A stretch of DNA of 64,000 bases. Source: Polyangium fumosum (lineage in GTDB: Bacteria > Myxococcota_A > Polyangia > Polyangiales > Polyangiaceae). Position numbers and translations under genes: made by a program. Positions 1 to 64,000 of this stretch are shown here, one piece after another. Under the pieces are notes generated by a model. The model was not told where the DNA came from and did not search any database. It saw only the letters and a list, made by a program, of their open reading frames with translations. Location of the stretch: positions 1-64,000 of the forward strand of contig NZ_SSMQ01000039.1 of assembly GCF_005144585.1 (NCBI RefSeq), given 5' to 3'. Each line of letters begins with the position of its first letter. Position 1 is the stretch's first letter.

Positions 1-250
1 CCGCATGCCCGAACTCCTCCTGTGCCCACGCTTCCGCCGACGAGGCCACCTCTGCATCCAACATCTCCCTCGCTAAATGTCGTCAGAGGGGGGGAATGTA
101 CCGATCGGAGATGGGACCAATGCTCAGCCCCCCGCGGGGTCCGGGGCAGCGCCCCGGCGCGACGGCTCCCCAACGAAACCCATGCGATGGTAACTACGCA
201 TCGACCATCCCGACGGCGCTGATGCGCCCTGCCCCAGGAGACCCGCGCGA
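1..250. other. Left-edge non-coding stretch
   Basis: No convincing gene is seen before the ATG at 251. The short open frames here overlap a repeat fragment and have no ribosome binding site or recognisable protein features. The right part (about 123-182) is a reverse-oriented half copy of the dispersed structured repeat described separately. A G-run follows position 87. Promoter elements for the gene at 251 could not be picked out with confidence. Confidence 0.5.
123..182 (-). repeat. Structured repeat copy A (half element, reversed)
   Basis: Read on the minus strand, this segment matches the opening of copy B (3036 onward) over more than 30 nt, including the hairpin CCGGGGC-GCT-GCCCCGG and the following ACCCCGCGGGG. 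Further out it also matches the lead-in of copy D (about 15949-15958), sharing a GGGAGCCG core preceded by a GT(T/C)TCGT segment. It corresponds to one arm of the element only; the CCAG..CTGG and GAACTGCGC hairpins are absent. Confidence 0.75.
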
Positions 251-1051
251 ATGGCGCATCCGTATCGCCGAGACAGCAGTCCCCCCGAGACACCGATGCG
301 ACGCTCGGCGGAGGACCGGCTCGGCAAGCTTCGCTCGGTCCACCGCGCCACCCGGCGGGGCGTCGTTGTGCCCCTCGTGTTCGCCATGGGCCTGCTCGTT
401 TTGGCCAGCTTCTTGGGCGCCACGGCGGACGGCTTGCGCGGGCTCCTCCTCTCGCTGCCTTTCAGCCTCGCTTGCTTCGCCTTGCTGGCCATCCCTGCCC
501 TGCGCCGCCGGGGCCTCTGCATTGAGGTCCACGATGGCGGCCTTGTCGTCCTTCAGGGGCGTGCTCGTGCCGTCGTCGTCTTCGAGGACGTCGACGAGAT
601 CTGGCTCGTGCTCGACCGGCGCTCGTCGCCGGCTGGGGACATGGCGATCATCTGCGCGGTGCGGCTCGTCGAGCACGGCGGCGCTGAGCATACGGTTCCG
701 CTCGATGTCGAGCTTGGGTACGAGATCACGCGGCACATCGTCCGTCACTGCTCCCTGCCGCTCGCGGCTGACGCGGAGCAGGCGCTGCGCGCGGGAGAGA
801 CGCTCACCTTCGGAAAGGTGCGTATCGACGCCGAGGCCATCCTCCTGGGCGAGAGCCGCGCGGCGTGGAAAGACCTGCGGCTCGTCCGGATGCAGCCCGG
901 CAGGATTGCGTTCTTTCGAGGACAGACCTTGATTCCATGGCGCACGATCTCCCTCGACAAGGTCCCGCATCCCACCGTGTTCATGAGCCTCGTGCGCGCC
1001 TGCGCGACCCGAATCGAGGACGACGATCCCCTCGGCGCGTACACGAAATGA
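251..1051 (+). CDS. Membrane protein with cytosolic beta-rich domain, function unknown
   Basis: 266 aa. A basic N-terminus is followed by two closely spaced hydrophobic segments (about residues 38-58 and 64-84). The remaining 180 residues are soluble and beta-rich, with an internal echo: a strand pattern around residues 90-115 recurs near 200-235 (GKVRIDAEAILLGE, then PGRIAFFRGQTLIPWRTISLDKV). The layout, a two-helix hairpin plus pleckstrin-homology-like segments, recalls bacterial PH/YcxB-like membrane proteins and DUF6585-type proteins, but this is only a resemblance. The ATG at 251 is preceded by weak Shine-Dalgarno sequence. The next gene, in the same direction, starts 46 nt downstream. 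Confidence 0.7.
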   Translation: MAHPYRRDSSPPETPMRRSAEDRLGKLRSVHRATRRGVVVPLVFAMGLLVLASFLGATADGLRGLLLSLPFSLACFALLAIPALRRRGLCIEVHDGGLVVLQGRARAVVVFEDVDEIWLVLDRRSSPAGDMAIICAVRLVEHGGAEHTVPLDVELGYEITRHIVRHCSLPLAADAEQALRAGETLTFGKVRIDAEAILLGESRAAWKDLRLVRMQPGRIAFFRGQTLIPWRTISLDKVPHPTVFMSLVRACATRIEDDDPLGAYTK

Positions 1052-1097
1052 CCCCATGACCCAATCTTGATTTCCCCGCCCTCCGCGGCTCTGTACC

Positions 1098-2684
1098 ATG
1101 AGCGCCATGCGGGCGTTTTCCTTGGCTTGCTTCGCGGCGATCAGCGTCTCCGCCCTTGGGGCCTGCAAGGCCGTCGTCACCTCCGCATCCGGCTCGCCGG
1201 ATGCCGGCGCCGGAGCGTCCGGCGGTTCCGGCCCGGCGCCTTGCCCCGCCGAAGGGTGCGATCCGCCCGTTCCGACGGCGTGCACGCCCGGCGAGAGCAT
1301 TCCCTGTTACGACGGGCCCGCGGGCACGATCGGTGTCGGCCGCTGTCGCAGCGGGCTCGCCACCTGCGCTGCCGACGGCTCGGGATACGGCATCTGCGTG
1401 GGGCAGGTGCAGCCGCGCGCGGAGATCTGCGGCACCACGAGCGACGACGATTGCGACGGCGTCACGCTCCCGTGCACCGAAGTGCCCGCGTGGTTCCTCG
1501 CATTCGAGGGGAGCACGCAGACGTCCCAGCCGCTTCGCGTCACCTTCGATCGTGATGGCGACCTGCTCGTCGCCGCCTACTTCCCCGATCCGTCGATCCA
1601 CGATTTTGCGTTGATCAAAGTCGACCCCTGGGGCACCGAGCTCGCGCGGCTCTCCCTCGGCAGCTTCGACCTGCGGTTCGCCGCCGCGCCCGACGGTGGG
1701 CTCGTGGTTGCGAGCAGCGACAACAACGGTTTCTCGGGCGAGCTCCGCATCCGTCGCTACGACGCCGCCTGGCAGCCCGTATTCGATCGGACCTTCTCGG
1801 CCGGGCCGGCGTGGCCCTCGGCGATCGACGTCGACGCCGAGGGCAACACCGTCCTCGCCGGCGCGTTCACCGGCTTCGTCCAATTCGGCGAGCTCTCGAT
1901 CGGCCCCGCATACGGAAACACCCCGGACACGTTCGTCGCCTCGTTTGATCCCGCCGGCAACGTGCGCTGGGCCAAGCGCGTCATCGAAGGCGCGACCGGC
2001 GAGCCGCAGGGCATTCAGACCGTATCCATGGATGCGCTCGGGAACGCCGTGCTCGTGGGCGCCGGGTCGCCGAACGCCGTCGTCGATTTCGGGGCCGGCC
2101 CCGTGAGCGTCGCCGCAGGAGGCTTCGCCGACGTCCTTTTGGCCAAGCTCGATCCCGCCGGAGCCCCGCTCTGGGTCCAACGCTTCAACGGCAATCCAAT
2201 GACGGACAACATCCGGGGACGGCTCGATGCGCAAGGCCATGTCTACATCGTCGGAAACACGGGGGATGGACTCGATTTCGGCGGCGGCCCCCTCGGCAGC
2301 CAGGGCGGGTTCGCGGCGGTCTTCGATCCGGCGGGGAACTACGTACGCAGCTTCGACGTGAACTCGAGCGGCGGATGGATCAACGATTTCGCCATCGATG
2401 CAGCAGGGAACATCGTTCTCGCGGCCGCCATGCACGGGGGCATGGGGACGTACGACGACCAAGCGCACCTGTCGCGCTGGAGCCCCGACGGCGAGCTGCT
2501 CACATCTCAGGACTTCGGCGACGCAGATGTGCAGGAAGCCGGCGGTCTCGTGCTGGACGCCGCCGGCAACCCCTCCTTCGTGGGTTACTCCTGCGGGACC
2601 ATCGATGTCGGGACAGGCCCCCACCCCAACACGAGCACGGACACCTCCTGCAACGTCTTCCTGGCGCGGACCCTGATGCCCTGA
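1098..2684 (+). CDS. Secreted lipoprotein with MopE-like Cys motif and beta-propeller
   Basis: 528 aa. The N-terminus is a lipoprotein signal ending in SALGAC; a second ATG at 1107 gives a more typical signal length and may be the true start. A Ser/Gly/Pro linker leads to a Cys-rich segment (residues about 55-125) with C-Y-D-G-P, a G-V-G-R-C pattern and a terminal DDDCDG, the putative metal-binding arrangement common in myxobacterial surface proteins. The rest is a series of about 40-45 residue repeats (AxGNxVLAG, FDPAGNxRW, DAxGxVYIVGNT) of SBBP/NHL beta-propeller type. No catalytic residues are evident. Likely outer-membrane anchored; ligand unknown. Confidence 0.8.
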   Translation: MSAMRAFSLACFAAISVSALGACKAVVTSASGSPDAGAGASGGSGPAPCPAEGCDPPVPTACTPGESIPCYDGPAGTIGVGRCRSGLATCAADGSGYGICVGQVQPRAEICGTTSDDDCDGVTLPCTEVPAWFLAFEGSTQTSQPLRVTFDRDGDLLVAAYFPDPSIHDFALIKVDPWGTELARLSLGSFDLRFAAAPDGGLVVASSDNNGFSGELRIRRYDAAWQPVFDRTFSAGPAWPSAIDVDAEGNTVLAGAFTGFVQFGELSIGPAYGNTPDTFVASFDPAGNVRWAKRVIEGATGEPQGIQTVSMDALGNAVLVGAGSPNAVVDFGAGPVSVAAGGFADVLLAKLDPAGAPLWVQRFNGNPMTDNIRGRLDAQGHVYIVGNTGDGLDFGGGPLGSQGGFAAVFDPAGNYVRSFDVNSSGGWINDFAIDAAGNIVLAAAMHGGMGTYDDQAHLSRWSPDGELLTSQDFGDADVQEAGGLVLDAAGNPSFVGYSCGTIDVGTGPHPNTSTDTSCNVFLARTLMP

Positions 2685-2726
2685 TCGAGCGCCAAAAAGC
2701 GTGGCCACCGGGCGCCGAACGCCCTG

Positions 2727-3035
2727 CCCCCCCGCAACATCACGATCGCTCCCCGCGGATGCCCTCCTGCAGCGCCGCAACCCGCCCCCCGTCCGCGCGG
2801 CCGCCGACCTCCGGCGCCGCGAACCCGCCACGCCCAGGCGCATCCCCCACCCTGCGGCGCCGCAAGCAGCCCTCCGCGCTCACCCACCGCCGATCGACAG
2901 CACCGCAGCTCGCAACCCCCACGCCGGAGGCGCCGACCTGCAGCGCCGCAAGTCCCGCTCCACGAGCCCGTTTCCCATCCTGCAGCGCCGCAGGTCCCCA
3001 AGCGCGCTCTGCTCCCTCCATCCTGCGGTGCTGCA
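2727..3035. repeat. Eight-unit array with 42-43 bp period
   Basis: A core related to CAGCGCCGCA, usually preceded by CCTG, begins at 2727 (degenerate), 2770, 2812, 2855, 2898, 2941, 2983 and 3026. Successive spacings are 43, 42, 43, 43, 43, 42 and 43. The roughly 27 nt between cores are not conserved. The period is not a multiple of three, so it does not encode repeated peptide. It is close to four helical turns, so all cores face nearly the same side of the DNA. Related cores also occur in the centres of copies B (about 3212) and C (about 19952). Confidence 0.75.
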
Positions 3036-3384
3036 CGCGTCGCGCCGGGGCGCTGCCCCGGACCCCGCGGGGGCTGTCCGCCCCTCGACCCGGACCAGGC
3101 ACGGCCTGGACCGAGGTGGGAGAACTGCGCGGAGCGCAGTTCTCCCCACGGGCCGGTGGCAAGACCATGGAGGTGGGTTCCAAGCCGGCGACGGGCACGC
3201 TGCCGGCTGAACCTGCGGCGCTGTGGCCTTGGTGGGCAGGGTCGCCTGTGGTCTTGCCACTGGCTGTTCGAGGAACTGCGCGGAGCGCAGTTCCTCGACC
3301 CCGGGTCCAGCGCCTCGCTGGTCCGGGTCCAGGGGTGGACAACCCCTGGTGGGGCCTGGGGCAACGCCCCAGCTCCGCGCCCCA
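3036..3384. repeat. Structured repeat copy B (complete, bipartite)
   Basis: Two homologous halves in inverted orientation flank a centre. Left half (to 3146): hairpins CCGGGGC-GCT-GCCCCGG, CCAGGC-ACG-GCCTGG (3095-3109), and a 13 bp stem at 3118-3146 with core GAACTGCGC-GGA-GCGCAGTTC. Right half: 14 bp stem at 3268-3298 with the same core, CCAGCG-CCT-CGCTGG, CCAGGGGT-GGACA-ACCCCTGG and CTGGGGC-AAC-GCCCCAG. The centre is closed by 12 bp arms GTGGCAAGACCA (3156-3167) and its complement (3249-3260). The right half, read backwards, is related in sequence to the left half. It sits between converging stop codons. Confidence 0.85.
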
Positions 3385-3402
3385 GATAAGACCACTCCGG
3401 CC

Positions 3403-5925
3403 TCAAGCTGGCGGCTTGCAGAACACGCCGACGATGGTCCCGAGGTTGTTTCCGGGTTTGCATTCGGCGTATGCGCCGTCGTCGTTTGGGATGACGGTCA
3501 CGTCTACCTTCTGTGATTCGATCGTGGGGGGCATGCTCCAGTTGCAGGAGACGAGCCGGCATTCGCCGGGCTCGAGGACTTCGGTCGTCTTTGCCTCGCA
3601 GACCTTCATTTGCCCGACGTAGAAGCCGACCGAGAGGCCTGCGCCGACGGGATCGGCGCCGCGGTTGCAGATGGGGGCTCCGATCTCTGCGCCCTGACCG
3701 CTGCATGCGAATTGTGCGCTTGCGCCTGCGGTGGGATCGCCTGTGGCCGCGCCGTTTGCGTTTCCCGGGACGTTCTGGCGGAAGTTGTTCAGCTTGGGGT
3801 CGTCCCAGTTGTTCGTCCAGGCGCTCGTCTTCGGGAGGGTCCCGTCTTCGTTGACGTGCGTCACGGCATAGGGGTGCTGGTTCCAGATCGTCCGCGAGCG
3901 GACCCATTTGTCGTTCGCGTCCGAGTACACGCGGATCCCGGAGACGCCGTGTGGGTGGCCGGCGCGGCACGTATTGCCCGTGCCGGGCGTGTCGGCGGGC
4001 GGGGGCGCGCAAAGGAAGCCCTCCTCGATGCAGGCGGCGTCGTCCTGGGCCGCGCAGCATTGCTTTGTCTCGGAGCACCGGCAGAACCCGGCGTCGCAGA
4101 CGCCGGAGAGGCAATCGACTGCTTTCTCGCAGCGGACGCCCGGGAACTGCGGGTCGACGCCGTTCGCGTCGAGCGTCTGGCATGGGATGCCCGTCCCGTC
4201 GGGCGAGCAGGCTTTGTTCGAGGGCGTGACGAGATCTGCGCGGAAGTTGCCGTCGACGTCGGCGATGATGGGGTTTTCGTACCAGGTGCACGACGAGCGG
4301 TACTGGCTGAAGAGGACGTCGCCCGTGTCCCCGTCGTACACGCGGACGAAACATTCGTCGCCGTAGACGACCTCGCTCGACCCGTCGGCCTCGAAATCGA
4401 AGACGCTCGAGCCTGTGACGTTCGACGAGAGGTCCTGCGTGGAGCGCGACCAGAGGATGTACTGGCCCGCGGGGCACGTGCCGCCCGTGTAGTCGCAGCG
4501 ACCGAGGCTGCATTGCCCGCCCGGCCGCGGGGACGCGCCGCAATCGAGATCGTAGATCGTGTAAAACGCCTGCCCGGCGACCGCCACCTCGGGGAGCCCA
4601 TCGCCGTCGAAATCGCTGACCGTGGGGGGACCGCCGCCGCCATTCCCGGGGACGGCCACGGGCGGCTGCGCGAGCGTGCCGTCGATCGCGTAGATCATCA
4701 CCAGGTTCGACCGCACGACCACGATCTCGGGATTTTTCGCGGGAATGCCCTCGCCGCCGTAGGCGCCGAAGTCGGCGATGGCCACGTGCCCCGGCGCCGA
4801 GGACGAGAGGCCTGGGAAGTAGGTCTCCGGGACCCACGCGCCGCCGGCCCATTCCCAGATGAAATGGCCGTTCGTGAACTCGATGTTCGGGTCCTGATCG
4901 AGGTTCGCCACCACGGAGAAGAGGCCCGCGGAGTAACTCGAATAGAGGGGCGGGGCGCCCGACGCGAGCGAGCCGTCGGCGCGGAGGACGGCGCCCTCGC
5001 GCAGGATCTCGGGCTTGCCGTCGTCGTCGATGTCGTGGATGGCGGGCCCGGCCCAGCCCACGGGACAGCGATGCTGGTTGAAATCGCAGGGGCCCCCCGG
5101 GATGCCGGCCTGATAAGGAGCCTTCCAGAACAATCCCCAGGCGCCGGACTTTTTCGTGAACGCGAGCGTCGAGCCGTCCGCCCCGTACGCGACGATCTCG
5201 GCCACGCCGTCGCCGTCGAGATCACCCGACGCGAGCGAGGACGACGAGACGACCCAATCCGCCACGCCGTCGCCGTCCACGTCGGTGCCGCCGAGGTTCG
5301 CCTCGAGCGAACAGTCCTTGCCGCTGAGCACGCGGATCACACCTTGATCCTCGGTGTAATTCGCGATCACGGTCGGCGTGAACGCCGCGACGATGCTCGG
5401 CGGGCCCGCGGCCGCGGGCTTGTGGAAGTTCGTCACGATCGGCGTGCCCTGCACGTCGACGTGGCCCGGGAACGGATCGCCGTCGGGCGCCGTGCTGAAC
5501 TCGCATTTGACGCGCGGCGAAAACTGGCCGGCGGCGATGACGTTGATGCACGTCGGATCCTTCGGCGGCGACGCGCTCTCCCACGGCACGCATTGCTTGA
5601 GCATGGGCTCGCAATACGTGTCGTTCTTGCAATCCGCGTCGTTCGTGCAGCCGGTCACCGGCACGCAGACGCCGTGCGAGCAGACCTGCGTCGTCGACTC
5701 GCACGTCGGGTCACACGTCCCCGGAAACCCGCCGCCCTGCGCCGAGCCGACGGTGAACGTCCCGCCATCCCCGCCCTGCCCGCCCGAGCCCGGGCCCCCC
5801 GTCGCCCCCGAGCCGCCCCCGCCCGTATTCGAGCCGTCGCCGCACCCCTCCGCCAGCGCAGACAGGGCGAGCGCGAAAAGGCCCGCCGCGGCGAGCCAGC
5901 GACCTTGTACCGATCTCCTTCTCAT
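3403..5925 (-). CDS. FG-GAP/VCBS-repeat surface lipoprotein
   Basis: 840 aa from the ATG at 5925, chosen because GGAGGGAA lies just upstream; an in-frame ATG at 5946 lacks this. A basic N-terminus and hydrophobic stretch end in LAEGC (Cys28), a lipobox, followed by a Gly/Ser-rich tether. A Cys-rich stretch follows (CDPTCESTTQVC and later pairs). Then come at least six calcium-binding-like FG-GAP turns of the form DxDGDGxxE/D (DVDGDGVADW, DLDGDGVAEI, DIDDDGKPEI, DFDGDGLPEV), which build an integrin-like beta-propeller. A second Cys cluster with CSETKQCC follows, and the C-terminus looks like an extracellular Ig-like (CARDB-type) module. A cell-surface adhesion or binding role is inference. Confidence 0.85.
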   Translation of the reverse strand: MRRRSVQGRWLAAAGLFALALSALAEGCGDGSNTGGGGSGATGGPGSGGQGGDGGTFTVGSAQGGGFPGTCDPTCESTTQVCSHGVCVPVTGCTNDADCKNDTYCEPMLKQCVPWESASPPKDPTCINVIAAGQFSPRVKCEFSTAPDGDPFPGHVDVQGTPIVTNFHKPAAAGPPSIVAAFTPTVIANYTEDQGVIRVLSGKDCSLEANLGGTDVDGDGVADWVVSSSSLASGDLDGDGVAEIVAYGADGSTLAFTKKSGAWGLFWKAPYQAGIPGGPCDFNQHRCPVGWAGPAIHDIDDDGKPEILREGAVLRADGSLASGAPPLYSSYSAGLFSVVANLDQDPNIEFTNGHFIWEWAGGAWVPETYFPGLSSSAPGHVAIADFGAYGGEGIPAKNPEIVVVRSNLVMIYAIDGTLAQPPVAVPGNGGGGPPTVSDFDGDGLPEVAVAGQAFYTIYDLDCGASPRPGGQCSLGRCDYTGGTCPAGQYILWSRSTQDLSSNVTGSSVFDFEADGSSEVVYGDECFVRVYDGDTGDVLFSQYRSSCTWYENPIIADVDGNFRADLVTPSNKACSPDGTGIPCQTLDANGVDPQFPGVRCEKAVDCLSGVCDAGFCRCSETKQCCAAQDDAACIEEGFLCAPPPADTPGTGNTCRAGHPHGVSGIRVYSDANDKWVRSRTIWNQHPYAVTHVNEDGTLPKTSAWTNNWDDPKLNNFRQNVPGNANGAATGDPTAGASAQFACSGQGAEIGAPICNRGADPVGAGLSVGFYVGQMKVCEAKTTEVLEPGECRLVSCNWSMPPTIESQKVDVTVIPNDDGAYAECKPGNNLGTIVGVFCKPPA

Positions 5926-5976
5926 TCGTTCCCTCCTCGGGAGCATTCGTGGGAGGGAGAGAATACCGGAATCGGC

Positions 5977-8900
5977 TCAATAATAATACACTTGTACCAC
6001 GTGCAGCGCGACGAGCACGGGCAGCGGCCAGAACACGATGAGGTGCGCGCGCGAGGAGAGGAGACGCCGATCACGCGCCTTCACCGCGCCCCATCGATTC
6101 GAGATCGACGTCACCACGCCCGCGATCGCGCCGAGCACGCACACGGCGAGGAAATCAATCGAGAGCACCAGATTCAGGTGATGGCCGAGCCGGAGGCCCG
6201 TGTGGACGACGAGCGCGAAGATCGTCGAGGCGCCGATCACCCCGTGGATCGCCCGGAACATGGGCACGTCGAGCCACGTGAATTTCCTCCAGCGCTTTCG
6301 TAGCGAAAGCACGAGGCTCACGACGCAGAGCCCGAGCAGCACGTAGCCGGACACCTGCTTGAACGTGTCGTCCGTGAGCATGCGCGCAGGGCCGAGCCGG
6401 CCCGCGATCGTCGTCGGCACCGGGATCGGCCGCGACGCGACCGCCACGGCCGACAGGAGGAACGCGCCGATCGACGCCACGAGCAGCGGCCGGATCCCCG
6501 GCTCGGGCGGCACCGACTCCTTGCCGCGCGACACGACCGACGTGCCGGCCGCGGCCTTCTGCTGCTCGGCGGGCGGGAGCATGCCGACCCGCTTGGGCGG
6601 CACCCAGCTCCGACGCGCCTGCACGTAGCCGTAATCGTAGACGCCCTCGTCGAGCGACCGGAACGCGGCCTCCGCCTCCTCGGCGTACTCGTCCTCCGCG
6701 TCGTCTTCCTCGACCCCGTCGTTGATCGCGGGATCCTCGAAGAACGCCGGGAGCGGCGGCAGCGGCGTGATCTGCAGGTCCTCGACCGCGCGCGCCGGCT
6801 CCTCGGAGAGCAGCGCCGGCGCGCGATCAGACGAAAGGCCGACCTCGGCCTCGTCCTCGGGGAGCGCGGGCGGCGCGAGCGCGCGGATCGCCGCTTCGAG
6901 GCCCTCGGCGTACGCGGAGGGCGTGGGCGGGCGGGAGGACGGGCGCGGCTTGAGCCCGGCGGACGGGCGCGAGGCGGGCGGGCGCGACGATGGCATGCGC
7001 CGGCTGCTCGGCGCGCTGCCGTCGGAGGTCTCGCGGAACGTGGGCTCGGGCGCGAACGCAGCCGCCGCCTCGGCGCCGAAGTCCGCGAGCCCGGGCGCGA
7101 TCTCCATGAGCGGCAGGGTCTTCCGTCGCACGCGGCCGCCGCTCGACGGCGGGCTGCCCGGCATCACGATGTTCATCACGGTCGACGAGCGCGGCACCGC
7201 GCCTGGGAACGTGGGCCTGCGCTGCGAGACCGGCGCGGGCGTCATCGTGCGGCGCGACGTGGGCGCCCGATCCTTGCGCAACGCCGGGCGCTCGCCCATC
7301 CGCACGGACGCCGCGGGCACCGCGACGGGGAGCGCGCCGTTCTCGTCCACGCCGAGCAGCTCCGCGATGAGCGGCTTGCACGAGCCGCAGACCGTGCCTG
7401 CGCCCGTCTTGCTGCAGAGCGCCTCGACCGACCCGCAGCCCTCGACGATCGCCAGGCTGAGCGCGCCGCGCGTGACGCGCATGCAGCCGCAGACGACCGC
7501 CTCGTCCGCCCACTCGGTGACCTTCTTCGACTCCTCCTTCGCGAAGAGGTTGCCCGTCGAGCGGAAGCGCCGCATGTCGAAGAACGACATCGGCACGGGC
7601 GAGGTGAGCGCGTCGCGGATGCGATCGAGGTTCTCCCAGTCGCCCACGGTGACCGCGCCGATGAGCTTTCCTTGGCGCGTCACGAGCTTGCGGTAGACGC
7701 CGCCGGTCGTGTAGCGCAGCGCCGACGAGAGCGGCTTCGTGTCGCCGTCGTACTCGCCGAGCGCGGCGACCGTGACGCCGAGCAGCTTGAGCTTCGCGGA
7801 CTGATCGGCCCCCTTGAACTCCGCGTTCTCGCCGAGCAGGTTCGCCACCAGGACGGTGACCATCTGGTAGCCGGGCGCGACGAGGCCGTACGTGATGCCG
7901 CCGTGGGACGCGCACTCGCCGATCGCGAAGATCTGCTCGTCCGACGTCTGCAGCCGATCGTCGACGAGGATCCCGCCGTTCGCCGCGCACGTGATGCCCG
8001 CGGCCTTCGCGATGTCGCCGCGCGGGCGGATGCCGGTGGACACGATGATCATGTCGACGGCGAGGATCTTCCCGTCCTCGAACTCCATCACGAGCCGCTC
8101 GGTCTCGTCTTCGAGCCCCTCGTCCTCGGGCTCGTCCGCGACCTCCTTCGGCTCGTCGGCTTCCTCCAGAGGGTCGTCGTCGACGGGCGGGGCGAAGCGG
8201 TACGGGCCGGCGTTGCCGGGGGCGAGCTCGCCGGGCGTCAGCGACATGAGCGTCTTGCGCGCCTGCCGCTTCGCTTGCCTCTCGGCCTCTTGCTCGGCCT
8301 TCTTCTTCGCCGCGAGGTGCTCCTTCGTGGAGAGCACGCTCTTGATCTTCTTGCCGACCTGGATCTTGACGCCGAGCTCTTCGATCTTCTCCTTGAGCAC
8401 CACGGCGCCCTGCGCGTCGAGCTGCCGCGGCATGAGGCCGGGCGCGACCTCGATGACCTGCACCTCGATCGGGTGCAGCCTCCGCCCGAGGTCGTAGATC
8501 GCCTTCGCCGCTTCGAGGCCGAGCAAGCCGCCGCCGATCACGGCGACGCGCAGCGACCCCTCGACGTGCGCCTCGATGTTGTAGACGTCGTCGAAGGTCC
8601 GGTAGACGAAGACGCCCCGGCGGAGCCGCTTCGATCCGTCCTCGGCCTTGATGTGCATGCCCTCGATGGGCGGCACGAAGGGCTCGGAGCCCGTGGCGAA
8701 GACGAGGCGGTTGTAGGGGACGCGACGGCCCGAGTACGACTCGACGAAGCTGTGCTCGCGATCGACGTAGACGATCGGATCGTCGAGGTAGAGGTCGATG
8801 CCGTGCGACTCGTACCAGTCCTCTTCCGCGAGGATCAGGCTCTCGCCGTCGCGGCCGCCGAAGATGTCGGTGAGGTGCACGCGGTCGTAGGCGGGGAAGC

Positions 8901-9093
8901 GCTCCTCGCCGAAGACCACGATGCGAATCGACTGGTTGACCCCGTTCTCGACGAGCTTCTGGCAGAGCCGATAGCTCACCATCCCATTGCCGATGATGAC
9001 CAGCGTCTGCCGGTCGTCATCGACAAGAGGCTCGTCGGCATCGGGGAACCCCCCTGCCTTTCCGTCGTACGTGCCCCCCAATCCGGACGTCAC
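5977..9093 (-). CDS. NirB-like FAD/[2Fe-2S] oxidoreductase fused to membrane domain
   Basis: 1038 aa. Residues about 30-500 form a pyridine nucleotide-disulfide oxidoreductase fold: FAD site IGNGMVS (35-40), NAD(P) site VIGGGLLGLEAA (about 180), and the STGIRPR and AIGECASH motifs. It matches the N-terminal half of assimilatory nitrite reductase NirB or rubredoxin reductase. A Lys/Ala-rich then acidic insertion (about 255-345) interrupts it. A BFD-like [2Fe-2S] domain follows (CGC near 535, CGSC near 570). Then about 285 residues of Pro/Ser/Ala/acidic linker, and a C-terminal membrane domain (868-1038) with four to five helices and several His (VHTG, LGHH, LHVVQ), suggesting a b-haem or ferric-reductase-like anchor. 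The sirohaem domain of true nitrite reductase is missing. Substrate unknown. Confidence 0.8.
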   Translation of the reverse strand: MTSGLGGTYDGKAGGFPDADEPLVDDDRQTLVIIGNGMVSYRLCQKLVENGVNQSIRIVVFGEERFPAYDRVHLTDIFGGRDGESLILAEEDWYESHGIDLYLDDPIVYVDREHSFVESYSGRRVPYNRLVFATGSEPFVPPIEGMHIKAEDGSKRLRRGVFVYRTFDDVYNIEAHVEGSLRVAVIGGGLLGLEAAKAIYDLGRRLHPIEVQVIEVAPGLMPRQLDAQGAVVLKEKIEELGVKIQVGKKIKSVLSTKEHLAAKKKAEQEAERQAKRQARKTLMSLTPGELAPGNAGPYRFAPPVDDDPLEEADEPKEVADEPEDEGLEDETERLVMEFEDGKILAVDMIIVSTGIRPRGDIAKAAGITCAANGGILVDDRLQTSDEQIFAIGECASHGGITYGLVAPGYQMVTVLVANLLGENAEFKGADQSAKLKLLGVTVAALGEYDGDTKPLSSALRYTTGGVYRKLVTRQGKLIGAVTVGDWENLDRIRDALTSPVPMSFFDMRRFRSTGNLFAKEESKKVTEWADEAVVCGCMRVTRGALSLAIVEGCGSVEALCSKTGAGTVCGSCKPLIAELLGVDENGALPVAVPAASVRMGERPALRKDRAPTSRRTMTPAPVSQRRPTFPGAVPRSSTVMNIVMPGSPPSSGGRVRRKTLPLMEIAPGLADFGAEAAAAFAPEPTFRETSDGSAPSSRRMPSSRPPASRPSAGLKPRPSSRPPTPSAYAEGLEAAIRALAPPALPEDEAEVGLSSDRAPALLSEEPARAVEDLQITPLPPLPAFFEDPAINDGVEEDDAEDEYAEEAEAAFRSLDEGVYDYGYVQARRSWVPPKRVGMLPPAEQQKAAAGTSVVSRGKESVPPEPGIRPLLVASIGAFLLSAVAVASRPIPVPTTIAGRLGPARMLTDDTFKQVSGYVLLGLCVVSLVLSLRKRWRKFTWLDVPMFRAIHGVIGASTIFALVVHTGLRLGHHLNLVLSIDFLAVCVLGAIAGVVTSISNRWGAVKARDRRLLSSRAHLIVFWPLPVLVALHVVQVYYY

Positions 9094-9260
9094 CGGCCTC
9101 GGTTCTACACCAGGCTCGGGGCGGCGGGCACCTTCTCGACGGCTCGGCCGGAAGGGCCCGCAAAATTCGAGCGCTCGGCGTCACGCACCCCACGTGTCCG
9201 ACGAACCACCACGGGCCCTTCGCACCCGACAGGCCCTTCACGCCCGACGGGCCCGCGCGC

Positions 9261-10148
9261 TCAGTCGCGCCAGCGCGTCACCCGCTTGACGAGGTCGGGC
9301 ATCCCGAGCTCCGCGCAGAGCGCCCGGAGCTCCGGCCTCGCCCCCCGGTACGCGAGGTCCTCGAAGCCCTCGGTCAACGGGACGTCGGTCCGGAGCGTGG
9401 CGAGCTGCTTGAAGAGGCGCGCCTCGTCTTCCCGGGCGGCGAGGGTCGCGGCGAGCTTCTCGGCGCCCCGCACCTTGAAGCCCCACGCGGAGGCCTCGCG
9501 TGGGATGCGCTCGATCGTGCCGAACACGGAGAGCACCGCGGCGGCCGACTTCTCCCCCCACCCGGGCAATCCGGGATATCCATCCGCCGCGTCCCCGACG
9601 AGCGCCAAGAAATCCGGGATGGAGGCGGGCGTCACGCCGAACTTCTTGGCCACCCCGTCCGCGTCGAGGACGGCGTTGTCGTTTTTCCGGTCGAGCATGA
9701 CGACGCGGGTGCCGTCGACGCACTGCGCGAGATCCTTGTCGACCGAGGCAATCAGGACCTGCCCCGCCTCGTTCGAGAAGCGCGCGGCGGCCGCGGCGAT
9801 CGCGTCGTCGGCCTCGAATTCGATCATGGGCCAGACCACGAGCCCGAGCGCGCGCATGGCGTCCTCGGCCAGGCCGAACTGCGAGGCGAGCTCCTCGGGC
9901 AGGCCGTCGCCGGTCTTGTATCCGGCGTACAGGTCGTTGCGGAACGAGCGAACGACGTGGTCCGTGGCACAAGCGATATGCGTCGCGTCCCGCGTGAGGA
10001 CCATCAACGTCGAGAGCAGCCCGCGAACGGCGCCGACCTCGCGGCCGTCGGGAGCCTTGCGGGACGGCTGCGCGAAGTAGGCGCGGAAGAGCTCGTACGT
10101 CGCGTCCACGAGGTGGAGGCGCGGGCGGTCGGGTTCGGCTTGGCGCAT
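9261..10148 (-). CDS. 5'-3' exonuclease (FEN/Pol I N-terminal type)
   Basis: 295 aa from the ATG at 10148 (MRQAEP). The open frame continues upstream, but that part overlaps the opposite-strand kinase gene and is not protein-like. Metal-binding acidic residues of the FEN family are present: LVDATYELFRAYF at the N-terminus, EFEADDAIA, SVDKDLAQ, and the helix-hairpin-helix region LVGDAADGYPGLPGWGEKSA. This is the stand-alone 5' nuclease domain found in DNA polymerase I and in ExoIX/Xni-like proteins. Role: removing RNA primers or flaps, or processing branched DNA. It diverges from the histidine kinase gene across about 276 bp. Confidence 0.9.
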   Translation of the reverse strand: MRQAEPDRPRLHLVDATYELFRAYFAQPSRKAPDGREVGAVRGLLSTLMVLTRDATHIACATDHVVRSFRNDLYAGYKTGDGLPEELASQFGLAEDAMRALGLVVWPMIEFEADDAIAAAAARFSNEAGQVLIASVDKDLAQCVDGTRVVMLDRKNDNAVLDADGVAKKFGVTPASIPDFLALVGDAADGYPGLPGWGEKSAAAVLSVFGTIERIPREASAWGFKVRGAEKLAATLAAREDEARLFKQLATLRTDVPLTEGFEDLAYRGARPELRALCAELGMPDLVKRVTRWRD

Positions 10149-10424
10149 GGATTTGGAATGGGGAATACGGGTCGGTGACGTCCGAAAGGGCGCGTATCCT
10201 ACGGCGCCGAGCGCGGGCTGGGAAGACGTCGGTTTGCCCACTCGGGCGGGCCCTGAATCGCGGATACGAGCATTCCCGCAGCGCGCGCACGCGCCGCAGG
10301 AATCTCCAGCGTTTTCCGTGGTGTCGACCCGCCATTTTGCGCGCGGCGCGCGTGCGCGTCGACCTTTCCTTCGACCTTTGGCTCGTGCGTAGATGGCCTC
10401 CGGGGCGAAGCGCGCCTCGGGGGC
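10149..10424. promoter_or_regulatory. Divergent intergenic region, exonuclease / hybrid kinase
   Basis: 276 bp separating the exonuclease gene (minus strand) from the histidine kinase gene (plus strand), so it must contain promoters for both. It has short GC-rich inverted segments, but no RNA gene, riboswitch or clear sigma-70 hexamer pair could be identified by eye. Confidence 0.4.
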
Positions 10425-12782
<2,358 letters not shown>

Positions 12783-12788
12783 GGCGGC

Positions 12789-14168
12789 TCACTTCTCGAC
12801 GAGGCTCTGGAGCCGCGCGAGCGCCGCGGGCTCGGCGCGGAGCACGAGGTGCGCGCCGGATTCGTCGTACGTCTCGGAGAGGACCTTCGCGTGCTCGTAC
12901 ACCTCGCTCACGAGGGCCTGCTTCGAGTACGGGACGATGAGCTCGCCGGGCACCATGAGCGCGTCGAAGAAGTCGATGAGGATCTGCCGCAGGCGCGTGA
13001 TGTCCGCCGGATCCTTGGCCGACATCAGGATCGCCTCGGGGAACTCGCGCAGGAGGATCGTGCGGTCCTCCTCGGCGACCCGATCGACCTTGTTCAGCAC
13101 GAGCTTGTAGGGCACGCCTTCCGCGCCGATCTCTTCGAGCGTCGAGCGCGTCACGTCGAGCTGGCTGCGGAACGTGGGGTCCGAGGCGTCCGCGACGTAG
13201 AGCAGGAGCGAGGCTTCGAGCGCCTCGTCGAGCGTCGAGCGGAACGAGGCCACGAGGTCGTGCGGCAGCTTCTTGATGAAGCCGACCGTGTCCGAGACGA
13301 GGATCCGGGGTTTGATCTCGGGGTGCAGCGCGCGCACCGTGGTGTCGAGCGTCGCGAAGAGCTTGTCCATCACGTACACGTCGCTGCCCGTGAGCGCGCG
13401 CATGAGCGACGACTTGCCCGCGTTCGTGTAGCCCACGAGCGCGACGCGGCGCGCGTTCTGCCGAAGCGCGCGGCGCGTGGCCTGTTCGCGCTGGATGCCA
13501 TCAATCTCCCTGCGCAGTTCGGCGATGCGATCGCGGATCTTGCGCCGATCGAGCTCGAGCTGGCTCTCGCCCGCGCCGCGGCCGCGTTGCCGATCGCCGC
13601 CGCCGCTCGACTCCCGCATCCGCGGGGCGACGTAGTTGAGCCGCGCGATCTCCACCTCGAGCCGCGCCTCGCGGCTGCGCGCGTGACGGTGGAAAATCTC
13701 GATGATCACGCCGCTGCGATCGAGCACCTCGACGCCCGTGCACTTCTCCAGGTTGCGGAGCTGGCTCGGCGAGAGGTCGTGATCAACGACGACGAGCGTC
13801 GGCGTCTTGGACGCGTGCACGACGCCCGCGTCATCGCCCGTGTCCTCGTCGTCGCCCGGGGCGCTCTCCGGCGCCTCCTCGGGCTCGTCCTCGTCGTCGC
13901 GCTTCTGCCCGGGCTTCTTGAAGCGCATGCCGGCGGGGCCGGGCCCGCCCGTGATCTCGGCGAGCACGCGGAGCTTCCCTTCCCCGAGCACCGCGCCCTT
14001 CGAAACGTTCGAGCGGCGCTGCGACACCGTCGCGACGACGTCGTAGCCGAGCGTGTTCACGAGCCGCCCGAGCTCGGCCATATCGGCCTCGTGATCCACG
14101 TCGGCGACGGTTGCGAGCTGGACCGCGACGAGCACGGCGGCGGGACGATCAGTTCCGGTTTTGGACAT
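12789..14168 (-). CDS. hflX: Ribosome-associated GTPase HflX
   Basis: 459 aa, a usual length for HflX. The N-terminal domain contains the family segment DHDLSPSQLRNLEKCTGVEVLDRSG and the basic RSREARLEVEIARLNY helix. A glycine-rich GESQLELDRRKI linker leads into the GTPase domain with P-loop GYTNAGKSS (about 245-253), switch LDTTVR, G3 DTVGFIKKLPHDLV and G4 NKVD. An acidic insertion with GDDEDTGDDA lies near residues 95-115. HflX splits stalled or heat-damaged ribosomes. ATG at 14168. Confidence 0.95.
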   Translation of the reverse strand: MSKTGTDRPAAVLVAVQLATVADVDHEADMAELGRLVNTLGYDVVATVSQRRSNVSKGAVLGEGKLRVLAEITGGPGPAGMRFKKPGQKRDDEDEPEEAPESAPGDDEDTGDDAGVVHASKTPTLVVVDHDLSPSQLRNLEKCTGVEVLDRSGVIIEIFHRHARSREARLEVEIARLNYVAPRMRESSGGGDRQRGRGAGESQLELDRRKIRDRIAELRREIDGIQREQATRRALRQNARRVALVGYTNAGKSSLMRALTGSDVYVMDKLFATLDTTVRALHPEIKPRILVSDTVGFIKKLPHDLVASFRSTLDEALEASLLLYVADASDPTFRSQLDVTRSTLEEIGAEGVPYKLVLNKVDRVAEEDRTILLREFPEAILMSAKDPADITRLRQILIDFFDALMVPGELIVPYSKQALVSEVYEHAKVLSETYDESGAHLVLRAEPAALARLQSLVEK

Positions 14169-14254
14169 AGAGGATGCGATTCGATCGAGGGAGCGGGCTC
14201 CCGCGCCCTCCTAGCACGGCGAGGGCAGGCGCGGAGGGCTTTGCAGGGGACGTT

Positions 14255-15052
14255 TCAACGCGAGGGGTGGCCGAGCTCGGCGGGATCCTGCTGGTAGAAG
14301 CCGCGCATCTGCTCGTAGAGCGCGGGGTGCTTGGCCCGGAGGGCGCGCGGCCGCTCGAAAAAGGCTTCCGTCACGACGGCGAAGAACTCGGCCGGGTTCT
14401 TCGCGCCGTAGGTATCGATGACCGTGCGGTCCCCCGACGCGACGTCCCGCAAGAGCCCCTCGTACGCCGCGCCGAGCACGCGCGCCCACGGCCCATACGC
14501 CGCGCGCCGCGAGAGCACGGGGGCGCCGTCGGCCGCGCCGTCCTCGGTGTCGAGCTGGTGCGCGAACTCATGCAGGACGACGTTGTGACCGTCGCGCACG
14601 TCGGCCGCGCCGTGGAGCACTGCGTCCCAGGCCAGCACGACCATGCCCCTGCCCCACGACTCGCCGAGCCTCGTCTCTTCGTCCTCGACGACGATGCCGC
14701 CCTCGACCGTCCGCGGACGTTTGTCGACATACGTGCTCGGATAGACCAGGACGACCTCGAGATCCGGGTAGACGTCGCTCTCGCGGTTGAGGAGCAGGAC
14801 GCAGGCCTGGGCCGCGATCGTCACGCGGATCTCGTCGTCGACGTCGAGCCCGCGGCAGCCCTCGAATCGCTTCTCGTCGAGGAAAATCTGCACGAGGCCG
14901 CGGAGCTCGTCCTGGTCTTCGGGCGAGAGCCTACCGAAGTAGGGCACGTTCTCCGTGAGGATGACCTCCCACGCGGGCGGAAAGGGGCGCCCCCGGACAG
15001 CGTTGCGCCGTCGTTCCTTGAAGAAGCCGAGCATCAGCGAGGAGGATGCCAT
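14255..15052 (-). CDS. mtfA: Zinc-dependent peptidase of the MtfA family
   Basis: 265 aa. It starts MASSSLMLGFFKERRR; a second ATG seven codons later gives the FF-KERRR start more usual in the family. The zinc motif HEFAHQLD lies at about residues 161-168, within VVLHEFAHQLDTEDG, the MtfA signature. The downstream YGAKNPAEFFAVVTEAFFE supplies the third ligand (Glu). In enterobacteria MtfA binds the Mlc repressor and affects the glucose PTS; no Mlc partner is seen here, so the target in this organism is unknown. The gene diverges from the hydrolase-like gene at 15157. Confidence 0.93.
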   Translation of the reverse strand: MASSSLMLGFFKERRRNAVRGRPFPPAWEVILTENVPYFGRLSPEDQDELRGLVQIFLDEKRFEGCRGLDVDDEIRVTIAAQACVLLLNRESDVYPDLEVVLVYPSTYVDKRPRTVEGGIVVEDEETRLGESWGRGMVVLAWDAVLHGAADVRDGHNVVLHEFAHQLDTEDGAADGAPVLSRRAAYGPWARVLGAAYEGLLRDVASGDRTVIDTYGAKNPAEFFAVVTEAFFERPRALRAKHPALYEQMRGFYQQDPAELGHPSR

Positions 15053-15156
15053 GATTTCGGGATCGGGAAGAACTTGAAATGGGCCATCTCGTGATATTCA
15101 TGCTATGTTGAAGGGTCGAGACGTCCGGCGTTCGCCGGGCAGCGCGGAGGAATCCA

Positions 15157-15927
15157 ATGGCTTATCGCCTCGTGCAGCGTGGAGAGGGAGAGCAGCGGCC
15201 GCTCCTCGTTCTTTATCTGGTGGGCGCGCACGTCGACGCCGATCTGCGGGCCGCCCTCGGGCCCGAGGCGAGCATCGCGGCGTACGACGATGCCACGGGC
15301 GAGCCATTGCCGCAGACGGTGGCGCGCGTCGCGGCCACCACGGGCGCGTCCGTCGGCGACGTCATCCTCGCGGGTTTCTCCGCGGGCTGTCAGGCCGTGC
15401 GCCGCGAGCTCATCGCGGGCCGTGATCCCTCGGGCGTGCTCGCGATCGACGGCACACACGGGGATCTGCCGCCGGCCGACTGGCAACTCGCGCCGTGGCG
15501 AGCGCTCGCCGAGCGGGCGCGGCGCAAGGAGCGGCTCTTCGTGGCGACGTGCACGCAAAATACGTACGTCGAGACGGATCTCCCGAAGGCGAAGCGGTAC
15601 AGCGCGACCGTCTCCGTGCTGCGGCTCGCGTTGGGCTTCACGCTCGTGCCTTCAGCAGCGCCGGAAGGCGAGCACGACGGCGCGCTTCACGGCTACAGCT
15701 ACGAGAGCGCACGGACAGACGCCGAAGCGCACATCCGGCAGCAACGCCTGGTGCTGCCCGACGTCCTGCGCCGCCACGTGCAGCCCTGGCTCGCCGCGCG
15801 GAAGACGGAGCTTCGGCCCGAGGAGCGCGCGATGGCGCAAGCCGCAGTCGCGCTCTCACTCGACCGCCTGGCGCGATCCGAAGGTTCGGGCCAGCAACAC
15901 GAATCCGTGCCCCCGCCAAGCGCCTGA
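15157..15927 (+). CDS. Putative alpha/beta-hydrolase-like protein
   Basis: 256 aa, preceded by a strong GGAGGAATCC ribosome binding site. A nucleophile-elbow-like GFSAGCQAVR occurs near residue 74, followed by a strand ending in AIDGTHGD and a helix. HDGALHGYSYE (about 172-182) could supply a catalytic His. These suggest a serine hydrolase fold, but no close family is recognised, and the usual oxyanion motif near the N-terminus is not obvious. It stands alone between divergent mtfA and converging cupin and Uma2 genes; structured repeat copy D follows its stop codon. Confidence 0.65.
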   Translation: MAYRLVQRGEGEQRPLLVLYLVGAHVDADLRAALGPEASIAAYDDATGEPLPQTVARVAATTGASVGDVILAGFSAGCQAVRRELIAGRDPSGVLAIDGTHGDLPPADWQLAPWRALAERARRKERLFVATCTQNTYVETDLPKAKRYSATVSVLRLALGFTLVPSAAPEGEHDGALHGYSYESARTDAEAHIRQQRLVLPDVLRRHVQPWLAARKTELRPEERAMAQAAVALSLDRLARSEGSGQQHESVPPPSA

Positions 15928-15948
15928 GCGATCCCGCAAGGGTCTCGT

Positions 15949-16085
15949 CTGGGAGCCGCTGCGCTGGGGCGTCGCCCCCGGCCCCAGGAGGGGGCTGTCC
16001 GCCCCCTCCACCCCGGACCAGCGCAAGCGCTGGACGCAGGGTCGATGAACTGCGCAATGCGCAGTTCATCGAACGAGCCGCGGCA
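15949..16085 (+). repeat. Structured repeat copy D (half element)
   Basis: Begins with a GGTCTCGT...GGGAGCCG lead-in shared with copy A. Hairpins: CTGGGGC-GTC-GCCCC-like, CCCC..GGGG around 15975-15990, CCAGCGC-AA-GCGCTGG (16018-16033) and TCGATGAACTGCGC-AAT-GCGCAGTTCATCGA (16042-16072, 14 bp perfect). It lies between converging stop codons. It equals one arm of the bipartite copies B and C. There is no T-tract, so it is not a classical intrinsic terminator. Confidence 0.8.
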
Positions 16086-16167
16086 AGGCGGGCAACGATC
16101 CTGTCAACCAGAACCGCGGCGCGTCCTGGTGTTGCTCGCGGTCACGCCGGAATGACGCGGGCGAAGG

Positions 16168-16698
16168 TCACGGCTTTTTGGCGTCGACCATGATTCGATC
16201 CTTCGGATCGAACTTCGATGAAAACGTCGAAACGACCACGGTCACGCCGGGCCCTTCGTGCACGTAGGAATGCACGGCGCCGCGGGGAATGACCTGCACA
16301 TCGCCTGCCTTCACCACGCGCGATTGCCCCTCCACGGAGAAGGTTCCGCTGCCCTCCAGGATCACGACGAGCTCGTCGTGATCGGCATGGTAATGCAGCG
16401 GCACGGTCCCGCGGGTCTGGATCACGTTGACCGTGTGATCGGCATTCTCGAAGAGCGGGACGAGCTTGGTCTTCTCGTCCGGCCCGATCGGGTTTTTCTC
16501 GACGATCTCGCGGGCATTGCCCATAAAAAACGCATTTCGGTCCGCGTGCGGAGGCGCGGCCGCAGCGGCCGTACCCACGGGCGCCGCGGGGGCCGGCTCC
16601 GCGCACCGCTCCTGGGTGGATGCGCAGGCGGACAGGACGAACAGGGACGTCGCAGCGAGCAGGGCGATCGGGGTCATAGGGGGAAACGGCGCGCGCAT
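16168..16698 (-). CDS. Cupin-domain lipoprotein
   Basis: 176 aa from the ATG at 16698; an ATG seven codons in (16677) is also possible. The signal peptide ends in the lipobox LSAC, followed by an Ala/Pro-rich tether. The C-terminal 110 residues are a single-domain cupin: VPLHYHADHDELVVILEGSG (first motif, two His and a Glu), VVKAGDVQVIPRGAVHSY (second motif). Metal ligands HxH...E and H are intact, so it probably binds a transition metal. The activity is unknown. The Uma2 gene lies just upstream on the same strand. Confidence 0.85.
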   Translation of the reverse strand: MRAPFPPMTPIALLAATSLFVLSACASTQERCAEPAPAAPVGTAAAAAPPHADRNAFFMGNAREIVEKNPIGPDEKTKLVPLFENADHTVNVIQTRGTVPLHYHADHDELVVILEGSGTFSVEGQSRVVKAGDVQVIPRGAVHSYVHEGPGVTVVVSTFSSKFDPKDRIMVDAKKP

Positions 16699-16751
16699 GG
16701 TGCGCCGAGCGTACCAAAAGGTCCCGGGCGGGGTCGAGCGCCCGGCAGACG

Positions 16752-17531
16752 TCAACGCCGCAGGCGTTCGAGCTCCGCGCGCATCCGGGCAAGCTCGAGC
16801 TCGAGGTTCCGGCGGGCCACACGCTCCGCGTCGAGCGTCTCCCGCGCCGCGAGCTCCGCCTCGCGTGCCTCCTCGGCCTTGCGCTCCGCGTTGCGCGCCG
16901 CCTCCTGCGCGGCCTCGGCCTCCGTCGGGAACAGCTCCTCCCCCTCGGCGTCCACGGCCAGGCGAAGCCGCATGGCATCACCTCCACCGACCGCGCGCAG
17001 CATGCAGCCAAGCACCTCGCTCCAGACCCGATCCGCGTTCGTCGCCTCGACGACCACGAGCTTGCCGCGCTCGTCGCGCCGATGGACGCGGAAACGTGTG
17101 CGGCCCGAGCGGACATCGACGTAGGGATCAAAAACCACGAGCTCACGCGTGCCGAGCTCGTCGTGCCGCTGCGGGGACTGGGAGACGTCCTTGTTCTCGT
17201 CTTCCTCGGCGATGATCTCGAGCGCAAAGCTCGGCGCGACGCCCGTCTGCCAGACCTTCCAGCACCGCGGGGCCACGTCGGACGGGAGACCCGGCATCAC
17301 GTACACGTCGGGCGCCACCACGGCCTTCGCGTTGCCCTTGATCCAGTAGATGAACTGGTCGGCCCCTACGAAGGCGAGGATGCCTCGTTCGGCGAGGAAC
17401 CGCGCGATCAAGGGGCGAAGCAGCTCGGTCATGAGGCGCTGGAGAGCGCTTTCACCCATGTCGTCGAACGCGGGATAAAACGTGGGATCGTCCGGATCCT
17501 CCGCCCCGAGCCGCCACGCCGCGCTGCCCAT
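16752..17531 (-). CDS. Uma2 family (DUF820) nuclease-fold protein with C-terminal coiled coil
   Basis: 259 aa from the ATG at 17531; a GTG at 17549 would add six residues. The Uma2 fold is indicated by VVAPDVYVMPGLP followed by PSFALEIIAEEDENKD and ELVVFDP, giving the D...E-x-E pattern of the PD-(D/E)XK superfamily: Asp in APD, Glu in LEII. After about residue 170 the protein becomes a Glu/Arg/Ala-rich coiled coil (AQEAARNAERKAEEAREAE) of the sort appended to many cyanobacterial and myxobacterial Uma2 proteins. The function is uncertain; such genes are often found in many copies. Confidence 0.85.
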   Translation of the reverse strand: MGSAAWRLGAEDPDDPTFYPAFDDMGESALQRLMTELLRPLIARFLAERGILAFVGADQFIYWIKGNAKAVVAPDVYVMPGLPSDVAPRCWKVWQTGVAPSFALEIIAEEDENKDVSQSPQRHDELGTRELVVFDPYVDVRSGRTRFRVHRRDERGKLVVVEATNADRVWSEVLGCMLRAVGGGDAMRLRLAVDAEGEELFPTEAEAAQEAARNAERKAEEAREAELAARETLDAERVARRNLELELARMRAELERLRR

Positions 17532-17643
17532 GAGGGGAGAGGTTAGCACGGCCGCTGACCCAGGGGAAGGGCATGCGGCCCCGTATCACGCGTGTGCCCG
17601 AGGACCAAGAAAAACGTTTTTCCGCGGAGGGTTTGTCTTGCCG

Positions 17644-18762
17644 TCAGGGCAGATTCGGCTTCGGCGGGTGGTTCTTGTAGCCCCGATCCTTCACGTCGAC
17701 CTCGACCACGGCGAAACGATCGAGCAGGCCGCTGGGGATCGCCTGGTTCGTCACGAAGAGCCCGCCCTTGCCGTCGAACGCCATGTGCGCCGGCCCATCG
17801 AGGGGGATCTCGTCGTTCGTGGCCGAAGCGAATCGGCCGAGCTCGCCTCCCGTGGGCTTCACGACCGCGATCTCGCTCGTGATGGAAAGGGCCACGAAGA
17901 GCTCTCCGTCCTCGCCGAGGCCCAGGCCCGAAGGCGCCTCGAAATTCGGAAAGACGTGCACGAGCGTGATGTCGCCTTCGTTCGGCGCAGGAACGCGCCG
18001 GATCTTATAAATGCGGCCCTCCCACGGCGCGTCGGCCGAGAAGCCCACGGTCACGTAGAGGCTCTTGCCGTCGGCGCTGACGAGGATCCCCCGCGCGCCC
18101 TGGAGGTCGTAGTATCCGGCGAGTTTCGCGCTCTGGAGCCAGATCTCAGGTGCACCGCCGCCGGGCGGGATCCGATAAATCGTGGCCTGGGCAGCGTCGG
18201 TCACGTAGGCATGACCGTCCTTGGCGAACGTGATGTCGCTGGGCATCGGCGGCATTTCGTAGACATTGGGCGCGCAAAGGTCGCTGGAATCGCCCGGCGC
18301 GCAGGAGGTGAGGTCGGGAAAGGGGCCGGCATACACCGTTTGTTTCCATTTTCCGAACTTCTTGTCCGTGAGCCGCAGGACGCCGAGCTGGGAGCTCACG
18401 GCATACAGGCGCCCATCCGCGTCGACCGTGAGGCCCGTGAGCGCGTGGGGCGCGGCGAGGTCCTCCCCCTGGATGGAGATCGTCTCGAGGTGCTCCCCGG
18501 TCTTCCCATGGAACACCGCGATCTCGGAGGGAGCCCCGCCCGCGTCGACGCCGAGCGCAGGGCCAGAGACGTACACGCGGCTCTTCCGCAGGACGATCCC
18601 GTCCGGGTACCCCGGCAGCTCCGCCACACGCGCGAGAAAATCACCACAATGCTTGGGCGCGGCCGAAGGCGATTGCGTCTGGAGGACCAGGGCAACCGCC
18701 GCCGCCGCGCCGATCAAAGATCCGATACGATTCCCACCCCGCCAAACCCTGGATCGCGTCAT
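17644..18762 (-). CDS. Secreted SMP-30/NHL-like beta-propeller protein
   Basis: 372 aa. A basic N-terminus plus hydrophobic stretch (IGAAAAVALVLQ) with cleavage near SPSAAP predicts export. The body is a six-bladed propeller: PGYPDGIVLRKSRVYVSG, LTVDADGRLYAVSS, PSDITFAKDGHAYVTDAA, ARGILVSADGKSLYVTVG, PSGLGLGEDGELFVA, PAHMAFDGKGGLFVTN. This resembles SMP-30/gluconolactonase or NHL lactonases. A CAPGDSSDLCAPN segment may form a disulfide. A good ribosome binding site (AAGGGAGGG) precedes the ATG. Substrate unknown. Confidence 0.8.
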   Translation of the reverse strand: MTRSRVWRGGNRIGSLIGAAAAVALVLQTQSPSAAPKHCGDFLARVAELPGYPDGIVLRKSRVYVSGPALGVDAGGAPSEIAVFHGKTGEHLETISIQGEDLAAPHALTGLTVDADGRLYAVSSQLGVLRLTDKKFGKWKQTVYAGPFPDLTSCAPGDSSDLCAPNVYEMPPMPSDITFAKDGHAYVTDAAQATIYRIPPGGGAPEIWLQSAKLAGYYDLQGARGILVSADGKSLYVTVGFSADAPWEGRIYKIRRVPAPNEGDITLVHVFPNFEAPSGLGLGEDGELFVALSITSEIAVVKPTGGELGRFASATNDEIPLDGPAHMAFDGKGGLFVTNQAIPSGLLDRFAVVEVDVKDRGYKNHPPKPNLP

Positions 18763-19214
18763 GCACGCCCTCCCTTGAAAGCTCGATCGGCACCCTGCGC
18801 GCCGTCCTCGGACCCTCGAAAAGAGTCCAGCATGGACCTCGAATGCTGAGGAATTCGATGGCCCCTCGCCATCAGGGAATTCCGGGAATACCCGACGTCC
18901 CTACACCCGACGATATACATCCCACGGCGGGAATGTGGAAGCATGCCCCATACCGAGAAACGCATGGGTCCAGGACGGAGTTCGAAAAGGCCCCGGGCAG
19001 AAAATGATTCCCGTCGAGGAACACCGTGAAGACAGACGCGCAAAGACGAGCGGCAGCCCAAGGGACGCGCGTACGGCCCCCGTACGCACGCGCACGGCAA
19101 TGACGCGGACGGACCAGCGAGCCCATGGAGCGACGCCCTGCATCCCCCGGTGACCAGGTCCGGCAGCGAGAGCGTCGTGGACACTGCGTCCAGGGTTTGG
19201 TAGGAACAACCATT
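18763..19214. other. 452 bp divergent intergenic region without a recognised gene
   Basis: It separates the secreted propeller gene (minus) from ogt (plus). Open frames here are short and not protein-like. Noted: an 8 bp perfect inverted repeat GCGTACGG-CCC-CCGTACGC at 19069-19087, and an imperfect inverted pair around 18828-18850 (CCAGCAT...ATGCTGAGG). It is less GC-rich than its surroundings around 18870-18960, with several GGGAAT repeats. It could hold promoters and a small RNA, but no RNA family was recognised. Confidence 0.45.
19069..19087. promoter_or_regulatory. Perfect inverted repeat upstream of ogt
   Basis: Arms GCGTACGG and CCGTACGC with a 3 nt spacer, about 130 bp upstream of the ogt start. 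It could be an operator or a short hairpin. There is no following T-run, so an intrinsic terminator is unlikely. Confidence 0.35.
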
Positions 19215-19748
19215 ATGGACGGATTGGGGTTCGAGCCCTTCGACACACCACTCGGTCGCGTGGTCGTGGCCTGGAGTCCGAGAGGCATCTTCGCGCTCGC
19301 ACTGCCAAGCGAACGAGAGGAGGAGACCATCACATGGATCACAGCGATCGCGCCCGGCGCCGTGCGCGTAGCCCCGCCCGCGTGGGTCCAGGACGTGATG
19401 CACCTCGTCGCCGCGCACCTCGGCGGCGCCCCCCAAGATTTTTCAAAGGTTCCCCTCGACCTCGAGCGCGTGTCACCGTTTTACCGGGCCGTCTACCAAG
19501 CCGCACAGGACATCCCGCCCGGCCAAACCGTCACCTACGGCGAGCTCGCCGCGCGCCTCGGCAAATCCCGCGCAGCCGCCCGCGCCGTCGGGCAAGCGCT
19601 CGCCAAAAACCCAATCCCGATCGTCGTGCCCTGCCACCGAATCCTAGGCGCCGCCGGAGCCGCCGTGGGGTTCTCCGCGCCAGGCGGCGTGCAGACGAAA
19701 GCACGGCTCCTCGCACTGGAAGGTGCGCGCGTGCCGCGGGCTCGGTAG
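19215..19748 (+). CDS. ogt: Methylated-DNA--protein-cysteine S-methyltransferase
   Basis: 177 aa from the ATG at 19215; the frame is open further upstream, but protein-like sequence begins at FEPFDTPLGRVVVAW. The C-terminal domain is diagnostic: SPFYRAVYQAAQDIPPGQTVTYGELAARLG, then the Arg finger and winged helix (RAAARAVGQALAKNPIPI), then active-site VPCHRILG and GGVQTKARLLALEG. It transfers O6-alkyl groups from guanine to its own Cys. It is a stand-alone transferase without an Ada regulatory domain. Structured repeat copy C begins about 27 nt after the stop. Confidence 0.95.
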   Translation: MDGLGFEPFDTPLGRVVVAWSPRGIFALALPSEREEETITWITAIAPGAVRVAPPAWVQDVMHLVAAHLGGAPQDFSKVPLDLERVSPFYRAVYQAAQDIPPGQTVTYGELAARLGKSRAAARAVGQALAKNPIPIVVPCHRILGAAGAAVGFSAPGGVQTKARLLALEGARVPRAR

Positions 19749-19774
19749 CCCTCCCCCCGTCGGGCTATGCGCAG

Positions 19775-20125
19775 GGCGTCGCGCCGGGGCGCTGCCCCGG
19801 GCCCCGCGGGGGCTGTCCGCCCCTCGACCCGGACCAGGCACGGCCTGGACCGAGGGTGGAAGAACTGCGCGATGCGCAGTTCTTCCAACGGGCCGGTGGC
19901 AAGACCATGGAGGTGGGTTCCAAGCTGGCGACGGGCACGTTGCCGGTAGAACCCGCAGCGCCGCGGTCTTGGCTGGAAGGGTCGTCGTCGGTCTTGACCC
20001 CGGCTGTTCGATGAACTGCGCTCCGCGCAGTTCATCGACCCCGGTCCAGGCCGTGCCTGGTCCGGGTCCAGGGGTGGACAACCCCTGGTGGGGCCTGGGG
20101 CAAAGCCCCAGCTCCGCGCCCCCGA
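19775..20125. repeat. Structured repeat copy C (complete, bipartite)
   Basis: About 350 bp, closely similar to copy B throughout. Left arm: CCGGGGC-GCT-GCCCCGG, CCAGGC-ACG-GCCTGG, then TGGAAGAACTGCGC-GAT-GCGCAGTTCTTCCA (19857-19887). The centre (19888-20007) keeps the aagaccatggaggtgggttc segment of copy B. Right arm: TCGATGAACTGCGC-TCC-GCGCAGTTCATCGA (20008-20038), CCAGGC-CGT-GCCTGG, CCAGGGGT-GGACA-ACCCCTGG, CTGGGGC-AAA-GCCCCAG. Stem bases that differ from copy B are matched by complementary changes. It lies between converging genes. Confidence 0.85.
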
Positions 20126-20146
20126 GACAGGGGCGTCGGCCGACGT

Positions 20147-20704
20147 TCAGGCCGGATGTGCTGTGCCGTTGAGCTCCGAGGGCTCGGGGGGGTCCTCGCT
20201 GCTCATCGTCGAGGGCCCGAGCTCCATGACGGGCGGCGCTGCCGGCGTCGCGTCGGGTGATGCGTCTGCCGGCGTCGCGTCCGTCGGCTCGGCGGCCGGC
20301 TCGGCGCTCGCCGCCTTTGCCTTCGGCGGGCGGCCGCGGCGCTTCGGCGTGTCCCCATTGGCCTCCCGGGAAGGCCCGGGCGGCGAGGACGTCGCGCCCG
20401 CGATCCGCGCGACCGAGTCCACCTTCGACCGAATGTCGGGGTGATCGTCGGCGTAGACGCGCGCATAGGCGAGCGCCTTTTGGGTCTTGCTCGACAGGGT
20501 CTCCTCGCTGTCCCGCAGCGCCGTGCGTGCTGCTTCGAGGGCCGCCTCCGCCTTGACCACGGCCTCGGTGTGGGTCCGGACCTCGGTGACCACCTGCTCG
20601 AGGATCGCCCGATCGACGCCGGGGAAGCTCACATGCGAGAGCTCGTTCGCGAACAGGTCCATGAGGGCCTGGACCGAAGGAGGAATGGGATCTGCCACGT
20701 CCAT
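20147..20704 (-). CDS. Small AT-hook-containing coiled-coil protein
   Basis: 185 aa from the ATG at 20704, with GGAG just upstream. Residues 1-90 are helical with a probable coiled coil (VTEVRTHTEAVVKAEAALEAARTALRDSEE in part). Residues about 120-130 carry KRRGRPPKAK, a canonical AT-hook (GRP flanked by basic residues). The remainder is an Ala/Pro/Asp-rich disordered tail with repeated (T/S)DATPAD units. The layout suggests a DNA-binding architectural protein; myxobacteria use such proteins (CarD-like), but no CarD domain is present. The partner is unknown. Confidence 0.7.
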   Translation of the reverse strand: MDVADPIPPSVQALMDLFANELSHVSFPGVDRAILEQVVTEVRTHTEAVVKAEAALEAARTALRDSEETLSSKTQKALAYARVYADDHPDIRSKVDSVARIAGATSSPPGPSREANGDTPKRRGRPPKAKAASAEPAAEPTDATPADASPDATPAAPPVMELGPSTMSSEDPPEPSELNGTAHPA

Positions 20705-20835
20705 CGTCGTCTCCGTTTGCCGTTGCGGGGCCGGGGCGCGCGCCCGGACCCTGCGCGATCCGCTCGGGCGGGTCGCTACCCCAGGTCGTGGCTGCTGTCT
20801 AGATGTACAGTGGCGGATCGATGGCGAGGGGGGGT

Positions 20836-21984
20836 TCAGGCTGCCGGAACGGGCCCGACGTACCGCGATGCCGGCCGGATGAGGCGCCCCGCTCGCCGCT
20901 GCTCCTCGACGTGCGCGCACCAGCCTGCCGCCCGCCCCACCGCGAAGGTCGGCGTGAAGAGCTCGCGCGGCAGGCCCACCGCGTCGAGCAGCACGGCCGT
21001 GTAGAACTCGACGTTCGCCTTGAGCGGCCGATCCGGGTGGCGCTCGGCGAGCAGCGCTTCGGCTGCGCGCTCGGTTGCCCGCGCGAGCGCGAGGCGCGCG
21101 CCCACGCTCCCGTCGCGCTCGAGCTCGCCGATGGCCCGCTCGAGCACCGCTGCCCGCGGGTCCCGCACCCGGTAGATCCGGTGCCCCATGCCCATGATGC
21201 GCCGGCCTGCCGCGAGCTCGGCTGCGACCCATGCCGCGGCGCGTGAGGGCTCGCCGATCCCGTCGAGCATGTCGAGCACGGGCCCTGGCGCTCCGCCGTG
21301 CAGCGGCCCCTTGAGCGCGCCGATGGCCGCGACGATCGCCGACACCCGATCCGAGCCCGTCGAGGCCACGACCCGCGCGGTGAACGTCGAGGCGTTCATC
21401 CCGTGATCGGCCACGGTCACGAGGTAGGCGTCGAGTGCCCGTGCGGCGGCTTCGGGCGCTGCCGCGCCGCGCACCATCCGCAGGAAGTCCGCCGCGTGCC
21501 CGCGTGCCTTGTCCGGGGCGATCGGCGCGTCCCCTGCCCGCCGCCGCGCCCACGCCGCCGCGAACGTCGCGACCGCGCCCGTGACGCGGGCAAGCTCGAT
21601 CCACGCAGGGCCCTCCGCCGCACGCCACGCCGCGCGCGCCCCGAAATGCGCCACGGCCGCCATGAGCGCTGCGCTTCCATCCTCGCCGACGAGCGTCTCG
21701 CCGAGCGACGGGATCTGCTCGAACGCGAGCGCGCGTCCCTCGGCGAGCGCGTCCGCGAGCGCGCCCCGGGTCGCCGCGTCTGGGAGCGCGCCCGTCCAGA
21801 GCAGCCCGCAGAGATCCTCGAAGCCGACCCGGCCCGCGAGCGCCTCGATGTCGTATCCGCCCACGACGAGCCTGCCCCGCTCGCCGTCGACCTCGCTCAA
21901 GGCCGTATCCGCCACGACGACTCCATCGAGCCCGCTCGCCTTCGTGGCCCCGTTTCGCGCCCCGTTCTGCGTTGCTTGGTCCAT
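20836..21984 (-). CDS. Citrate/2-methylcitrate synthase family protein
   Basis: 382 aa from the ATG at 21984, preceded by AAGGAGGAAACG. Citrate synthase landmarks: VVGGYDIEALAG near the N-terminus, substrate His in ADHGMNASTFTARV (about 193), LKGPLHGGAP, catalytic His in GMGHRIYRVRDPRA (about 268), and NVEFYTAVLLDAVGLP (about 320), where the usual catalytic Asp of NVDFY is Glu. TFAVGRAAGWCAHVEEQ supplies the C-terminal Arg and His pattern. It condenses an acyl-CoA with oxaloacetate; citrate versus methylcitrate cannot be decided. It is divergent from its paralogue at 22019, only 34 bp away. Confidence 0.88.
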   Translation of the reverse strand: MDQATQNGARNGATKASGLDGVVVADTALSEVDGERGRLVVGGYDIEALAGRVGFEDLCGLLWTGALPDAATRGALADALAEGRALAFEQIPSLGETLVGEDGSAALMAAVAHFGARAAWRAAEGPAWIELARVTGAVATFAAAWARRRAGDAPIAPDKARGHAADFLRMVRGAAAPEAAARALDAYLVTVADHGMNASTFTARVVASTGSDRVSAIVAAIGALKGPLHGGAPGPVLDMLDGIGEPSRAAAWVAAELAAGRRIMGMGHRIYRVRDPRAAVLERAIGELERDGSVGARLALARATERAAEALLAERHPDRPLKANVEFYTAVLLDAVGLPRELFTPTFAVGRAAGWCAHVEEQRRAGRLIRPASRYVGPVPAA

Positions 21985-21998
21985 CGTTTCCTCCTTGG

Positions 21999-22075
21999 TT
22001 GATGCTATCCTTGATGTCGTGAGCAACGTTGATCAACATGGATTGATCAATCCACCCACTGGATTCGACAATCAA
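21999..22075. promoter_or_regulatory. Shared control region with five TTGAT half-sites
   Basis: TTGAT occurs at 21999 and 22011. Two perfect 8 bp palindromes TTGATCAA occur at 22029-22036 and 22043-22050 (centres 14 bp apart). A reverse half-site ATCAA lies at 22071. The sites lie between the two divergent citrate-synthase-family genes and run into the first codons of the plus-strand gene if its GTG at 22019 is the start. This looks like an operator for a dimeric regulator; the DNA-binding domain of the adjacent gene product is the obvious candidate. Confidence 0.6.
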
Positions 22076-23302
22076 CCTGGCAACCTCCTGTCCGGGCCGG
22101 AGGCCGCCGCGCTGCTCGGGGTGAAACGCGAGACGCTGTACGCGTACGCGAGCCGCGGCCTCGTCCGCAGCGTGCCCAGCGAAGGCGGCCGGAGCCGCCT
22201 CTACGTGCGCGAGGACCTCGAACGGCTGAAGGCCCGGAGCGACGCGCGCCGCGGGCACGGCCCGGTCGCCGCGTCCGCCTTGCGCTGGGGCGAGCCCGTC
22301 CTCTCCTCCACGATCACCACCATCGGCCCCGAGGGCCCGCGCTACCGCGGCCACGCCGCGACCGCCCTCGCCGCGTCCGGCGTGCCCTTCGAATCCGTCG
22401 CCGAATTGCTCTGGACCGGCGCGCGGCCCGACGAACGCCCCACCTGGACGCTGCCGCAAGATCCCGCGCTGCCCGCCGCCCGCCTCGCCGACCTCGTCCC
22501 CGAAGGCGCCCCGCCCCTCGCTACGCTCGCCCTCGCCGTCCCGGCCCTGGCCGCGCGGGATCCCCTACGCTTCGCTGCCACCGAGGAGGCCGAGCTGCCC
22601 CGCGCCCGCGCCTTGATCCGCCGCCTCGCCGCGCTCTCGGCCCTGCCAGCAGGCGCGCGCCGCGCCAAGGGCGCGCTCGCCGAGCCCACGATCGCACGCG
22701 CGCTGCTCGTCGCCCTCGGCGGCAAGAGGTCCGACCGCGCCGAAGCCGCCCTCGAACAAGCGCTCGTCCTGCTCGCCGATCACGAGCTCGCCACCTCGAC
22801 CTTCGCCGTCCGCGTGACGGCCTCGACGGGGGCCGATCTCTACGCCTGCGTGAGCGCCGGGATCGCCGCGGTCTCCGGCCCCAAGCACGGCGGCGCCTGC
22901 GACCGCATCGAGGCCGTCGTCGCCGAGGTCGGGCGGCCCGAACGAGCCCGCGCCGTCGTCGCCGCCCGCGCCCGCCGCGGCGACACGGTCCTCGAGCTCG
23001 GACACCCGTTTTACCCCGACGGCGACCCCCGCACCCCGCCCCTGCTCACGGCCGCGCGCGCGGAAGCGCCTCGAAAGACCAGCGTCGCCGCCCTGTTCGC
23101 GCTGCTCGACGCGACGAAGGAAGCCGGCCATCCGCCCCCGTCCGTGGACGTCGGCCTCGTCGCGCTTTGCCTCGCCCTCGGCTTGCCGCCGGGCGCGGCC
23201 ACGACGATCTTCGCGATCGGCCGGCTCGCCGGCTGGATCGCCCACGCCCTCGAACAACGCAGGGATCCTGCGCTCTTGCGCCCGCGCTCGATCGCGTCAT
23301 GA
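22019..23302 (+). CDS. Citrate-synthase-family protein with N-terminal helix-turn-helix
   Basis: 427 aa from a GTG at 22019; no strong ribosome binding site, and TTG at 22043 is an alternative. Residues about 25-70 (LSGPEAAALLGVKRETLYAYASRGLV, then YVREDLERLKAR) are an excisionase/MerR-type winged helix. Residues 85-427 are citrate-synthase-like: WTGARPDE, LADHELATSTFAVRVTAST, VSGPKHGGACDR, LELGHPFYPDGDPRTPP, SVDVGLVALCLALGLP and FAIGRLAGWIAHALEQ. Both His sites and an Asp are in place, but several neighbours differ from active enzymes, so catalysis, metabolite sensing or both are possible. It overlaps the converging gene at 23297 by 6 nt (TCATGA). Confidence 0.82.
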   Translation: MSNVDQHGLINPPTGFDNQPGNLLSGPEAAALLGVKRETLYAYASRGLVRSVPSEGGRSRLYVREDLERLKARSDARRGHGPVAASALRWGEPVLSSTITTIGPEGPRYRGHAATALAASGVPFESVAELLWTGARPDERPTWTLPQDPALPAARLADLVPEGAPPLATLALAVPALAARDPLRFAATEEAELPRARALIRRLAALSALPAGARRAKGALAEPTIARALLVALGGKRSDRAEAALEQALVLLADHELATSTFAVRVTASTGADLYACVSAGIAAVSGPKHGGACDRIEAVVAEVGRPERARAVVAARARRGDTVLELGHPFYPDGDPRTPPLLTAARAEAPRKTSVAALFALLDATKEAGHPPPSVDVGLVALCLALGLPPGAATTIFAIGRLAGWIAHALEQRRDPALLRPRSIAS

Positions 23303-23986
23303 CGCGCGGGCGATCGCACGCCCTCGCGCCGCGACGTGCGCCTCGAACCAGTGCCCCGCGAGATCCGCGACCTGGTCGAGCGCCCCCGGCTCCTCGAAAA
23401 GGTGCGTCGCCCGCGGGACGATGATGATCTCCCGCTCGCAGCGGAGATCCTCGAACGCCTGCTGGTTCAGATCGATCACCAGCGTATCCGCCCCGCCCAC
23501 GATGAGCAGCGTCGGCGCCTGGACCCGCGGCAGCGCTCCGCCCGCGAGATCGGGCCGCCCGCCGCGCGAGACCACCGCCTGCACCTCCGCCGGCCGCTCC
23601 GCCGCGGCCACGAGCGCCGCCGCCGCCCCCGTGCTCGCCCCGAAGAGCCCGATGCCGAGGCCCGCCGTCGACGACGCCCGGCCGAGCCAATCGACGACGC
23701 TCGCGACCCGCCGCGCGAGCAGGCCGATGTCGAACCGCACCTCGGCCGTCCGGAGGTCCACGGCCTCCTCCTCGACCGTCAGCAGGTCCACGAGCAACGT
23801 CGCGAACCCGCGCGCCCGCAAGCTCGCTGCGACGTGGCGATTGCGCTGACTGAACCGGCTCGACCCGCTCCCGTGGGCGAACAGCACCACGCCCTTCGGC
23901 GCCGCCGGCATCCCGAGATCCCCGTTCAGCATCACGCCGTCTGCCGGCATGCAGACCGGCGACGTCTCCGCTCGCTCGTTCACCAT
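23297..23986 (-). CDS. Dienelactone-hydrolase-like alpha/beta hydrolase
   Basis: 229 aa from the ATG at 23986. Features in order: GVVLFAHGSGSSRFSQRNR (oxyanion-loop region), LLVDLLTVEEEAVD, LGIGLFGASTGAAAAL with nucleophile Ser in GASTG, TLLIVGGADTLV with the acid Asp, and VPRATHLFEEPGA with the catalytic His. This pattern, with HGSGSSR and GASTGAAAAL, is typical of the DeoC/phosphoribosyltransferase-associated and dienelactone hydrolase family hydrolases. Substrate unknown. The kup gene, also minus strand, ends 65 nt further along. Confidence 0.85.
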   Translation of the reverse strand: MVNERAETSPVCMPADGVMLNGDLGMPAAPKGVVLFAHGSGSSRFSQRNRHVAASLRARGFATLLVDLLTVEEEAVDLRTAEVRFDIGLLARRVASVVDWLGRASSTAGLGIGLFGASTGAAAALVAAAERPAEVQAVVSRGGRPDLAGGALPRVQAPTLLIVGGADTLVIDLNQQAFEDLRCEREIIIVPRATHLFEEPGALDQVADLAGHWFEAHVAARGRAIARAS

Positions 23987-24050
23987 GATCCGCGCCCTCC
24001 CCGTGCTCCCTCGGGCATCGGGCAGAGACCCCGCCGGCGGTAGCGGTCCG

Positions 24051-26075
24051 TCAGAGGTCGATCTGCATGCCGAGCTCGACGACCCGGCCCGGCGGCAGGC
24101 CGAAGTACGCCGTGGCGGGGCGCGCGTTGCGGGAAATGAAGGCGAAGAGGTCCTTGCGCCATTTCCACATCTTCGAGCGGCCCGTCGGCAGGAGCGTCTC
24201 GCGGCCGAGGTAATAACTCGTGCGCTGGAGCTCGATCGAGAGCCCTTGCTCCTTACAGGCGGCGAGCAGGCTCGGCACGTGCGGGGTCTGCATGAAGCCG
24301 TAGCGGGCACAGACCCGGTAAAACCCGTGGCCCTTGTGCTCGACGGTCACGCGCTGCTCGGGCGGGATCTCGGGGACGCGCTCGTTCGCGATGGAGAGCA
24401 GGACGACCTGCTGGTGCAAGACCTGGTTGTGCTTGAAATGGTGGAGCAGGACGGGCGGCGTGCCATTCGGGTTCGAGGCCATGAAGACGGCCGTGCCCCG
24501 CACGCGGTGAGGCTTCGTGCGCTCGACGTCCTCGAGGAACAATTCGAGCGGCAGGATGCCCTCCTTGAAGGACTCGGCCAGGATCCGGCGGCCCGATTTC
24601 CAGGTCGTCATGATCGTGAAGATCACGAGCGCCATGGCCACGGGGAACCAGCCGCCCTGGAAGAACTTGGCCGCGTTTGCCGAGAAAAACGAGAGATCGA
24701 TGGCCAGGAAGACGGCGACGGGCGGTAGCGCCTTCCAGAGCGGCCAGCCCCAGCGCTTCGTGACGACCACGAAATACACCGTCGTGGTGATGGTCATCGT
24801 GGCCGTGACCGCGATGCCGTAGGCCGCCGCGAGCGAGGTCGAGGTGCGGAACGTGAAGACGAGGAGAATGCAGGCCACGAGGAGCGCGCGGTTGATCTCG
24901 GGGATGTAGATCTGCCCCTCGGTGTCCTTCGAGGTGTGGACGATCGTCACGCGCGGAAAATAGCCGAGCTGCACGGCCTGCTGGGTGAGCGAAAAGGCGC
25001 CCGAGATGAGCGCCTGCGAGGCGACGATCGTGGCGCCCGTGGCAATGGCGACCGTCGGATAGAGGGCCCAGGACGGGACGAGGCCATAAAAAGGGTTCGT
25101 CGCGCCCTCGGGGTGCTGGAGCAGATATGCGCCCTGGCCGAAGTAATTGAGCAGGAGCGCGGGCCAGACGATCACGAACCAGACCCGGCGGATCGGCCCG
25201 CGGCCGAAATGGCCCATGTCCGCATAAAGCGCCTCGCAGCCCGTGATGCAAAGGACGACGGCGCCGAGGAGCAAGAAGCCGTGGCTCCGGTGTTCCAGGA
25301 AAAACGTCACGGCGTGCCGCGGATCCACGGCGGAGAGCACGCTCGGATGGGTCAGGACCCACCGGGCGCCCAGGGCGGCAATGGTGACGAACCAGACGAG
25401 CGTGACGCTGCCGAAAACATTGCCGATGCCCCCGGTGCCGCGCTTCTGCACGAGGAAAAGCGCGAGCAGGATGATCACCGTGAGCGGCACGACGACGTGC
25501 TTCAAGGGCTCGTACGCGACTTCGAGGCCCTCCATGGCCGAGAGGACCGAGATCGCGGGCGTGATGACGCCCTCGCCATAAAGGAGCGACGCTCCGAGGA
25601 GGACGAGCAAAACGAGCGGCCCCGTCCCCGGGCCCTTGCGCGTCGGCACGAGCGCGAGCAGGGCCATGATCCCGCCCGAGCCCTGGTTGTCGGCGCGAAG
25701 GACGAACGTGAGGTATTTCACCGTCACGACCATCAGGAGCGACCAGAAGACCAGGGAGAGGATGCCGAGGATGTTCGCCGGCGTGGGCGCGATGTGATGC
25801 GGGCTCTCCGGACTGAAGCACTCCTTGATGGCGTAGAGCGGGCTCGTGCCGATGTCCCCGAAGACGACGCCGAGGGCGCCGAGGAGCAAGGCCCAGCGCG
25901 CGCCCGGGGTCGTTGCGCCGTGCGCTCCGGCGCCGTGGGTCGCGGTCGCGGCGGCCATCGTCCGCGCGCTGGCTGGTGGCGCGTTTCCGGGCGCGCTTGC
26001 GTCTGGGACCGGGCTGCCCCCGTCCGCGGCGGGTGCCTCGGTGGAGGGGAGCGTCCCCGCTTGGTCTTCCGTCAT
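24051..26075 (-). CDS. kup: Low-affinity potassium transporter Kup
   Basis: 674 aa from the ATG at 26075. An Ala/Pro-rich N-terminal tail of about 58 residues precedes the family hallmark GALGVVFGDIGTSPLYAIKE (73-82 core). Further Kup motifs: ADNQGSGGIMALLAL, GASLLYGEGVITPAISVLSAMEGL, CEALYADMGHFGRGPIR, LNYFGQGAYLL. Twelve membrane helices are followed by a cytosolic domain (about 520-674) ending in VVELGMQIDL. It imports K+ with H+. It is about 50 residues longer than the E. coli protein because of the N-terminal tail. It diverges from fluC. Confidence 0.97.
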   Translation of the reverse strand: MTEDQAGTLPSTEAPAADGGSPVPDASAPGNAPPASARTMAAATATHGAGAHGATTPGARWALLLGALGVVFGDIGTSPLYAIKECFSPESPHHIAPTPANILGILSLVFWSLLMVVTVKYLTFVLRADNQGSGGIMALLALVPTRKGPGTGPLVLLVLLGASLLYGEGVITPAISVLSAMEGLEVAYEPLKHVVVPLTVIILLALFLVQKRGTGGIGNVFGSVTLVWFVTIAALGARWVLTHPSVLSAVDPRHAVTFFLEHRSHGFLLLGAVVLCITGCEALYADMGHFGRGPIRRVWFVIVWPALLLNYFGQGAYLLQHPEGATNPFYGLVPSWALYPTVAIATGATIVASQALISGAFSLTQQAVQLGYFPRVTIVHTSKDTEGQIYIPEINRALLVACILLVFTFRTSTSLAAAYGIAVTATMTITTTVYFVVVTKRWGWPLWKALPPVAVFLAIDLSFFSANAAKFFQGGWFPVAMALVIFTIMTTWKSGRRILAESFKEGILPLELFLEDVERTKPHRVRGTAVFMASNPNGTPPVLLHHFKHNQVLHQQVVLLSIANERVPEIPPEQRVTVEHKGHGFYRVCARYGFMQTPHVPSLLAACKEQGLSIELQRTSYYLGRETLLPTGRSKMWKWRKDLFAFISRNARPATAYFGLPPGRVVELGMQIDL

Positions 26076-26198
26076 GGCGCGCGGATGGTACCCCATCCCG
26101 GGAGAGAGGCGAGGCGGGGCCGGCCGCGCCGGGAGGCTTGACCACGAGGACGGCGTGGACTTTTGTAGAGCGATGCCGGCTCGGAGGCGCGCGCACCG

Positions 26199-26585
26199 AT
26201 GGGGATGAAGCTCGTATGGGTCTGCGTCGGCGGGGCCATCGGCTCGGGGGCGCGGTTCCTCGTGACGACCTGGTCCCTCACGCGGTACGGCTCTGCGTTT
26301 CCCTACGGGACCCTCGCCGTCAACGTCCTCGGCTCGTTCCTGCTCGCGCTCCTCTTCCAGCTCTCCCGGAGCGCCACGTGGCTCGGACCCACGCTGCAGG
26401 TCGCGCTCGGGGCGGGTTTTTTGGGCGGATTCACGACGTACTCCACGTTCAACCTGGAGGTCGTCCAGTACGTACAGAACGAGCAGCCCCGCCTCGCCGC
26501 GCTGTATGGCACCGCGACGCTCGTCGGTTGCCTCTGCGCCGGGTTCGTCGGGATGCACCTCGGGCGGCTCCCCGGTTCGCGCTGA
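26199..26585 (+). CDS. crcB: Fluoride channel FluC (CrcB)
   Basis: 128 aa with four hydrophobic helices. Family motifs: GGAIGSGARF (helix 1), FPYGTLAVNVLGSFLLALL (Asn of the pore) and GFLGGFTTYSTFN (the TTFS-type fluoride/Na+ region). A GGAGG box lies 10-14 nt upstream of the ATG. It exports fluoride passively as a dual-topology dimer. A fluoride riboswitch was looked for upstream and not found. Confidence 0.95.
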   Translation: MGMKLVWVCVGGAIGSGARFLVTTWSLTRYGSAFPYGTLAVNVLGSFLLALLFQLSRSATWLGPTLQVALGAGFLGGFTTYSTFNLEVVQYVQNEQPRLAALYGTATLVGCLCAGFVGMHLGRLPGSR

Positions 26586-26634
26586 CCGGTCGCGAAAAAC
26601 TTCGAATCCGCGGTCCCTGGAGACATCCCTCGTC

Positions 26635-27585
26635 GTGAGCACGACGACGAGGCAACACGGGCAAGGCTGGTTCGGTGAACCAGCCATCGAACATGACCGA
26701 GATTCCAGCGAACGCCTGGGGCACGACAGGGCCGCAGGGGCACGGTTCCTGAGCACGCACCGGCACCGTCGCAGGTTCAACGTCGTGGGGCCCTGCCACG
26801 ATGAGCTGCATTACATGCTGAACGCGAGCACGCGGCTCGTGGAGGTGCCGGACCTGGTGGCGCGCGGGGCGTACGTGGTGGTGCACGCGCCGCGGCTGCA
26901 TGGGCGAACGACGTGGCTGCGGGGGCTCGCGGCTGGGCTCGCGGAGGGCGGCGCGTGGGCCGTGGTGCGGGCCTCCTGCCGGCCGAGGGGTGGCGCCGCG
27001 GAGGGGGCGTCGGGCGAGCGTGCGCTGCTCGAGGCGATCGCGCGGGCGGCCGGGGAGCAGCTCCCGGCGCCGCTGCGGCCTCCGCCGTGGCCCCCTTCGT
27101 ACGACGTGCGGTTCGCGGGCGTCGTGCTCTCGGCGTGGGCGCGGGCGTGCCCGCGGCCGCTCGTCCTGCTGCTCGACGACGTGGATCTCCTGCCGCGCGA
27201 GACCCGCGCGAGCCTGCTCACGCAGATGCGGGCGACGTACGAGGCGCGGCCTCGCGCGGCGCCGTGGTCGGTCGTGTTTTGCGGCTCCGAGGAGGTGCAG
27301 GCCTCGGCCGTGGAGCTGCTCGGGCCCGGGTCGACGTCGCTCCGCCTGCCCGATTTCACGGCTGCGCAGGTGGCCACGCTCTGCGCGGAGCACACGGAGG
27401 AGACGGGGCAGCCGTTCCGGGACGAGGCTGTGGCGCAAATCGCCGCGATCTCGGGCGGGCACCCGTGGGTCGTGAACGTCCTTGCGCGCGAGATCGTGGA
27501 GAAGCTACGCCCGCCGCTCCGGCAGCCGATCACCGCCGTGCATGTGCGCACGGCCGCCGAGCGGCTGCGAGGCGCGTGGGTCTGA
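26635..27585 (+). CDS. AAA-like ATPase-fold protein with altered Walker A
   Basis: 316 aa from a GTG at 26635; the start is uncertain (the frame opens further upstream inside fluC, and an ATG at 26812 is also possible). It begins with RRFNVVGPCHDELHYML, like the lead-in FNxxGPC...HYMLP of a family of STAND/AAA-like ATPases. Walker A reads HAPRLHGRTTWL, with Arg where the catalytic Lys of GKT is expected. Walker B is PLVLLLDDVDLL, followed by a sensor-like VVFCGSEEVQ and a lid helix FTAAQVATLCAEH. It may be a non-hydrolysing or weak ATPase. Role unknown. Confidence 0.65.
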   Translation: MSTTTRQHGQGWFGEPAIEHDRDSSERLGHDRAAGARFLSTHRHRRRFNVVGPCHDELHYMLNASTRLVEVPDLVARGAYVVVHAPRLHGRTTWLRGLAAGLAEGGAWAVVRASCRPRGGAAEGASGERALLEAIARAAGEQLPAPLRPPPWPPSYDVRFAGVVLSAWARACPRPLVLLLDDVDLLPRETRASLLTQMRATYEARPRAAPWSVVFCGSEEVQASAVELLGPGSTSLRLPDFTAAQVATLCAEHTEETGQPFRDEAVAQIAAISGGHPWVVNVLAREIVEKLRPPLRQPITAVHVRTAAERLRGAWV

Positions 27586-27636
27586 GCGGGTGTTTGCTTC
27601 CCGTGCGGGTGCCGCTCGGGCACAATCCGGCAGTTC

Positions 27637-29772
27637 ATGTCGATCGGCGAGGACGATCTTGGAGAAACGGCTCCGAACGACGCCGACACCACGGCGCTGC
27701 TCATGGAGCCCTCCCCAGAGGTCGACACGACTGCGTCCGCGGAGACGCCCCAACCGACGTCGCGCATCGCGGCCCTCGCGCTCTCGCTCCCCCTTGATGA
27801 CGAGGCGATCGCGCACCGCGCCGATCCGCTCATTGGCCTCGTCGTCGCGGGCCGCTACCGCATCCTCACGCCGATCGGGCGTGGCGGCATGGGCGTCGTC
27901 TACAAGGTTGAACACGTCCACCTCGGCAAGTTGCTCGCGATGAAGCTGCTTGCGGGCGAGCTCAGCATGAGCCCCGAGGTCGTGCGCCGCTTCAAGCGCG
28001 AGGCGCTCACCGTCTCGCGCCTGTCGAGCCCGAGCACCGTGCACGTCTTCGACTACGGCGTGGACGCGGGCCTCACGTACATCGTGATGGAGCTCGTGAC
28101 GGGGCGAGATCTCGCCGCGGTGCTCTCCGACGGCGGCCCGATGCCGTTCGCGCGGCTCGGCAAGATCGTCCTGCAGATCTTGAGCTCGCTCGGCGAGGCG
28201 CACGGCAAGGGCATCGTGCACCGCGACGTCAAGCCGCAGAACGTGATGATCACGACGACGGAAGGCGGCACCGACATCGCCAAGGTGCTCGACTTCGGCA
28301 TCGCGAAGTTGCGCGAGGAGGCCGACGCGAACGCGGGCGGCGAGGTGACGCGCCGTGATCAGCTCATCGGCACGCCGTACTTCCTTCCGCCCGAGCTCAT
28401 CCGCGGCGATCCCGTCGATCATCGCGCCGATCTCTACGCCGTCGGCGTGCTCCTCTACCACGCGCTCACCGGCCATTATCCGTTTCACGCGAAGACCTCG
28501 GCGAGCATCCTGGTCAAACACGTCACGGAAAAACCCGTCGCGCCGTCGATCCGCGTGCCTTCGCGCGGCGTGCCGCCCGGGGTCGACGCCATCGTCTTGC
28601 GCGCGCTCGAAAAGGAGCCCGCGGCGCGATGGCAAAACGCCGAGGAGCTGCAGGCGGCGATCGCGGCGGAGCTACGCAAGCTCGGGACGGACGTCGAGGC
28701 GTTGCTCGACGCGAGCGCGCTCCGGAAGCTCACGCGCGCGGCGCTGGCGGGGGCGGAACGCAGCCCCGGCGAGATCGCGAGCCGCGACGAGGTCGAGGCG
28801 TACGAGCGCAAGCTCAGGAGCCGCCGGCACCTCGCCTGGTTCGCGTCGAGCCTCGTGCTCGTCCTCGGCGCGGGTGCAGGGCTCTTCGTGATGTGGCGAC
28901 GCTGGACGCCACGCTTCGTGGGCGTGGAGATCGAGCCCAATGACACGGCGGCCAACGCGACGCCGCTGCCGCTCGGCGAGTCGGCGTCGGGGCTGCTCGG
29001 GAAGCGCATCGACGCGCAGCGCAGCGATCGCGACTTCTACACGTTCGAGATCCCGAAAGGCACGAGCGATGCGCCGCGGATCGCGCGCCTCGTGGTCACG
29101 GCGCTCCCGAACATGGAGACCTGCACGCTGCTCTACCGGCAGGGCTTCCAGGCCCCGATCGCGCAGTACTGCGTGGGTCGACCCGACCATTCTCTCTCGA
29201 TCCCGCGCCTCGGCATCGAGCCGGGCCGCTACTACGCCTCCGTGCTGCAGGACCTGGATCCGCGCGGCGATCGAAAAATTCCTTTCGTGCACGAGAACGT
29301 GTCCGACACCTATGCCATCACGGTCGCGCTCGCCGAGGAGAGCTCCACGCACGAGATCGAGCCGAACGACGAGTTGCCCTCGGCCACGTCGATCGAGCCC
29401 GGCGAGACGCGGACGGGCGCGCTCGGGTGGATCGACGATCAGGACACGTACTGCGTCGGCGCGGGCGCGCAGGGACAGGCGATCCGCTGGACGGCGCGCG
29501 ACGCCGTGCGCGACGCGGGCTCGGTGCTGGAGGTCATGACGATGCGAGGCCGGGAACTCGGCAGCAGGGTCCGCGTGCACACGGCGGGTGAGGGTACGCT
29601 CTCGCAGGAAGATTCGCGCTCTCCCTGGACGGGCCCTGCGATCGCCTATGAAGAGGGCACGCCGCGCTGCGTGCGCGTCCGGCTCGCGCGGGATCCTTGG
29701 ACGGCCGAGGCGCCGCGAACGCAGCCGGGTGGGATCGAGGCCTACGTCCTCGCGGTCGACATCGTCCCCTGA
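27637..29772 (+). CDS. Transmembrane Ser/Thr protein kinase
   Basis: 711 aa. After a 65-residue acidic leader comes a Hanks-type kinase: GRYRILTPIGRGGMGVVYK, catalytic Lys103 (AMK), HRDVKPQN with Asp197, DFG with Asp219, GTPYFLPPE activation segment, and D-x-YAVGVLLYHALTG. A membrane helix (about 400-422) separates it from an extracytoplasmic region with two similar blocks, each opening with E-(I/V)EPNDTAANATPLP or HEIEPNDELPSATSIEPGE. These are the signature of bacterial pre-peptidase (PPC)-like beta domains. This suggests ligand sensing outside and signalling inside. A second kinase follows 79 nt downstream on the same strand. Confidence 0.92.
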   Translation: MSIGEDDLGETAPNDADTTALLMEPSPEVDTTASAETPQPTSRIAALALSLPLDDEAIAHRADPLIGLVVAGRYRILTPIGRGGMGVVYKVEHVHLGKLLAMKLLAGELSMSPEVVRRFKREALTVSRLSSPSTVHVFDYGVDAGLTYIVMELVTGRDLAAVLSDGGPMPFARLGKIVLQILSSLGEAHGKGIVHRDVKPQNVMITTTEGGTDIAKVLDFGIAKLREEADANAGGEVTRRDQLIGTPYFLPPELIRGDPVDHRADLYAVGVLLYHALTGHYPFHAKTSASILVKHVTEKPVAPSIRVPSRGVPPGVDAIVLRALEKEPAARWQNAEELQAAIAAELRKLGTDVEALLDASALRKLTRAALAGAERSPGEIASRDEVEAYERKLRSRRHLAWFASSLVLVLGAGAGLFVMWRRWTPRFVGVEIEPNDTAANATPLPLGESASGLLGKRIDAQRSDRDFYTFEIPKGTSDAPRIARLVVTALPNMETCTLLYRQGFQAPIAQYCVGRPDHSLSIPRLGIEPGRYYASVLQDLDPRGDRKIPFVHENVSDTYAITVALAEESSTHEIEPNDELPSATSIEPGETRTGALGWIDDQDTYCVGAGAQGQAIRWTARDAVRDAGSVLEVMTMRGRELGSRVRVHTAGEGTLSQEDSRSPWTGPAIAYEEGTPRCVRVRLARDPWTAEAPRTQPGGIEAYVLAVDIVP

Positions 29773-29851
29773 ACGATGTGGGACAAAAACCTCACATCCT
29801 TGCGACGAGGGGGTACACTCTCCAAAGCGCGGGGGGCACGAGGAACCAGCG

Positions 29852-31060
29852 ATGTCGGAGAACCAGCGTTACCGGGTCATCAAGCGGCTCGCCTCGGGCG
29901 GTATGGCCGAGGTGTTCGTCGCGGAGAGCGCAGGAATCGAGGGCTTCCGCAAGCAGGTCGCGATCAAGCGCGTTCTCCCGCACCTCAGCAAGAACGAGCA
30001 GTTCATCGACATGTTCCTCGACGAGGCCCGCCTCTCCGGCCGCCTCGCGCACTCCAACGTCGTGAGCGTCTTCGACATCGGCGTCGGCGACAGCACGTAC
30101 TTCATCGTCATGGAGTACGTCGACGGCGCCGACTTGAAGCAGGTCATCGAGTACCAGAAGAAGGTCGGCAGGCCGATGCCGGTCGAGAGCGCGTGCTTCA
30201 TCGCCGCGAAGATCTGCCAGGGCCTCGCCTACGCCCATGATCTCCACACGCCCGACGGCGAACACCTCAACATCGTCCACCGCGACGTCACGCCGGCGAA
30301 CGTGCTCATCACGCGCCACGGCGAGTGCAAGATCGTGGACTTCGGCCTCGCCAAGGCGTCGAGCCAGCTCGCCAACAGCGACGCCGGCATGATCAAGGGC
30401 AAATTCGGATATCTCGCGCCCGAGACGGTCATGGAGCTCGGCGTGGACAAACGCGTCGACGTCTTCGCCGCCGGCATCATTCTTTGGGAGATGCTCGCCG
30501 GCCGCCGCCTCTTCCTCGGCGAGACCGATCTCGGCACCGTCAAGCTCGTGCGCGAGTCGAACATCCCGTCGCTCAAGCCCATCAACCCGGACGTCCCCCC
30601 GGAGCTCGAAGAGATCCTCCGCACCGCGCTCGCGCGTGATCGCGACGGCCGCTACCAGACCGCGCGTGATTTCGGCCGTGATCTCACGCGGTTCCTCTAT
30701 CGCTTCGGCAGGCCCGTCAGCGAGTACGAGGTCGCCGAGCTCGTCCTCGGCGCCGCGGGCGCGCCGGCTGTCCGGAAGGACGGGCTCGCGATGATCGGCG
30801 AGATGCTCGACCTCATGCTGCTCGAGTTCAAATCCCTCACGCAGCAGGACAACGCCGGCGGGCCGAACAGCCTGCAGCCCGATCTTTTCAAGCTCACGGG
30901 CGCAAACCCCACCGTCTCCCCCTCCTCCCTCGACACGGGGGACACCGACGAGACCTTCTCCGGCCTCAGCGACGAGCTCGAGGGCCCCGATCCGGACGAC
31001 GCCCCCCAGGACAAGGGCCGCGCGCCCACCGCCTGGTGGCGAGGCCTCATTTCTCGCTGA
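29852..31060 (+). CDS. Cytosolic Ser/Thr protein kinase
   Basis: 402 aa from the ATG at 29852 (GAGGAA upstream). The kinase domain covers residues 7-275: RLASGGMAEVFVAE glycine loop, Lys39 (VAIKRV), HRDVTPANVL with Asp145 (the HRDVTP variant is frequent in myxobacterial kinases), DFGLAKA with Asp163, and GKFGYLAPE. The C-terminal 125 residues are helical, then Pro/Ser/Asp-rich, with no membrane segment. It is likely co-transcribed with the preceding transmembrane kinase, possibly as a relay, which is inference. Structured repeat copy E begins 12 nt after the stop. Confidence 0.92.
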   Translation: MSENQRYRVIKRLASGGMAEVFVAESAGIEGFRKQVAIKRVLPHLSKNEQFIDMFLDEARLSGRLAHSNVVSVFDIGVGDSTYFIVMEYVDGADLKQVIEYQKKVGRPMPVESACFIAAKICQGLAYAHDLHTPDGEHLNIVHRDVTPANVLITRHGECKIVDFGLAKASSQLANSDAGMIKGKFGYLAPETVMELGVDKRVDVFAAGIILWEMLAGRRLFLGETDLGTVKLVRESNIPSLKPINPDVPPELEEILRTALARDRDGRYQTARDFGRDLTRFLYRFGRPVSEYEVAELVLGAAGAPAVRKDGLAMIGEMLDLMLLEFKSLTQQDNAGGPNSLQPDLFKLTGANPTVSPSSLDTGDTDETFSGLSDELEGPDPDDAPQDKGRAPTAWWRGLISR

Positions 31061-31071
31061 AAGCAACGCCT

Positions 31072-31190
31072 CGCCGGGGCTTCACCCCGGGCCCGACCAG
31101 GGGCTCTTCGCCCCTGGACCCGAACCAGGGCACAGCCCTGGACCTCAGGTTGCATCGACCGCGGTGCGGTCGACGCAAGCGTCGTGGACG
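31072..31190 (+). repeat. Structured repeat copy E (half element, divergent)
   Basis: Hairpins in the same order as one arm of copies B and C: GCCGGGGC..CCCCGGGC (about 31072-31092), CCAGGGGC-TCTTC-GCCCCTGG (about 31097-31116), CCAGGGC-ACA-GCCCTGG (about 31124-31140), and TCGACCGC-GGT-GCGGTCGA (31155-31173) in the slot where other copies carry GAACTGCGC..GCGCAGTTC. The last stem has a different sequence but keeps the pairing. It follows the stop of the second kinase. Confidence 0.7.
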
Positions 31191-31235
31191 AAGGAAAAAA
31201 TTGATTTCCAGCCCGCTACGCTCGTAGCTTTCCTT
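31191..31235 (+). promoter_or_regulatory. Nested inverted repeat upstream of envelope protein gene
   Basis: Outer arms AAGGAAA (31191-31197) and TTTCCTT (31229-31235) enclose an inner stem GCTACG-CT-CGTAGC (31215-31228). It lies 30-75 nt upstream of the ATG at 31265, so it could be a leader hairpin, an operator or the tail of repeat copy E. A-rich sequence beside it may include promoter elements. Confidence 0.35.
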
Positions 31236-31264
31236 ATTCCGGGCTCCCGCCTTCGGACCATGCG

Positions 31265-32734
31265 ATGACCCAGACAGACAAGCCGAACCACGTGCATGTC
31301 CCCCACGACGGCCGCGTTGCTCGACGACACGCGCGCGTCTGCTTCTTCCTTTCGGCCCTCTTCGCGGCGAGCCTCGCGCCCCTTGCGATCGCGGACGCCG
31401 CCGACGCCGAGGCGCTGCTCAAGGAGGGCAAGAAGCTCGTCACGGAGAAGAAGTACGACGAGGCGTGCCCCAAGATCGCCGAGGCGTACAAGCTCTCCCC
31501 GAGCCCCGCGACGCTGCTCGATCTCGCGCTCTGTCACGAGAAACAGGGCAAGCTCGCGACCGCGTGGGGCGAGATGCTCGACGCCGAGGCCGACGCCCGC
31601 AAGGCCGGGCGCGCGGACGTCGAGGCGCGCGCGCGCGCGAACAGCAAGGCGATCGAGCCGAAGCTGCCGCGCGTGACCGTGTCTGTCGCGGCGAACACGC
31701 CCGGCATTGAGATCGCGATCGATGGCCAGAAGATCGATCTCGGCGCGCTCGGCAAGGGCCGGCCCGTGGATCCCGGCGAGCACAAGATCGTGGCGACCGC
31801 GCCCGGCCGAAAGCCCTGGGAGACCACGCTCAGCCTCAAGCCATCCGAGCGCAAGAGCGTCATGGTTCCGGCGCTCGCCGAAGACGGGAGCGCCGCGTCG
31901 ACGCCGTCGGACAAACCCGCCGGCGGGGACACCGGCGCGACGGGCCAACCGGCCGGGACGACCCCGACGGGCGACACGAAGACCAACGGCGGCGCTGCGG
32001 CCCCCGGTGATACGAAGCCGAAGGACAAACCCGAGGAGCCCGACGACGGCAAGGGGCCGATCCACCGCGCGAAGCGCCTCGTCGTGGACGTCGGCGCGTT
32101 CGGCGGCGCGCAGCTCTTCCTCGGCGGCGGCAGCGTGGACGCGCTCTCGTCCCTCACGTACGAGTATCGCATCACCTACCCGCTCGGCGGTGAGGCGGCC
32201 GAGTACAAGGCTTGTGACGCGAGCGCCTGTTACGCCACGGTCGATCCTGCGATCGGCGTCCCTGTCGGCGGCCAGGTGTTCGTGGGGTACGCGCTCAGCG
32301 AGAAGATGCACCTCGGCGGCCGCTTCTTCGGCAGCTACCTCGTCACGGGCGGCTACTCGCTCCTCGTCGGCCCCGCGCTCAGCGTGCGCGTGAACGATCG
32401 CCTCTGGGTCGGCGGCACGGTCGTCGTCGGGTTCGGCGGACAGAACGCGACCATCAACGGCGCGCGCGGCGCGGTCCCGAGCGAGTGGGCCGCGCTCAAT
32501 GGAGGCGACGAGGTCGAGCTCCTGCTCAGCCGCACGATCCCCGAGGAAAACGAGACCGGTTTTGGCTTCTCGTTCGGCGCCGCGGTCGAGGTCTCCTACA
32601 CGCTCGCCGAGTTCGGCAAGGGCAAGAGCCTCACGACGGGCTCGCTGGTCGCGAGCGCGTGGCCCACGTTCCTCAAGACGTGGGACGGGTTTGCCATCGC
32701 CTTGCCCGTCGGCGTCGGGTACCGCTTCCACTGA
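31265..32734 (+). CDS. TPR/PEGA-like envelope protein with C-terminal barrel
   Basis: 489 aa. A signal peptide (LSALFAASLAPLAIADA) is followed by TPR-like helices (about 48-125; ALLKEGKKLVTEKKYDEACP and ATLLDLALCHEKQGKLATAW). A PEGA-like beta sandwich follows (about 145-185; PGIEIAIDGQKI...PGEHKIVATAPGRKPWE). A Pro/Thr/Gly/Lys linker leads to a strand-rich segment (270-489) ending GVGYRFH, as in outer-membrane barrels. The architecture is common in myxobacterial envelope proteins of unknown role. Start ATG at 31265. Confidence 0.75.
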   Translation: MTQTDKPNHVHVPHDGRVARRHARVCFFLSALFAASLAPLAIADAADAEALLKEGKKLVTEKKYDEACPKIAEAYKLSPSPATLLDLALCHEKQGKLATAWGEMLDAEADARKAGRADVEARARANSKAIEPKLPRVTVSVAANTPGIEIAIDGQKIDLGALGKGRPVDPGEHKIVATAPGRKPWETTLSLKPSERKSVMVPALAEDGSAASTPSDKPAGGDTGATGQPAGTTPTGDTKTNGGAAAPGDTKPKDKPEEPDDGKGPIHRAKRLVVDVGAFGGAQLFLGGGSVDALSSLTYEYRITYPLGGEAAEYKACDASACYATVDPAIGVPVGGQVFVGYALSEKMHLGGRFFGSYLVTGGYSLLVGPALSVRVNDRLWVGGTVVVGFGGQNATINGARGAVPSEWAALNGGDEVELLLSRTIPEENETGFGFSFGAAVEVSYTLAEFGKGKSLTTGSLVASAWPTFLKTWDGFAIALPVGVGYRFH

Positions 32735-32826
32735 TCCACGCCCCTCTTCCATCGCCGCGTCCTGGACACGTTCGCGCGTGATCCTGCGCGACAAACCCGC
32801 GCCCGTGGCGTGCGCGGCGCGCGTGG

Positions 32827-34164
32827 ATGTGGGAGGCTCGGCCCGTGCGCAGTCACCGTGCACAGGCGTGGAGCCTGGGCCACCGCGCGCTCGCGGGCCC
32901 TCTCTGGGCGACCCTCCTGCTCCTGCTTGTGTCCTGCACGGCGGCGCCTCCGCGCCACGGCGGCGAGGTGCTCCACGAGGATCGCGACGCGCTGCTCGAC
33001 GAGGCCCGACACGCCGCGTACGGCGGGGACAAGCCCGCGGCGCGGCGGCGTTACGAGGCGCTCCTCGCGCGGGATCCGCGGGATGACGAGGCGCGGACCG
33101 GGCTCGCGCGGCTCGACGCCTGGGAGGGGCACCACGCGCGGGCGGCGACCGCGTATCGTGACGTCCTCTCGCGCCACCCCGACGACGACGACGTCCGGTC
33201 CGCCCTCTTCGACGTGCTCACCTGGCAAGGCCTGTGGGACGAGGCCGAGGCGGTGCTCGACGCGGCGCGACGCAAGGACACCCCTGCCCTGCTCGCCTGC
33301 CGGGCGCGGCTCGAATACGCGCGGGGCGATCTCACGACGGGGCACGCGCTCGCGGAGCGGGCCTCCGTCGCGTCCGGCGGCAACACCGAACTCCGCGCGC
33401 TCGCGCGAAGGCTCTCCACGGGGTATGCGCGGGTCACCACGCGGGTGCTCGTTTTTCCCGCGCCCATGCCGGCGCTCGGGCAGGTCGACGTCGAGGTCTC
33501 GCAGGCGTGGCGCAGGCTCCTCCTCGGCGTGGAGACCGAGCACGGCGGGCGCCCGTCGACGGCGGCGGGCGGGTGGGCCTACGGCGCGCTCTGGGGCGGC
33601 CGGGCCACGTGGCTCTTCGGGCATGGTTTTTCCCTCGGCGGCGAGGCTGCGTTCGGCGCGCCGGCCGAGAGCATCCCCCTGCTCCGCCTCCGCGCCTACG
33701 GCACGGCGCCGATCCGGCCCTGGCTGACGAGCGGCCTCGCGTACACGTACCGAAGGTACACGGGCAACGTCGAGACGCACGGGGTCAGCCCGACGCTCGG
33801 CCTCGTGATTGGCGACGAGCTGCGGCTCGACGCGACGTATTGGCTCACGCACGTCCGCGTCGAGGATCCTCGGGGCGCAAGCGAGAGCCGCCTCGTCCAT
33901 GCGTTCTCGTTTTCGGCGGGCCGCACGCTCCTGCCCTGGCTCGCGCTCCGTGCGGGCTATGCGCACGGCGCTGAAGCCGAACGATTCCCGGCGGCGTTTC
34001 AGATCCTCGACCTCGTCACGGACGCCGTCTATGTCGGCGCGGACCTCTGGCCGTACGACTTTTTGCGCGTGATGCCGCTCTACAACCTCACGTTCCGCGG
34101 CCCTCCCGGCGCCGAGCGCATCACGCTGCACACCTTCGAGCTCGGCGCGCTCGTGCGCTGGTGA
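32827..34164 (+). CDS. YaiO-like TPR plus outer-membrane beta-barrel protein
   Basis: 445 aa. The N-terminal signal contains WATLLLLLVSC, a possible lipobox. Residues 50-200 are TPR-like (ARHAAYGGDKPAARRRYEALLARDP; AYRDVLSRHPDDDDVRSAL; LTWQGLWDEAEAVL). The C-terminal 235 residues are amphipathic strands (SLGGEAAFG, GLAYTYRRYTG, LRLDATYWLTHV, FELGALVRW) ending in an aromatic residue, as for outer-membrane assembly. This layout resembles the YaiO/PgaA-type barrels of exopolysaccharide or surface systems. It lies 92 nt after the preceding envelope gene and is likely co-transcribed. Confidence 0.75.
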   Translation: MWEARPVRSHRAQAWSLGHRALAGPLWATLLLLLVSCTAAPPRHGGEVLHEDRDALLDEARHAAYGGDKPAARRRYEALLARDPRDDEARTGLARLDAWEGHHARAATAYRDVLSRHPDDDDVRSALFDVLTWQGLWDEAEAVLDAARRKDTPALLACRARLEYARGDLTTGHALAERASVASGGNTELRALARRLSTGYARVTTRVLVFPAPMPALGQVDVEVSQAWRRLLLGVETEHGGRPSTAAGGWAYGALWGGRATWLFGHGFSLGGEAAFGAPAESIPLLRLRAYGTAPIRPWLTSGLAYTYRRYTGNVETHGVSPTLGLVIGDELRLDATYWLTHVRVEDPRGASESRLVHAFSFSAGRTLLPWLALRAGYAHGAEAERFPAAFQILDLVTDAVYVGADLWPYDFLRVMPLYNLTFRGPPGAERITLHTFELGALVRW

Positions 34165-34222
34165 AAAAAGCCCCGGCGGCGCGGCGCTTTACGCCCGAGG
34201 CGCGTGGCGGCATGATCACGCC

Positions 34223-34678
34223 ATGAAGCTTCGACGTTATCTTGGTTCGATCCTGGCCTTCTCCGCGCTCCCCCTTTTTCTCGCCTGTGGCAGCACCGTC
34301 GAGCCGGGCAGCTCCGGCAGTCCGAGCGGCTCCGGCGGCGCGGGAGGTTCGGGCGGCGCGGGCGGCTCCGACGTCCCGCTCATGCTCACGTGTTTCGACG
34401 ACAGCGTGCAGTTCCCGACGGCGAGCAAAGGCTGCGTCGCGGATCAGGATTGCAGCCAGATCCTGCACGTCCGCGATTGCTGCGGCAGCCTCGCGGCCAT
34501 CGGCCTCGCCGCGAAGGACGTTCCGGCCGTCTCGATGGCCGAGCAAGAATGCGGCGCGCAGGCGCTTTGCGATTGCATCGCCCAACCCACGACCACCGAG
34601 GACGGGAACACCACGGAGGACACCTCGACGATTCAGGTCGCTTGCGTCTCCGGGGCTTGCTTGACGCGCCTGCCTTGA
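34223..34678 (+). CDS. Small Cys-rich lipoprotein
   Basis: 151 aa. A signal peptide with lipobox LFLAC is followed by a Gly/Ser tether (GSGGAGGSGGAGGS). The mature domain has ten cysteines (LTCFDD, KGCVADQDCSQ, RDCCGS, EECGAQALCDC, VACVSGACL), suggesting several disulfides. No family is recognised. It sits 58 nt after the barrel gene in the same direction. Confidence 0.75.
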   Translation: MKLRRYLGSILAFSALPLFLACGSTVEPGSSGSPSGSGGAGGSGGAGGSDVPLMLTCFDDSVQFPTASKGCVADQDCSQILHVRDCCGSLAAIGLAAKDVPAVSMAEQECGAQALCDCIAQPTTTEDGNTTEDTSTIQVACVSGACLTRLP

Positions 34679-34842
34679 GCCGGCGCACGAGCGATCCCCG
34701 AGACCAATCCCCCTGACGGAAGTGCCCGTTTTCTAGGCATTTTTCGATCTACCTCCCATTGACACGCCAAAACCCCCTTGGGTATCGTCGTTGGATCGGG
34801 CGCCGCGTGCCTTTGGGGTGCCCCCATCGGGAGGCCGACGAC

Positions 34843-35736
34843 GTGTCCGATCAGGATCTGGAGCAAGAAAACAGGGCGCTGCGCGCGCGGGTCGTCGAGC
34901 TGGAAGAGCGCCTTGCCGCCCTCGCGCCCCCGTCCGCGCCCGCGCGCGCCTCGACGCTCGAATTGGGACAGCTCCTCCGGCTCCTGCTCGATCACCTCGA
35001 CTTGATCGTGTGGGCCGTCGACGAAAGCGGCACCTTCACCTTCCACGACGGCAAGGGGATCGACGCGCTCGGAATCGAGCGGGGCGCATTCCTCGGCCAG
35101 AACCTCCACGTCATGTACGGCGCCGAAGGCACCTCGGGGGTCCGGATCGCCCTCGCGGGGACGCCCGCCCACGACATCCAGTCGGGACACGGAATGTATT
35201 GGGAGAACTGGTACATCCCCGTGCGGGGCGAACATGGGGCCGTCAAGCACGTCGTGGGGTTATCGCTCAACGTCACCGAAACCACGCGGACCCGCGAGGA
35301 GCTCGACACCAAGCTCGCGCTGATCGAGCGGCAACAGGAGGTCATCCAGAACCTCGAGACGCCGATCATCCAGGTATGGGATCACGTGATCACGCTCCCG
35401 ATGGTCGGCGTCGTCGACAGCCACCGCGCCGCCCGGGTGACCGAGGATCTCCTCGCCGCGGTCTCGCGCCTGCAAGCGCGTTTTGCCATTCTCGATTTGA
35501 CCGGCGTCGACGTCGTCGACACCGGCACGGCGAGCCACATGCTGAACATCCTCGGCGCCGTGCGCCTGCTCGGCGCCGAGGGGATCATCACCGGAATCCG
35601 GCCGAACGTGGCGCAGACGATGGTCTCGCTCGGCCTCGACCTCTCCCGCGTGATCACGCTCGCGACGTTGCGGGATGGCCTCTCGTTCGCGATCCGGAGC
35701 CTCGGCGACAAACCACGCGCCCGTACGCGCGCATGA
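34843..35736 (+). CDS. RsbR-like PAS-STAS regulator
   Basis: 297 aa from a GTG at 34843, chosen because GGGAGG lies 8 nt upstream. An N-terminal coiled coil (QENRALRARVVELEERLAAL) is followed by a PAS fold (about 40-145; LDLIVWAVDESGTFTFHDG, FLGQNLHVMYG), a linker helix and a STAS domain (about 183-285). The STAS part reads PMVGVVDSHRAARVTEDLL, ILDLTGVDVVDTGTASHML, RLLGAEGIITGIRPNVAQTMVSLGLDLS, matching stressosome RsbR proteins, including the threonine-rich stretch that RsbT phosphorylates. No RsbS, RsbT or RsbX partner is encoded nearby. Converges with the gene at 35761. Confidence 0.85.
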   Translation: MSDQDLEQENRALRARVVELEERLAALAPPSAPARASTLELGQLLRLLLDHLDLIVWAVDESGTFTFHDGKGIDALGIERGAFLGQNLHVMYGAEGTSGVRIALAGTPAHDIQSGHGMYWENWYIPVRGEHGAVKHVVGLSLNVTETTRTREELDTKLALIERQQEVIQNLETPIIQVWDHVITLPMVGVVDSHRAARVTEDLLAAVSRLQARFAILDLTGVDVVDTGTASHMLNILGAVRLLGAEGIITGIRPNVAQTMVSLGLDLSRVITLATLRDGLSFAIRSLGDKPRARTRA

Positions 35737-35760
35737 CCGCGCGCGCGCCGCGTCGTTTCC

Positions 35761-38580
35761 TCAGGGCGTACTCAGGGGATTCGCGGGGCTGCTCCCCGCG
35801 GCGAGCTCGTCGCCGTCGAGATATCCGTCGAGATCCCGATCGATGCCGATGCGCACCCCGGAGCCCGGCGGCACGCACGTATACGTGAGCGAGCTGCTCG
35901 TCGCGAGGAAGATCGAACGCAGAATCGCGTCGGGGATCGGCGGCATCGCCTGCTGATCGACGACGAAGCGCTGGATCTCCGGGATGTAGAGGTAGCCGAC
36001 CTCCACCGCCGGAGACGAGCCCGAGATGCCCTTCGCCACGAGATCACATTCGAGGGCGTTCGCGCGCTGCAAGAGGAGATCGATTCGCGCTGCCGCCGAG
36101 GCCTGGTTCATCACCGTGAGCGTCACCTGTTGCCCGACGATGGGCGCGAGGTTCGTGTCGAACACGAGCTGATACGCCTCCATATCGCGCTTCGCCTGGT
36201 CCCCCGCGGATGTGAGAGGGATCCCCGGCGCAATCAAGACGCCGTCCGGAAGGGTCCCGGGCAAAACCTGGGTGCCCGCGTCGAAAATGGAGCTGCGCTG
36301 GAACAACGTCGGGGTCGCCCCGTCGTGGGTGAAGCCGAAGCCACGAATCTGATCCCCCAGGAAGGGATCGGGGTTCTCGGAGCCGAAGGCGGCGGCGGAG
36401 CCGAACATGCCGACCTTCTGGTACTGGTTGCGCAGGTGCACGTTCTTGAAGATCTGCGGCGGTCCGCCAAAACCCGAGGATCCATCGGCCCCGAAGAAGC
36501 CCGGGAAACGATCGTTCGGGTTGGCATTGGGATCGATCGGATGACACGTCCCGCAGGTGATCCCCCCGGGGAGGATCGCCGTCTGGAGGAAAAACGCGCG
36601 GCCCGCCTGCTGGGAGGGCGTCAGCGAATTGTCGAGGTTCCGGATCGGGTTCGGCGGATAGGCGACCTGGAGGATGAACTCCGCGAAGGCCTGCATTTGC
36701 TCGTCGCTAAGCTCCGCCGTTCGGCCGAGCAAGCCCACGAACGCGGGATTGAACTTCCGGAATGCGGCCTCCTCGTCGAACGCCCCCGTCCCCGACTGCA
36801 CGCTCGGCTCGTCATTGCCGCCCGTGCGGTCGGCGCGCCAGTGCATCGGGCCCTGGTTCGCCATGCCGCGCAGGCTCTGGGTCGCCATCGGGCCCTTCAT
36901 CGGGTGGAAATCGGGATTGATGAACAAGGGCCCCTTGAAGGGCCCGGGGTTGTTCAGGATCGTGCCGTCGGGGTTGCCGAGATCCCAGGAGAGATCGTCC
37001 ATGTCACCGAAGATGTGGCAGCTCCCGCAGGCCGCCTCGCCATTGCTGGACGACAGCCGCGCGTCGTAGAGGAGAGGCCGCCCCGCGACGACGCTCGCCG
37101 GCTCGGGGTTGTACATCTTCACGTGGGCGAGCTCTTGGCGTGTCGACAGGCTCACGACGGAAATCGCATTGTCGAAGCGCGTGAGGACGTACATGCGCGC
37201 TCGGCCCTCGTCGAGCACCATGCCCGTCGGTCCGCCGCCGCTCAGCGGGATGTGGCTCGACGTGCTGGGCACGAAGGAGTTGTTCTCCAGCGCGGCCGTA
37301 TTGAACACGCCGATCTTCGAGGACCCGAACGCGGCCACGTACAGGGTGGTGCCGGAGCTCGAAATGGCCATGCCGAGCGGCTGCGCGAGGCTCCTCTGGT
37401 TCACGGACGGAGGCGCCGGCAGATCGAAATAATCGATGTGCTTGTTGAGGTGCCGCGGGGCGACGCCGCCGGGGCCGAGCACCGTGATCCGGCTCTCGTG
37501 CAGGTGGCCCTGGAGCGTCTCGCCGGCGAAGATCCCGTCCCCCTCGAAGCGCAGGTCATTGCGGGCCTCGGTGTTGCTGACGTAGACCTTCCCATTGACG
37601 GGATTGACGGCCATGTTGAAGAGGACCGTCCCCACACCCGAGAAGGACCCCGCGGAGCCCGCGACCTGCTTGGGCGGGTTCGCGTTGGCGTCGATGACGA
37701 ACACGTCCTTGTCGGGCAGCGAGAAATTCACGGCGTCATCCCAGGGGCGGCCGAGGACGTCCCGCCACGACGTGCCGTTGTACTTCACGAGGACGCCGAC
37801 CTCGGGCGCGGGGAACCCTTGGAAATTCGTGTTCGGCCCGGGCACGCCGCCAAACGCCTCGCCGCCGTTGGGGACCAGGGATTCGTCGACGATGGTCGTG
37901 CGATTGCCTGAATGGAACACGGCCGCATAAACACGCGATCCGTCGGGCGTGGCCGCGAGCGCGCGGGGCGTGTCGCCGAAGAGGTTCAGGATCTTGAGCG
38001 GCGCGCCGCCCATCGTCGTGCCGAGGCTTCCTGCCTCGAAGACCCATACGTCCGCGCGGCCCACGCCGGGCGTCGTGAGCTGGGGGTCGAAGGGCGCGTT
38101 CTGGCCGCGGTGGGCCGTGGTGATGAATGCGCGGTTCTTGCTCGGACCAGCGAAGACGATATCGCGCGGCTCGTCGCCGACGTGCAGGGTGCGCACGACG
38201 GAGCCCCATCCGGTCCCGTGCACGTTGACGATGCTCACGCTGTCGGACATGTGGTTGACGACCCACACCTCGCTGTTGCTGCGCGCGGCGACCGCGACGG
38301 GCTCGAGTCCGACGGGCACGGAGCCGGTATGCTCCAGGATGCCGCTGTACGTGAGCCGAAAAATCTCGAGGCGATTGTCGGGTGTATTGACCACGAAGAG
38401 CAGATGTCCGCTCGGCGACATCGCGATCGGACGGACCTGACCGCTCTCGAACAAGGTATAAGACGTGTCGGCGGCGGACACCTCCGAGGACTGCGAGAGC
38501 GTCGCGCCGAGCGTGGCGCCAAAGAAAGCCAAGCACTTCAATCGCGTGAGCGGCGTGGCCGCGTGAGGCATGGATCGCAT
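35761..38580 (-). CDS. Secreted beta-propeller di-haem cytochrome
   Basis: 939 aa from the ATG at 38580 (GGGAGG upstream). A signal peptide ends near SEVSAAD. A YVTN-type propeller follows (RPIAMSPSGHLLFVVNTPDNRLEIF, PVAVAARSNSEVWVVNHMSDSVSIVN, GMAISSSGTTLYVAAFGSSKIGVF). Then come two c-type haem sites, CGSCH (about 517) and CGTCH (about 676), in the usual arrangement of MauG/cytochrome-c-peroxidase-related modules. The protein ends with a calcium-binding-like DRDLDGYLDGDEL turn. It is probably periplasmic or on the surface and electron-accepting; the substrate is unknown. The 951-residue upstream ATG lacks a ribosome binding site. Confidence 0.85.
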   Translation of the reverse strand: MRSMPHAATPLTRLKCLAFFGATLGATLSQSSEVSAADTSYTLFESGQVRPIAMSPSGHLLFVVNTPDNRLEIFRLTYSGILEHTGSVPVGLEPVAVAARSNSEVWVVNHMSDSVSIVNVHGTGWGSVVRTLHVGDEPRDIVFAGPSKNRAFITTAHRGQNAPFDPQLTTPGVGRADVWVFEAGSLGTTMGGAPLKILNLFGDTPRALAATPDGSRVYAAVFHSGNRTTIVDESLVPNGGEAFGGVPGPNTNFQGFPAPEVGVLVKYNGTSWRDVLGRPWDDAVNFSLPDKDVFVIDANANPPKQVAGSAGSFSGVGTVLFNMAVNPVNGKVYVSNTEARNDLRFEGDGIFAGETLQGHLHESRITVLGPGGVAPRHLNKHIDYFDLPAPPSVNQRSLAQPLGMAISSSGTTLYVAAFGSSKIGVFNTAALENNSFVPSTSSHIPLSGGGPTGMVLDEGRARMYVLTRFDNAISVVSLSTRQELAHVKMYNPEPASVVAGRPLLYDARLSSSNGEAACGSCHIFGDMDDLSWDLGNPDGTILNNPGPFKGPLFINPDFHPMKGPMATQSLRGMANQGPMHWRADRTGGNDEPSVQSGTGAFDEEAAFRKFNPAFVGLLGRTAELSDEQMQAFAEFILQVAYPPNPIRNLDNSLTPSQQAGRAFFLQTAILPGGITCGTCHPIDPNANPNDRFPGFFGADGSSGFGGPPQIFKNVHLRNQYQKVGMFGSAAAFGSENPDPFLGDQIRGFGFTHDGATPTLFQRSSIFDAGTQVLPGTLPDGVLIAPGIPLTSAGDQAKRDMEAYQLVFDTNLAPIVGQQVTLTVMNQASAAARIDLLLQRANALECDLVAKGISGSSPAVEVGYLYIPEIQRFVVDQQAMPPIPDAILRSIFLATSSSLTYTCVPPGSGVRIGIDRDLDGYLDGDELAAGSSPANPLSTP

Positions 38581-38931
38581 GACACCTCCCAGGGCAGTGG
38601 CGACGGCCGGGAACACGCCGCCATGGTCAGGAAGAAAAGGCCCAACGGGAGGATTGCCCGCAGACTGTGTTCTGTAAAGGGAGGAGGATCCCGATTACGA
38701 CGGGAAGCACCGCAGCAGGGATCTCTTGGATGGTATGGACGACGCCCACGCGGAGTTCGTCCGGGGTTCGCCCGCGCCCGTCGCGACCGTACGATGTGCG
38801 CTCGGCGCAGGCGTGCGTGTTCGACATAAAAAGCCCATGGACGCATTGCGGGCCGGCGTCCGCGTCGAGGTCAGGTTCGGCAGAAAAAAACGACAGGGAG
38901 GGCCCGCACGGACGGCCCCGCCAGCGCGCCG
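38581..38931. promoter_or_regulatory. 351 bp leader region of the propeller cytochrome gene
   Basis: Flanked by two minus-strand genes, so it contains the 3' flank of the HEAT-repeat gene and the promoter of the cytochrome gene. No coding potential or RNA gene was recognised. An A-run lies at 38881-38891 next to GC-rich sequence, and read on the minus strand it is a T-run that could end the HEAT-repeat operon transcript. No strong stem directly precedes it. Confidence 0.4.
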
Positions 38932-40875
38932 TCAAGCGGCGGTCTCGCCCGCCTTCTCCAGGAACAAGCTTCCCGTCGTTCGTCGAGACGCACCATTCCG
39001 CTCCGAGGGTGCCCCCTCCGAGGAGCGCCACCCCTTCTTGTCCTCGCCCCCAGCCCCGAGCCCGAGCGCCTGGGACGCCTCGAAGACCACCTCCGGCGAA
39101 GGATCCGAGAGCGCCCGCACGAGCGCGGGCACCGCGAGCCACCGCTCCTCCACCTGCGCGAGGCTCCGCGCCGCGAGCGCGCGCGCCTCCGCGGAGGGAT
39201 CACTCACGGCGACCTCCGCGAGCGCCGCCGTCGCCTCCGGCCCTCGCCGATCGGCGAGCTCCAGAATGGCCCGCACCCGATCCTCGAGCCGCGCCGCGCG
39301 CCGCGCCGCAATGGCGAAACGCGAGAGCGTCACCATCCTGCGGCCGCTCTCGGCAGGACGCACCGTGCCCACACGCGCCTCGAACGCCCGCGCCACGGCC
39401 TCGCCCTCCGCCTCGCAGACGGCCCGCGCCGCCGCCGCGGCAGCCGGGTCCGAAAGGAGCGCCCGCGCCTCGGCGACCCACGTCTCCACGCCCGCGAGCG
39501 CGCGCGCCACGATCCACGCCGCCTGCGCGACGCCCTCGGGTTTGTCCCTCCCCAGCATTGCCACCGCCTGCTCGCCGCCGATGCGCCCGAGCGCGAGCGC
39601 CGCGCTCTCCCGCGCCTCCGCGGCCGCGTCGTCGAGCGCCCGCCCGAGCGCCGCCGCGTGCCGGGACGAACCAAGCTCCCCGAGGATCCGAAAGACCCCC
39701 GCGCGCACCGCGCCCGCCTCGTGCCGCGCCGCGGCGACGATCGCCTCGGACAAACCCGCGCGCCCCACGGCCACGAGCGCGGCTCGCGCCGCCGCTTGCC
39801 CCTCGCCCGTCGCCTCCCCGAGCGCCGCGGCCCAGGCCGAGACCATTCCGAGCCGATCCATCGCGAGCGCCGCGCTCCGCCGCACGTCGTCGCACGGATC
39901 GAAGAGCGCCCGCTCGATCGCCGATCGATCCTTCGGCGAGAGGGCCGCGAGCGCGTCCACCGCGCGGGATCGCACCTCCGGATCGGGATCGCCGAGCGTG
40001 GCCACGAGCGTCCCCACGACCTCCTCGTCGCCCACCCGCGCAAGCGCCGCCGCGGCCCGCGCGCGCACGCCGCTCGACGGATCGCCCAGGACGACGCTCA
40101 CGAGCGGCCGCGTCGACCGCGGATCCCCGATATGCCCGAGCGCCTCTGCCGCGGCCGTCCTCGCCGCGGCATTGCCGTCGCCGAGCTGCGCCACGAGCGA
40201 CAACGTCGCCCCCGGATCGCCGATCTTCCCGAGCACCCGCGCGGCCCAGGTCCGCGCCTGTACACGCTCGTCGTCGAGCATCTCCACGAGCGGCCGCACC
40301 GCGTCCGATCCGAAGGAAATGAGCGCCTCGGCCACGACCTTCGCGCCCCCCTCGCCCTGCGACGCGAGCGCCTCGCAGAGGTGCGGCAGCACCGCGATGT
40401 CGGGAATGGATCCAATGGCCTCGGCCGCGGCGAGCCGCACCGTCGTGTCCTCATGCGGATTCGCGAGCGCCGACGCGAGGGCGGGGCTCGCCGACGCGGC
40501 GCCGAGCTTGCCGAGCATCCGCGCCGCGTGGGCCCGCTCGTTCCACGATTTCGATTCGCGCAGCGCGCGCTCCCAGGCCGCGCGCAAGCCGAGCTCCTCG
40601 CAGACCACCGCGCAGCGCGCCTCCTCGTCGAGCGCCTGCTCCAGGACGGCCAGGATCGTGCTGCGATCGAAGCCTTGCGCGAGCGATCGCGCCACGCGCG
40701 CGGCCGGCTCGACGCGCAGCCTGGAGAGCACCTTCCGCGCGGCCGCGAGCCGCTCGACCGCGCGCCGCTCGTGCCGCCGCCGCAGCGCCTCACGCCCGAT
40801 GACCGAGATACCTGGCACGAGCGCGACGACCGCGATCCCGAGACCCACGTACAGGACCAAGACAAGGGCACTCAC
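38932..40875 (-). CDS. Membrane-anchored HEAT-repeat protein
   Basis: 647 aa from a GTG at 40875, with GGGGGAGACG just before it. One N-terminal membrane helix (VSALVLVLYVGLGIAVVALVPG) is followed by a long array of HEAT/PBS-lyase-type repeats (about 31 residues each): ARMLGKLGAASASPALASAL, AAEAIGSIPDIAVLPHLCEAL, AARVLGKIGDPGATLSLVAQL, AAEALGHIGDPRSTRPLV, AAAALARVGDEEVVGTLV and so on to about residue 610. Such solenoids bind proteins. It lies 31 nt after the glycosyltransferase gene, probably the same operon, so it may scaffold that enzyme. Confidence 0.85.
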   Translation of the reverse strand: MSALVLVLYVGLGIAVVALVPGISVIGREALRRRHERRAVERLAAARKVLSRLRVEPAARVARSLAQGFDRSTILAVLEQALDEEARCAVVCEELGLRAAWERALRESKSWNERAHAARMLGKLGAASASPALASALANPHEDTTVRLAAAEAIGSIPDIAVLPHLCEALASQGEGGAKVVAEALISFGSDAVRPLVEMLDDERVQARTWAARVLGKIGDPGATLSLVAQLGDGNAAARTAAAEALGHIGDPRSTRPLVSVVLGDPSSGVRARAAAALARVGDEEVVGTLVATLGDPDPEVRSRAVDALAALSPKDRSAIERALFDPCDDVRRSAALAMDRLGMVSAWAAALGEATGEGQAAARAALVAVGRAGLSEAIVAAARHEAGAVRAGVFRILGELGSSRHAAALGRALDDAAAEARESAALALGRIGGEQAVAMLGRDKPEGVAQAAWIVARALAGVETWVAEARALLSDPAAAAAARAVCEAEGEAVARAFEARVGTVRPAESGRRMVTLSRFAIAARRAARLEDRVRAILELADRRGPEATAALAEVAVSDPSAEARALAARSLAQVEERWLAVPALVRALSDPSPEVVFEASQALGLGAGGEDKKGWRSSEGAPSERNGASRRTTGSLFLEKAGETAA

Positions 40876-40906
40876 CGTCTCCCCCGATCCTCTTTGAATG
40901 CCGACG

Positions 40907-42442
40907 TCAAGCCCGCTGTGCGGCGGGGGCAGCGGGCGCAAACCCTTTGCGCCCAAACTTATCCCAGCCCTTCTTCCCCTTCAAAAAATCGTAGAGGCCT
41001 CGGAGCTGCCAGAACACCAGGTATTGCCGATATCCTAGATTCGACAAGATCCCCACGAACAAGAGCACAATCGCGTCACGCGCCCGCGGGTAGGGCACGA
41101 GCGACGCTGTGCCGGCGTGCCCCCGCCCGGGCCGCGCCGAGAACGTACAGAGCACGATCGACAGCGTCGACAGGCAGAAATTCATGGCCATCGCGAGCCC
41201 CATGAACGCGAGCAATGCCTTGCCGGAGAGCGCGCCGAAGATCGAGGTCAGGACGAGCAGGAGGTATCCGACGCACTCGGTCGGCGGCGCGAGCGCCTCG
41301 AACACGAGCTGATACGGCATCGCGAAGAGGCCGATCTGCCGGAACTGCGGCCGAAACAGCATCGCGCGGTGATAACTCATGACCTCCCAGAGCCCCCGGT
41401 ACCACCTTGCTCGTTGCTTCCCGAGGTCCCGATAATTCTCGGGCGCCTCCGTCCACGTGACCGCGAAGGGCAAACAGACGATTCTCCCCGGCCTGCCCTT
41501 GTCGAGCAGATACCGATGAAGCCGCACCACGATTTCCATGTCTTCGCAGACCGTGTGCGCCCCTTCCGTGCAGTATTCGATGCAGATCCTGGAGCGAACG
41601 TGGCGCGTGAGAAAGCCGCCGACCTCGAAAAGTACGTCACGCCGGATCAGCGCGAAAACACCGGAGAGAATGAGCACGGCGTTGTCCTCGGACAAGGCCG
41701 TCCGCCCCTTCGCGAAGGATCGCATGTATTCCACGATCTGCAGCTTCCCGATGAGGCTCGTCGGCAGCGCGAGCTCCTTCACCTCGCCCTCGCGGATGGT
41801 CGATCCATTCGAGAGCCCGACTTGCACGCCCACGGCCACCGTATCGTCGGGCGACTCCATCACCTTGCGCACGGCGAGCAGGAGCGCGTCCGGGACGAGC
41901 AGGCTATCGGCGTCCATGCTGGTCACGAATTCGCCGGCGGCGACGCTCGTCGCTGCATTCAGCGCGTCCGCCTTCCCGCCGTTCTCCTTGTCGATCAAGA
42001 CCATCCGCTTGACGTTCTCGGGCAAGCCCGTCCGGCACTCCCACATGCCGCGCACCTCGGCCGTATCGAGCCCGCTCGCGCGCTCGAGCACGGCCGGGAC
42101 GAACGGGTACGCCGAGAGCAGGACCTCGACGGTCCGGTCCTTCGATCCATCGTTGCAGATCACGATCTCGTAGGCCGGATAGCGCAGGCGGAGCTGCGAT
42201 TTCAGGCTCTCGACGATCGTGACCTCCTCGTTGTAGGCCGGTACGAGCAGCGAAACGACGGGCAAGAATGCGTCGCGCTCGGAGAGCGACGCGGGACGAA
42301 CGAGCTCGGCTGTGAGCTCGTGTCGAATGCGACGATAACTGACCAGGACGAACCGTAGGTTGATCAGAAAAAACAGGGTCACGTACCCGACGATCACGAG
42401 ATCGAGGATACGCAGGAGCCAGATGAGCGCGCCCAATGCCAC
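40907..42442 (-). CDS. Membrane family 2 glycosyltransferase
   Basis: 511 aa from a GTG at 42442. One N-terminal membrane helix is followed by a GT-A domain: VSLLVPAYNEE (about 65), ICNDGSKDRT, KENGGKADALN, metal-binding DAD in TSMDADSL, EDMEIVVRL (the ED acceptor motif) and QRARWYRG (the QxxRW motif of processive enzymes). Three to four C-terminal helices follow. The D, DxD, ED, QxxRW set is that of poly-N-acetylglucosamine (PgaC-like), hyaluronan and cellulose-type synthases, so it probably makes an exopolysaccharide. The reading is confident for the family but not for the sugar. HEAT-repeat gene follows. Confidence 0.9.
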   Translation of the reverse strand: MALGALIWLLRILDLVIVGYVTLFFLINLRFVLVSYRRIRHELTAELVRPASLSERDAFLPVVSLLVPAYNEEVTIVESLKSQLRLRYPAYEIVICNDGSKDRTVEVLLSAYPFVPAVLERASGLDTAEVRGMWECRTGLPENVKRMVLIDKENGGKADALNAATSVAAGEFVTSMDADSLLVPDALLLAVRKVMESPDDTVAVGVQVGLSNGSTIREGEVKELALPTSLIGKLQIVEYMRSFAKGRTALSEDNAVLILSGVFALIRRDVLFEVGGFLTRHVRSRICIEYCTEGAHTVCEDMEIVVRLHRYLLDKGRPGRIVCLPFAVTWTEAPENYRDLGKQRARWYRGLWEVMSYHRAMLFRPQFRQIGLFAMPYQLVFEALAPPTECVGYLLLVLTSIFGALSGKALLAFMGLAMAMNFCLSTLSIVLCTFSARPGRGHAGTASLVPYPRARDAIVLLFVGILSNLGYRQYLVFWQLRGLYDFLKGKKGWDKFGRKGFAPAAPAAQRA

Positions 42443-42666
42443 CCCCCACGTCCCTCCGGAGCTCCGAGGTCAGGATGCACCGGCGCTTCCTGGTACCCAA
42501 AGTCTCCGGGGTGGTCACGAAAACACCATTCTACCGTGTTTCTCGTAACGCGGTATACACGAACGTGTATTCGAATGGGAACGGACATGGCGTTTCGGGA
42601 AGACACGGACGGACGAACGTGCTATGGCCCAGGCGCGCGCGATTTAACGAGGACAAACCACCGCCC
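42443..42666. promoter_or_regulatory. Divergent control region, glycosyltransferase / uvrA
   Basis: 224 bp between divergent genes. It includes the inverted repeat ATACACG-AA-CGTGTAT (42555-42570) and, overlapping it, a TATACA box (42554-42559) that could be a -10 element. Within the same stretch, GAACGTGTATTC (42561-42572) resembles the Gram-positive type SOS box GAACnnnnGTTC with one mismatch. This placement would let a repressor block uvrA transcription. Confidence 0.45.
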
Positions 42667-45582
42667 ATGCGCAAGACCAGGACGAAGAACGAGATCCCCG
42701 CCGCCCGCGAGCCCGATTTCATCGTCGTGAAAGGCGCCCGCGAGCACAACCTCCGCATCGAGCACCTCGAGGTCCCCAAGCGCAAGCTCGTGGTGTTCAC
42801 CGGCCCGAGCGGCTCGGGCAAGTCGAGCCTCGCGTTCGATACGCTATATGCCGAGGGCCAGCGCCGCTACGTCGAGACGCTCTCGGCTTATGCCCGGCAA
42901 TTCCTCGGCCAGCTCGATCGCCCGTCGGTCGAGCACGTCTCCGGCCTCTCGCCCACGATCGCCATCGAGCAAAAGAGCGCGTCCTCGAATCCGCGCTCCA
43001 CCGTCGGGACGATCACCGAGATCTACGATTACCTGCGCGTGCTTTACGCCCGCGCCGGCGAGCAGCGTTGCACCACCTGCGGCAAGGCCGTGGCCTCGCA
43101 GAGCGTCGACGAGATCGTCGAGGCGCTGCTGGAGCTGCCCGAAGGCAGCCGCGCCACCCTTCTCGCCCCGCTCGTCGTGCACCGGAAAGGCGAGCACAAG
43201 GAGATCTTCGAAGATCTCGCGACGCGCGGTTTTTCGCGCGTCATCGTCGACGGCAACATGGAGAAGCTCGATCCCCTGCCCCGCCTCGACAAGAAGCTCT
43301 GGCACGACATTTCGCTCGTCGCCGATCGCATCACGGTGCGCGCCGAGGATCGCCCGCGCATCGCCGAGAGCATCGAGCTCGCGCTGCGCGAAGGCAAAGG
43401 CGAGATGATCGTCGACGTCGAGGGGGAAACCCCCCGCCCCTTCAGCCAGGCGCGCATGTGCTGCGGCAAGAGTTATCCCGAGCTCAGCCCGCAGAGCTTT
43501 TCGTTCAACAGCCCGCTCGGCATGTGCCCGAAATGCAGCGGCCTCGGCACGCGGCTCGAAGCGGATCCGAATCTCATCGTGCCAAACCCGGCGCTCTCGC
43601 TCCGGGAGGGCGCCATCGCGCCCTGGGCCTCGGCGATGTCGCGCGGCGAGGGCTGGACGTTCCGCATCGCGGACGCAGTGGCCAAGGCGACGGGCGTGGA
43701 CCTCGATACGCCGTTCGGAAAGCTCTCGGCGAAGAAGCGCGAGCTCATTCTGTACGGGCTCGAAGGCAAGAAGATCGCCGTGCAATGGGGCAAGGAGGGC
43801 TCGGAGAGCCACGGGACCTTCGGGATGAAGTTCGAGGGCGTGATCCCGAACCTGGAGCGGCGCTTCCGCGACACGACGAGCGACATGGCGCGGGATGTCT
43901 ACCGGAAGTTTTTCCGGGAAATGCCCTGCGACGCCTGCGAAGGAAGGCGCCTCCGCCCGGAGACGCTCGCCGTCCTCCTCGCCGAGAAAAACATCGCCGC
44001 GGTGACGTCGATGACGGTGGGCGCCGCGATTCATTTCGTGCAGACACTCGCCCTGCCCGGCGGCAAGGCCCGGATCACGGAGGGCGCGTCGCGCGAGATC
44101 GAGGCGCGGCTCGGGTTCTTGATGAACGTGGGGCTCGATTACCTGACGCTCGATCGCTCGGCGACCACGCTCTCCGGCGGCGAGGCGCAGCGCATAAGGC
44201 TCGCGAGCCAGCTCGGCAGCGAGCTCTCGGGCGTGATGTACGTGCTCGACGAGCCGAGCATCGGCCTACACCAGCGCGACAACGAGAGGCTGATCGCGAC
44301 GCTACGGCGCCTGCGGGATCTCGGCAATACGGTGGTCGTGGTCGAGCACGACGAGGAGACGATCCGCGCGGCCGACCACGTCGTGGATTTCGGCCCCGGC
44401 GCCGGCCACGAGGGCGGCCGTGTGCTCTTCGCCGGCACGCCCGAGGAGCTCGAAGAGGCCAAAGGCAACGTGACCGGCGATTACCTCTCCGGCCGCCGCC
44501 GCATCGAGATCCCCGCCGAGCGCCGGAAGCCGAGCGGCTGGATCAAGATCAAAGGCGCGCGAGAGCACAATTTGAAAAACGTCGATGCGCGCATCCCGAT
44601 CGGCGTCCTCTCGGCCGTGACGGGCGTCTCCGGCGCAGGGAAGAGCTCGCTCGTCAATGGCATTCTGCTCCCGGCGCTGAGCCGCGCGCTGCACGACGCG
44701 ACGGGCCCCGTGGGCGCGCACGACACGATCGAGGGGCTCGACGTGCTCGACAAGGTGATCGCCATCGATCAGCAGCCGATCGGACGCACGCCGCGCTCGA
44801 ACCCGGGCACGTACACGAAAGCGTTCGACCACATCCGCGAGGTCTTCGCGCTCCTGCCCGAGGCGCGGGCGCGCGGCTGGGACTCGGGTCGATTCAGCTT
44901 CAACGTGAAAGGCGGGCGCTGCGAGAGCTGCCACGGCGACGGCGTCGTGAAGGTGGAGATGCATTTCCTCGCCGACGTGTACGTGCCCTGCGAGGTCTGC
45001 GGCGGCAAACGGTACAACGCGCAGACGCTCTCGGTGCGCTTCAAAGGGAAAAACATCACCGAGGTGCTCGAATCGAGCGTGGAGGAATGCCTCGGGATGT
45101 TCGAGCACCACGTGGCCCTGAAGCGAATCCTGACGACACTCGTGGACGTGGGCCTCGGCTACATGAAGATCGGCCAGCGCGCGACGACGCTCTCCGGCGG
45201 CGAAGCGCAACGGGTGAAGCTGAGCCGCGAGCTCGGAAAAACCCAAACGGGGCGCACGCTCTACGTGCTCGACGAGCCCACGACGGGCCTGCATTTCGAG
45301 GACATCCGGCGCCTGCTCGTGGTGCTCGCACGGCTCGTGGACGCGGGGAATACGGTCGTGGTGATCGAGCACAACCTCGACGTCATCAAATTCGCCGACT
45401 GGGTGCTCGACCTCGGCCCCGAAGGCGGCGCGCGCGGCGGGCGCGTGATCGCGGAAGGCGCGCCGGAGGCGGTGGCGCGGGTGCCGGAGTCCCATACGGG
45501 GCGGTTTTTGGCAGACATCCTCGGGCGGGAGCAGGTCAAGGCGAAGGCCAAGAACGGCAAATCCACCCGCGTTCACGCCTGA
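42667..45582 (+). CDS. uvrA: Excinuclease ABC subunit A
   Basis: 971 aa from the ATG at 42667, a usual UvrA length. First nucleotide site: TGPSGSGKSSLAFDTL (about 46-58), signature LSGGEAQRIRLASQLGSEL and Walker B YVLDEPSIGLH. Second site: TGVSGAGKSSLVN, LSGGEAQRVKLSREL and YVLDEPTTGLHF. The zinc module CESCHGDGVVKVEM...CEVCGGKRYN is present, as is a first Cys set (CTTCGKAV). UvrA recognises DNA damage and recruits UvrB in nucleotide excision repair. The frame is open upstream but without protein similarity. Converges with the RegA-like gene, 4 nt apart. Confidence 0.97.
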   Translation: MRKTRTKNEIPAAREPDFIVVKGAREHNLRIEHLEVPKRKLVVFTGPSGSGKSSLAFDTLYAEGQRRYVETLSAYARQFLGQLDRPSVEHVSGLSPTIAIEQKSASSNPRSTVGTITEIYDYLRVLYARAGEQRCTTCGKAVASQSVDEIVEALLELPEGSRATLLAPLVVHRKGEHKEIFEDLATRGFSRVIVDGNMEKLDPLPRLDKKLWHDISLVADRITVRAEDRPRIAESIELALREGKGEMIVDVEGETPRPFSQARMCCGKSYPELSPQSFSFNSPLGMCPKCSGLGTRLEADPNLIVPNPALSLREGAIAPWASAMSRGEGWTFRIADAVAKATGVDLDTPFGKLSAKKRELILYGLEGKKIAVQWGKEGSESHGTFGMKFEGVIPNLERRFRDTTSDMARDVYRKFFREMPCDACEGRRLRPETLAVLLAEKNIAAVTSMTVGAAIHFVQTLALPGGKARITEGASREIEARLGFLMNVGLDYLTLDRSATTLSGGEAQRIRLASQLGSELSGVMYVLDEPSIGLHQRDNERLIATLRRLRDLGNTVVVVEHDEETIRAADHVVDFGPGAGHEGGRVLFAGTPEELEEAKGNVTGDYLSGRRRIEIPAERRKPSGWIKIKGAREHNLKNVDARIPIGVLSAVTGVSGAGKSSLVNGILLPALSRALHDATGPVGAHDTIEGLDVLDKVIAIDQQPIGRTPRSNPGTYTKAFDHIREVFALLPEARARGWDSGRFSFNVKGGRCESCHGDGVVKVEMHFLADVYVPCEVCGGKRYNAQTLSVRFKGKNITEVLESSVEECLGMFEHHVALKRILTTLVDVGLGYMKIGQRATTLSGGEAQRVKLSRELGKTQTGRTLYVLDEPTTGLHFEDIRRLLVVLARLVDAGNTVVVIEHNLDVIKFADWVLDLGPEGGARGGRVIAEGAPEAVARVPESHTGRFLADILGREQVKAKAKNGKSTRVHA

Positions 45583-45586
45583 TTCG

Positions 45587-46141
45587 TCAGGACGACTTTT
45601 TCAATTTCCGCTGGAGCGTCCGGCGGTCGATCCCGAGCAGCTTCGCCGCCACCGCAATCACCCCCCCCGAATCCTTGAGCGCGGCGTTGATCGCGTCGCG
45701 CTCGAGCTCGTCGAGTTTGTACGTCGTCCGGCTCGACGGCGGCGCCCCCGAAAACGGCGCGCGCGGCCGCTCGAACAGGACGGTCGCCTCCCGCAGCAAT
45801 CGATCCGCGTCGATCGGCTTCGTCAAGAGCGTGTCCGCGCCCTCGCGCACCGCCGCGACCGCGAGCGGGATGTCCCCGAATCCCGTGAGCATCACGATCG
45901 CCGCCTCCGGGCAGAGCCGGCGCAACCGCGGCAATGCCGTGAGACCGTCGACGCGCGGCATGCGGTAATCGACGACCACGAGATCCACGGGCGCGTCCTC
46001 CAGCGAGACCAGCCCCTCCTCCACCGTCGCCGCCGTCCGCGCCTGCACCCCGCGCCGCCGCATCGCGCCCTGGAGCGTCGTGCGAAACGCGTCGTCGTCG
46101 TCGATGAGCAGCGCCGTCTCGATCTTGCGAGGCATCCTCAT
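45587..46141 (-). CDS. regA: RegA/PrrA-like response regulator
   Basis: 184 aa. The receiver domain has the acidic pocket LLIDDDDAF, phospho-acceptor Asp58 in VVVDYRMPRVDG, and the Thr and Lys of MLTGFGD and LLTKP. A Pro-rich hinge leads to a Fis-type helix-turn-helix (ALKDSGGVIAVAAKLLGIDRRTLQRKLKK), the RegA/PrrA/ActR architecture. Its start overlaps the end of the kinase gene (46138) by 4 nt. In proteobacteria, RegA controls respiration and redox genes, and here it ends the operon that encodes the respiratory complexes. Confidence 0.88.
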   Translation of the reverse strand: MRMPRKIETALLIDDDDAFRTTLQGAMRRRGVQARTAATVEEGLVSLEDAPVDLVVVDYRMPRVDGLTALPRLRRLCPEAAIVMLTGFGDIPLAVAAVREGADTLLTKPIDADRLLREATVLFERPRAPFSGAPPSSRTTYKLDELERDAINAALKDSGGVIAVAAKLLGIDRRTLQRKLKKSS

Positions 46142-47496
46142 ACCTCCCAGTCACGCGACGCCACACGGCGCGCGAGCCGGATCGTTACCCTTGCCCCGCC
46201 CTCGATCCCATTGTCCACGCTGAGCATGCCGTTCATCCGATCGAGCAGCACCGAGCTCACGTACAGCCCGAGCCCCATCCCGCCCTCGCGCTCCTTCGTC
46301 GTCTGAAACGGCTCGCCGAGCCGCGCGAGGATCTCCGACGCGAACCCGGGCCCATTGTCGTCGACCACGATCTCGACGTGATCACCGCCGTCCCGCACCA
46401 CAATCTCGATCCGCGGCTTCGCCGTCCGCACCATCGCCTCGGTCGCGTTCGTCAAAACGTTCACCAGCACCTGCAAGAGGCCCGCAGGCATGACCGTCAC
46501 GTGCACCGGCGCAGGCGCGTCGATCGTGATCTCGCCCCGGTACGCGAGCCGCCGGAGCTCACGCCCCGCCATCTCCGTGACCAGCTTGCCGAGCTCGACC
46601 TCCTCGCACCGCTGATCCGGCCGAATGTATCCGCGCACGAGGCCGATGATGTCGCTCGCCCTTTGCGCCTCGCCCGCGATCGTACGCGCGAGCTCGGCGG
46701 CGTCCGGCGAGACGTCCTTCGTGAGCTCCGAGAGCTCGCGCCCGGCGAGCAGGATCGTGGCGAGCGGCGTCGAGAGCTCATGCGACATGCCGCCGACCAC
46801 GCGGCCGAGCATCGCGAGTTTGTCGTTCCGGAGCGAGCGTTGCCGGAGCTCGTCGAGCCTCCGCGCATACACGAACAGGAACACGCCGAGGAACCCAGCC
46901 ACGGACGCGAGCGAGACGAACGCGCCGAGGTGGTGGACGCGCTCCTTGCCGAGCGGCGCCGACGCGAGCGGCAGCGGATCCGCGAACGAGACGAGCGCGC
47001 CGACGGCCACGGTCAGGCCCGCGATCGCGAGGACGGCGCGCCCGCTGCTGAGAAACCCCGCCAGGGCGATCTGAAAGACGAGAAACGCGGCGAACGGGTT
47101 TCCGGTGCCGCCCGTGACCCACAACACGGCGCCGAGGGCGATCACGTCGAACGTGATCTGCCCGGCGACGAGGCGTTGCTCGTGACGGAGCATGCGGCCG
47201 AGCACGAGCGCGAACGAGCCGTTCAGGATCACGAGCAAGCCGAGGATCAGGAAGACCGGCGTGACCGCGAGTTCCGGGACGAACCATTTTCCGGTCGCCG
47301 TCGTCAGGCCCATGCCGAGGATCGCGAGCCAGCGGAGCTGGATCAGCCACCGCGCCGCGGTCCCCTCGGGGATCGGATCCGCGCTCGAAAGGACGGCCCT
47401 GACGGACGATTGTCCCCCGGAAGGTGCACCACCCGCCGCACGCGCCGTCCCCGGCTCGGCGGCGGCGATGGGGGGAACGGAGACACGGGCCGACAT
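46138..47496 (-). CDS. regB: RegB/PrrB-like quinone-sensing histidine kinase
   Basis: 452 aa. Six hydrophobic helices (about 50-215) include GGTGNPF at 129-135, the heptapeptide that binds quinone in RegB. The H-box GGMSHELSTPLATI (His239) fits the RegB-type HELGTPLATI. The N-box NVLTNATEAM and G-boxes VDDNGPGF and GGMGLGLYV follow. The redox-active Cys that RegB carries about 40 residues after the His appears as Ala280 (EAQRASDII), a comparison made from memory of the motif. So it probably responds to the quinone pool rather than to Cys oxidation. It lies 150 nt downstream of the oxidase subunit IV gene. Confidence 0.87.
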   Translation of the reverse strand: MSARVSVPPIAAAEPGTARAAGGAPSGGQSSVRAVLSSADPIPEGTAARWLIQLRWLAILGMGLTTATGKWFVPELAVTPVFLILGLLVILNGSFALVLGRMLRHEQRLVAGQITFDVIALGAVLWVTGGTGNPFAAFLVFQIALAGFLSSGRAVLAIAGLTVAVGALVSFADPLPLASAPLGKERVHHLGAFVSLASVAGFLGVFLFVYARRLDELRQRSLRNDKLAMLGRVVGGMSHELSTPLATILLAGRELSELTKDVSPDAAELARTIAGEAQRASDIIGLVRGYIRPDQRCEEVELGKLVTEMAGRELRRLAYRGEITIDAPAPVHVTVMPAGLLQVLVNVLTNATEAMVRTAKPRIEIVVRDGGDHVEIVVDDNGPGFASEILARLGEPFQTTKEREGGMGLGLYVSSVLLDRMNGMLSVDNGIEGGARVTIRLARRVASRDWEV

Positions 47497-47646
47497 CGGG
47501 TCGCCAGACTATGGCGAGTCCGAACCCGGTGTCGAGCGGTTCGCGGCTCTCGGAAACGTGGAGGAGGCGGAGGACTGCGTTCGCTTGGAGCTTGGGGGCG
47601 CCGCTCGGCTTGCCCGAGCGTGCCCCCCAGCGCGGACGCGAAAAAC

Positions 47647-48150
47647 TCAGTGCTTGGCGGGGGTCGCGGCCGGGGCGGCCGAACCGGCGGCCGGGGCGGC
47701 CGAGCCGGCGGCGGCGGGCGCGGCCGCCGCCTTGGGGACGGCGACGTCGCCGGCGCGCTCGGCCTTGAACGGGTCCTTCAGATCGACCGGGTTCTTCGCC
47801 TCGATCGCCTCCGCTTCGCCGCGGAACTGCGTGTCGCTCATCGTGATGCCGATGAAGACCGCGAGGAACAACAGGGCGGAGACGAAGATGATGGCGTGGA
47901 ACTTATGGTCCCACTTGAGGTGCATGAAGATGAGCGCGACGACCGACGCCTTGATCGTGGCGATCAAGAGGGCGACGATCAGGTTGCCCATGTGGCCGAG
48001 GTCCACGTAGCTCGCGCCCACGGTGACGACCGTGAGGAAGAGCAACGTGCTGAACGTGCCGATGTAGACCTTGAACGGCAGGACGTGCGGAACGTGATCG
48101 CCGTTTCCGCTTCCGTGACCGTGGTCGTGCTCTGCGTGCGAGGTGCTCAT
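47647..48150 (-). CDS. ctaF: Cytochrome c oxidase subunit IV (caa3 type)
   Basis: 167 aa. A His-rich N-terminus (SHAEHDHGHG) is followed by three helices (about 27-47, 54-75, 84-105) with TVVTVGASYVDLG and ALLIATIKASVVALIFMHLKWD, the hallmark of prokaryotic subunit IV (CyoD/CtaF). The C-terminal 45 residues are Ala/Pro-rich and probably disordered. It lies 19 nt after subunit III. It is an accessory subunit of the aa3-type oxidase. Confidence 0.9.
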   Translation of the reverse strand: MSTSHAEHDHGHGSGNGDHVPHVLPFKVYIGTFSTLLFLTVVTVGASYVDLGHMGNLIVALLIATIKASVVALIFMHLKWDHKFHAIIFVSALLFLAVFIGITMSDTQFRGEAEAIEAKNPVDLKDPFKAERAGDVAVPKAAAAPAAAGSAAPAAGSAAPAATPAKH

Positions 48151-48169
48151 GGTGCGCTCTGCTCCGGGC

Positions 48170-48853
48170 TCAGCCGACCAGGTAAAGGAGCGGGAAGAGG
48201 TAGATCCACACGAGGTCGACGAGGTGCCAGTAGAGGCCCACGTTCTCGACGGGCGCGTAGTAGCGGCTGGAGAACTCGTTCTTCTGGTTCCGGAGGAGGA
48301 TCCAGAGGATGAGGCCCATGCCGATGACCACGTGCACGCCGTGGATCCCGGTCATCATGAAGTAGATGGCGAAGAAGATGCCCGGGTGACCCGAGGCGAA
48401 ATCCGCCGCCGTGAAGTTCCCGCCGGGCAGGAGCCCGTCGTGGATCTTGTGGCTGTACTCGAAGTACTTGACCACGAGGAACATCGCCGCGCACGCGAGG
48501 GTGATCGCGAGCAGGAGCGTCGTCTTCTTCTTCTCGTTCTTCTGCGCGGAGCGCACCGCGAGCGCCATCGTGAAGCTCGACGAGATCAGCACGATGGTGT
48601 TGATGCCGCCCATCACGCGGTCGAGGTGGTGGTGCGCCTCGACGAACGACGGGAAGTACTTGCTACGGAAGATGGCGAAGGCGCAGAACAAGCCGCCGAA
48701 CAGCAGGATCTCCGTCACCAAGAAGAGCCACACGCCCATTCGACCTGCGTCGAACTGGGTGTCTGCCTTGTCGAAGTGGTGGGCGACGTGGAACTGGGGG
48801 GAGAGCTTCGTCTCCTCAGCGCCGCCCAAAGCCTCGGCTTTCGCGCTCATCAA
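48170..48853 (-). CDS. ctaE: Cytochrome c oxidase subunit III
   Basis: 227 aa with five predicted helices. Recognisable segments: [54 protein letters not shown] and [18 protein letters not shown], which are the subunit III core, including the conserved Glu/His of helix III/VI. Its ATG overlaps the end of subunit I by 4 nt. It stabilises subunit I and its proton uptake path. Confidence 0.95.
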
Positions 48854-50487
48854 GCAGTCTCCTCAGCAGGACGCTCGTACGCGTCCAGCGTCACGATGGG
48901 GGCCTTCTCGAAGTTCTCCGTGATCGGCGGCGACTGCGTCTGCCACTCGAGCGTCGCGCTGTCCCACGGGTTCGCCGGCGCGGGCGCGCCGGTCTTCAGC
49001 GACCGGGCGAGGCAGATGAACGTGATGAGGAAGCCCAAGCCCAGGACCCACGAGCCGTACGTCGAGAACGCGTGCAGCGGCTGGTACTGGTCGAGGTAGT
49101 TGTAGTAGCGGCGCGGCATGCCACGCGTGCCAAGGATGAACTGGGTGAAGAACGTCCAGTTGAAGCCGATGAACGTGAGGGCGAAGCCCACGCGCGCCAG
49201 CTTCTCGTCGTACATCTTGCCCGTCATCTTGGGCCACCAGTGGTGGAGGCCGCCGAAGAACGCGATCGCCGTGCTGCCCATCATCACGTAGTGGAAGTGG
49301 GCGACGACGAAGTACGTGTCGTGCAGGTGCAGGTCGACGCTCAGCATCCCGAGGAAGAGGCCCGTCAGACCGCCGATCCCGAAGAGGAAGAGGAACGCGA
49401 TGCCGTAGAGCATCGGCACCGTGAACCGGATCGACCCGCCCCAGAGCGTGCCGAGCCAGTTGAACATCTTCACCCCGCTCGGGATGGCCACGAAGAACGT
49501 CAGGAAGGAGAAGATCGCCGAGGAGAGCTCGCTCTGCCCCGAGACGAACATGTGGTGGCCCCACACGAGGAACGACACGAGGGCGATGGCCACGCTGGAG
49601 AACGCGATCGCCTTGTACCCGAAGACCCGGCGCTGCGAGTTCGTCGCGAGGATCTCCGTCGCCACGCCCATGCCCGGCAGGATCATGATGTAGACGGCCG
49701 GGTGGCTGTAGAACCAGAAGAAGTGCTGGAACAGGACGGGGTCACCGCCGAGCGTCGGATCGAAGATGCCGATGTGGAACGCGCGCTCGAAGATGAGGAG
49801 GAGCAGCGTGATGCCGAGGACCGGCGTCGCGAGCACCTGGATGATGCTGGTCGCGTAGAGCGACCAGAGGAAGAGCGGCATGCGGTACCAGCTCATCCCC
49901 GGGGCCCGGAGCTTGTGCAGCGTCACGATGAAGTTGAGCCCCGTCAGGATGCTCGAGAACCCCATCACGAACACGCCGAACGTCGCCGAGATGACCGACG
50001 TCGTCGACACGCCAGAGGCGTAGGGCACGTAGAAGGTCCAGCCCGTGTCCACGCCGCCCGTCACGATCGCCGCGAGCATGAAGATCGCGCCGATCCAGTA
50101 CAGGTACAGGCTCAGCAAGTTGAGCCTGGGGAAGGCCACGTCCTTCGCGCCGATCATCAGCGGCAGGAAGAAGTTCCCGAGCGACGCCGGGATCGACGGG
50201 ATGATGAAGAGGAACACCATCGCTGCGCCGTGCAGCGTGAACGCCTGGTTGTACTGCGAGGCGTCCATGATGGTCTTCTTCGCCGTCAAGAGCTCGAGAC
50301 GGACGAGAAGGGCGAAGATGCCGCCGAGGCCGAAGCCGACGAGCACCGACACCAGGTACATGATGCCGATGCGCTTATGGTCGACCGTCGTCAGCCAGGA
50401 CCAGACGCCAGCAGTTTGGTTCAGGTAGTTTTTGCCTCGAACCTCGGGCGAGTGCCCGAGTTCGTCGACCGTAGCCGTGTTTGCCAT
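48850..50487 (-). CDS. ctaD: Cytochrome c oxidase subunit I, A2 type
   Basis: 545 aa, twelve helices. Haem a ligand His86 (TLHGAAM), CuB His262 and the cross-linked Tyr266 in [15 protein letters not shown] (260-266), HH pair in LVWGHHMF, and the two haem ligands in [13 protein letters not shown]. The usual proton-relay Glu of HPEVY is Ala, but Tyr-Ser precede the His. This YSHPxVY form defines the A2 subtype of haem-copper oxidase, as in Thermus and Rhodothermus caa3 enzymes. It reduces O2 and pumps protons. Its start is 18 nt after subunit II. Confidence 0.96.
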
Positions 50488-50505
50488 GATCGAGCCTCCG
50501 ATTCC

Positions 50506-51462
50506 CTACTGGACCGTCTTCAGGTACGCGATGAGCGCGTCGATGTCCGTTTCCTTGAGTAGGCCCTTGTAGGTCGGCATGACCGCCGGGTACCCACTGA
50601 CCACCTTCTTGTTCGGCTCGAGCAAGCTCTCACGGATGTAGTTCTCGTCGACCTTGACCGACGTACCATCCGCGATCTGCTCCGTCCGACCGAAGACCCC
50701 CTTGAACGTCGGGCCCTGGATGCGGGACCCGTCGAGCGAGTGGCAGGTGTTGCAGCTACGCGTCGCGTAGAGCTTCTTGCCGAGCTCCGCCGGGGGAAGC
50801 GGCTTCTCGCCGGGCATGAGGCCGGTCTCCTGCCACGTGTCGTAGTCGGCCTTCTCCATCACCCGCACCCTGGCCATCATGTCCGAATGGCCGACGCCGC
50901 AATACTCCGTGCAGAACAGGATGGTATCGCGGTTCTCCGTCGCCTCGAACCAGACCGTCGTGTACGTGCCCGGCACGACGTCCTGCTTCACCCGGAACTC
51001 GGGCACGAAGAAGCTGTGGAGGACGTCCTTCGAGCTCATGATGAGCTTCACGGGCTGGCCCTTGGGCACCACGAGCTCGTTCACGCTCACGTTCCCGTTC
51101 GGGTACGTGAACGTCCACATGTACATCTCCGCCGTCGTGCGGATCTCGAGCGCGTTGCCCGGCGCGACCATCGCCTTCATCCAGCCGCTGAGGCCCACGA
51201 AGAAGAGGCCGATCACCATGATCGACGGGATGATGGTCCACGTGATCTCGAGCGTCGTGCTGTGCGTGACGTCGCTGACCTTGTCCTTCGCGGTCCGCCT
51301 CTTGTAGCGGTACATGAAGTACGCGAGCGGCACCATCAGGCCCACGAACATCACGACGTCCAGCCAATAGACGATGTACCACGCAGTATCGATTTCCTGC
51401 GCGATCGTCGAAGACTGCTTCGGCATCCAGAACGAGCCGAGTTCGATCGGATCCAACCTCAT
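50506..51462 (-). CDS. ctaC: Cytochrome c oxidase subunit II with fused cytochrome c
   Basis: 318 aa. Two N-terminal helices (about 30-52, 75-95) are followed by a cupredoxin domain with CuA ligands His149 (DVLHSFF), Cys184, Cys188, His192 and Met195 (CTEYCGVGHSDM). A C-terminal cytochrome c domain carries CNTCH (237-241) and a Met in VMPTYKG. This makes the oxidase caa3 type, taking electrons from alternative complex III directly. Its start overlaps the SCO gene by 4 nt. Confidence 0.96.
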   Translation of the reverse strand: MRLDPIELGSFWMPKQSSTIAQEIDTAWYIVYWLDVVMFVGLMVPLAYFMYRYKRRTAKDKVSDVTHSTTLEITWTIIPSIMVIGLFFVGLSGWMKAMVAPGNALEIRTTAEMYMWTFTYPNGNVSVNELVVPKGQPVKLIMSSKDVLHSFFVPEFRVKQDVVPGTYTTVWFEATENRDTILFCTEYCGVGHSDMMARVRVMEKADYDTWQETGLMPGEKPLPPAELGKKLYATRSCNTCHSLDGSRIQGPTFKGVFGRTEQIADGTSVKVDENYIRESLLEPNKKVVSGYPAVMPTYKGLLKETDIDALIAYLKTVQ

Positions 51463-52313
51463 GCCAGAGCTCCATCCGTCGACTTGGACGCGCGACGACG
51501 CTCACGCCGCCAGAACCCGAGGAGCATGCCTCCGATCCCCAGCACCGTGAACGCACCGCCCGCCTTCATCAGACGCCTCGTCGCGAGGACATACTTGTTT
51601 TCTGCGGGATCGTAATGAAAGCAGAACAGGAGCACGCGACCCCACGCGGACGCGAGCTTGCCCTGCGACGCCTCGAGCAACGAGAGCTCGAGGTCCTTCG
51701 CGCTGTAGTTGAGCCCGTACAGCGTCCGCGAGAGCTTGCCGTCGGGCGTGAACACGAAAACGCCCGCCGCGTGTGCATACTGCTGCGTCGCCTCTTCCCA
51801 GCGGTACCGGAAGCCCACCGCGTCGGCCACGCGACGCGCCTGGGCCTCCTCCCCCACCAGGAAATCCCATCCCCGCTCCGCCACGGGCCGACCATAGACG
51901 CCGACGTACGAGTCGCGCTTCTTGCGGGCCGTCTCGGGGGTATCGCGAGGATCGATGCTGACGACGACGACGCGGTACTCCTTGCCCGCCGTCCAGGCGA
52001 GGCCCTTCATGCCCTGGAGCAGGCCGTTCACGACCAGCGAGCAGAGCATGGGACACTCGTAATACGCGAGCACCAGGATCACCGGGTGCTCGCCGTCGAG
52101 ATAGCTGCCCAGCGTGACGTCGCGCCCCTCGTGATCCCGGAGCTTCGCGTCCGCCGGAAGGAGGGCGCCGGGTCGCTCCTCGATGTCCACGCCTTCGAGC
52201 TCCTTCGGCAGCGCCGGGTCCCCCGCGAACACCGACGAAACCGGCGCAAGCGTGACCACGGCCGCCGTGAGCGCGGCAGCGATGAACAGAAGGAAGCGGC
52301 CCGGACGAACCAT
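51459..52313 (-). CDS. SCO1/SenC family copper chaperone
   Basis: 284 aa from the ATG at 52313, whose A is shared with the stop of the preceding gene. A signal or anchor (FLLFIAAALTAAVVTLAPVSSVFAG) is followed by a thioredoxin-like domain with the copper-binding pair CPMLC in YYECPMLCSLVVNGL and the third ligand His in QYAHAAGVFVF. A second hydrophobic helix (GGAFTVLGIGGMLLGFW) lies near the C-terminus, so the domain is held between two anchors. Role: loading copper into CuA of subunit II, encoded next. Confidence 0.93.
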   Translation of the reverse strand: MVRPGRFLLFIAAALTAAVVTLAPVSSVFAGDPALPKELEGVDIEERPGALLPADAKLRDHEGRDVTLGSYLDGEHPVILVLAYYECPMLCSLVVNGLLQGMKGLAWTAGKEYRVVVVSIDPRDTPETARKKRDSYVGVYGRPVAERGWDFLVGEEAQARRVADAVGFRYRWEEATQQYAHAAGVFVFTPDGKLSRTLYGLNYSAKDLELSLLEASQGKLASAWGRVLLFCFHYDPAENKYVLATRRLMKAGGAFTVLGIGGMLLGFWRRERRRASKSTDGALA

Positions 52314-52981
52314 CACTTCTTGGGCTCCTTGGGCTTGTCCTCGGGCTTCTTGTCCGTGGATTCGCCCTTCTTGTCGCCCTTCTCCTCGACCTTGGCGCCG
52401 TCCTTCTTCTCCTCGCCCTTGGTCTCGCCCTTGTTCTCCTCGGGCTTGTCCTGCGTGGGCGTGGGGGCCGGCTCCTCCTTCAGAGGCGGGGCCATGGGCG
52501 GCTGCCGGTAGCCCGCGATCGTCAGCTCGACCGCGCGATCCGTCGGGATCCGCACGACGCCGTCCTTCTTGCTCACCCACTGGTAGTGCGTGAGCTTCTG
52601 CTGCTCGGCGGCGCGCAGGGCCCGAAGGTCGCTCGATTGGAGCGAGAGGACCTTGTCGTGGAGCTCGCGATCCACGTAGTAGTTGAAGATCTCGCGCACC
52701 GCGACGCAGAGAGCCACCACGACCACGCAGGTGATGACCGTGACGAGCACGATGAGGCCGTTGCGCGGCCTGTCGTCCTCGACCGGGTCGTGCCCGCCGT
52801 GCCCGTGACCGCCCTCGTGCGCGTCGCCGCCGTGATCGTCGTGCTCCTCGGCGTGCGCGCTGGCCTCCGCGCCGTCCTCGCGCTCCTCGGAGGTCGACTC
52901 GTCGTCGCCCGAGGACACCTTCGAGGTCTCCTCGGCGGCGGACTCCGCGCGGCCCTGGTTCTTCTTCTTCTTCTTGCTCAT
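52313..52981 (-). CDS. One-helix charged protein of the respiratory operon
   Basis: 222 aa. A Lys-rich start (MSKKKKKNQ) and an acidic and His-rich cytosolic tail (HAEEHDDHGGDAHEGGHGHGGHD) precede a single membrane helix (LIVLVTVITCVVVVALCVAV). The periplasmic part contains LTHYQWVSKKDGVVRIPTDRAVEL, a segment type often seen beside alternative complex III and caa3 oxidase genes, and a Lys/Glu/Pro-rich tail. The function is not established; it may be an assembly or small structural subunit. Both ends overlap neighbours (4 nt with actF, 1 nt with the SCO gene). Confidence 0.75.
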   Translation of the reverse strand: MSKKKKKNQGRAESAAEETSKVSSGDDESTSEEREDGAEASAHAEEHDDHGGDAHEGGHGHGGHDPVEDDRPRNGLIVLVTVITCVVVVALCVAVREIFNYYVDRELHDKVLSLQSSDLRALRAAEQQKLTHYQWVSKKDGVVRIPTDRAVELTIAGYRQPPMAPPLKEEPAPTPTQDKPEENKGETKGEEKKDGAKVEEKGDKKGESTDKKPEDKPKEPKK

Positions 52982-54213
52982 GGATTGTCCACCTTCACGG
53001 TCTCGGCGAGCCGAGGATCACGGAGCGGGTAGAGCGGGCCCTTTGCAGCCTGCCGTGCGAGGAGGAACGCCACGATGCCGAGCGGTCCGAGCAGGCCACA
53101 GATGTCCACCACGCTGAAGTGGAAGTGGTGGTCGAACGTCGGCATGACGAGCCAGTAGAGGTCGACGTAGTGCATGACCAGCATGATCACGGCGCCGACC
53201 GAGAGCCCCAGCGCATTCCGCTTCACGTGCCGCGAGAGCAGAAGGAGGAAGGGGATCACGAAGTGACCGAAGAGGATCGCGAGGCTCACCTTCGCCCAGC
53301 CCGCGTCGTCCCAGCGGTGGTGGTACCAGATCGTCTCCTCGGGGATGTCGGCGTACCAGATCAGCAGGAACTGCGAGAAGCCGATGTACGCGAAGAAGAC
53401 GATGAACCCGAAGAGCAGCTTGCCGATGTCGTGCCGGTGCTCGATCGTGCTGATCTTGCGGAAGTAGCCGCGCTGCTGGAGCTGCACCGTGATGAGCGCG
53501 AGCACCGAGAGCGAGCTCGTCGCGCACCCCGCGAACACGTACACGCCGAAGATGGTCGAGTACCAGTGCGGGTCGAGGCTCATCACCCAGTCGAACGCCG
53601 CGAACGTCGTCGTCAGGGCGAAGAGGATCATCGCCGGCGCGCTCGCCGCCTGCATCTTCTCGGTGAGCTTCGTGTCCCCGCTCTCGTCCTGCGCGCGGCT
53701 CGTGCGCGTGAAGTAGAGGCCGAGGCCCACCCACACGAGGACGTAGAACGCCGACCGACCATAGAAGAACGAGGGGTTCAAGTACCCCGCCTTCTTCTGG
53801 AGGATCGGATCCGTCGCCGCCTGCGGCCCCATCCAGTGATGGTAGAGGTCGTGCGCCCAGACGAAGATCGGAATCGAGAGGACCGCGACCGCAGGCAGGA
53901 GGCCCGCGAGCCACTCCATCTGCCGCCGCGCCGCCACCGACCAGCCCGCGCGCGCGAGGTGCTGGACCAGCACGAAGAACAAGCCGCCGAGCGCGACCGT
54001 CGCGACGTACAGGAAGCCGACCAGATACGAGGCCGCGAATCGCTTCGGGTCCATCGCATAGCCGGCGCCCGCCGCCACCACGCCCACGACCGCGAGCCCC
54101 ATGCCCGCCTTCGTGAGCGTGTCGCCCACGTCTTTCGGGAGCTTCCGGGCGTCGTCGCTCTTCGACTTTTCGCCCGTGGCCCGACCTGCGGTCATTGCCG
54201 CCGCCTGGCTCAT
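52978..54213 (-). CDS. actF: Alternative complex III subunit F (quinol-binding membrane subunit)
   Basis: 411 aa from the ATG at 54213, preceded by AAGGAGACGCGCA. About ten membrane helices of the NrfD/PsrC-related ActF type: VGFLYVATVALGGLFFVLVQHLARAGWSVAAR, IPIFVWAHDLYHHW, FALTTTFAAFDWVMSLDPHWYSTIFGVYVFAG (a strongly conserved ActF stretch) and WYADIPEETIWYHHRW. The YxADIPEE and MSLDPHWYSTIFG motifs make the call secure. It overlaps actE by 4 nt. Confidence 0.93.
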   Translation of the reverse strand: MSQAAAMTAGRATGEKSKSDDARKLPKDVGDTLTKAGMGLAVVGVVAAGAGYAMDPKRFAASYLVGFLYVATVALGGLFFVLVQHLARAGWSVAARRQMEWLAGLLPAVAVLSIPIFVWAHDLYHHWMGPQAATDPILQKKAGYLNPSFFYGRSAFYVLVWVGLGLYFTRTSRAQDESGDTKLTEKMQAASAPAMILFALTTTFAAFDWVMSLDPHWYSTIFGVYVFAGCATSSLSVLALITVQLQQRGYFRKISTIEHRHDIGKLLFGFIVFFAYIGFSQFLLIWYADIPEETIWYHHRWDDAGWAKVSLAILFGHFVIPFLLLLSRHVKRNALGLSVGAVIMLVMHYVDLYWLVMPTFDHHFHFSVVDICGLLGPLGIVAFLLARQAAKGPLYPLRDPRLAETVKVDNP

Positions 54214-54821
54214 TGCGCGTCTCCTTCTGGATCGATCGCGTTGCGCTTGTCGGCGGGCACGTCGTCGATCGAGGCATGCTGGCTCTTGCCGAGCACCCTC
54301 ACCCACGTGACGATGGCCCACCGGTCAGCCACCGGGATCTGCTTGCGATACGCCGGCATGTTCCGGACGCCGTGCGAGATGGTGTCGAAGACCTGCCCGT
54401 CCGGCATGGTCCGGACGCGATCCGACGAGAGCTCGACCGGCGGAGGGAACCCGCGCTGCACCACCATCCCGCGGCCGCTGCCCGACATATCGTGGCAGGG
54501 CGCGCAGTAGATGTTGAAGCGCTCCTGGCCACGACGAACGAGCTTCTCGTCCACCTCGACCGGCGCGCGGCCGATGAACTCGCCCTTCGCGTCCTTGCCG
54601 CGGTAGTACGCGTCGTCCTCGTCCAGGTGGCCAACCGGCACCGTCCCGTCGACGATCGGCCGCATCGCACGGCCATCCTCGAAGAGCGGGCTCGCCTCAC
54701 CCCACTGGTACTTGGGCTGCCAGTCCATGTCTCCGAAGACGTGGACCGGCGGCTCCTCGCTTTTGTTGCCGCGGCAGCCCGCGAGGGCCAGCGCGAACAA
54801 GAGGAATGCGGCGGGCCTCAT
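54210..54821 (-). CDS. actE: Alternative complex III subunit E (mono-haem cytochrome c lipoprotein)
   Basis: 203 aa from the ATG at 54821. Signal with lipobox LAGC (Cys16), then MDWQPKYQW and a cytochrome c fold with CAPCH (106-110; RFNIYCAPCHDMSGSGRGM) and a Met ligand in VRNMPAYRKQIP. It is a usual ActE, lipid-anchored on the outer face of the inner membrane, receiving electrons from ActA. Overlaps actD and actF by 4 nt each. Confidence 0.93.
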   Translation of the reverse strand: MRPAAFLLFALALAGCRGNKSEEPPVHVFGDMDWQPKYQWGEASPLFEDGRAMRPIVDGTVPVGHLDEDDAYYRGKDAKGEFIGRAPVEVDEKLVRRGQERFNIYCAPCHDMSGSGRGMVVQRGFPPPVELSSDRVRTMPDGQVFDTISHGVRNMPAYRKQIPVADRWAIVTWVRVLGKSQHASIDDVPADKRNAIDPEGDAQ

Positions 54822-55376
54822 TCCGTGACCTCCACGATCTCGCGTGCGCCGAGATCCTCGAGGAGTTTCCTCGTCTTCGACGCGTCGTATTTGGGGTCCT
54901 TCGCCTCGACCGTGACGAAGAACGCGTCGTCCGTCGCACGCGGGAAGGACGGGTGCTTCATCGACGGGTGGTAGAACATCGGCAGGCGGTTCACGCCCCA
55001 CAAGCCGAAGAACGCACCAAACGCCGAGAAGAGCACCGTCAGCTCGAACATGATCGGCACGTAGGCCTGGTACGAGAACGACGGCTTGCCGCTGATGACG
55101 AGCGGGTAGTCGAACGAGACGAACGCCGTCAGCGCGATCGCGCTGAGCAGGCCCACCGTCCCGCAGGTCAGCACGATCCACGGCATCTTCGACGGGGGCA
55201 GCCCCATCGCCTTCTCCAGGCCGTGCACGGGGAACGGCGTCTGCGCGTCGAAGTCCTTGTACCCGGCGTTCTTCAGCTTCTCACAGGCGTGCATCAGCTC
55301 GCCGGGCGTGAGGAAGTAGCCCATGAGGCCGAACGGCTTCGCCGCCTCTTCCTCGAGCTCTTCATGACGATGAGCC

Positions 55377-55384
<8 letters not shown>
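54818..55384 (-). CDS. actD: Alternative complex III subunit D (DUF3341)
   Basis: 188 aa from a GTG at 55384 (GAGGAGGAG upstream). Family features: [49 protein letters not shown], two central helices ([20 protein letters not shown] and [20 protein letters not shown]), and a C-terminal ferredoxin-like tail ([10 protein letters not shown]...GAREIVEV). It sits between ActC and ActE in the complex. Its start lies inside the last codons of actC (8 nt overlap). Confidence 0.93.
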
Positions 55385-56905
<1,521 letters not shown>

Positions 56906-56909
<4 letters not shown>

Positions 56910-59890
56910 GCCCCCTCCAGCTCAGGGTTGGGGTTCTTGATCTTGGCGAGGTACGACGTGCGCGGGCGGACGTTGAGCTCTTCCAGGAGCTTGTATCCGC
57001 GCGGCCCGGCGGCGCGCTTGGCCACCTCGCTCTGCTTGTCGTTGAGGTCGCCGAAGTGGATGGCCTGCGCCGGGCAAGCCGCCTGGCATGCCGTCACCAC
57101 CTCGCCGTCGCGGAGACGCTCGCGCCCCTCCGCCTTCGCGGAGATCTTCGCGCGGTTGATGCGCTGCACGCAGTACGTGCACTTCTCCATGACGCCTCGG
57201 CTCCGCACCGTGACGTCCGGGTTCATCTGCATCTTGTGCTGCTCGATCGTGTCCTTCGTGTAGTCGAAGTAGTTGAACCTTCGGACCTTGAAGGGGCAGT
57301 TGTTCGCGCAGTACTTGGTGCCGATGCACCGGTTGTACGTCATCTCGTTCAGCCCCTCGGGGCTGTGCGTCGTCGCCGCGACCGGGCAGACCTCTTCGCA
57401 CGGCGCGTTCTCGCAGTGCACGCACATCATCGGCTGCGAGACGCTCGTCGGGTTGTCGAGGTCGCCCTCGAAGTACCGATCCATCCGCATCCAGTGCATC
57501 TCGCGCGACTTCTGCACGCCCTCGGCGCCGACGATCGGGATGTTGTTCTCCGCCTGGCACGCGATGCTGCAAGCGTTGCAGCCGACGCACGCGGCGAGAT
57601 CGATCGTCATGCCCCAGGCATGGCCCTTGTCGTAGTTCCGCTCCTCGAAGAGGCTCAGGTACTTCTTCGGCTGCGGGACGACCTGCGGGTTCGCCTGGTA
57701 CTTGGCGAACGACGCCTCGAGCACGAGCGGCCGGCCCTCCGTGAGGAAGTGCTCCTGCGTCCGCGAGAGCTTCGTCGAGCCGCCCGCCTTCGTGATCGAC
57801 ACGCCGTCCGCGACGTGGAACGCCGCGCTCGTGCGCAACGAGCCCGTGTCGACGCCGATGTTCTTGCCGACCCGGCCGACCACGCTCCGGCCCTGACCGA
57901 CCGTTACGAGGATCGTCCCGTCGGCGAGCCCCGGCGCCACGAGCGCGGGGAGCGTCACCGTCGCGCCGTTCGCGCTCACGTTGACGAGGTCCCCGTCGAC
58001 CACGCCGAGCCCTCTCGCCGTCTTGGGCGAGAGCGACGCGACGTTGCCCCAGGTGAGCTTCGCCATCGGGTCCGGCATCTCCTGGAGCCAGCCGTTGTTC
58101 GCGTACCGGCCATCCCACGTGTGCGGATCCGGGTCGAAGATGACCTCGAGGTCGCCCTTGGGCGCCACGGCCTTCTGCGCCTTGATCGCCGCGCCGACCT
58201 TCGCCGCGTCGAGATCCGCCGTCTCGGCCGGGAAGGCGCTGTCCTTCCAGAGGCCGTCGTGCAGGGCGCGCCGGAAGTCACGCTCGAAGTCGGCGACGAG
58301 CGACTGCGCGCCGCGCCAGCTCGCGCGGACGAGGTCGTAGCCCTTGCGCGTGCCGCCGAGGAAGATCTCGAGGATCTCCGCGTCGGTCTTGCCGCCGTAC
58401 AGCGGCGCGATGAGCGGCTGGACGATCGCGCCCGTGCCGTCCTCGGACCGGACGTCGCCCCAGCTCTCGAGCGCGTGCGCGCGGTTCAGGTGCCACGCCG
58501 CGGCCTTGCCCGTCTCGTCGACGTGCGTGCCCACGTGGACCAGCGTCTTCGCCTTCGTGATCGCGTCGCGGACGTCCGCGGGCGCGTTGAACGCAGGGTT
58601 GCCGCCGAGGACGATCAGCGTGTCGATCGTGCCTGCCTGGAGGTCCTTGCCGAGGGCCGCGATCTCCGCCGGGCCGCCCTTCACCTCGTCGAACGGGCGC
58701 ACGAGCTTCACGGTCTTGCCGACCGCGCCGATCGCGCGGTGCACCGCGTGGAAGAGCGCGTGCACGGCCGCGGGCTGCTTGCGACCCACGACGATCAAGG
58801 CCGCGCCGTTGCGCTTCGCGATGTCGGCCGCGATGGCCTTGACCAGCTTCGTGGCGTCCGGATCGAGCGCGCCGGCGCCGCCGAGCGCGGACGTGATGTC
58901 CGCCGGCAGCTCCACCTTCGCGGCCGCGGCGATCTCCTGCGCGAGCGCGTACGCGAGCGCCGGGATCTTGTGGCTCTGAAGGCGCATCCGATGATCCGCG
59001 CTCGTCCCCGAGACCGAGAAGGAACTCTCGATCGCGTAGAACCGGTTCATCGGCTTGTCCTTGCGGTCCGGGTTTCGCCGGTCCGCGAAGGCGCGCACGT
59101 TCTTCACGACGCTGCCCTCGTTCAGCAGGAAGTCCGCGTCGAGCGAGACCACGACGTCGGCCTCGCCGAAGTCGTAGACGGGCACGAGCGCCTTGCCGAA
59201 GGCGATCCGCGCGGCTTCCTCCGTCACGTCACGGCCGAACGCCTCGTACCGCACGACGCGCGCTTCGGGCATCAGCTTGAGGAGCGCGTCGAGCTGCGCG
59301 GCGACCGTGGGCGAGCGGTGATCCTCGACGAGGACCGCGAGCCCCTTGCCGTTCTTCTTCTTCGCGTCGTCGCCGAGCTTGCGCAGGAAGACGCTCGCGT
59401 CGTCCCACGTCCGCGCCTCGCCCTTCTCTTGCGGGCTCTGGCTGCGGTCGGGATCGTAGAGATCGAGCACCGACGCTTGCACGAACGAGTTCGTCGCCCC
59501 GAGGCTCTCGGGGTGGCGGGGGTTGCCCTCGATCTTCGTCGGCCGACCCTCGTGCGTCTCGACGACGAGGCCGATCGCGGTGCCGAGGATCGGCATCGCG
59601 GTCGAGAAGAAGAGCGGACGGCCGGGGACGATCTCCTCCGGCGCGCGCGTGTAGGGGACGATGACCTCTTCGGGCCTGCGGCACGCCGCGAGGCCGCCAA
59701 GGGCCATCGAGGCGCCCATGATGGCGAGGAAGCCTCGACGGCTCGTCCCTTGCGGAGCCTCGGCGGCGCCCTCCGGGAACTCGCGCGTGAGGTCCTCTGC
59801 GAACGACGGCGACTTCTCGAACTCGTCGACGCTCCGCCAGTAGTTCTTTCCGGACGTATCCGGCTCGATGGGATACGGAGCTCGCTTCAT
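56906..59890 (-). CDS. actB: Alternative complex III subunit B (molybdopterin-fold/iron-sulfur fusion)
   Basis: 994 aa from the ATG at 59890. A Tat-like signal ([10 protein letters not shown], residues about 50-59) ends near LAAC. The N-terminal part (to about 750) has the molybdopterin oxidoreductase fold without obvious cofactor ligands, as is usual for ActB1. The C-terminal part is a ferredoxin domain with Cys clusters: [46 protein letters not shown] and CQAACP. These hold three [4Fe-4S] and one [3Fe-4S] cluster in known complexes. It is the fused B1-B2 form. Start chosen at the overlap with actA. Confidence 0.94.
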
Positions 59891-60540
59891 CGGTGGCACC
59901 CCGAGCAATGAACGGGAGGCGAGACCTTGCGCTGGGAAGGCGGCGCCGCGAGGTTCGCGACGCTCGCCGGCACGGTCTCGTCGACCATCTTGGTGATGTC
60001 CTTCGGATCCCGGAGGTTCGGCTCGGGGTTCCGATGGCAATCGAGGCACCAGCCCATGGAGAGGGGCTGTGCTTGACTCACCTTGATCATCTGGTCGACG
60101 CGGCCGTGGCAGCTCTGACAAGCCACTCCTGCGGTCGCGTGGGCCTGGTGGTTGAAGTACGCGTAGTCGGCCAGGTTGTGGACGCGCACCCAGGGGATGG
60201 GGTTCCCCGTGGCGAAGCTCTCCCGCACGGGAAGAAGCTTTTGACTATCCGTCTTCACCTTCGAGTGGCAGTTCATGCACGTCTCGGTGGGAGGGACGGA
60301 CGCTTGGGCGCTCTTGTCGACGGCCGTGTGACAGTAACGGCAGTCGATGCCGAGATCGCCGGCATGCAGCTTGTGGCTGTAGTCCACGGGTTGCGTGGGG
60401 GTGTAGCCAACTTCGACGTGCTTGTTGGTACCGTAGTACCAAAGGCCGCCCGCAGCCGCGGTGCCAAGCGGAGCAAGTACGAAGGCGGCCACCATCGGCA
60501 GCACCCGGTTGGACCACTTTGGGAATAGGTATCTCGCCAT
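59887..60540 (-). CDS. actA: Alternative complex III subunit A (penta-haem cytochrome c)
   Basis: 217 aa. An N-terminal signal anchor (VLPMVAAFVLAPLGTAAAGG) is followed by five CxxCH sites at 67-71, 88-92, 141-145, 165-169 and 212-216 (CRYCH, CMNCH, CQSCH, CLDCH, CSGCH). This is the diagnostic first subunit. It is the first gene of the operon; the promoter must be in 60541-60803. It accepts electrons from quinol oxidation and passes them to ActE or the oxidase. Confidence 0.95.
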   Translation of the reverse strand: MARYLFPKWSNRVLPMVAAFVLAPLGTAAAGGLWYYGTNKHVEVGYTPTQPVDYSHKLHAGDLGIDCRYCHTAVDKSAQASVPPTETCMNCHSKVKTDSQKLLPVRESFATGNPIPWVRVHNLADYAYFNHQAHATAGVACQSCHGRVDQMIKVSQAQPLSMGWCLDCHRNPEPNLRDPKDITKMVDETVPASVANLAAPPSQRKVSPPVHCSGCHR

Positions 60541-60803
60541 GTGGACGCTCGATCATCGGGAATTCCCGACGACGCGGGCGGGTTTTGCCGTCCCCAGCCG
60601 ACGAGGGCAAGATGGCAAAGCGCCGCACACCTGCGGCAACTTGCCGCGCCCCCACCCTTACGGTCCGACCAACGGTTCGTCGGGCCACATGTAGGGGCAT
60701 TTTCGGTCATAGAAGAACGTTCCGTAAGGAAACGTTTGGGGTTCGTCACGCCGGGTTTGGTCCGGACGCGAACCACGCGCCCCCCTCCCCTGCCCCGCGC
60801 GGA
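60541..60803. promoter_or_regulatory. Upstream region of the respiratory operon
   Basis: 263 bp between the operon start and the converted end of the beta-hydroxylase gene, both on the minus strand, so it holds the operon promoter. Notable is an imperfect palindrome CGTTCC-GTAA-GGAAACG at about 60715-60733. A poorly GC-rich patch (ATTTTCGGTCATAG) lies at 60700-60714. No sigma-54 pattern was found. RegA could act here, but no RegA site was recognised. Confidence 0.4.
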
Positions 60804-61508
60804 CTACTGCTGCGCGAGCCGCCAGAGCAGATACGCGTCCGACTTCATCGTCTCGGGCAACGACTCCATCGGATCCCGCGACAAACGTGCCATCGCCTCG
60901 GGATCTTTCGCCCCTTCTTCCGGCGTGCCCGCGGCGACGAGGGCCTCGACGGACGGCACGGGCGGCAGATCCACCATGAGGTGAATGCGCGGCGATCCAA
61001 GGTTTTCCGCGCCGTGCGGCACGCTGTTGTTGAAGGCCCACGCGGTGCCCGCGGGCAGATGCAGGAAGCGGCCCGCGACGCAGAGGCGCGCGGCCGGCGT
61101 CGTGATCAGCGGGACGTGGAAGCGGTGGTGTTCGTCCCAGTGAGGCGTGTTGTCGACGTGCAGATGGATGCGCGAATCCGGCGGGCTCAAGCCGAGCCAC
61201 GCCGAGACGGGGCGCGCAGGAAACGCCGTGTCGAGCAGCTCGCAGAGGCGCGGGAGAGGCGCGAGCGCAGGGGCGTCGATGCCGCCGCCGCTCGTGAGCC
61301 GACTGCCGGGCCAGCCGCGCTCCTGCCCCCCGCGCAGGATGCAAAACGACGTGCCGAGGTGCCACTTCCACTGGCTCGGCAGCCACGTGATGTCCGCCGC
61401 TTCGATCTCGGCGACGATCGGCGCGACGTCGATCACGAGCGGAAGCCGCAGGAAACGATAGGTCTTCGGAAGCGCGCGCGGGCTCGGGACGTGACGCTTC
61501 TGGTACAT
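60804..61508 (-). CDS. Aspartyl/asparaginyl beta-hydroxylase-like dioxygenase
   Basis: 234 aa. The double-stranded beta-helix of the Asp/Asn hydroxylase family is indicated by WKWHLGTSF, IHLHVDNTPHWDEHHRFHVPL (iron ligands His117 and Asp119; RFHVPL 129-134), FNNSVPHGAENLG (His165) and PRIHLMVDL (Arg174, the likely 2-oxoglutarate contact). It should be an Fe(II)/2-oxoglutarate-dependent oxygenase. Free-standing bacterial members hydroxylate amino acids, peptides or carrier-bound intermediates. The substrate is unknown. An HDO-type gene lies 55 nt upstream in the same direction. Confidence 0.88.
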   Translation of the reverse strand: MYQKRHVPSPRALPKTYRFLRLPLVIDVAPIVAEIEAADITWLPSQWKWHLGTSFCILRGGQERGWPGSRLTSGGGIDAPALAPLPRLCELLDTAFPARPVSAWLGLSPPDSRIHLHVDNTPHWDEHHRFHVPLITTPAARLCVAGRFLHLPAGTAWAFNNSVPHGAENLGSPRIHLMVDLPPVPSVEALVAAGTPEEGAKDPEAMARLSRDPMESLPETMKSDAYLLWRLAQQ

Positions 61509-61563
61509 CCGCTCTCTCTCCTGTCGAGCGGCCGTGCATCGCAGCCGACGCGGGCCACCCGTG

Positions 61564-62430
61564 TCAAGCGCCGAGCTTGACGCGAAACGGCGCGAACATC
61601 ACGGAGAGATCGTCGTCACTGCGAGCCGAACTCCCGCGCGCAAATCTCCCGATCCGGGTGGTCTCGTAAGCGGCCCTCGCGATCGCCTCGCGTTCGCCGT
61701 GCGAGAGGCCGGCGACGAGCGTGACGATGTCGTCGACGTGATCCGCGTCGGTGCCGGCCGCGCTGTGCACGCGCAGGCATCGCGTGGCGTCGACGCCGCT
61801 CGGCAACACGGCTTGCACGGCGCGCACCTCGGCCACGCTCCGCGTCGCGGCGAGGCGCTCGAGCGCGAACGCGTAGCCCACGCACCGCGCGGGATCTCCC
61901 GGGCCACGCACGAGCGACGTGAAGAAATCGACGAGCGCCGCCGCGGTCTCCGGCACGTGCGCGGCGACGAGCGCGGGGGCGTCGTAGCCGAGCGACGCGA
62001 GATCGCGCAGCGCGAGCGCATCGTGCCCTTGCTCGTCGCGCGACTTTTCATGCGCCCACGCCGCGAGCGCCGCGCGCCCCTCCGCTTCGAAGCGCTCGCG
62101 GGCCTCGATCATGAGCCTGGGCGTCGCGTGGGTCGTATGAAAGTACCCGGCGAGCCGGTGGATCCAGCCTGCGATCGTGAGCTCTCGCCGCGGCGGCGCG
62201 GGCCCTTCCCGTTGCGCGACGCCGAGCACGCCGTCGAGCAGGTTTCGTGTCGCTGCAAGGCTCACCGGCCCCTCCGGCGCCACCGAGAACGGCCCTCCGA
62301 AGGCCAGCGCTTCCTCGTGCAGGAAAGCCCGCGCGCTCGTCGCGACCACGATCCTTCCTTCCGCGATGCGCGCCCACGTGATGTCGGAACCCTGCACGAT
62401 CGACGACGCCTCCTCGGCCTTTGGCCCCAC
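61564..62430 (-). CDS. Probable haem-oxygenase-like di-iron oxidase (HDO)
   Basis: 288 aa from a GTG at 62430. After a 90-residue beta-rich opening, the rest is helical. Putative metal ligands follow the HDO pattern: Glu128 and His136 ([16 protein letters not shown]), Glu191 (ALERL), His222, Asp228 and His231 ([15 protein letters not shown]). Members such as UndA and SznF use two irons and O2 for oxidative chemistry. The family call rests on motif arrangement only. The spacing of the first Glu and His should be compared with known members. Function unknown. It diverges from the halogenase-like gene across 62 bp. Confidence 0.65.
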
Positions 62431-62492
62431 GGATACCCCATCGGGCGCGAGGCTTCCAGGCGTGCGCGCCGCGTGATAATCGACCTCGCATC

Positions 62493-64000
62493 ATGGGCAT
62501 CGAGCGTCGCGACGTGGTCGTCCTCGGCGGGGGTCCTGCGGGCAGCACCTTCGCCGCCATCCTCAAGAAGTACGAGCCGAACCTCTCGGTCACGGTCCTC
62601 GAGAAGGCGCGCTTCCCGCGCTACCACATCGGCGAGTCCCTCATCCCCGCGTTGAACCCGGTGCTCCGCGATCTCGGGATCTACGACGATCTCGGACGCG
62701 CGGGGTTCATCCGCAAGATGGGCATCACGTTCGTGTGGGGCCGCGATCGGACGCCCTGGGACGCCGACTACCTCAAGCTCGGCGACGTCCGCGTCCACGA
62801 GGGCGCCGAGGTGCTGAACGTGCTCGGCCAGGATTTTTCGAAGCTCCTGCGCCGCCCCGAAGAGCGCGACGAAACCTTCAACGCGTTCAACGTCCGGCGC
62901 GCCGAGTTCGACCACATGATCATGAACCGCGCGCGGGACTTCGGCGCCGACGTGCGCGAGGGGACGCGTGGCAAGACGATCCACAAGGACGAACACGGCC
63001 GCGTCACGGGCGTCGACTGGGAGGATGATCAGGGCCGCGAAGGCACGATCGAGACCTCGTTCGTGCTCGACGCGAGCGGGCAAGGCACGCGCTTCACGCC
63101 CGGAGGCCGCGTCTTTGATCCGCACATGAACAACTACGCGGTCTACGGCTACTGGTCCGGCGCCGAGTGGAAGATCCTCTACCGGGGCACGCGCGACCGG
63201 ACGAACGTGTTCATCTGCTCGGTCGACAAAGGCTGGATCTGGTACATCCCCGTCGCGCAGGACCTCATCAGCGTCGGCGTCGTGACGAACACGGCGCACT
63301 TCAAAGACGCGCTCCAGAGCCAGGATCCCGAGTCGTTTTACCACGAGACGATCCAGGGCTGCCCCGAGGTCCGCGGCTTGCTCTCGCACGCGACGCACCG
63401 CGACGACTTCATCGGCGGCGGCAAGCGCATCTCGGTGACCCGCGACTGGTCGTCGTGGGCGAAGAGCCCCACGGGCCCGGGCTGGGCCACGGCCGGTGAC
63501 GCGGCGATCTTCGTCGATCCGATCCTCTCGTCGGGCGTGACGCTCGCGATGCAGAGCGGCCATCGCGCGGCGTACACGTACCGCACGGCCCGCGCGCGGC
63601 GAGACCTGCCCGAGGACGCGCTCTGGCGCGCCTACGCCGACTACATCCGCGGCGAGGCGGGCTCGTTCCTCCGGCTCGCGCGTTACTTCTACGGCAACAA
63701 CCGCGCGGCGCCCTCGTGGTGGTGGGAGGCGCAGACGCTCGTCAACGCCTCGGGCAAGCTCGCGGTCGACGATCGGCAGGCCTTCACCATGGCGAGCGCC
63801 GGGTTCTTCCCGACGCTCCGCGCGGTCACGGACGACACGGTGATCCCGCTCGTCGCGGGCATCACGGGCCTCCAGGGCGACGTGTACAACGTCTTCTACG
63901 AGGACGGGCTGCCGCCGCCCGAGGCGCTGCCGAAGCAGGCGATGGAGCACCTCGCGCGCTTCCGGCTGGCGCTGCGCACCGAGCCCATGGCGACCGAGGG
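62493..64000 (+). CDS. Flavin-dependent halogenase family protein (runs off the right edge)
   Basis: At least 502 aa, truncated by the window end. ATG at 62493. FAD site [15 protein letters not shown] (GGGPAGS 12-18), [17 protein letters not shown] (44-58) with the GES motif, Lys75 in [21 protein letters not shown] (247-254) containing the WxWxIP motif of halogenases, and [26 protein letters not shown] (FAD/Cl-binding region). The family also includes hydroxylases and reductases, but WxWxIP argues for halogenase. Lys75 is a candidate for the hypohalous-acid Lys. A GATAAT box at 62475-62480 may be its -10 element. Confidence 0.82.

What the first reader, a model, noticed from the sequence alone, without database searches (positions are those of the whole stretch)
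2727..3035. Eight motif copies phased at 42-43 bp in a non-coding region
A CCTG-CAGCGCCGCA-like motif begins at 2727, 2770, 2812, 2855, 2898, 2941, 2983 and 3026. The spacing never leaves 42-43 bp although the intervening 27 nt are unrelated. That combination (tight spacing, free filler) is unlike a decayed tandem duplication and is not codon-periodic. Four helical turns per step would present all motifs on one DNA face. The array abuts repeat copy B, whose centre holds one related motif. It might be a protein-binding array, for example for a nucleoid or partition protein.
Basis: seen in the sequence. Interest (0 to 1): 0.68.

Follow-up and report, generated by a model that had tools for sequence, protein, structure and literature searches.

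The report
Phased DNA-site array with orphan protein
The evenly spaced DNA motifs are real and belong to a family of arrays with a 42-43 base step that often sit beside a gene for a small helical protein of unknown family in myxobacteria, which suggests an undescribed protein-and-DNA-array system.

Summary
Confirmed and extended. Eight motif copies (core CTGCRGCGCCGCA) step 43,42,43,43,43,42,43 bp at 2724-3035; in 2000 region shuffles the longest chain was 3. The array is not unique: ~312-bp relatives, alignable through the filler, occur in 5 of 6 same-genus genomes. Thirteen gene-less copies differ by 19% yet are all 311-312 bp long. In its gene-linked form the array lies beside a gene for a 225-aa helical protein that matched no family at its cut-off in Pfam or NCBIfam, and no solved structure convincingly. 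Across 28 named loci encoding this protein, the best local period beside the gene is 42 or 43 bp in 18, against 5 of 92 control blocks, although motif sequence and side of the gene change. Several arrays are 14-20-bp palindromes at about four helical turns, the layout of F-plasmid sopC. Best explanation: an array of DNA sites for its cognate protein, sopC-like in layout but not a ParABS member. DNA binding is inferred, not shown; an RNA (TIGR-like) array is the main rival. The window copy is a dispersed gene-less member abutting a 345-bp repeat.

The parts
2724..3035 (.). phased array of eight motif copies, steps 42-43 bp; gene-less member of a dispersed array family
2724..2736 (+). motif copy 1 (weak)
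2767..2779 (+). motif copy 2 (exact)
2809..2821 (+). motif copy 3
2852..2864 (+). motif copy 4 (TGCGGCGCCGCA, perfect palindrome)
2895..2907 (+). motif copy 5 (weak)
2938..2950 (+). motif copy 6 (exact)
2980..2992 (+). motif copy 7 (exact)
3023..3035 (+). motif copy 8
3037..3383 (+). 345-bp near-palindromic interspersed repeat abutting the array; elsewhere it flanks related arrays on one or both sides
3213..3225 (+). single related motif in the centre of the 345-bp repeat

Best explanation
The window array is a gene-less, dispersed copy of a conserved element: about eight short, often palindromic DNA sites held about four helical turns apart (42-43 bp). In its gene-linked form it makes a ~1.1-kb cassette with one gene for a ~225-aa helical protein. 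Shown: the array, its period, its linkage to this protein family in many lineages, its presence at different genomic places, and the constant length of gene-less copies. Inferred: the protein, or an assembly containing it, binds the sites as dimers on one face of the DNA and builds a cooperative nucleoprotein complex, laid out like SopB on sopC; each paralogue recognises its own site sequence; gene-less arrays such as this one are extra targets in trans that spread with the 345-bp repeat. What the complex does is unknown; a positioning or chromosome-architecture role is my preferred guess.
For: Best local period beside the gene is 42 or 43 bp in 18 of 28 named loci, against 5 of 92 control blocks; with score 6 or more, 17 loci against 1 control block; 9 of 14 protein clusters at 60% identity. 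Of ten further loci not identical to earlier ones (nine places), lag 42 or 43 is best at L173, L174, L175/L185, L176, L177 and L188, some weakly. Palindromic sites in L150-L154 and L158, L118, L151, L175 and group 2, with sequences unlike the window motif. Mean steps 41.5-43.0. Array upstream or downstream of the gene, and in L148 a terminator-like hairpin at 4736-4765 lies between gene and array, so it is not a leader as a rule. Thirteen gene-less copies: 18.9% divergence, all 311-312 bp, 0.018 gap events per substitution, against 0.109 in 30 re-oriented copies of the 345-bp repeat at 11.2% divergence. In G086 three paralogues carry three different sites. The genome without the group-1 gene (G088) has no group-1 array.
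Against: DNA binding is not shown; the predicted fold is a helical hairpin without a recognised DNA-binding family. Motif and filler are equally variable (identity 0.72 and 0.73 in five orthologous arrays, below third codon positions, 0.81; entropy 0.54 and 0.62 bits in 22 rows). Another control, the 100-bp leader before the gene, has as few indels (4 per 185 substitutions), so low indel rate is not unique to arrays. No 42/43 period was the best lag at L140, L141-L144 (Sorangium), L145, L146, L156, L161 and L164, nor at L172, L178 and L186. Palindromy at 41-44-bp steps ranked first of seven step classes in only 10 of 28 loci, and not in the Polyangium group-1 loci.
Confidence: 0.47

Rival explanations
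1. The array is transcribed and works as RNA: palindromes are stem-loops, the filler is guide or linker, and the helical protein binds the RNA, in the manner of TIGR stem-loop arrays.
For: TIGR arrays have 5-15 units up- or downstream of the protein gene, repeats constant within a locus but varying between loci, and two clades with 'variable but consistently palindromic sequences' (passages of PMC12045711). Most palindromes seen here could fold with loops of 4-6 nt.
Against: No Nop family match in 18 homologues at E<=0.1 and no convincing fold match. Mismatches in palindrome arms show no G-T excess on the gene strand (15 G-T, 26 A-C, 63 other; off-phase hits included). No better pairing within units than between units. 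Filler is kept between dispersed copies (73-81% identity); no phage match to the window array. A terminator-like hairpin separates gene and array in L148.
Confidence: 0.22
2. The array is a cis-acting part of a mobile cassette, for example recombination or replication sites used when cassette or 345-bp repeat moves.
For: Array plus gene sits in mostly different flanks in different species; gene-less arrays lie between 345-bp repeats with the same junctions (11 bp in three places, 6 bp in two); a gene-less array in L097 lies in a region whose counterpart in L103 has none at that point.
Against: The protein is not a recognised transposase or recombinase and the 42/43 period persists in lineages where no 345-bp repeat was seen beside the array.
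Confidence: 0.13
3. A decaying minisatellite without function that hitch-hikes with the gene and the 345-bp repeat.
For: Whole units are gained and lost; motif and filler diverge at similar rates; some arrays are fresh near-identical repeats (L118, L175); the window copy has no gene.
Against: The same 42/43 period beside homologues whose arrays share no evident sequence; constant length at 19% divergence; recurrent palindromes.
Confidence: 0.13

Closest known systems
F-plasmid centromere sopC (parS-F) with SopB (ParB-F)
   Same: Tandem array with a 43-bp step, each unit with a 16-bp inverted repeat bound by a dimer (passages of PMC6238139 and PMC9178275); here about 7-8 sites at 42-43 bp, palindromic in several lineages, next to a cognate gene.
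   Different: No ParB family match and no ParA neighbour; helical-hairpin protein; array on either side of the gene; filler varies between units; chromosomal; sites differ between paralogues in one genome.
TIGR-Tas stem-loop arrays
   Same: Array of 5-15 units up- or downstream of a single protein gene; unit sequence varies between loci; consistently palindromic elements in two clades (passages of PMC12045711).
   Different: No Nop family found; filler is kept between copies rather than replaced; arrays lie in chromosomes of myxobacteria; no evidence of transcription was available.
Type III toxin-antitoxin repeats (ToxIN, CptIN, TenpIN)
   Same: Recalled from memory: tandem repeats of roughly 35-45 nt beside a small protein gene.
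   Different: Recalled: near-identical RNA repeats upstream of a ToxN-like nuclease. Here an all-helical protein, variable filler and arrays also downstream.

Membership tests
ParABS partition (sopC type) | Tandem centromere array, 43-bp step, each unit with a ~16-bp inverted repeat | tested here: met
   42-43-bp step beside the gene in 18 of 28 loci; palindromes in part of them. Met for step, partly for inverted repeats.
ParABS partition (sopC type) | ParB-family centromere-binding protein | tested here: not met
   No family at its cut-off in Pfam or NCBIfam for 18 homologues; no solved relative by sequence.
ParABS partition (sopC type) | ParA ATPase gene beside it | tested here: not met
   ORFs of 110 aa or more around 28 loci: among the 25 most shared, only overlaps of the gene itself and Sorangium synteny.
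ParABS partition (sopC type) | Stabilises the replicon | not testable with these tools
   needs a plasmid stability assay
TIGR-Tas | Nop-domain protein | tested here: inconclusive
   No Nop family in Pfam scans at E<=0.1; none seen in the fold listings, which cannot exclude it.
TIGR-Tas | Array processed into 36-nt guide RNAs | not testable with these tools
   no RNA data
CRISPR array | Near-identical repeats with spacers that are replaced between strains | tested here: not met
   Units degenerate; filler shared at 73-81% between dispersed copies.

The most novel reading that the evidence does not exclude
A new class of two-part genetic element: an unnamed all-helical protein family that reads arrays of short palindromes held four helical turns apart, site and protein diversifying together into separate pairs within one cell, with gene-less arrays seeded around the chromosome as extra targets. 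It would be a centromere-like or architectural system built on a DNA-binding principle unrelated to ParB, ribbon-helix-helix or helix-turn-helix proteins.
Probability: 0.33. Interest if true: 0.87.

Novelty: new variant of a known kind. Interest (0 to 1): 0.71.

Why it matters
If right, myxobacteria carry several parallel protein-plus-array loci that none of the libraries searched here names. The arrays give ready DNA targets and the proteins ready reagents, so it can be tested directly whether a helical-hairpin protein recognises palindromes at four-turn spacing, and what for. It would also mean that the sopC layout arose with an unrelated protein, and that a non-coding array can be found through conserved spacing when its sequence is not conserved.

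Tried and rejected
Rfam: no match in the window at gathering thresholds. Coding: rejected, because three steps sum to 128 and steps alternate 42/43. Exact pair pattern: only the own genome among 108 family genomes, misleading because the motif diverges. Orthologous position in G087: array and 345-bp repeat absent, homology stops at the stop codon. Pairing between half-sites of neighbouring units (CTCGGGC in unit 3 with GCCCGAG in unit 4) looked promising by eye but was no better than other combinations over 22 rows. Chromosomal centromere by position: homologues lie 0.44-0.64 Mb from dnaA in G007, G100, G101 and G102 (circular chromosomes assumed, lengths), but 2.7-6.6 Mb away in G067 and 3.8-4.0 Mb in G085. 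Clustering of arrays at 5.5-9.2 Mb in G085 is shared by the 345-bp repeat (40 scored copies), so it is not array-specific. Folds: no Foldseek hit with E<=0.001 in PDB or BFVD; VIA-align Z 9.5 to a TorS sensor bundle (rmsd 5.8, 183 aligned) is in the range the tool gives for generic helical bundles. No plasmid or phage match to the protein and no phage match to the window array. Papers: seven searches listed no paper whose title or abstract describes this pair; only passages of PMC6238139, PMC9178275 and PMC12045711 were read, the rest were seen as listings.

Mended on checking: eleven of the 30 copies of the 345-bp repeat were in reverse orientation, which inflated their divergence and gaps. 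One search repeats this with the right orientation (0.109 gap events per substitution at 11.2% divergence; 0.091 in the 143 pairs with 12% or more) and adds the leader control, which shows as few indels as the arrays.

Rows dropped: L105 and L096; L105, L096 and L092 and from the gene-less set (partial or rearranged copies). Step lists and unit starts were entered by me, a few degenerate units by phase.

Full report
OBSERVATION. The motif CTGCRGCGCCGCA occurs at 2724, 2767, 2809, 2852, 2895, 2938, 2980 and 3023 with steps 43,42,43,43,43,42,43. In 2000 dinucleotide shuffles of the region the longest chain was 3, in 60 shuffles of the window 2; the real value is 8. Lags 128, 43 and 85 lead the autocorrelation with no motif assumed. 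The stretch is C-rich (181 C, 98 G in 366 bases), lies between an ORF ending at 2684 and one on the other strand at 3403-5946, and abuts a 345-bp near-palindromic repeat (about 3037-3383) with at least 40 places in the 12.98-Mb genome.

A FAMILY. The exact two-motif pattern occurs only in the own genome among 108 family genomes. A DNA search with the whole array found relatives, alignable almost without gaps and through the filler at 73-81% identity, in 5 of the 6 genomes of the genus: 14 places in G085 (complete chromosome), five in the own genome including the window and one partial, three in G086, one each in G087 and G089, none in G088; 40 candidates were scored per genome, so these are lower bounds. 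Most keep the same step pattern. Some differ by whole units: an exact 43-bp duplication in L097, alternating two-unit repeats in L096, one unit fewer in L108 and L111.

TWO CONTEXTS. (A) Gene-less copies beside the 345-bp repeat; in G085 some lie between two repeats with the same junctions, 11 bp in three places and 6 bp in two. The window copy is of this kind, with a repeat on one side. (B) Copies whose match ends 102-123 bp before the start of a 225-aa gene, one in each of G000, G085, G086, G087 and G089. Between species homology covers array plus gene, about 1.1 kb, while most flanks differ; G000 and G085 share 2.5 kb downstream. The orthologue in G087 of the gene upstream of the window array has neither array nor repeat beside it.

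LENGTH IS KEPT, SEQUENCE LESS SO. Thirteen gene-less copies (78 pairs) differ by 18.9% with 4583 substitutions and 84 gap events, and all are 311 or 312 bp long. Thirty re-oriented copies of the 345-bp repeat (435 pairs) differ by 11.2% and have 0.109 gap events per substitution against 0.018, a sixfold contrast. The contrast is not clean: pairs are not independent, and the 100-bp leader before the gene, a second control, has 4 gaps per 185 substitutions, as low as the arrays. Motif and filler have similar identity (0.72, 0.73) in five orthologous gene-linked arrays, below third codon positions (0.81), and similar entropy (0.54, 0.62 bits) in 22 dispersed rows. So spacing looks more constrained than sequence, but the indel evidence alone does not prove it.

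THE PROTEIN. Homologues were found in 16 of 108 family genomes, at 28 loci in the named collection (Polyangium, Sorangium, Minicystis rosea, a Sandaracinus MAG, other myxobacterial and deltaproteobacterial MAGs, one Candidatus Schekmanbacteria MAG) and in 16 of 377 phylum genomes (7 candidates scored per genome). No Pfam or NCBIfam family reached its cut-off, the best PHROG was at E 0.09, and the best PDB sequence match at E 0.35. The AlphaFold model (mean pLDDT 91.8) has two 59-residue helices, 31-89 and 139-197, with short helices between them, and no clear fold relative. Among the 25 most shared neighbouring ORFs none is shared across genera except overlaps of the gene itself.

THE ARRAY FOLLOWS THE PROTEIN. 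Around 28 named loci all lags 26-69 were scanned beside the gene. The best lag was 42 or 43 in 18 of 28; in 1400-bp blocks farther away in 5 of 92; with score 6 or more, 17 loci against 1 block. By protein cluster at 60% identity (24 of the 28 proteins clustered) 9 of 14 have it. It was not best at L140, L141-L144 (Sorangium), L145 and L146 (contig ends close by), L156, L161 and the fragment L164. One search scanned 16 further loci; six repeat earlier ones. Of the other ten (L175 and L185 are one place), lag 42 is best at L173 (score 8.9), L175/L185 (11.1), L188 (8.5), L174 (6.0) and L176 (5.1) and lag 43 at L177 (5.9); L172 gave 66, L178 and L186 gave 44; this call had no control blocks. The side differs: upstream in the Polyangium groups 1 and 2 and one Minicystis locus, downstream in most others.

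SITES CHANGE, STEP STAYS. Arrays in other lineages do not resemble the window motif, yet several are clear palindromes: TTCCAT-N5-ATGGAA (L150, L154, L158), GATCCAG-N5-CTGGATC (L152, L153), CTTGCC-N4-GGCAAG (L151), CTGTGCCCTGTCACAG (L118), GATCCAC-N6-GTGGATC (L123-L125, one to three in-phase copies each), and in L148 one full GTGACACGTGTCAC with in-phase half-sites. Mean steps in ten arrays are 41.5-43.0 bp, 10.4-10.75 bp per turn over four turns. Palindromy at 41-44-bp steps ranks first of seven step classes in 10 of 28 loci, clearly in L148, L150-L154 and L158; it is weak in the window's own group. In G086 three paralogues carry three different sites.

MECHANISM. Constant step near four turns, dyad-symmetric sites, and a protein gene that stays with the array whichever side it lies on point to a DNA-site array for cooperative binding. 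In L148 a terminator-like hairpin (4736-4765) separates gene and array, against a shared transcript there. The layout is that of sopC: twelve 43-bp repeats with 16-bp inverted repeats bound by ParB-F (passages of PMC6238139 and PMC9178275). ParABS membership fails on protein family, ParA neighbour and position near dnaA. The main rival is an RNA array: TIGR stem-loop arrays also vary between loci and are 'consistently palindromic' (passages of PMC12045711); but no Nop family was found, arm mismatches show no G-T excess on the gene strand (15 G-T, 26 A-C, 63 other), and the filler is kept between copies. DNA binding itself is inferred.

VERDICT. The array is one gene-less member of a dispersed array family whose gene-linked forms accompany a protein family that none of the libraries searched here names.

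Noticed in passing
3037-3383 and 19776-20125: 345-bp near-palindromic interspersed repeat with two perfect GAACTGCGC-NNN-GCGCAGTTC hairpins and GC-rich end hairpins; at least 40 places in this genome and at least 40 in G085. No Rfam match in the window.
   Followed up: partly
G085 chromosome, 2.3-9.3 Mb: The 40 scored copies of the 345-bp repeat lie on the side of the chromosome away from dnaA (11.65 Mb), most between 4.3 and 8.9 Mb.
   Followed up: no
L098 2519-4889: An ORF resembling an AAA-type ATPase followed by an HNH-like ORF directly left of the gene-linked array in the window's genome; it looks like a Septu-type defence pair, a resemblance from memory, not tested.
   Followed up: no
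L141-L144 (Sorangium): Sorangium keeps a homologue of the 225-aa protein about 0.54-0.64 Mb from dnaA in three complete genomes but without a visible 42/43 period.
   Followed up: partly
L097 5112-5600 against L103 2224-2312: A gene-less array in the window's genome lies in a CHAT-like gene region whose counterpart in G087 has no array at that point; about 53 bp of the counterpart occur on both sides of the array.
   Followed up: partly
L129, L133, L128, L132, downstream of the gene: In this subgroup the half-site appears as CGACCCTTCC in the first units and as its reverse complement GGAAGGGTCG in the later ones, as if the array had an inverted second half.
   Followed up: no
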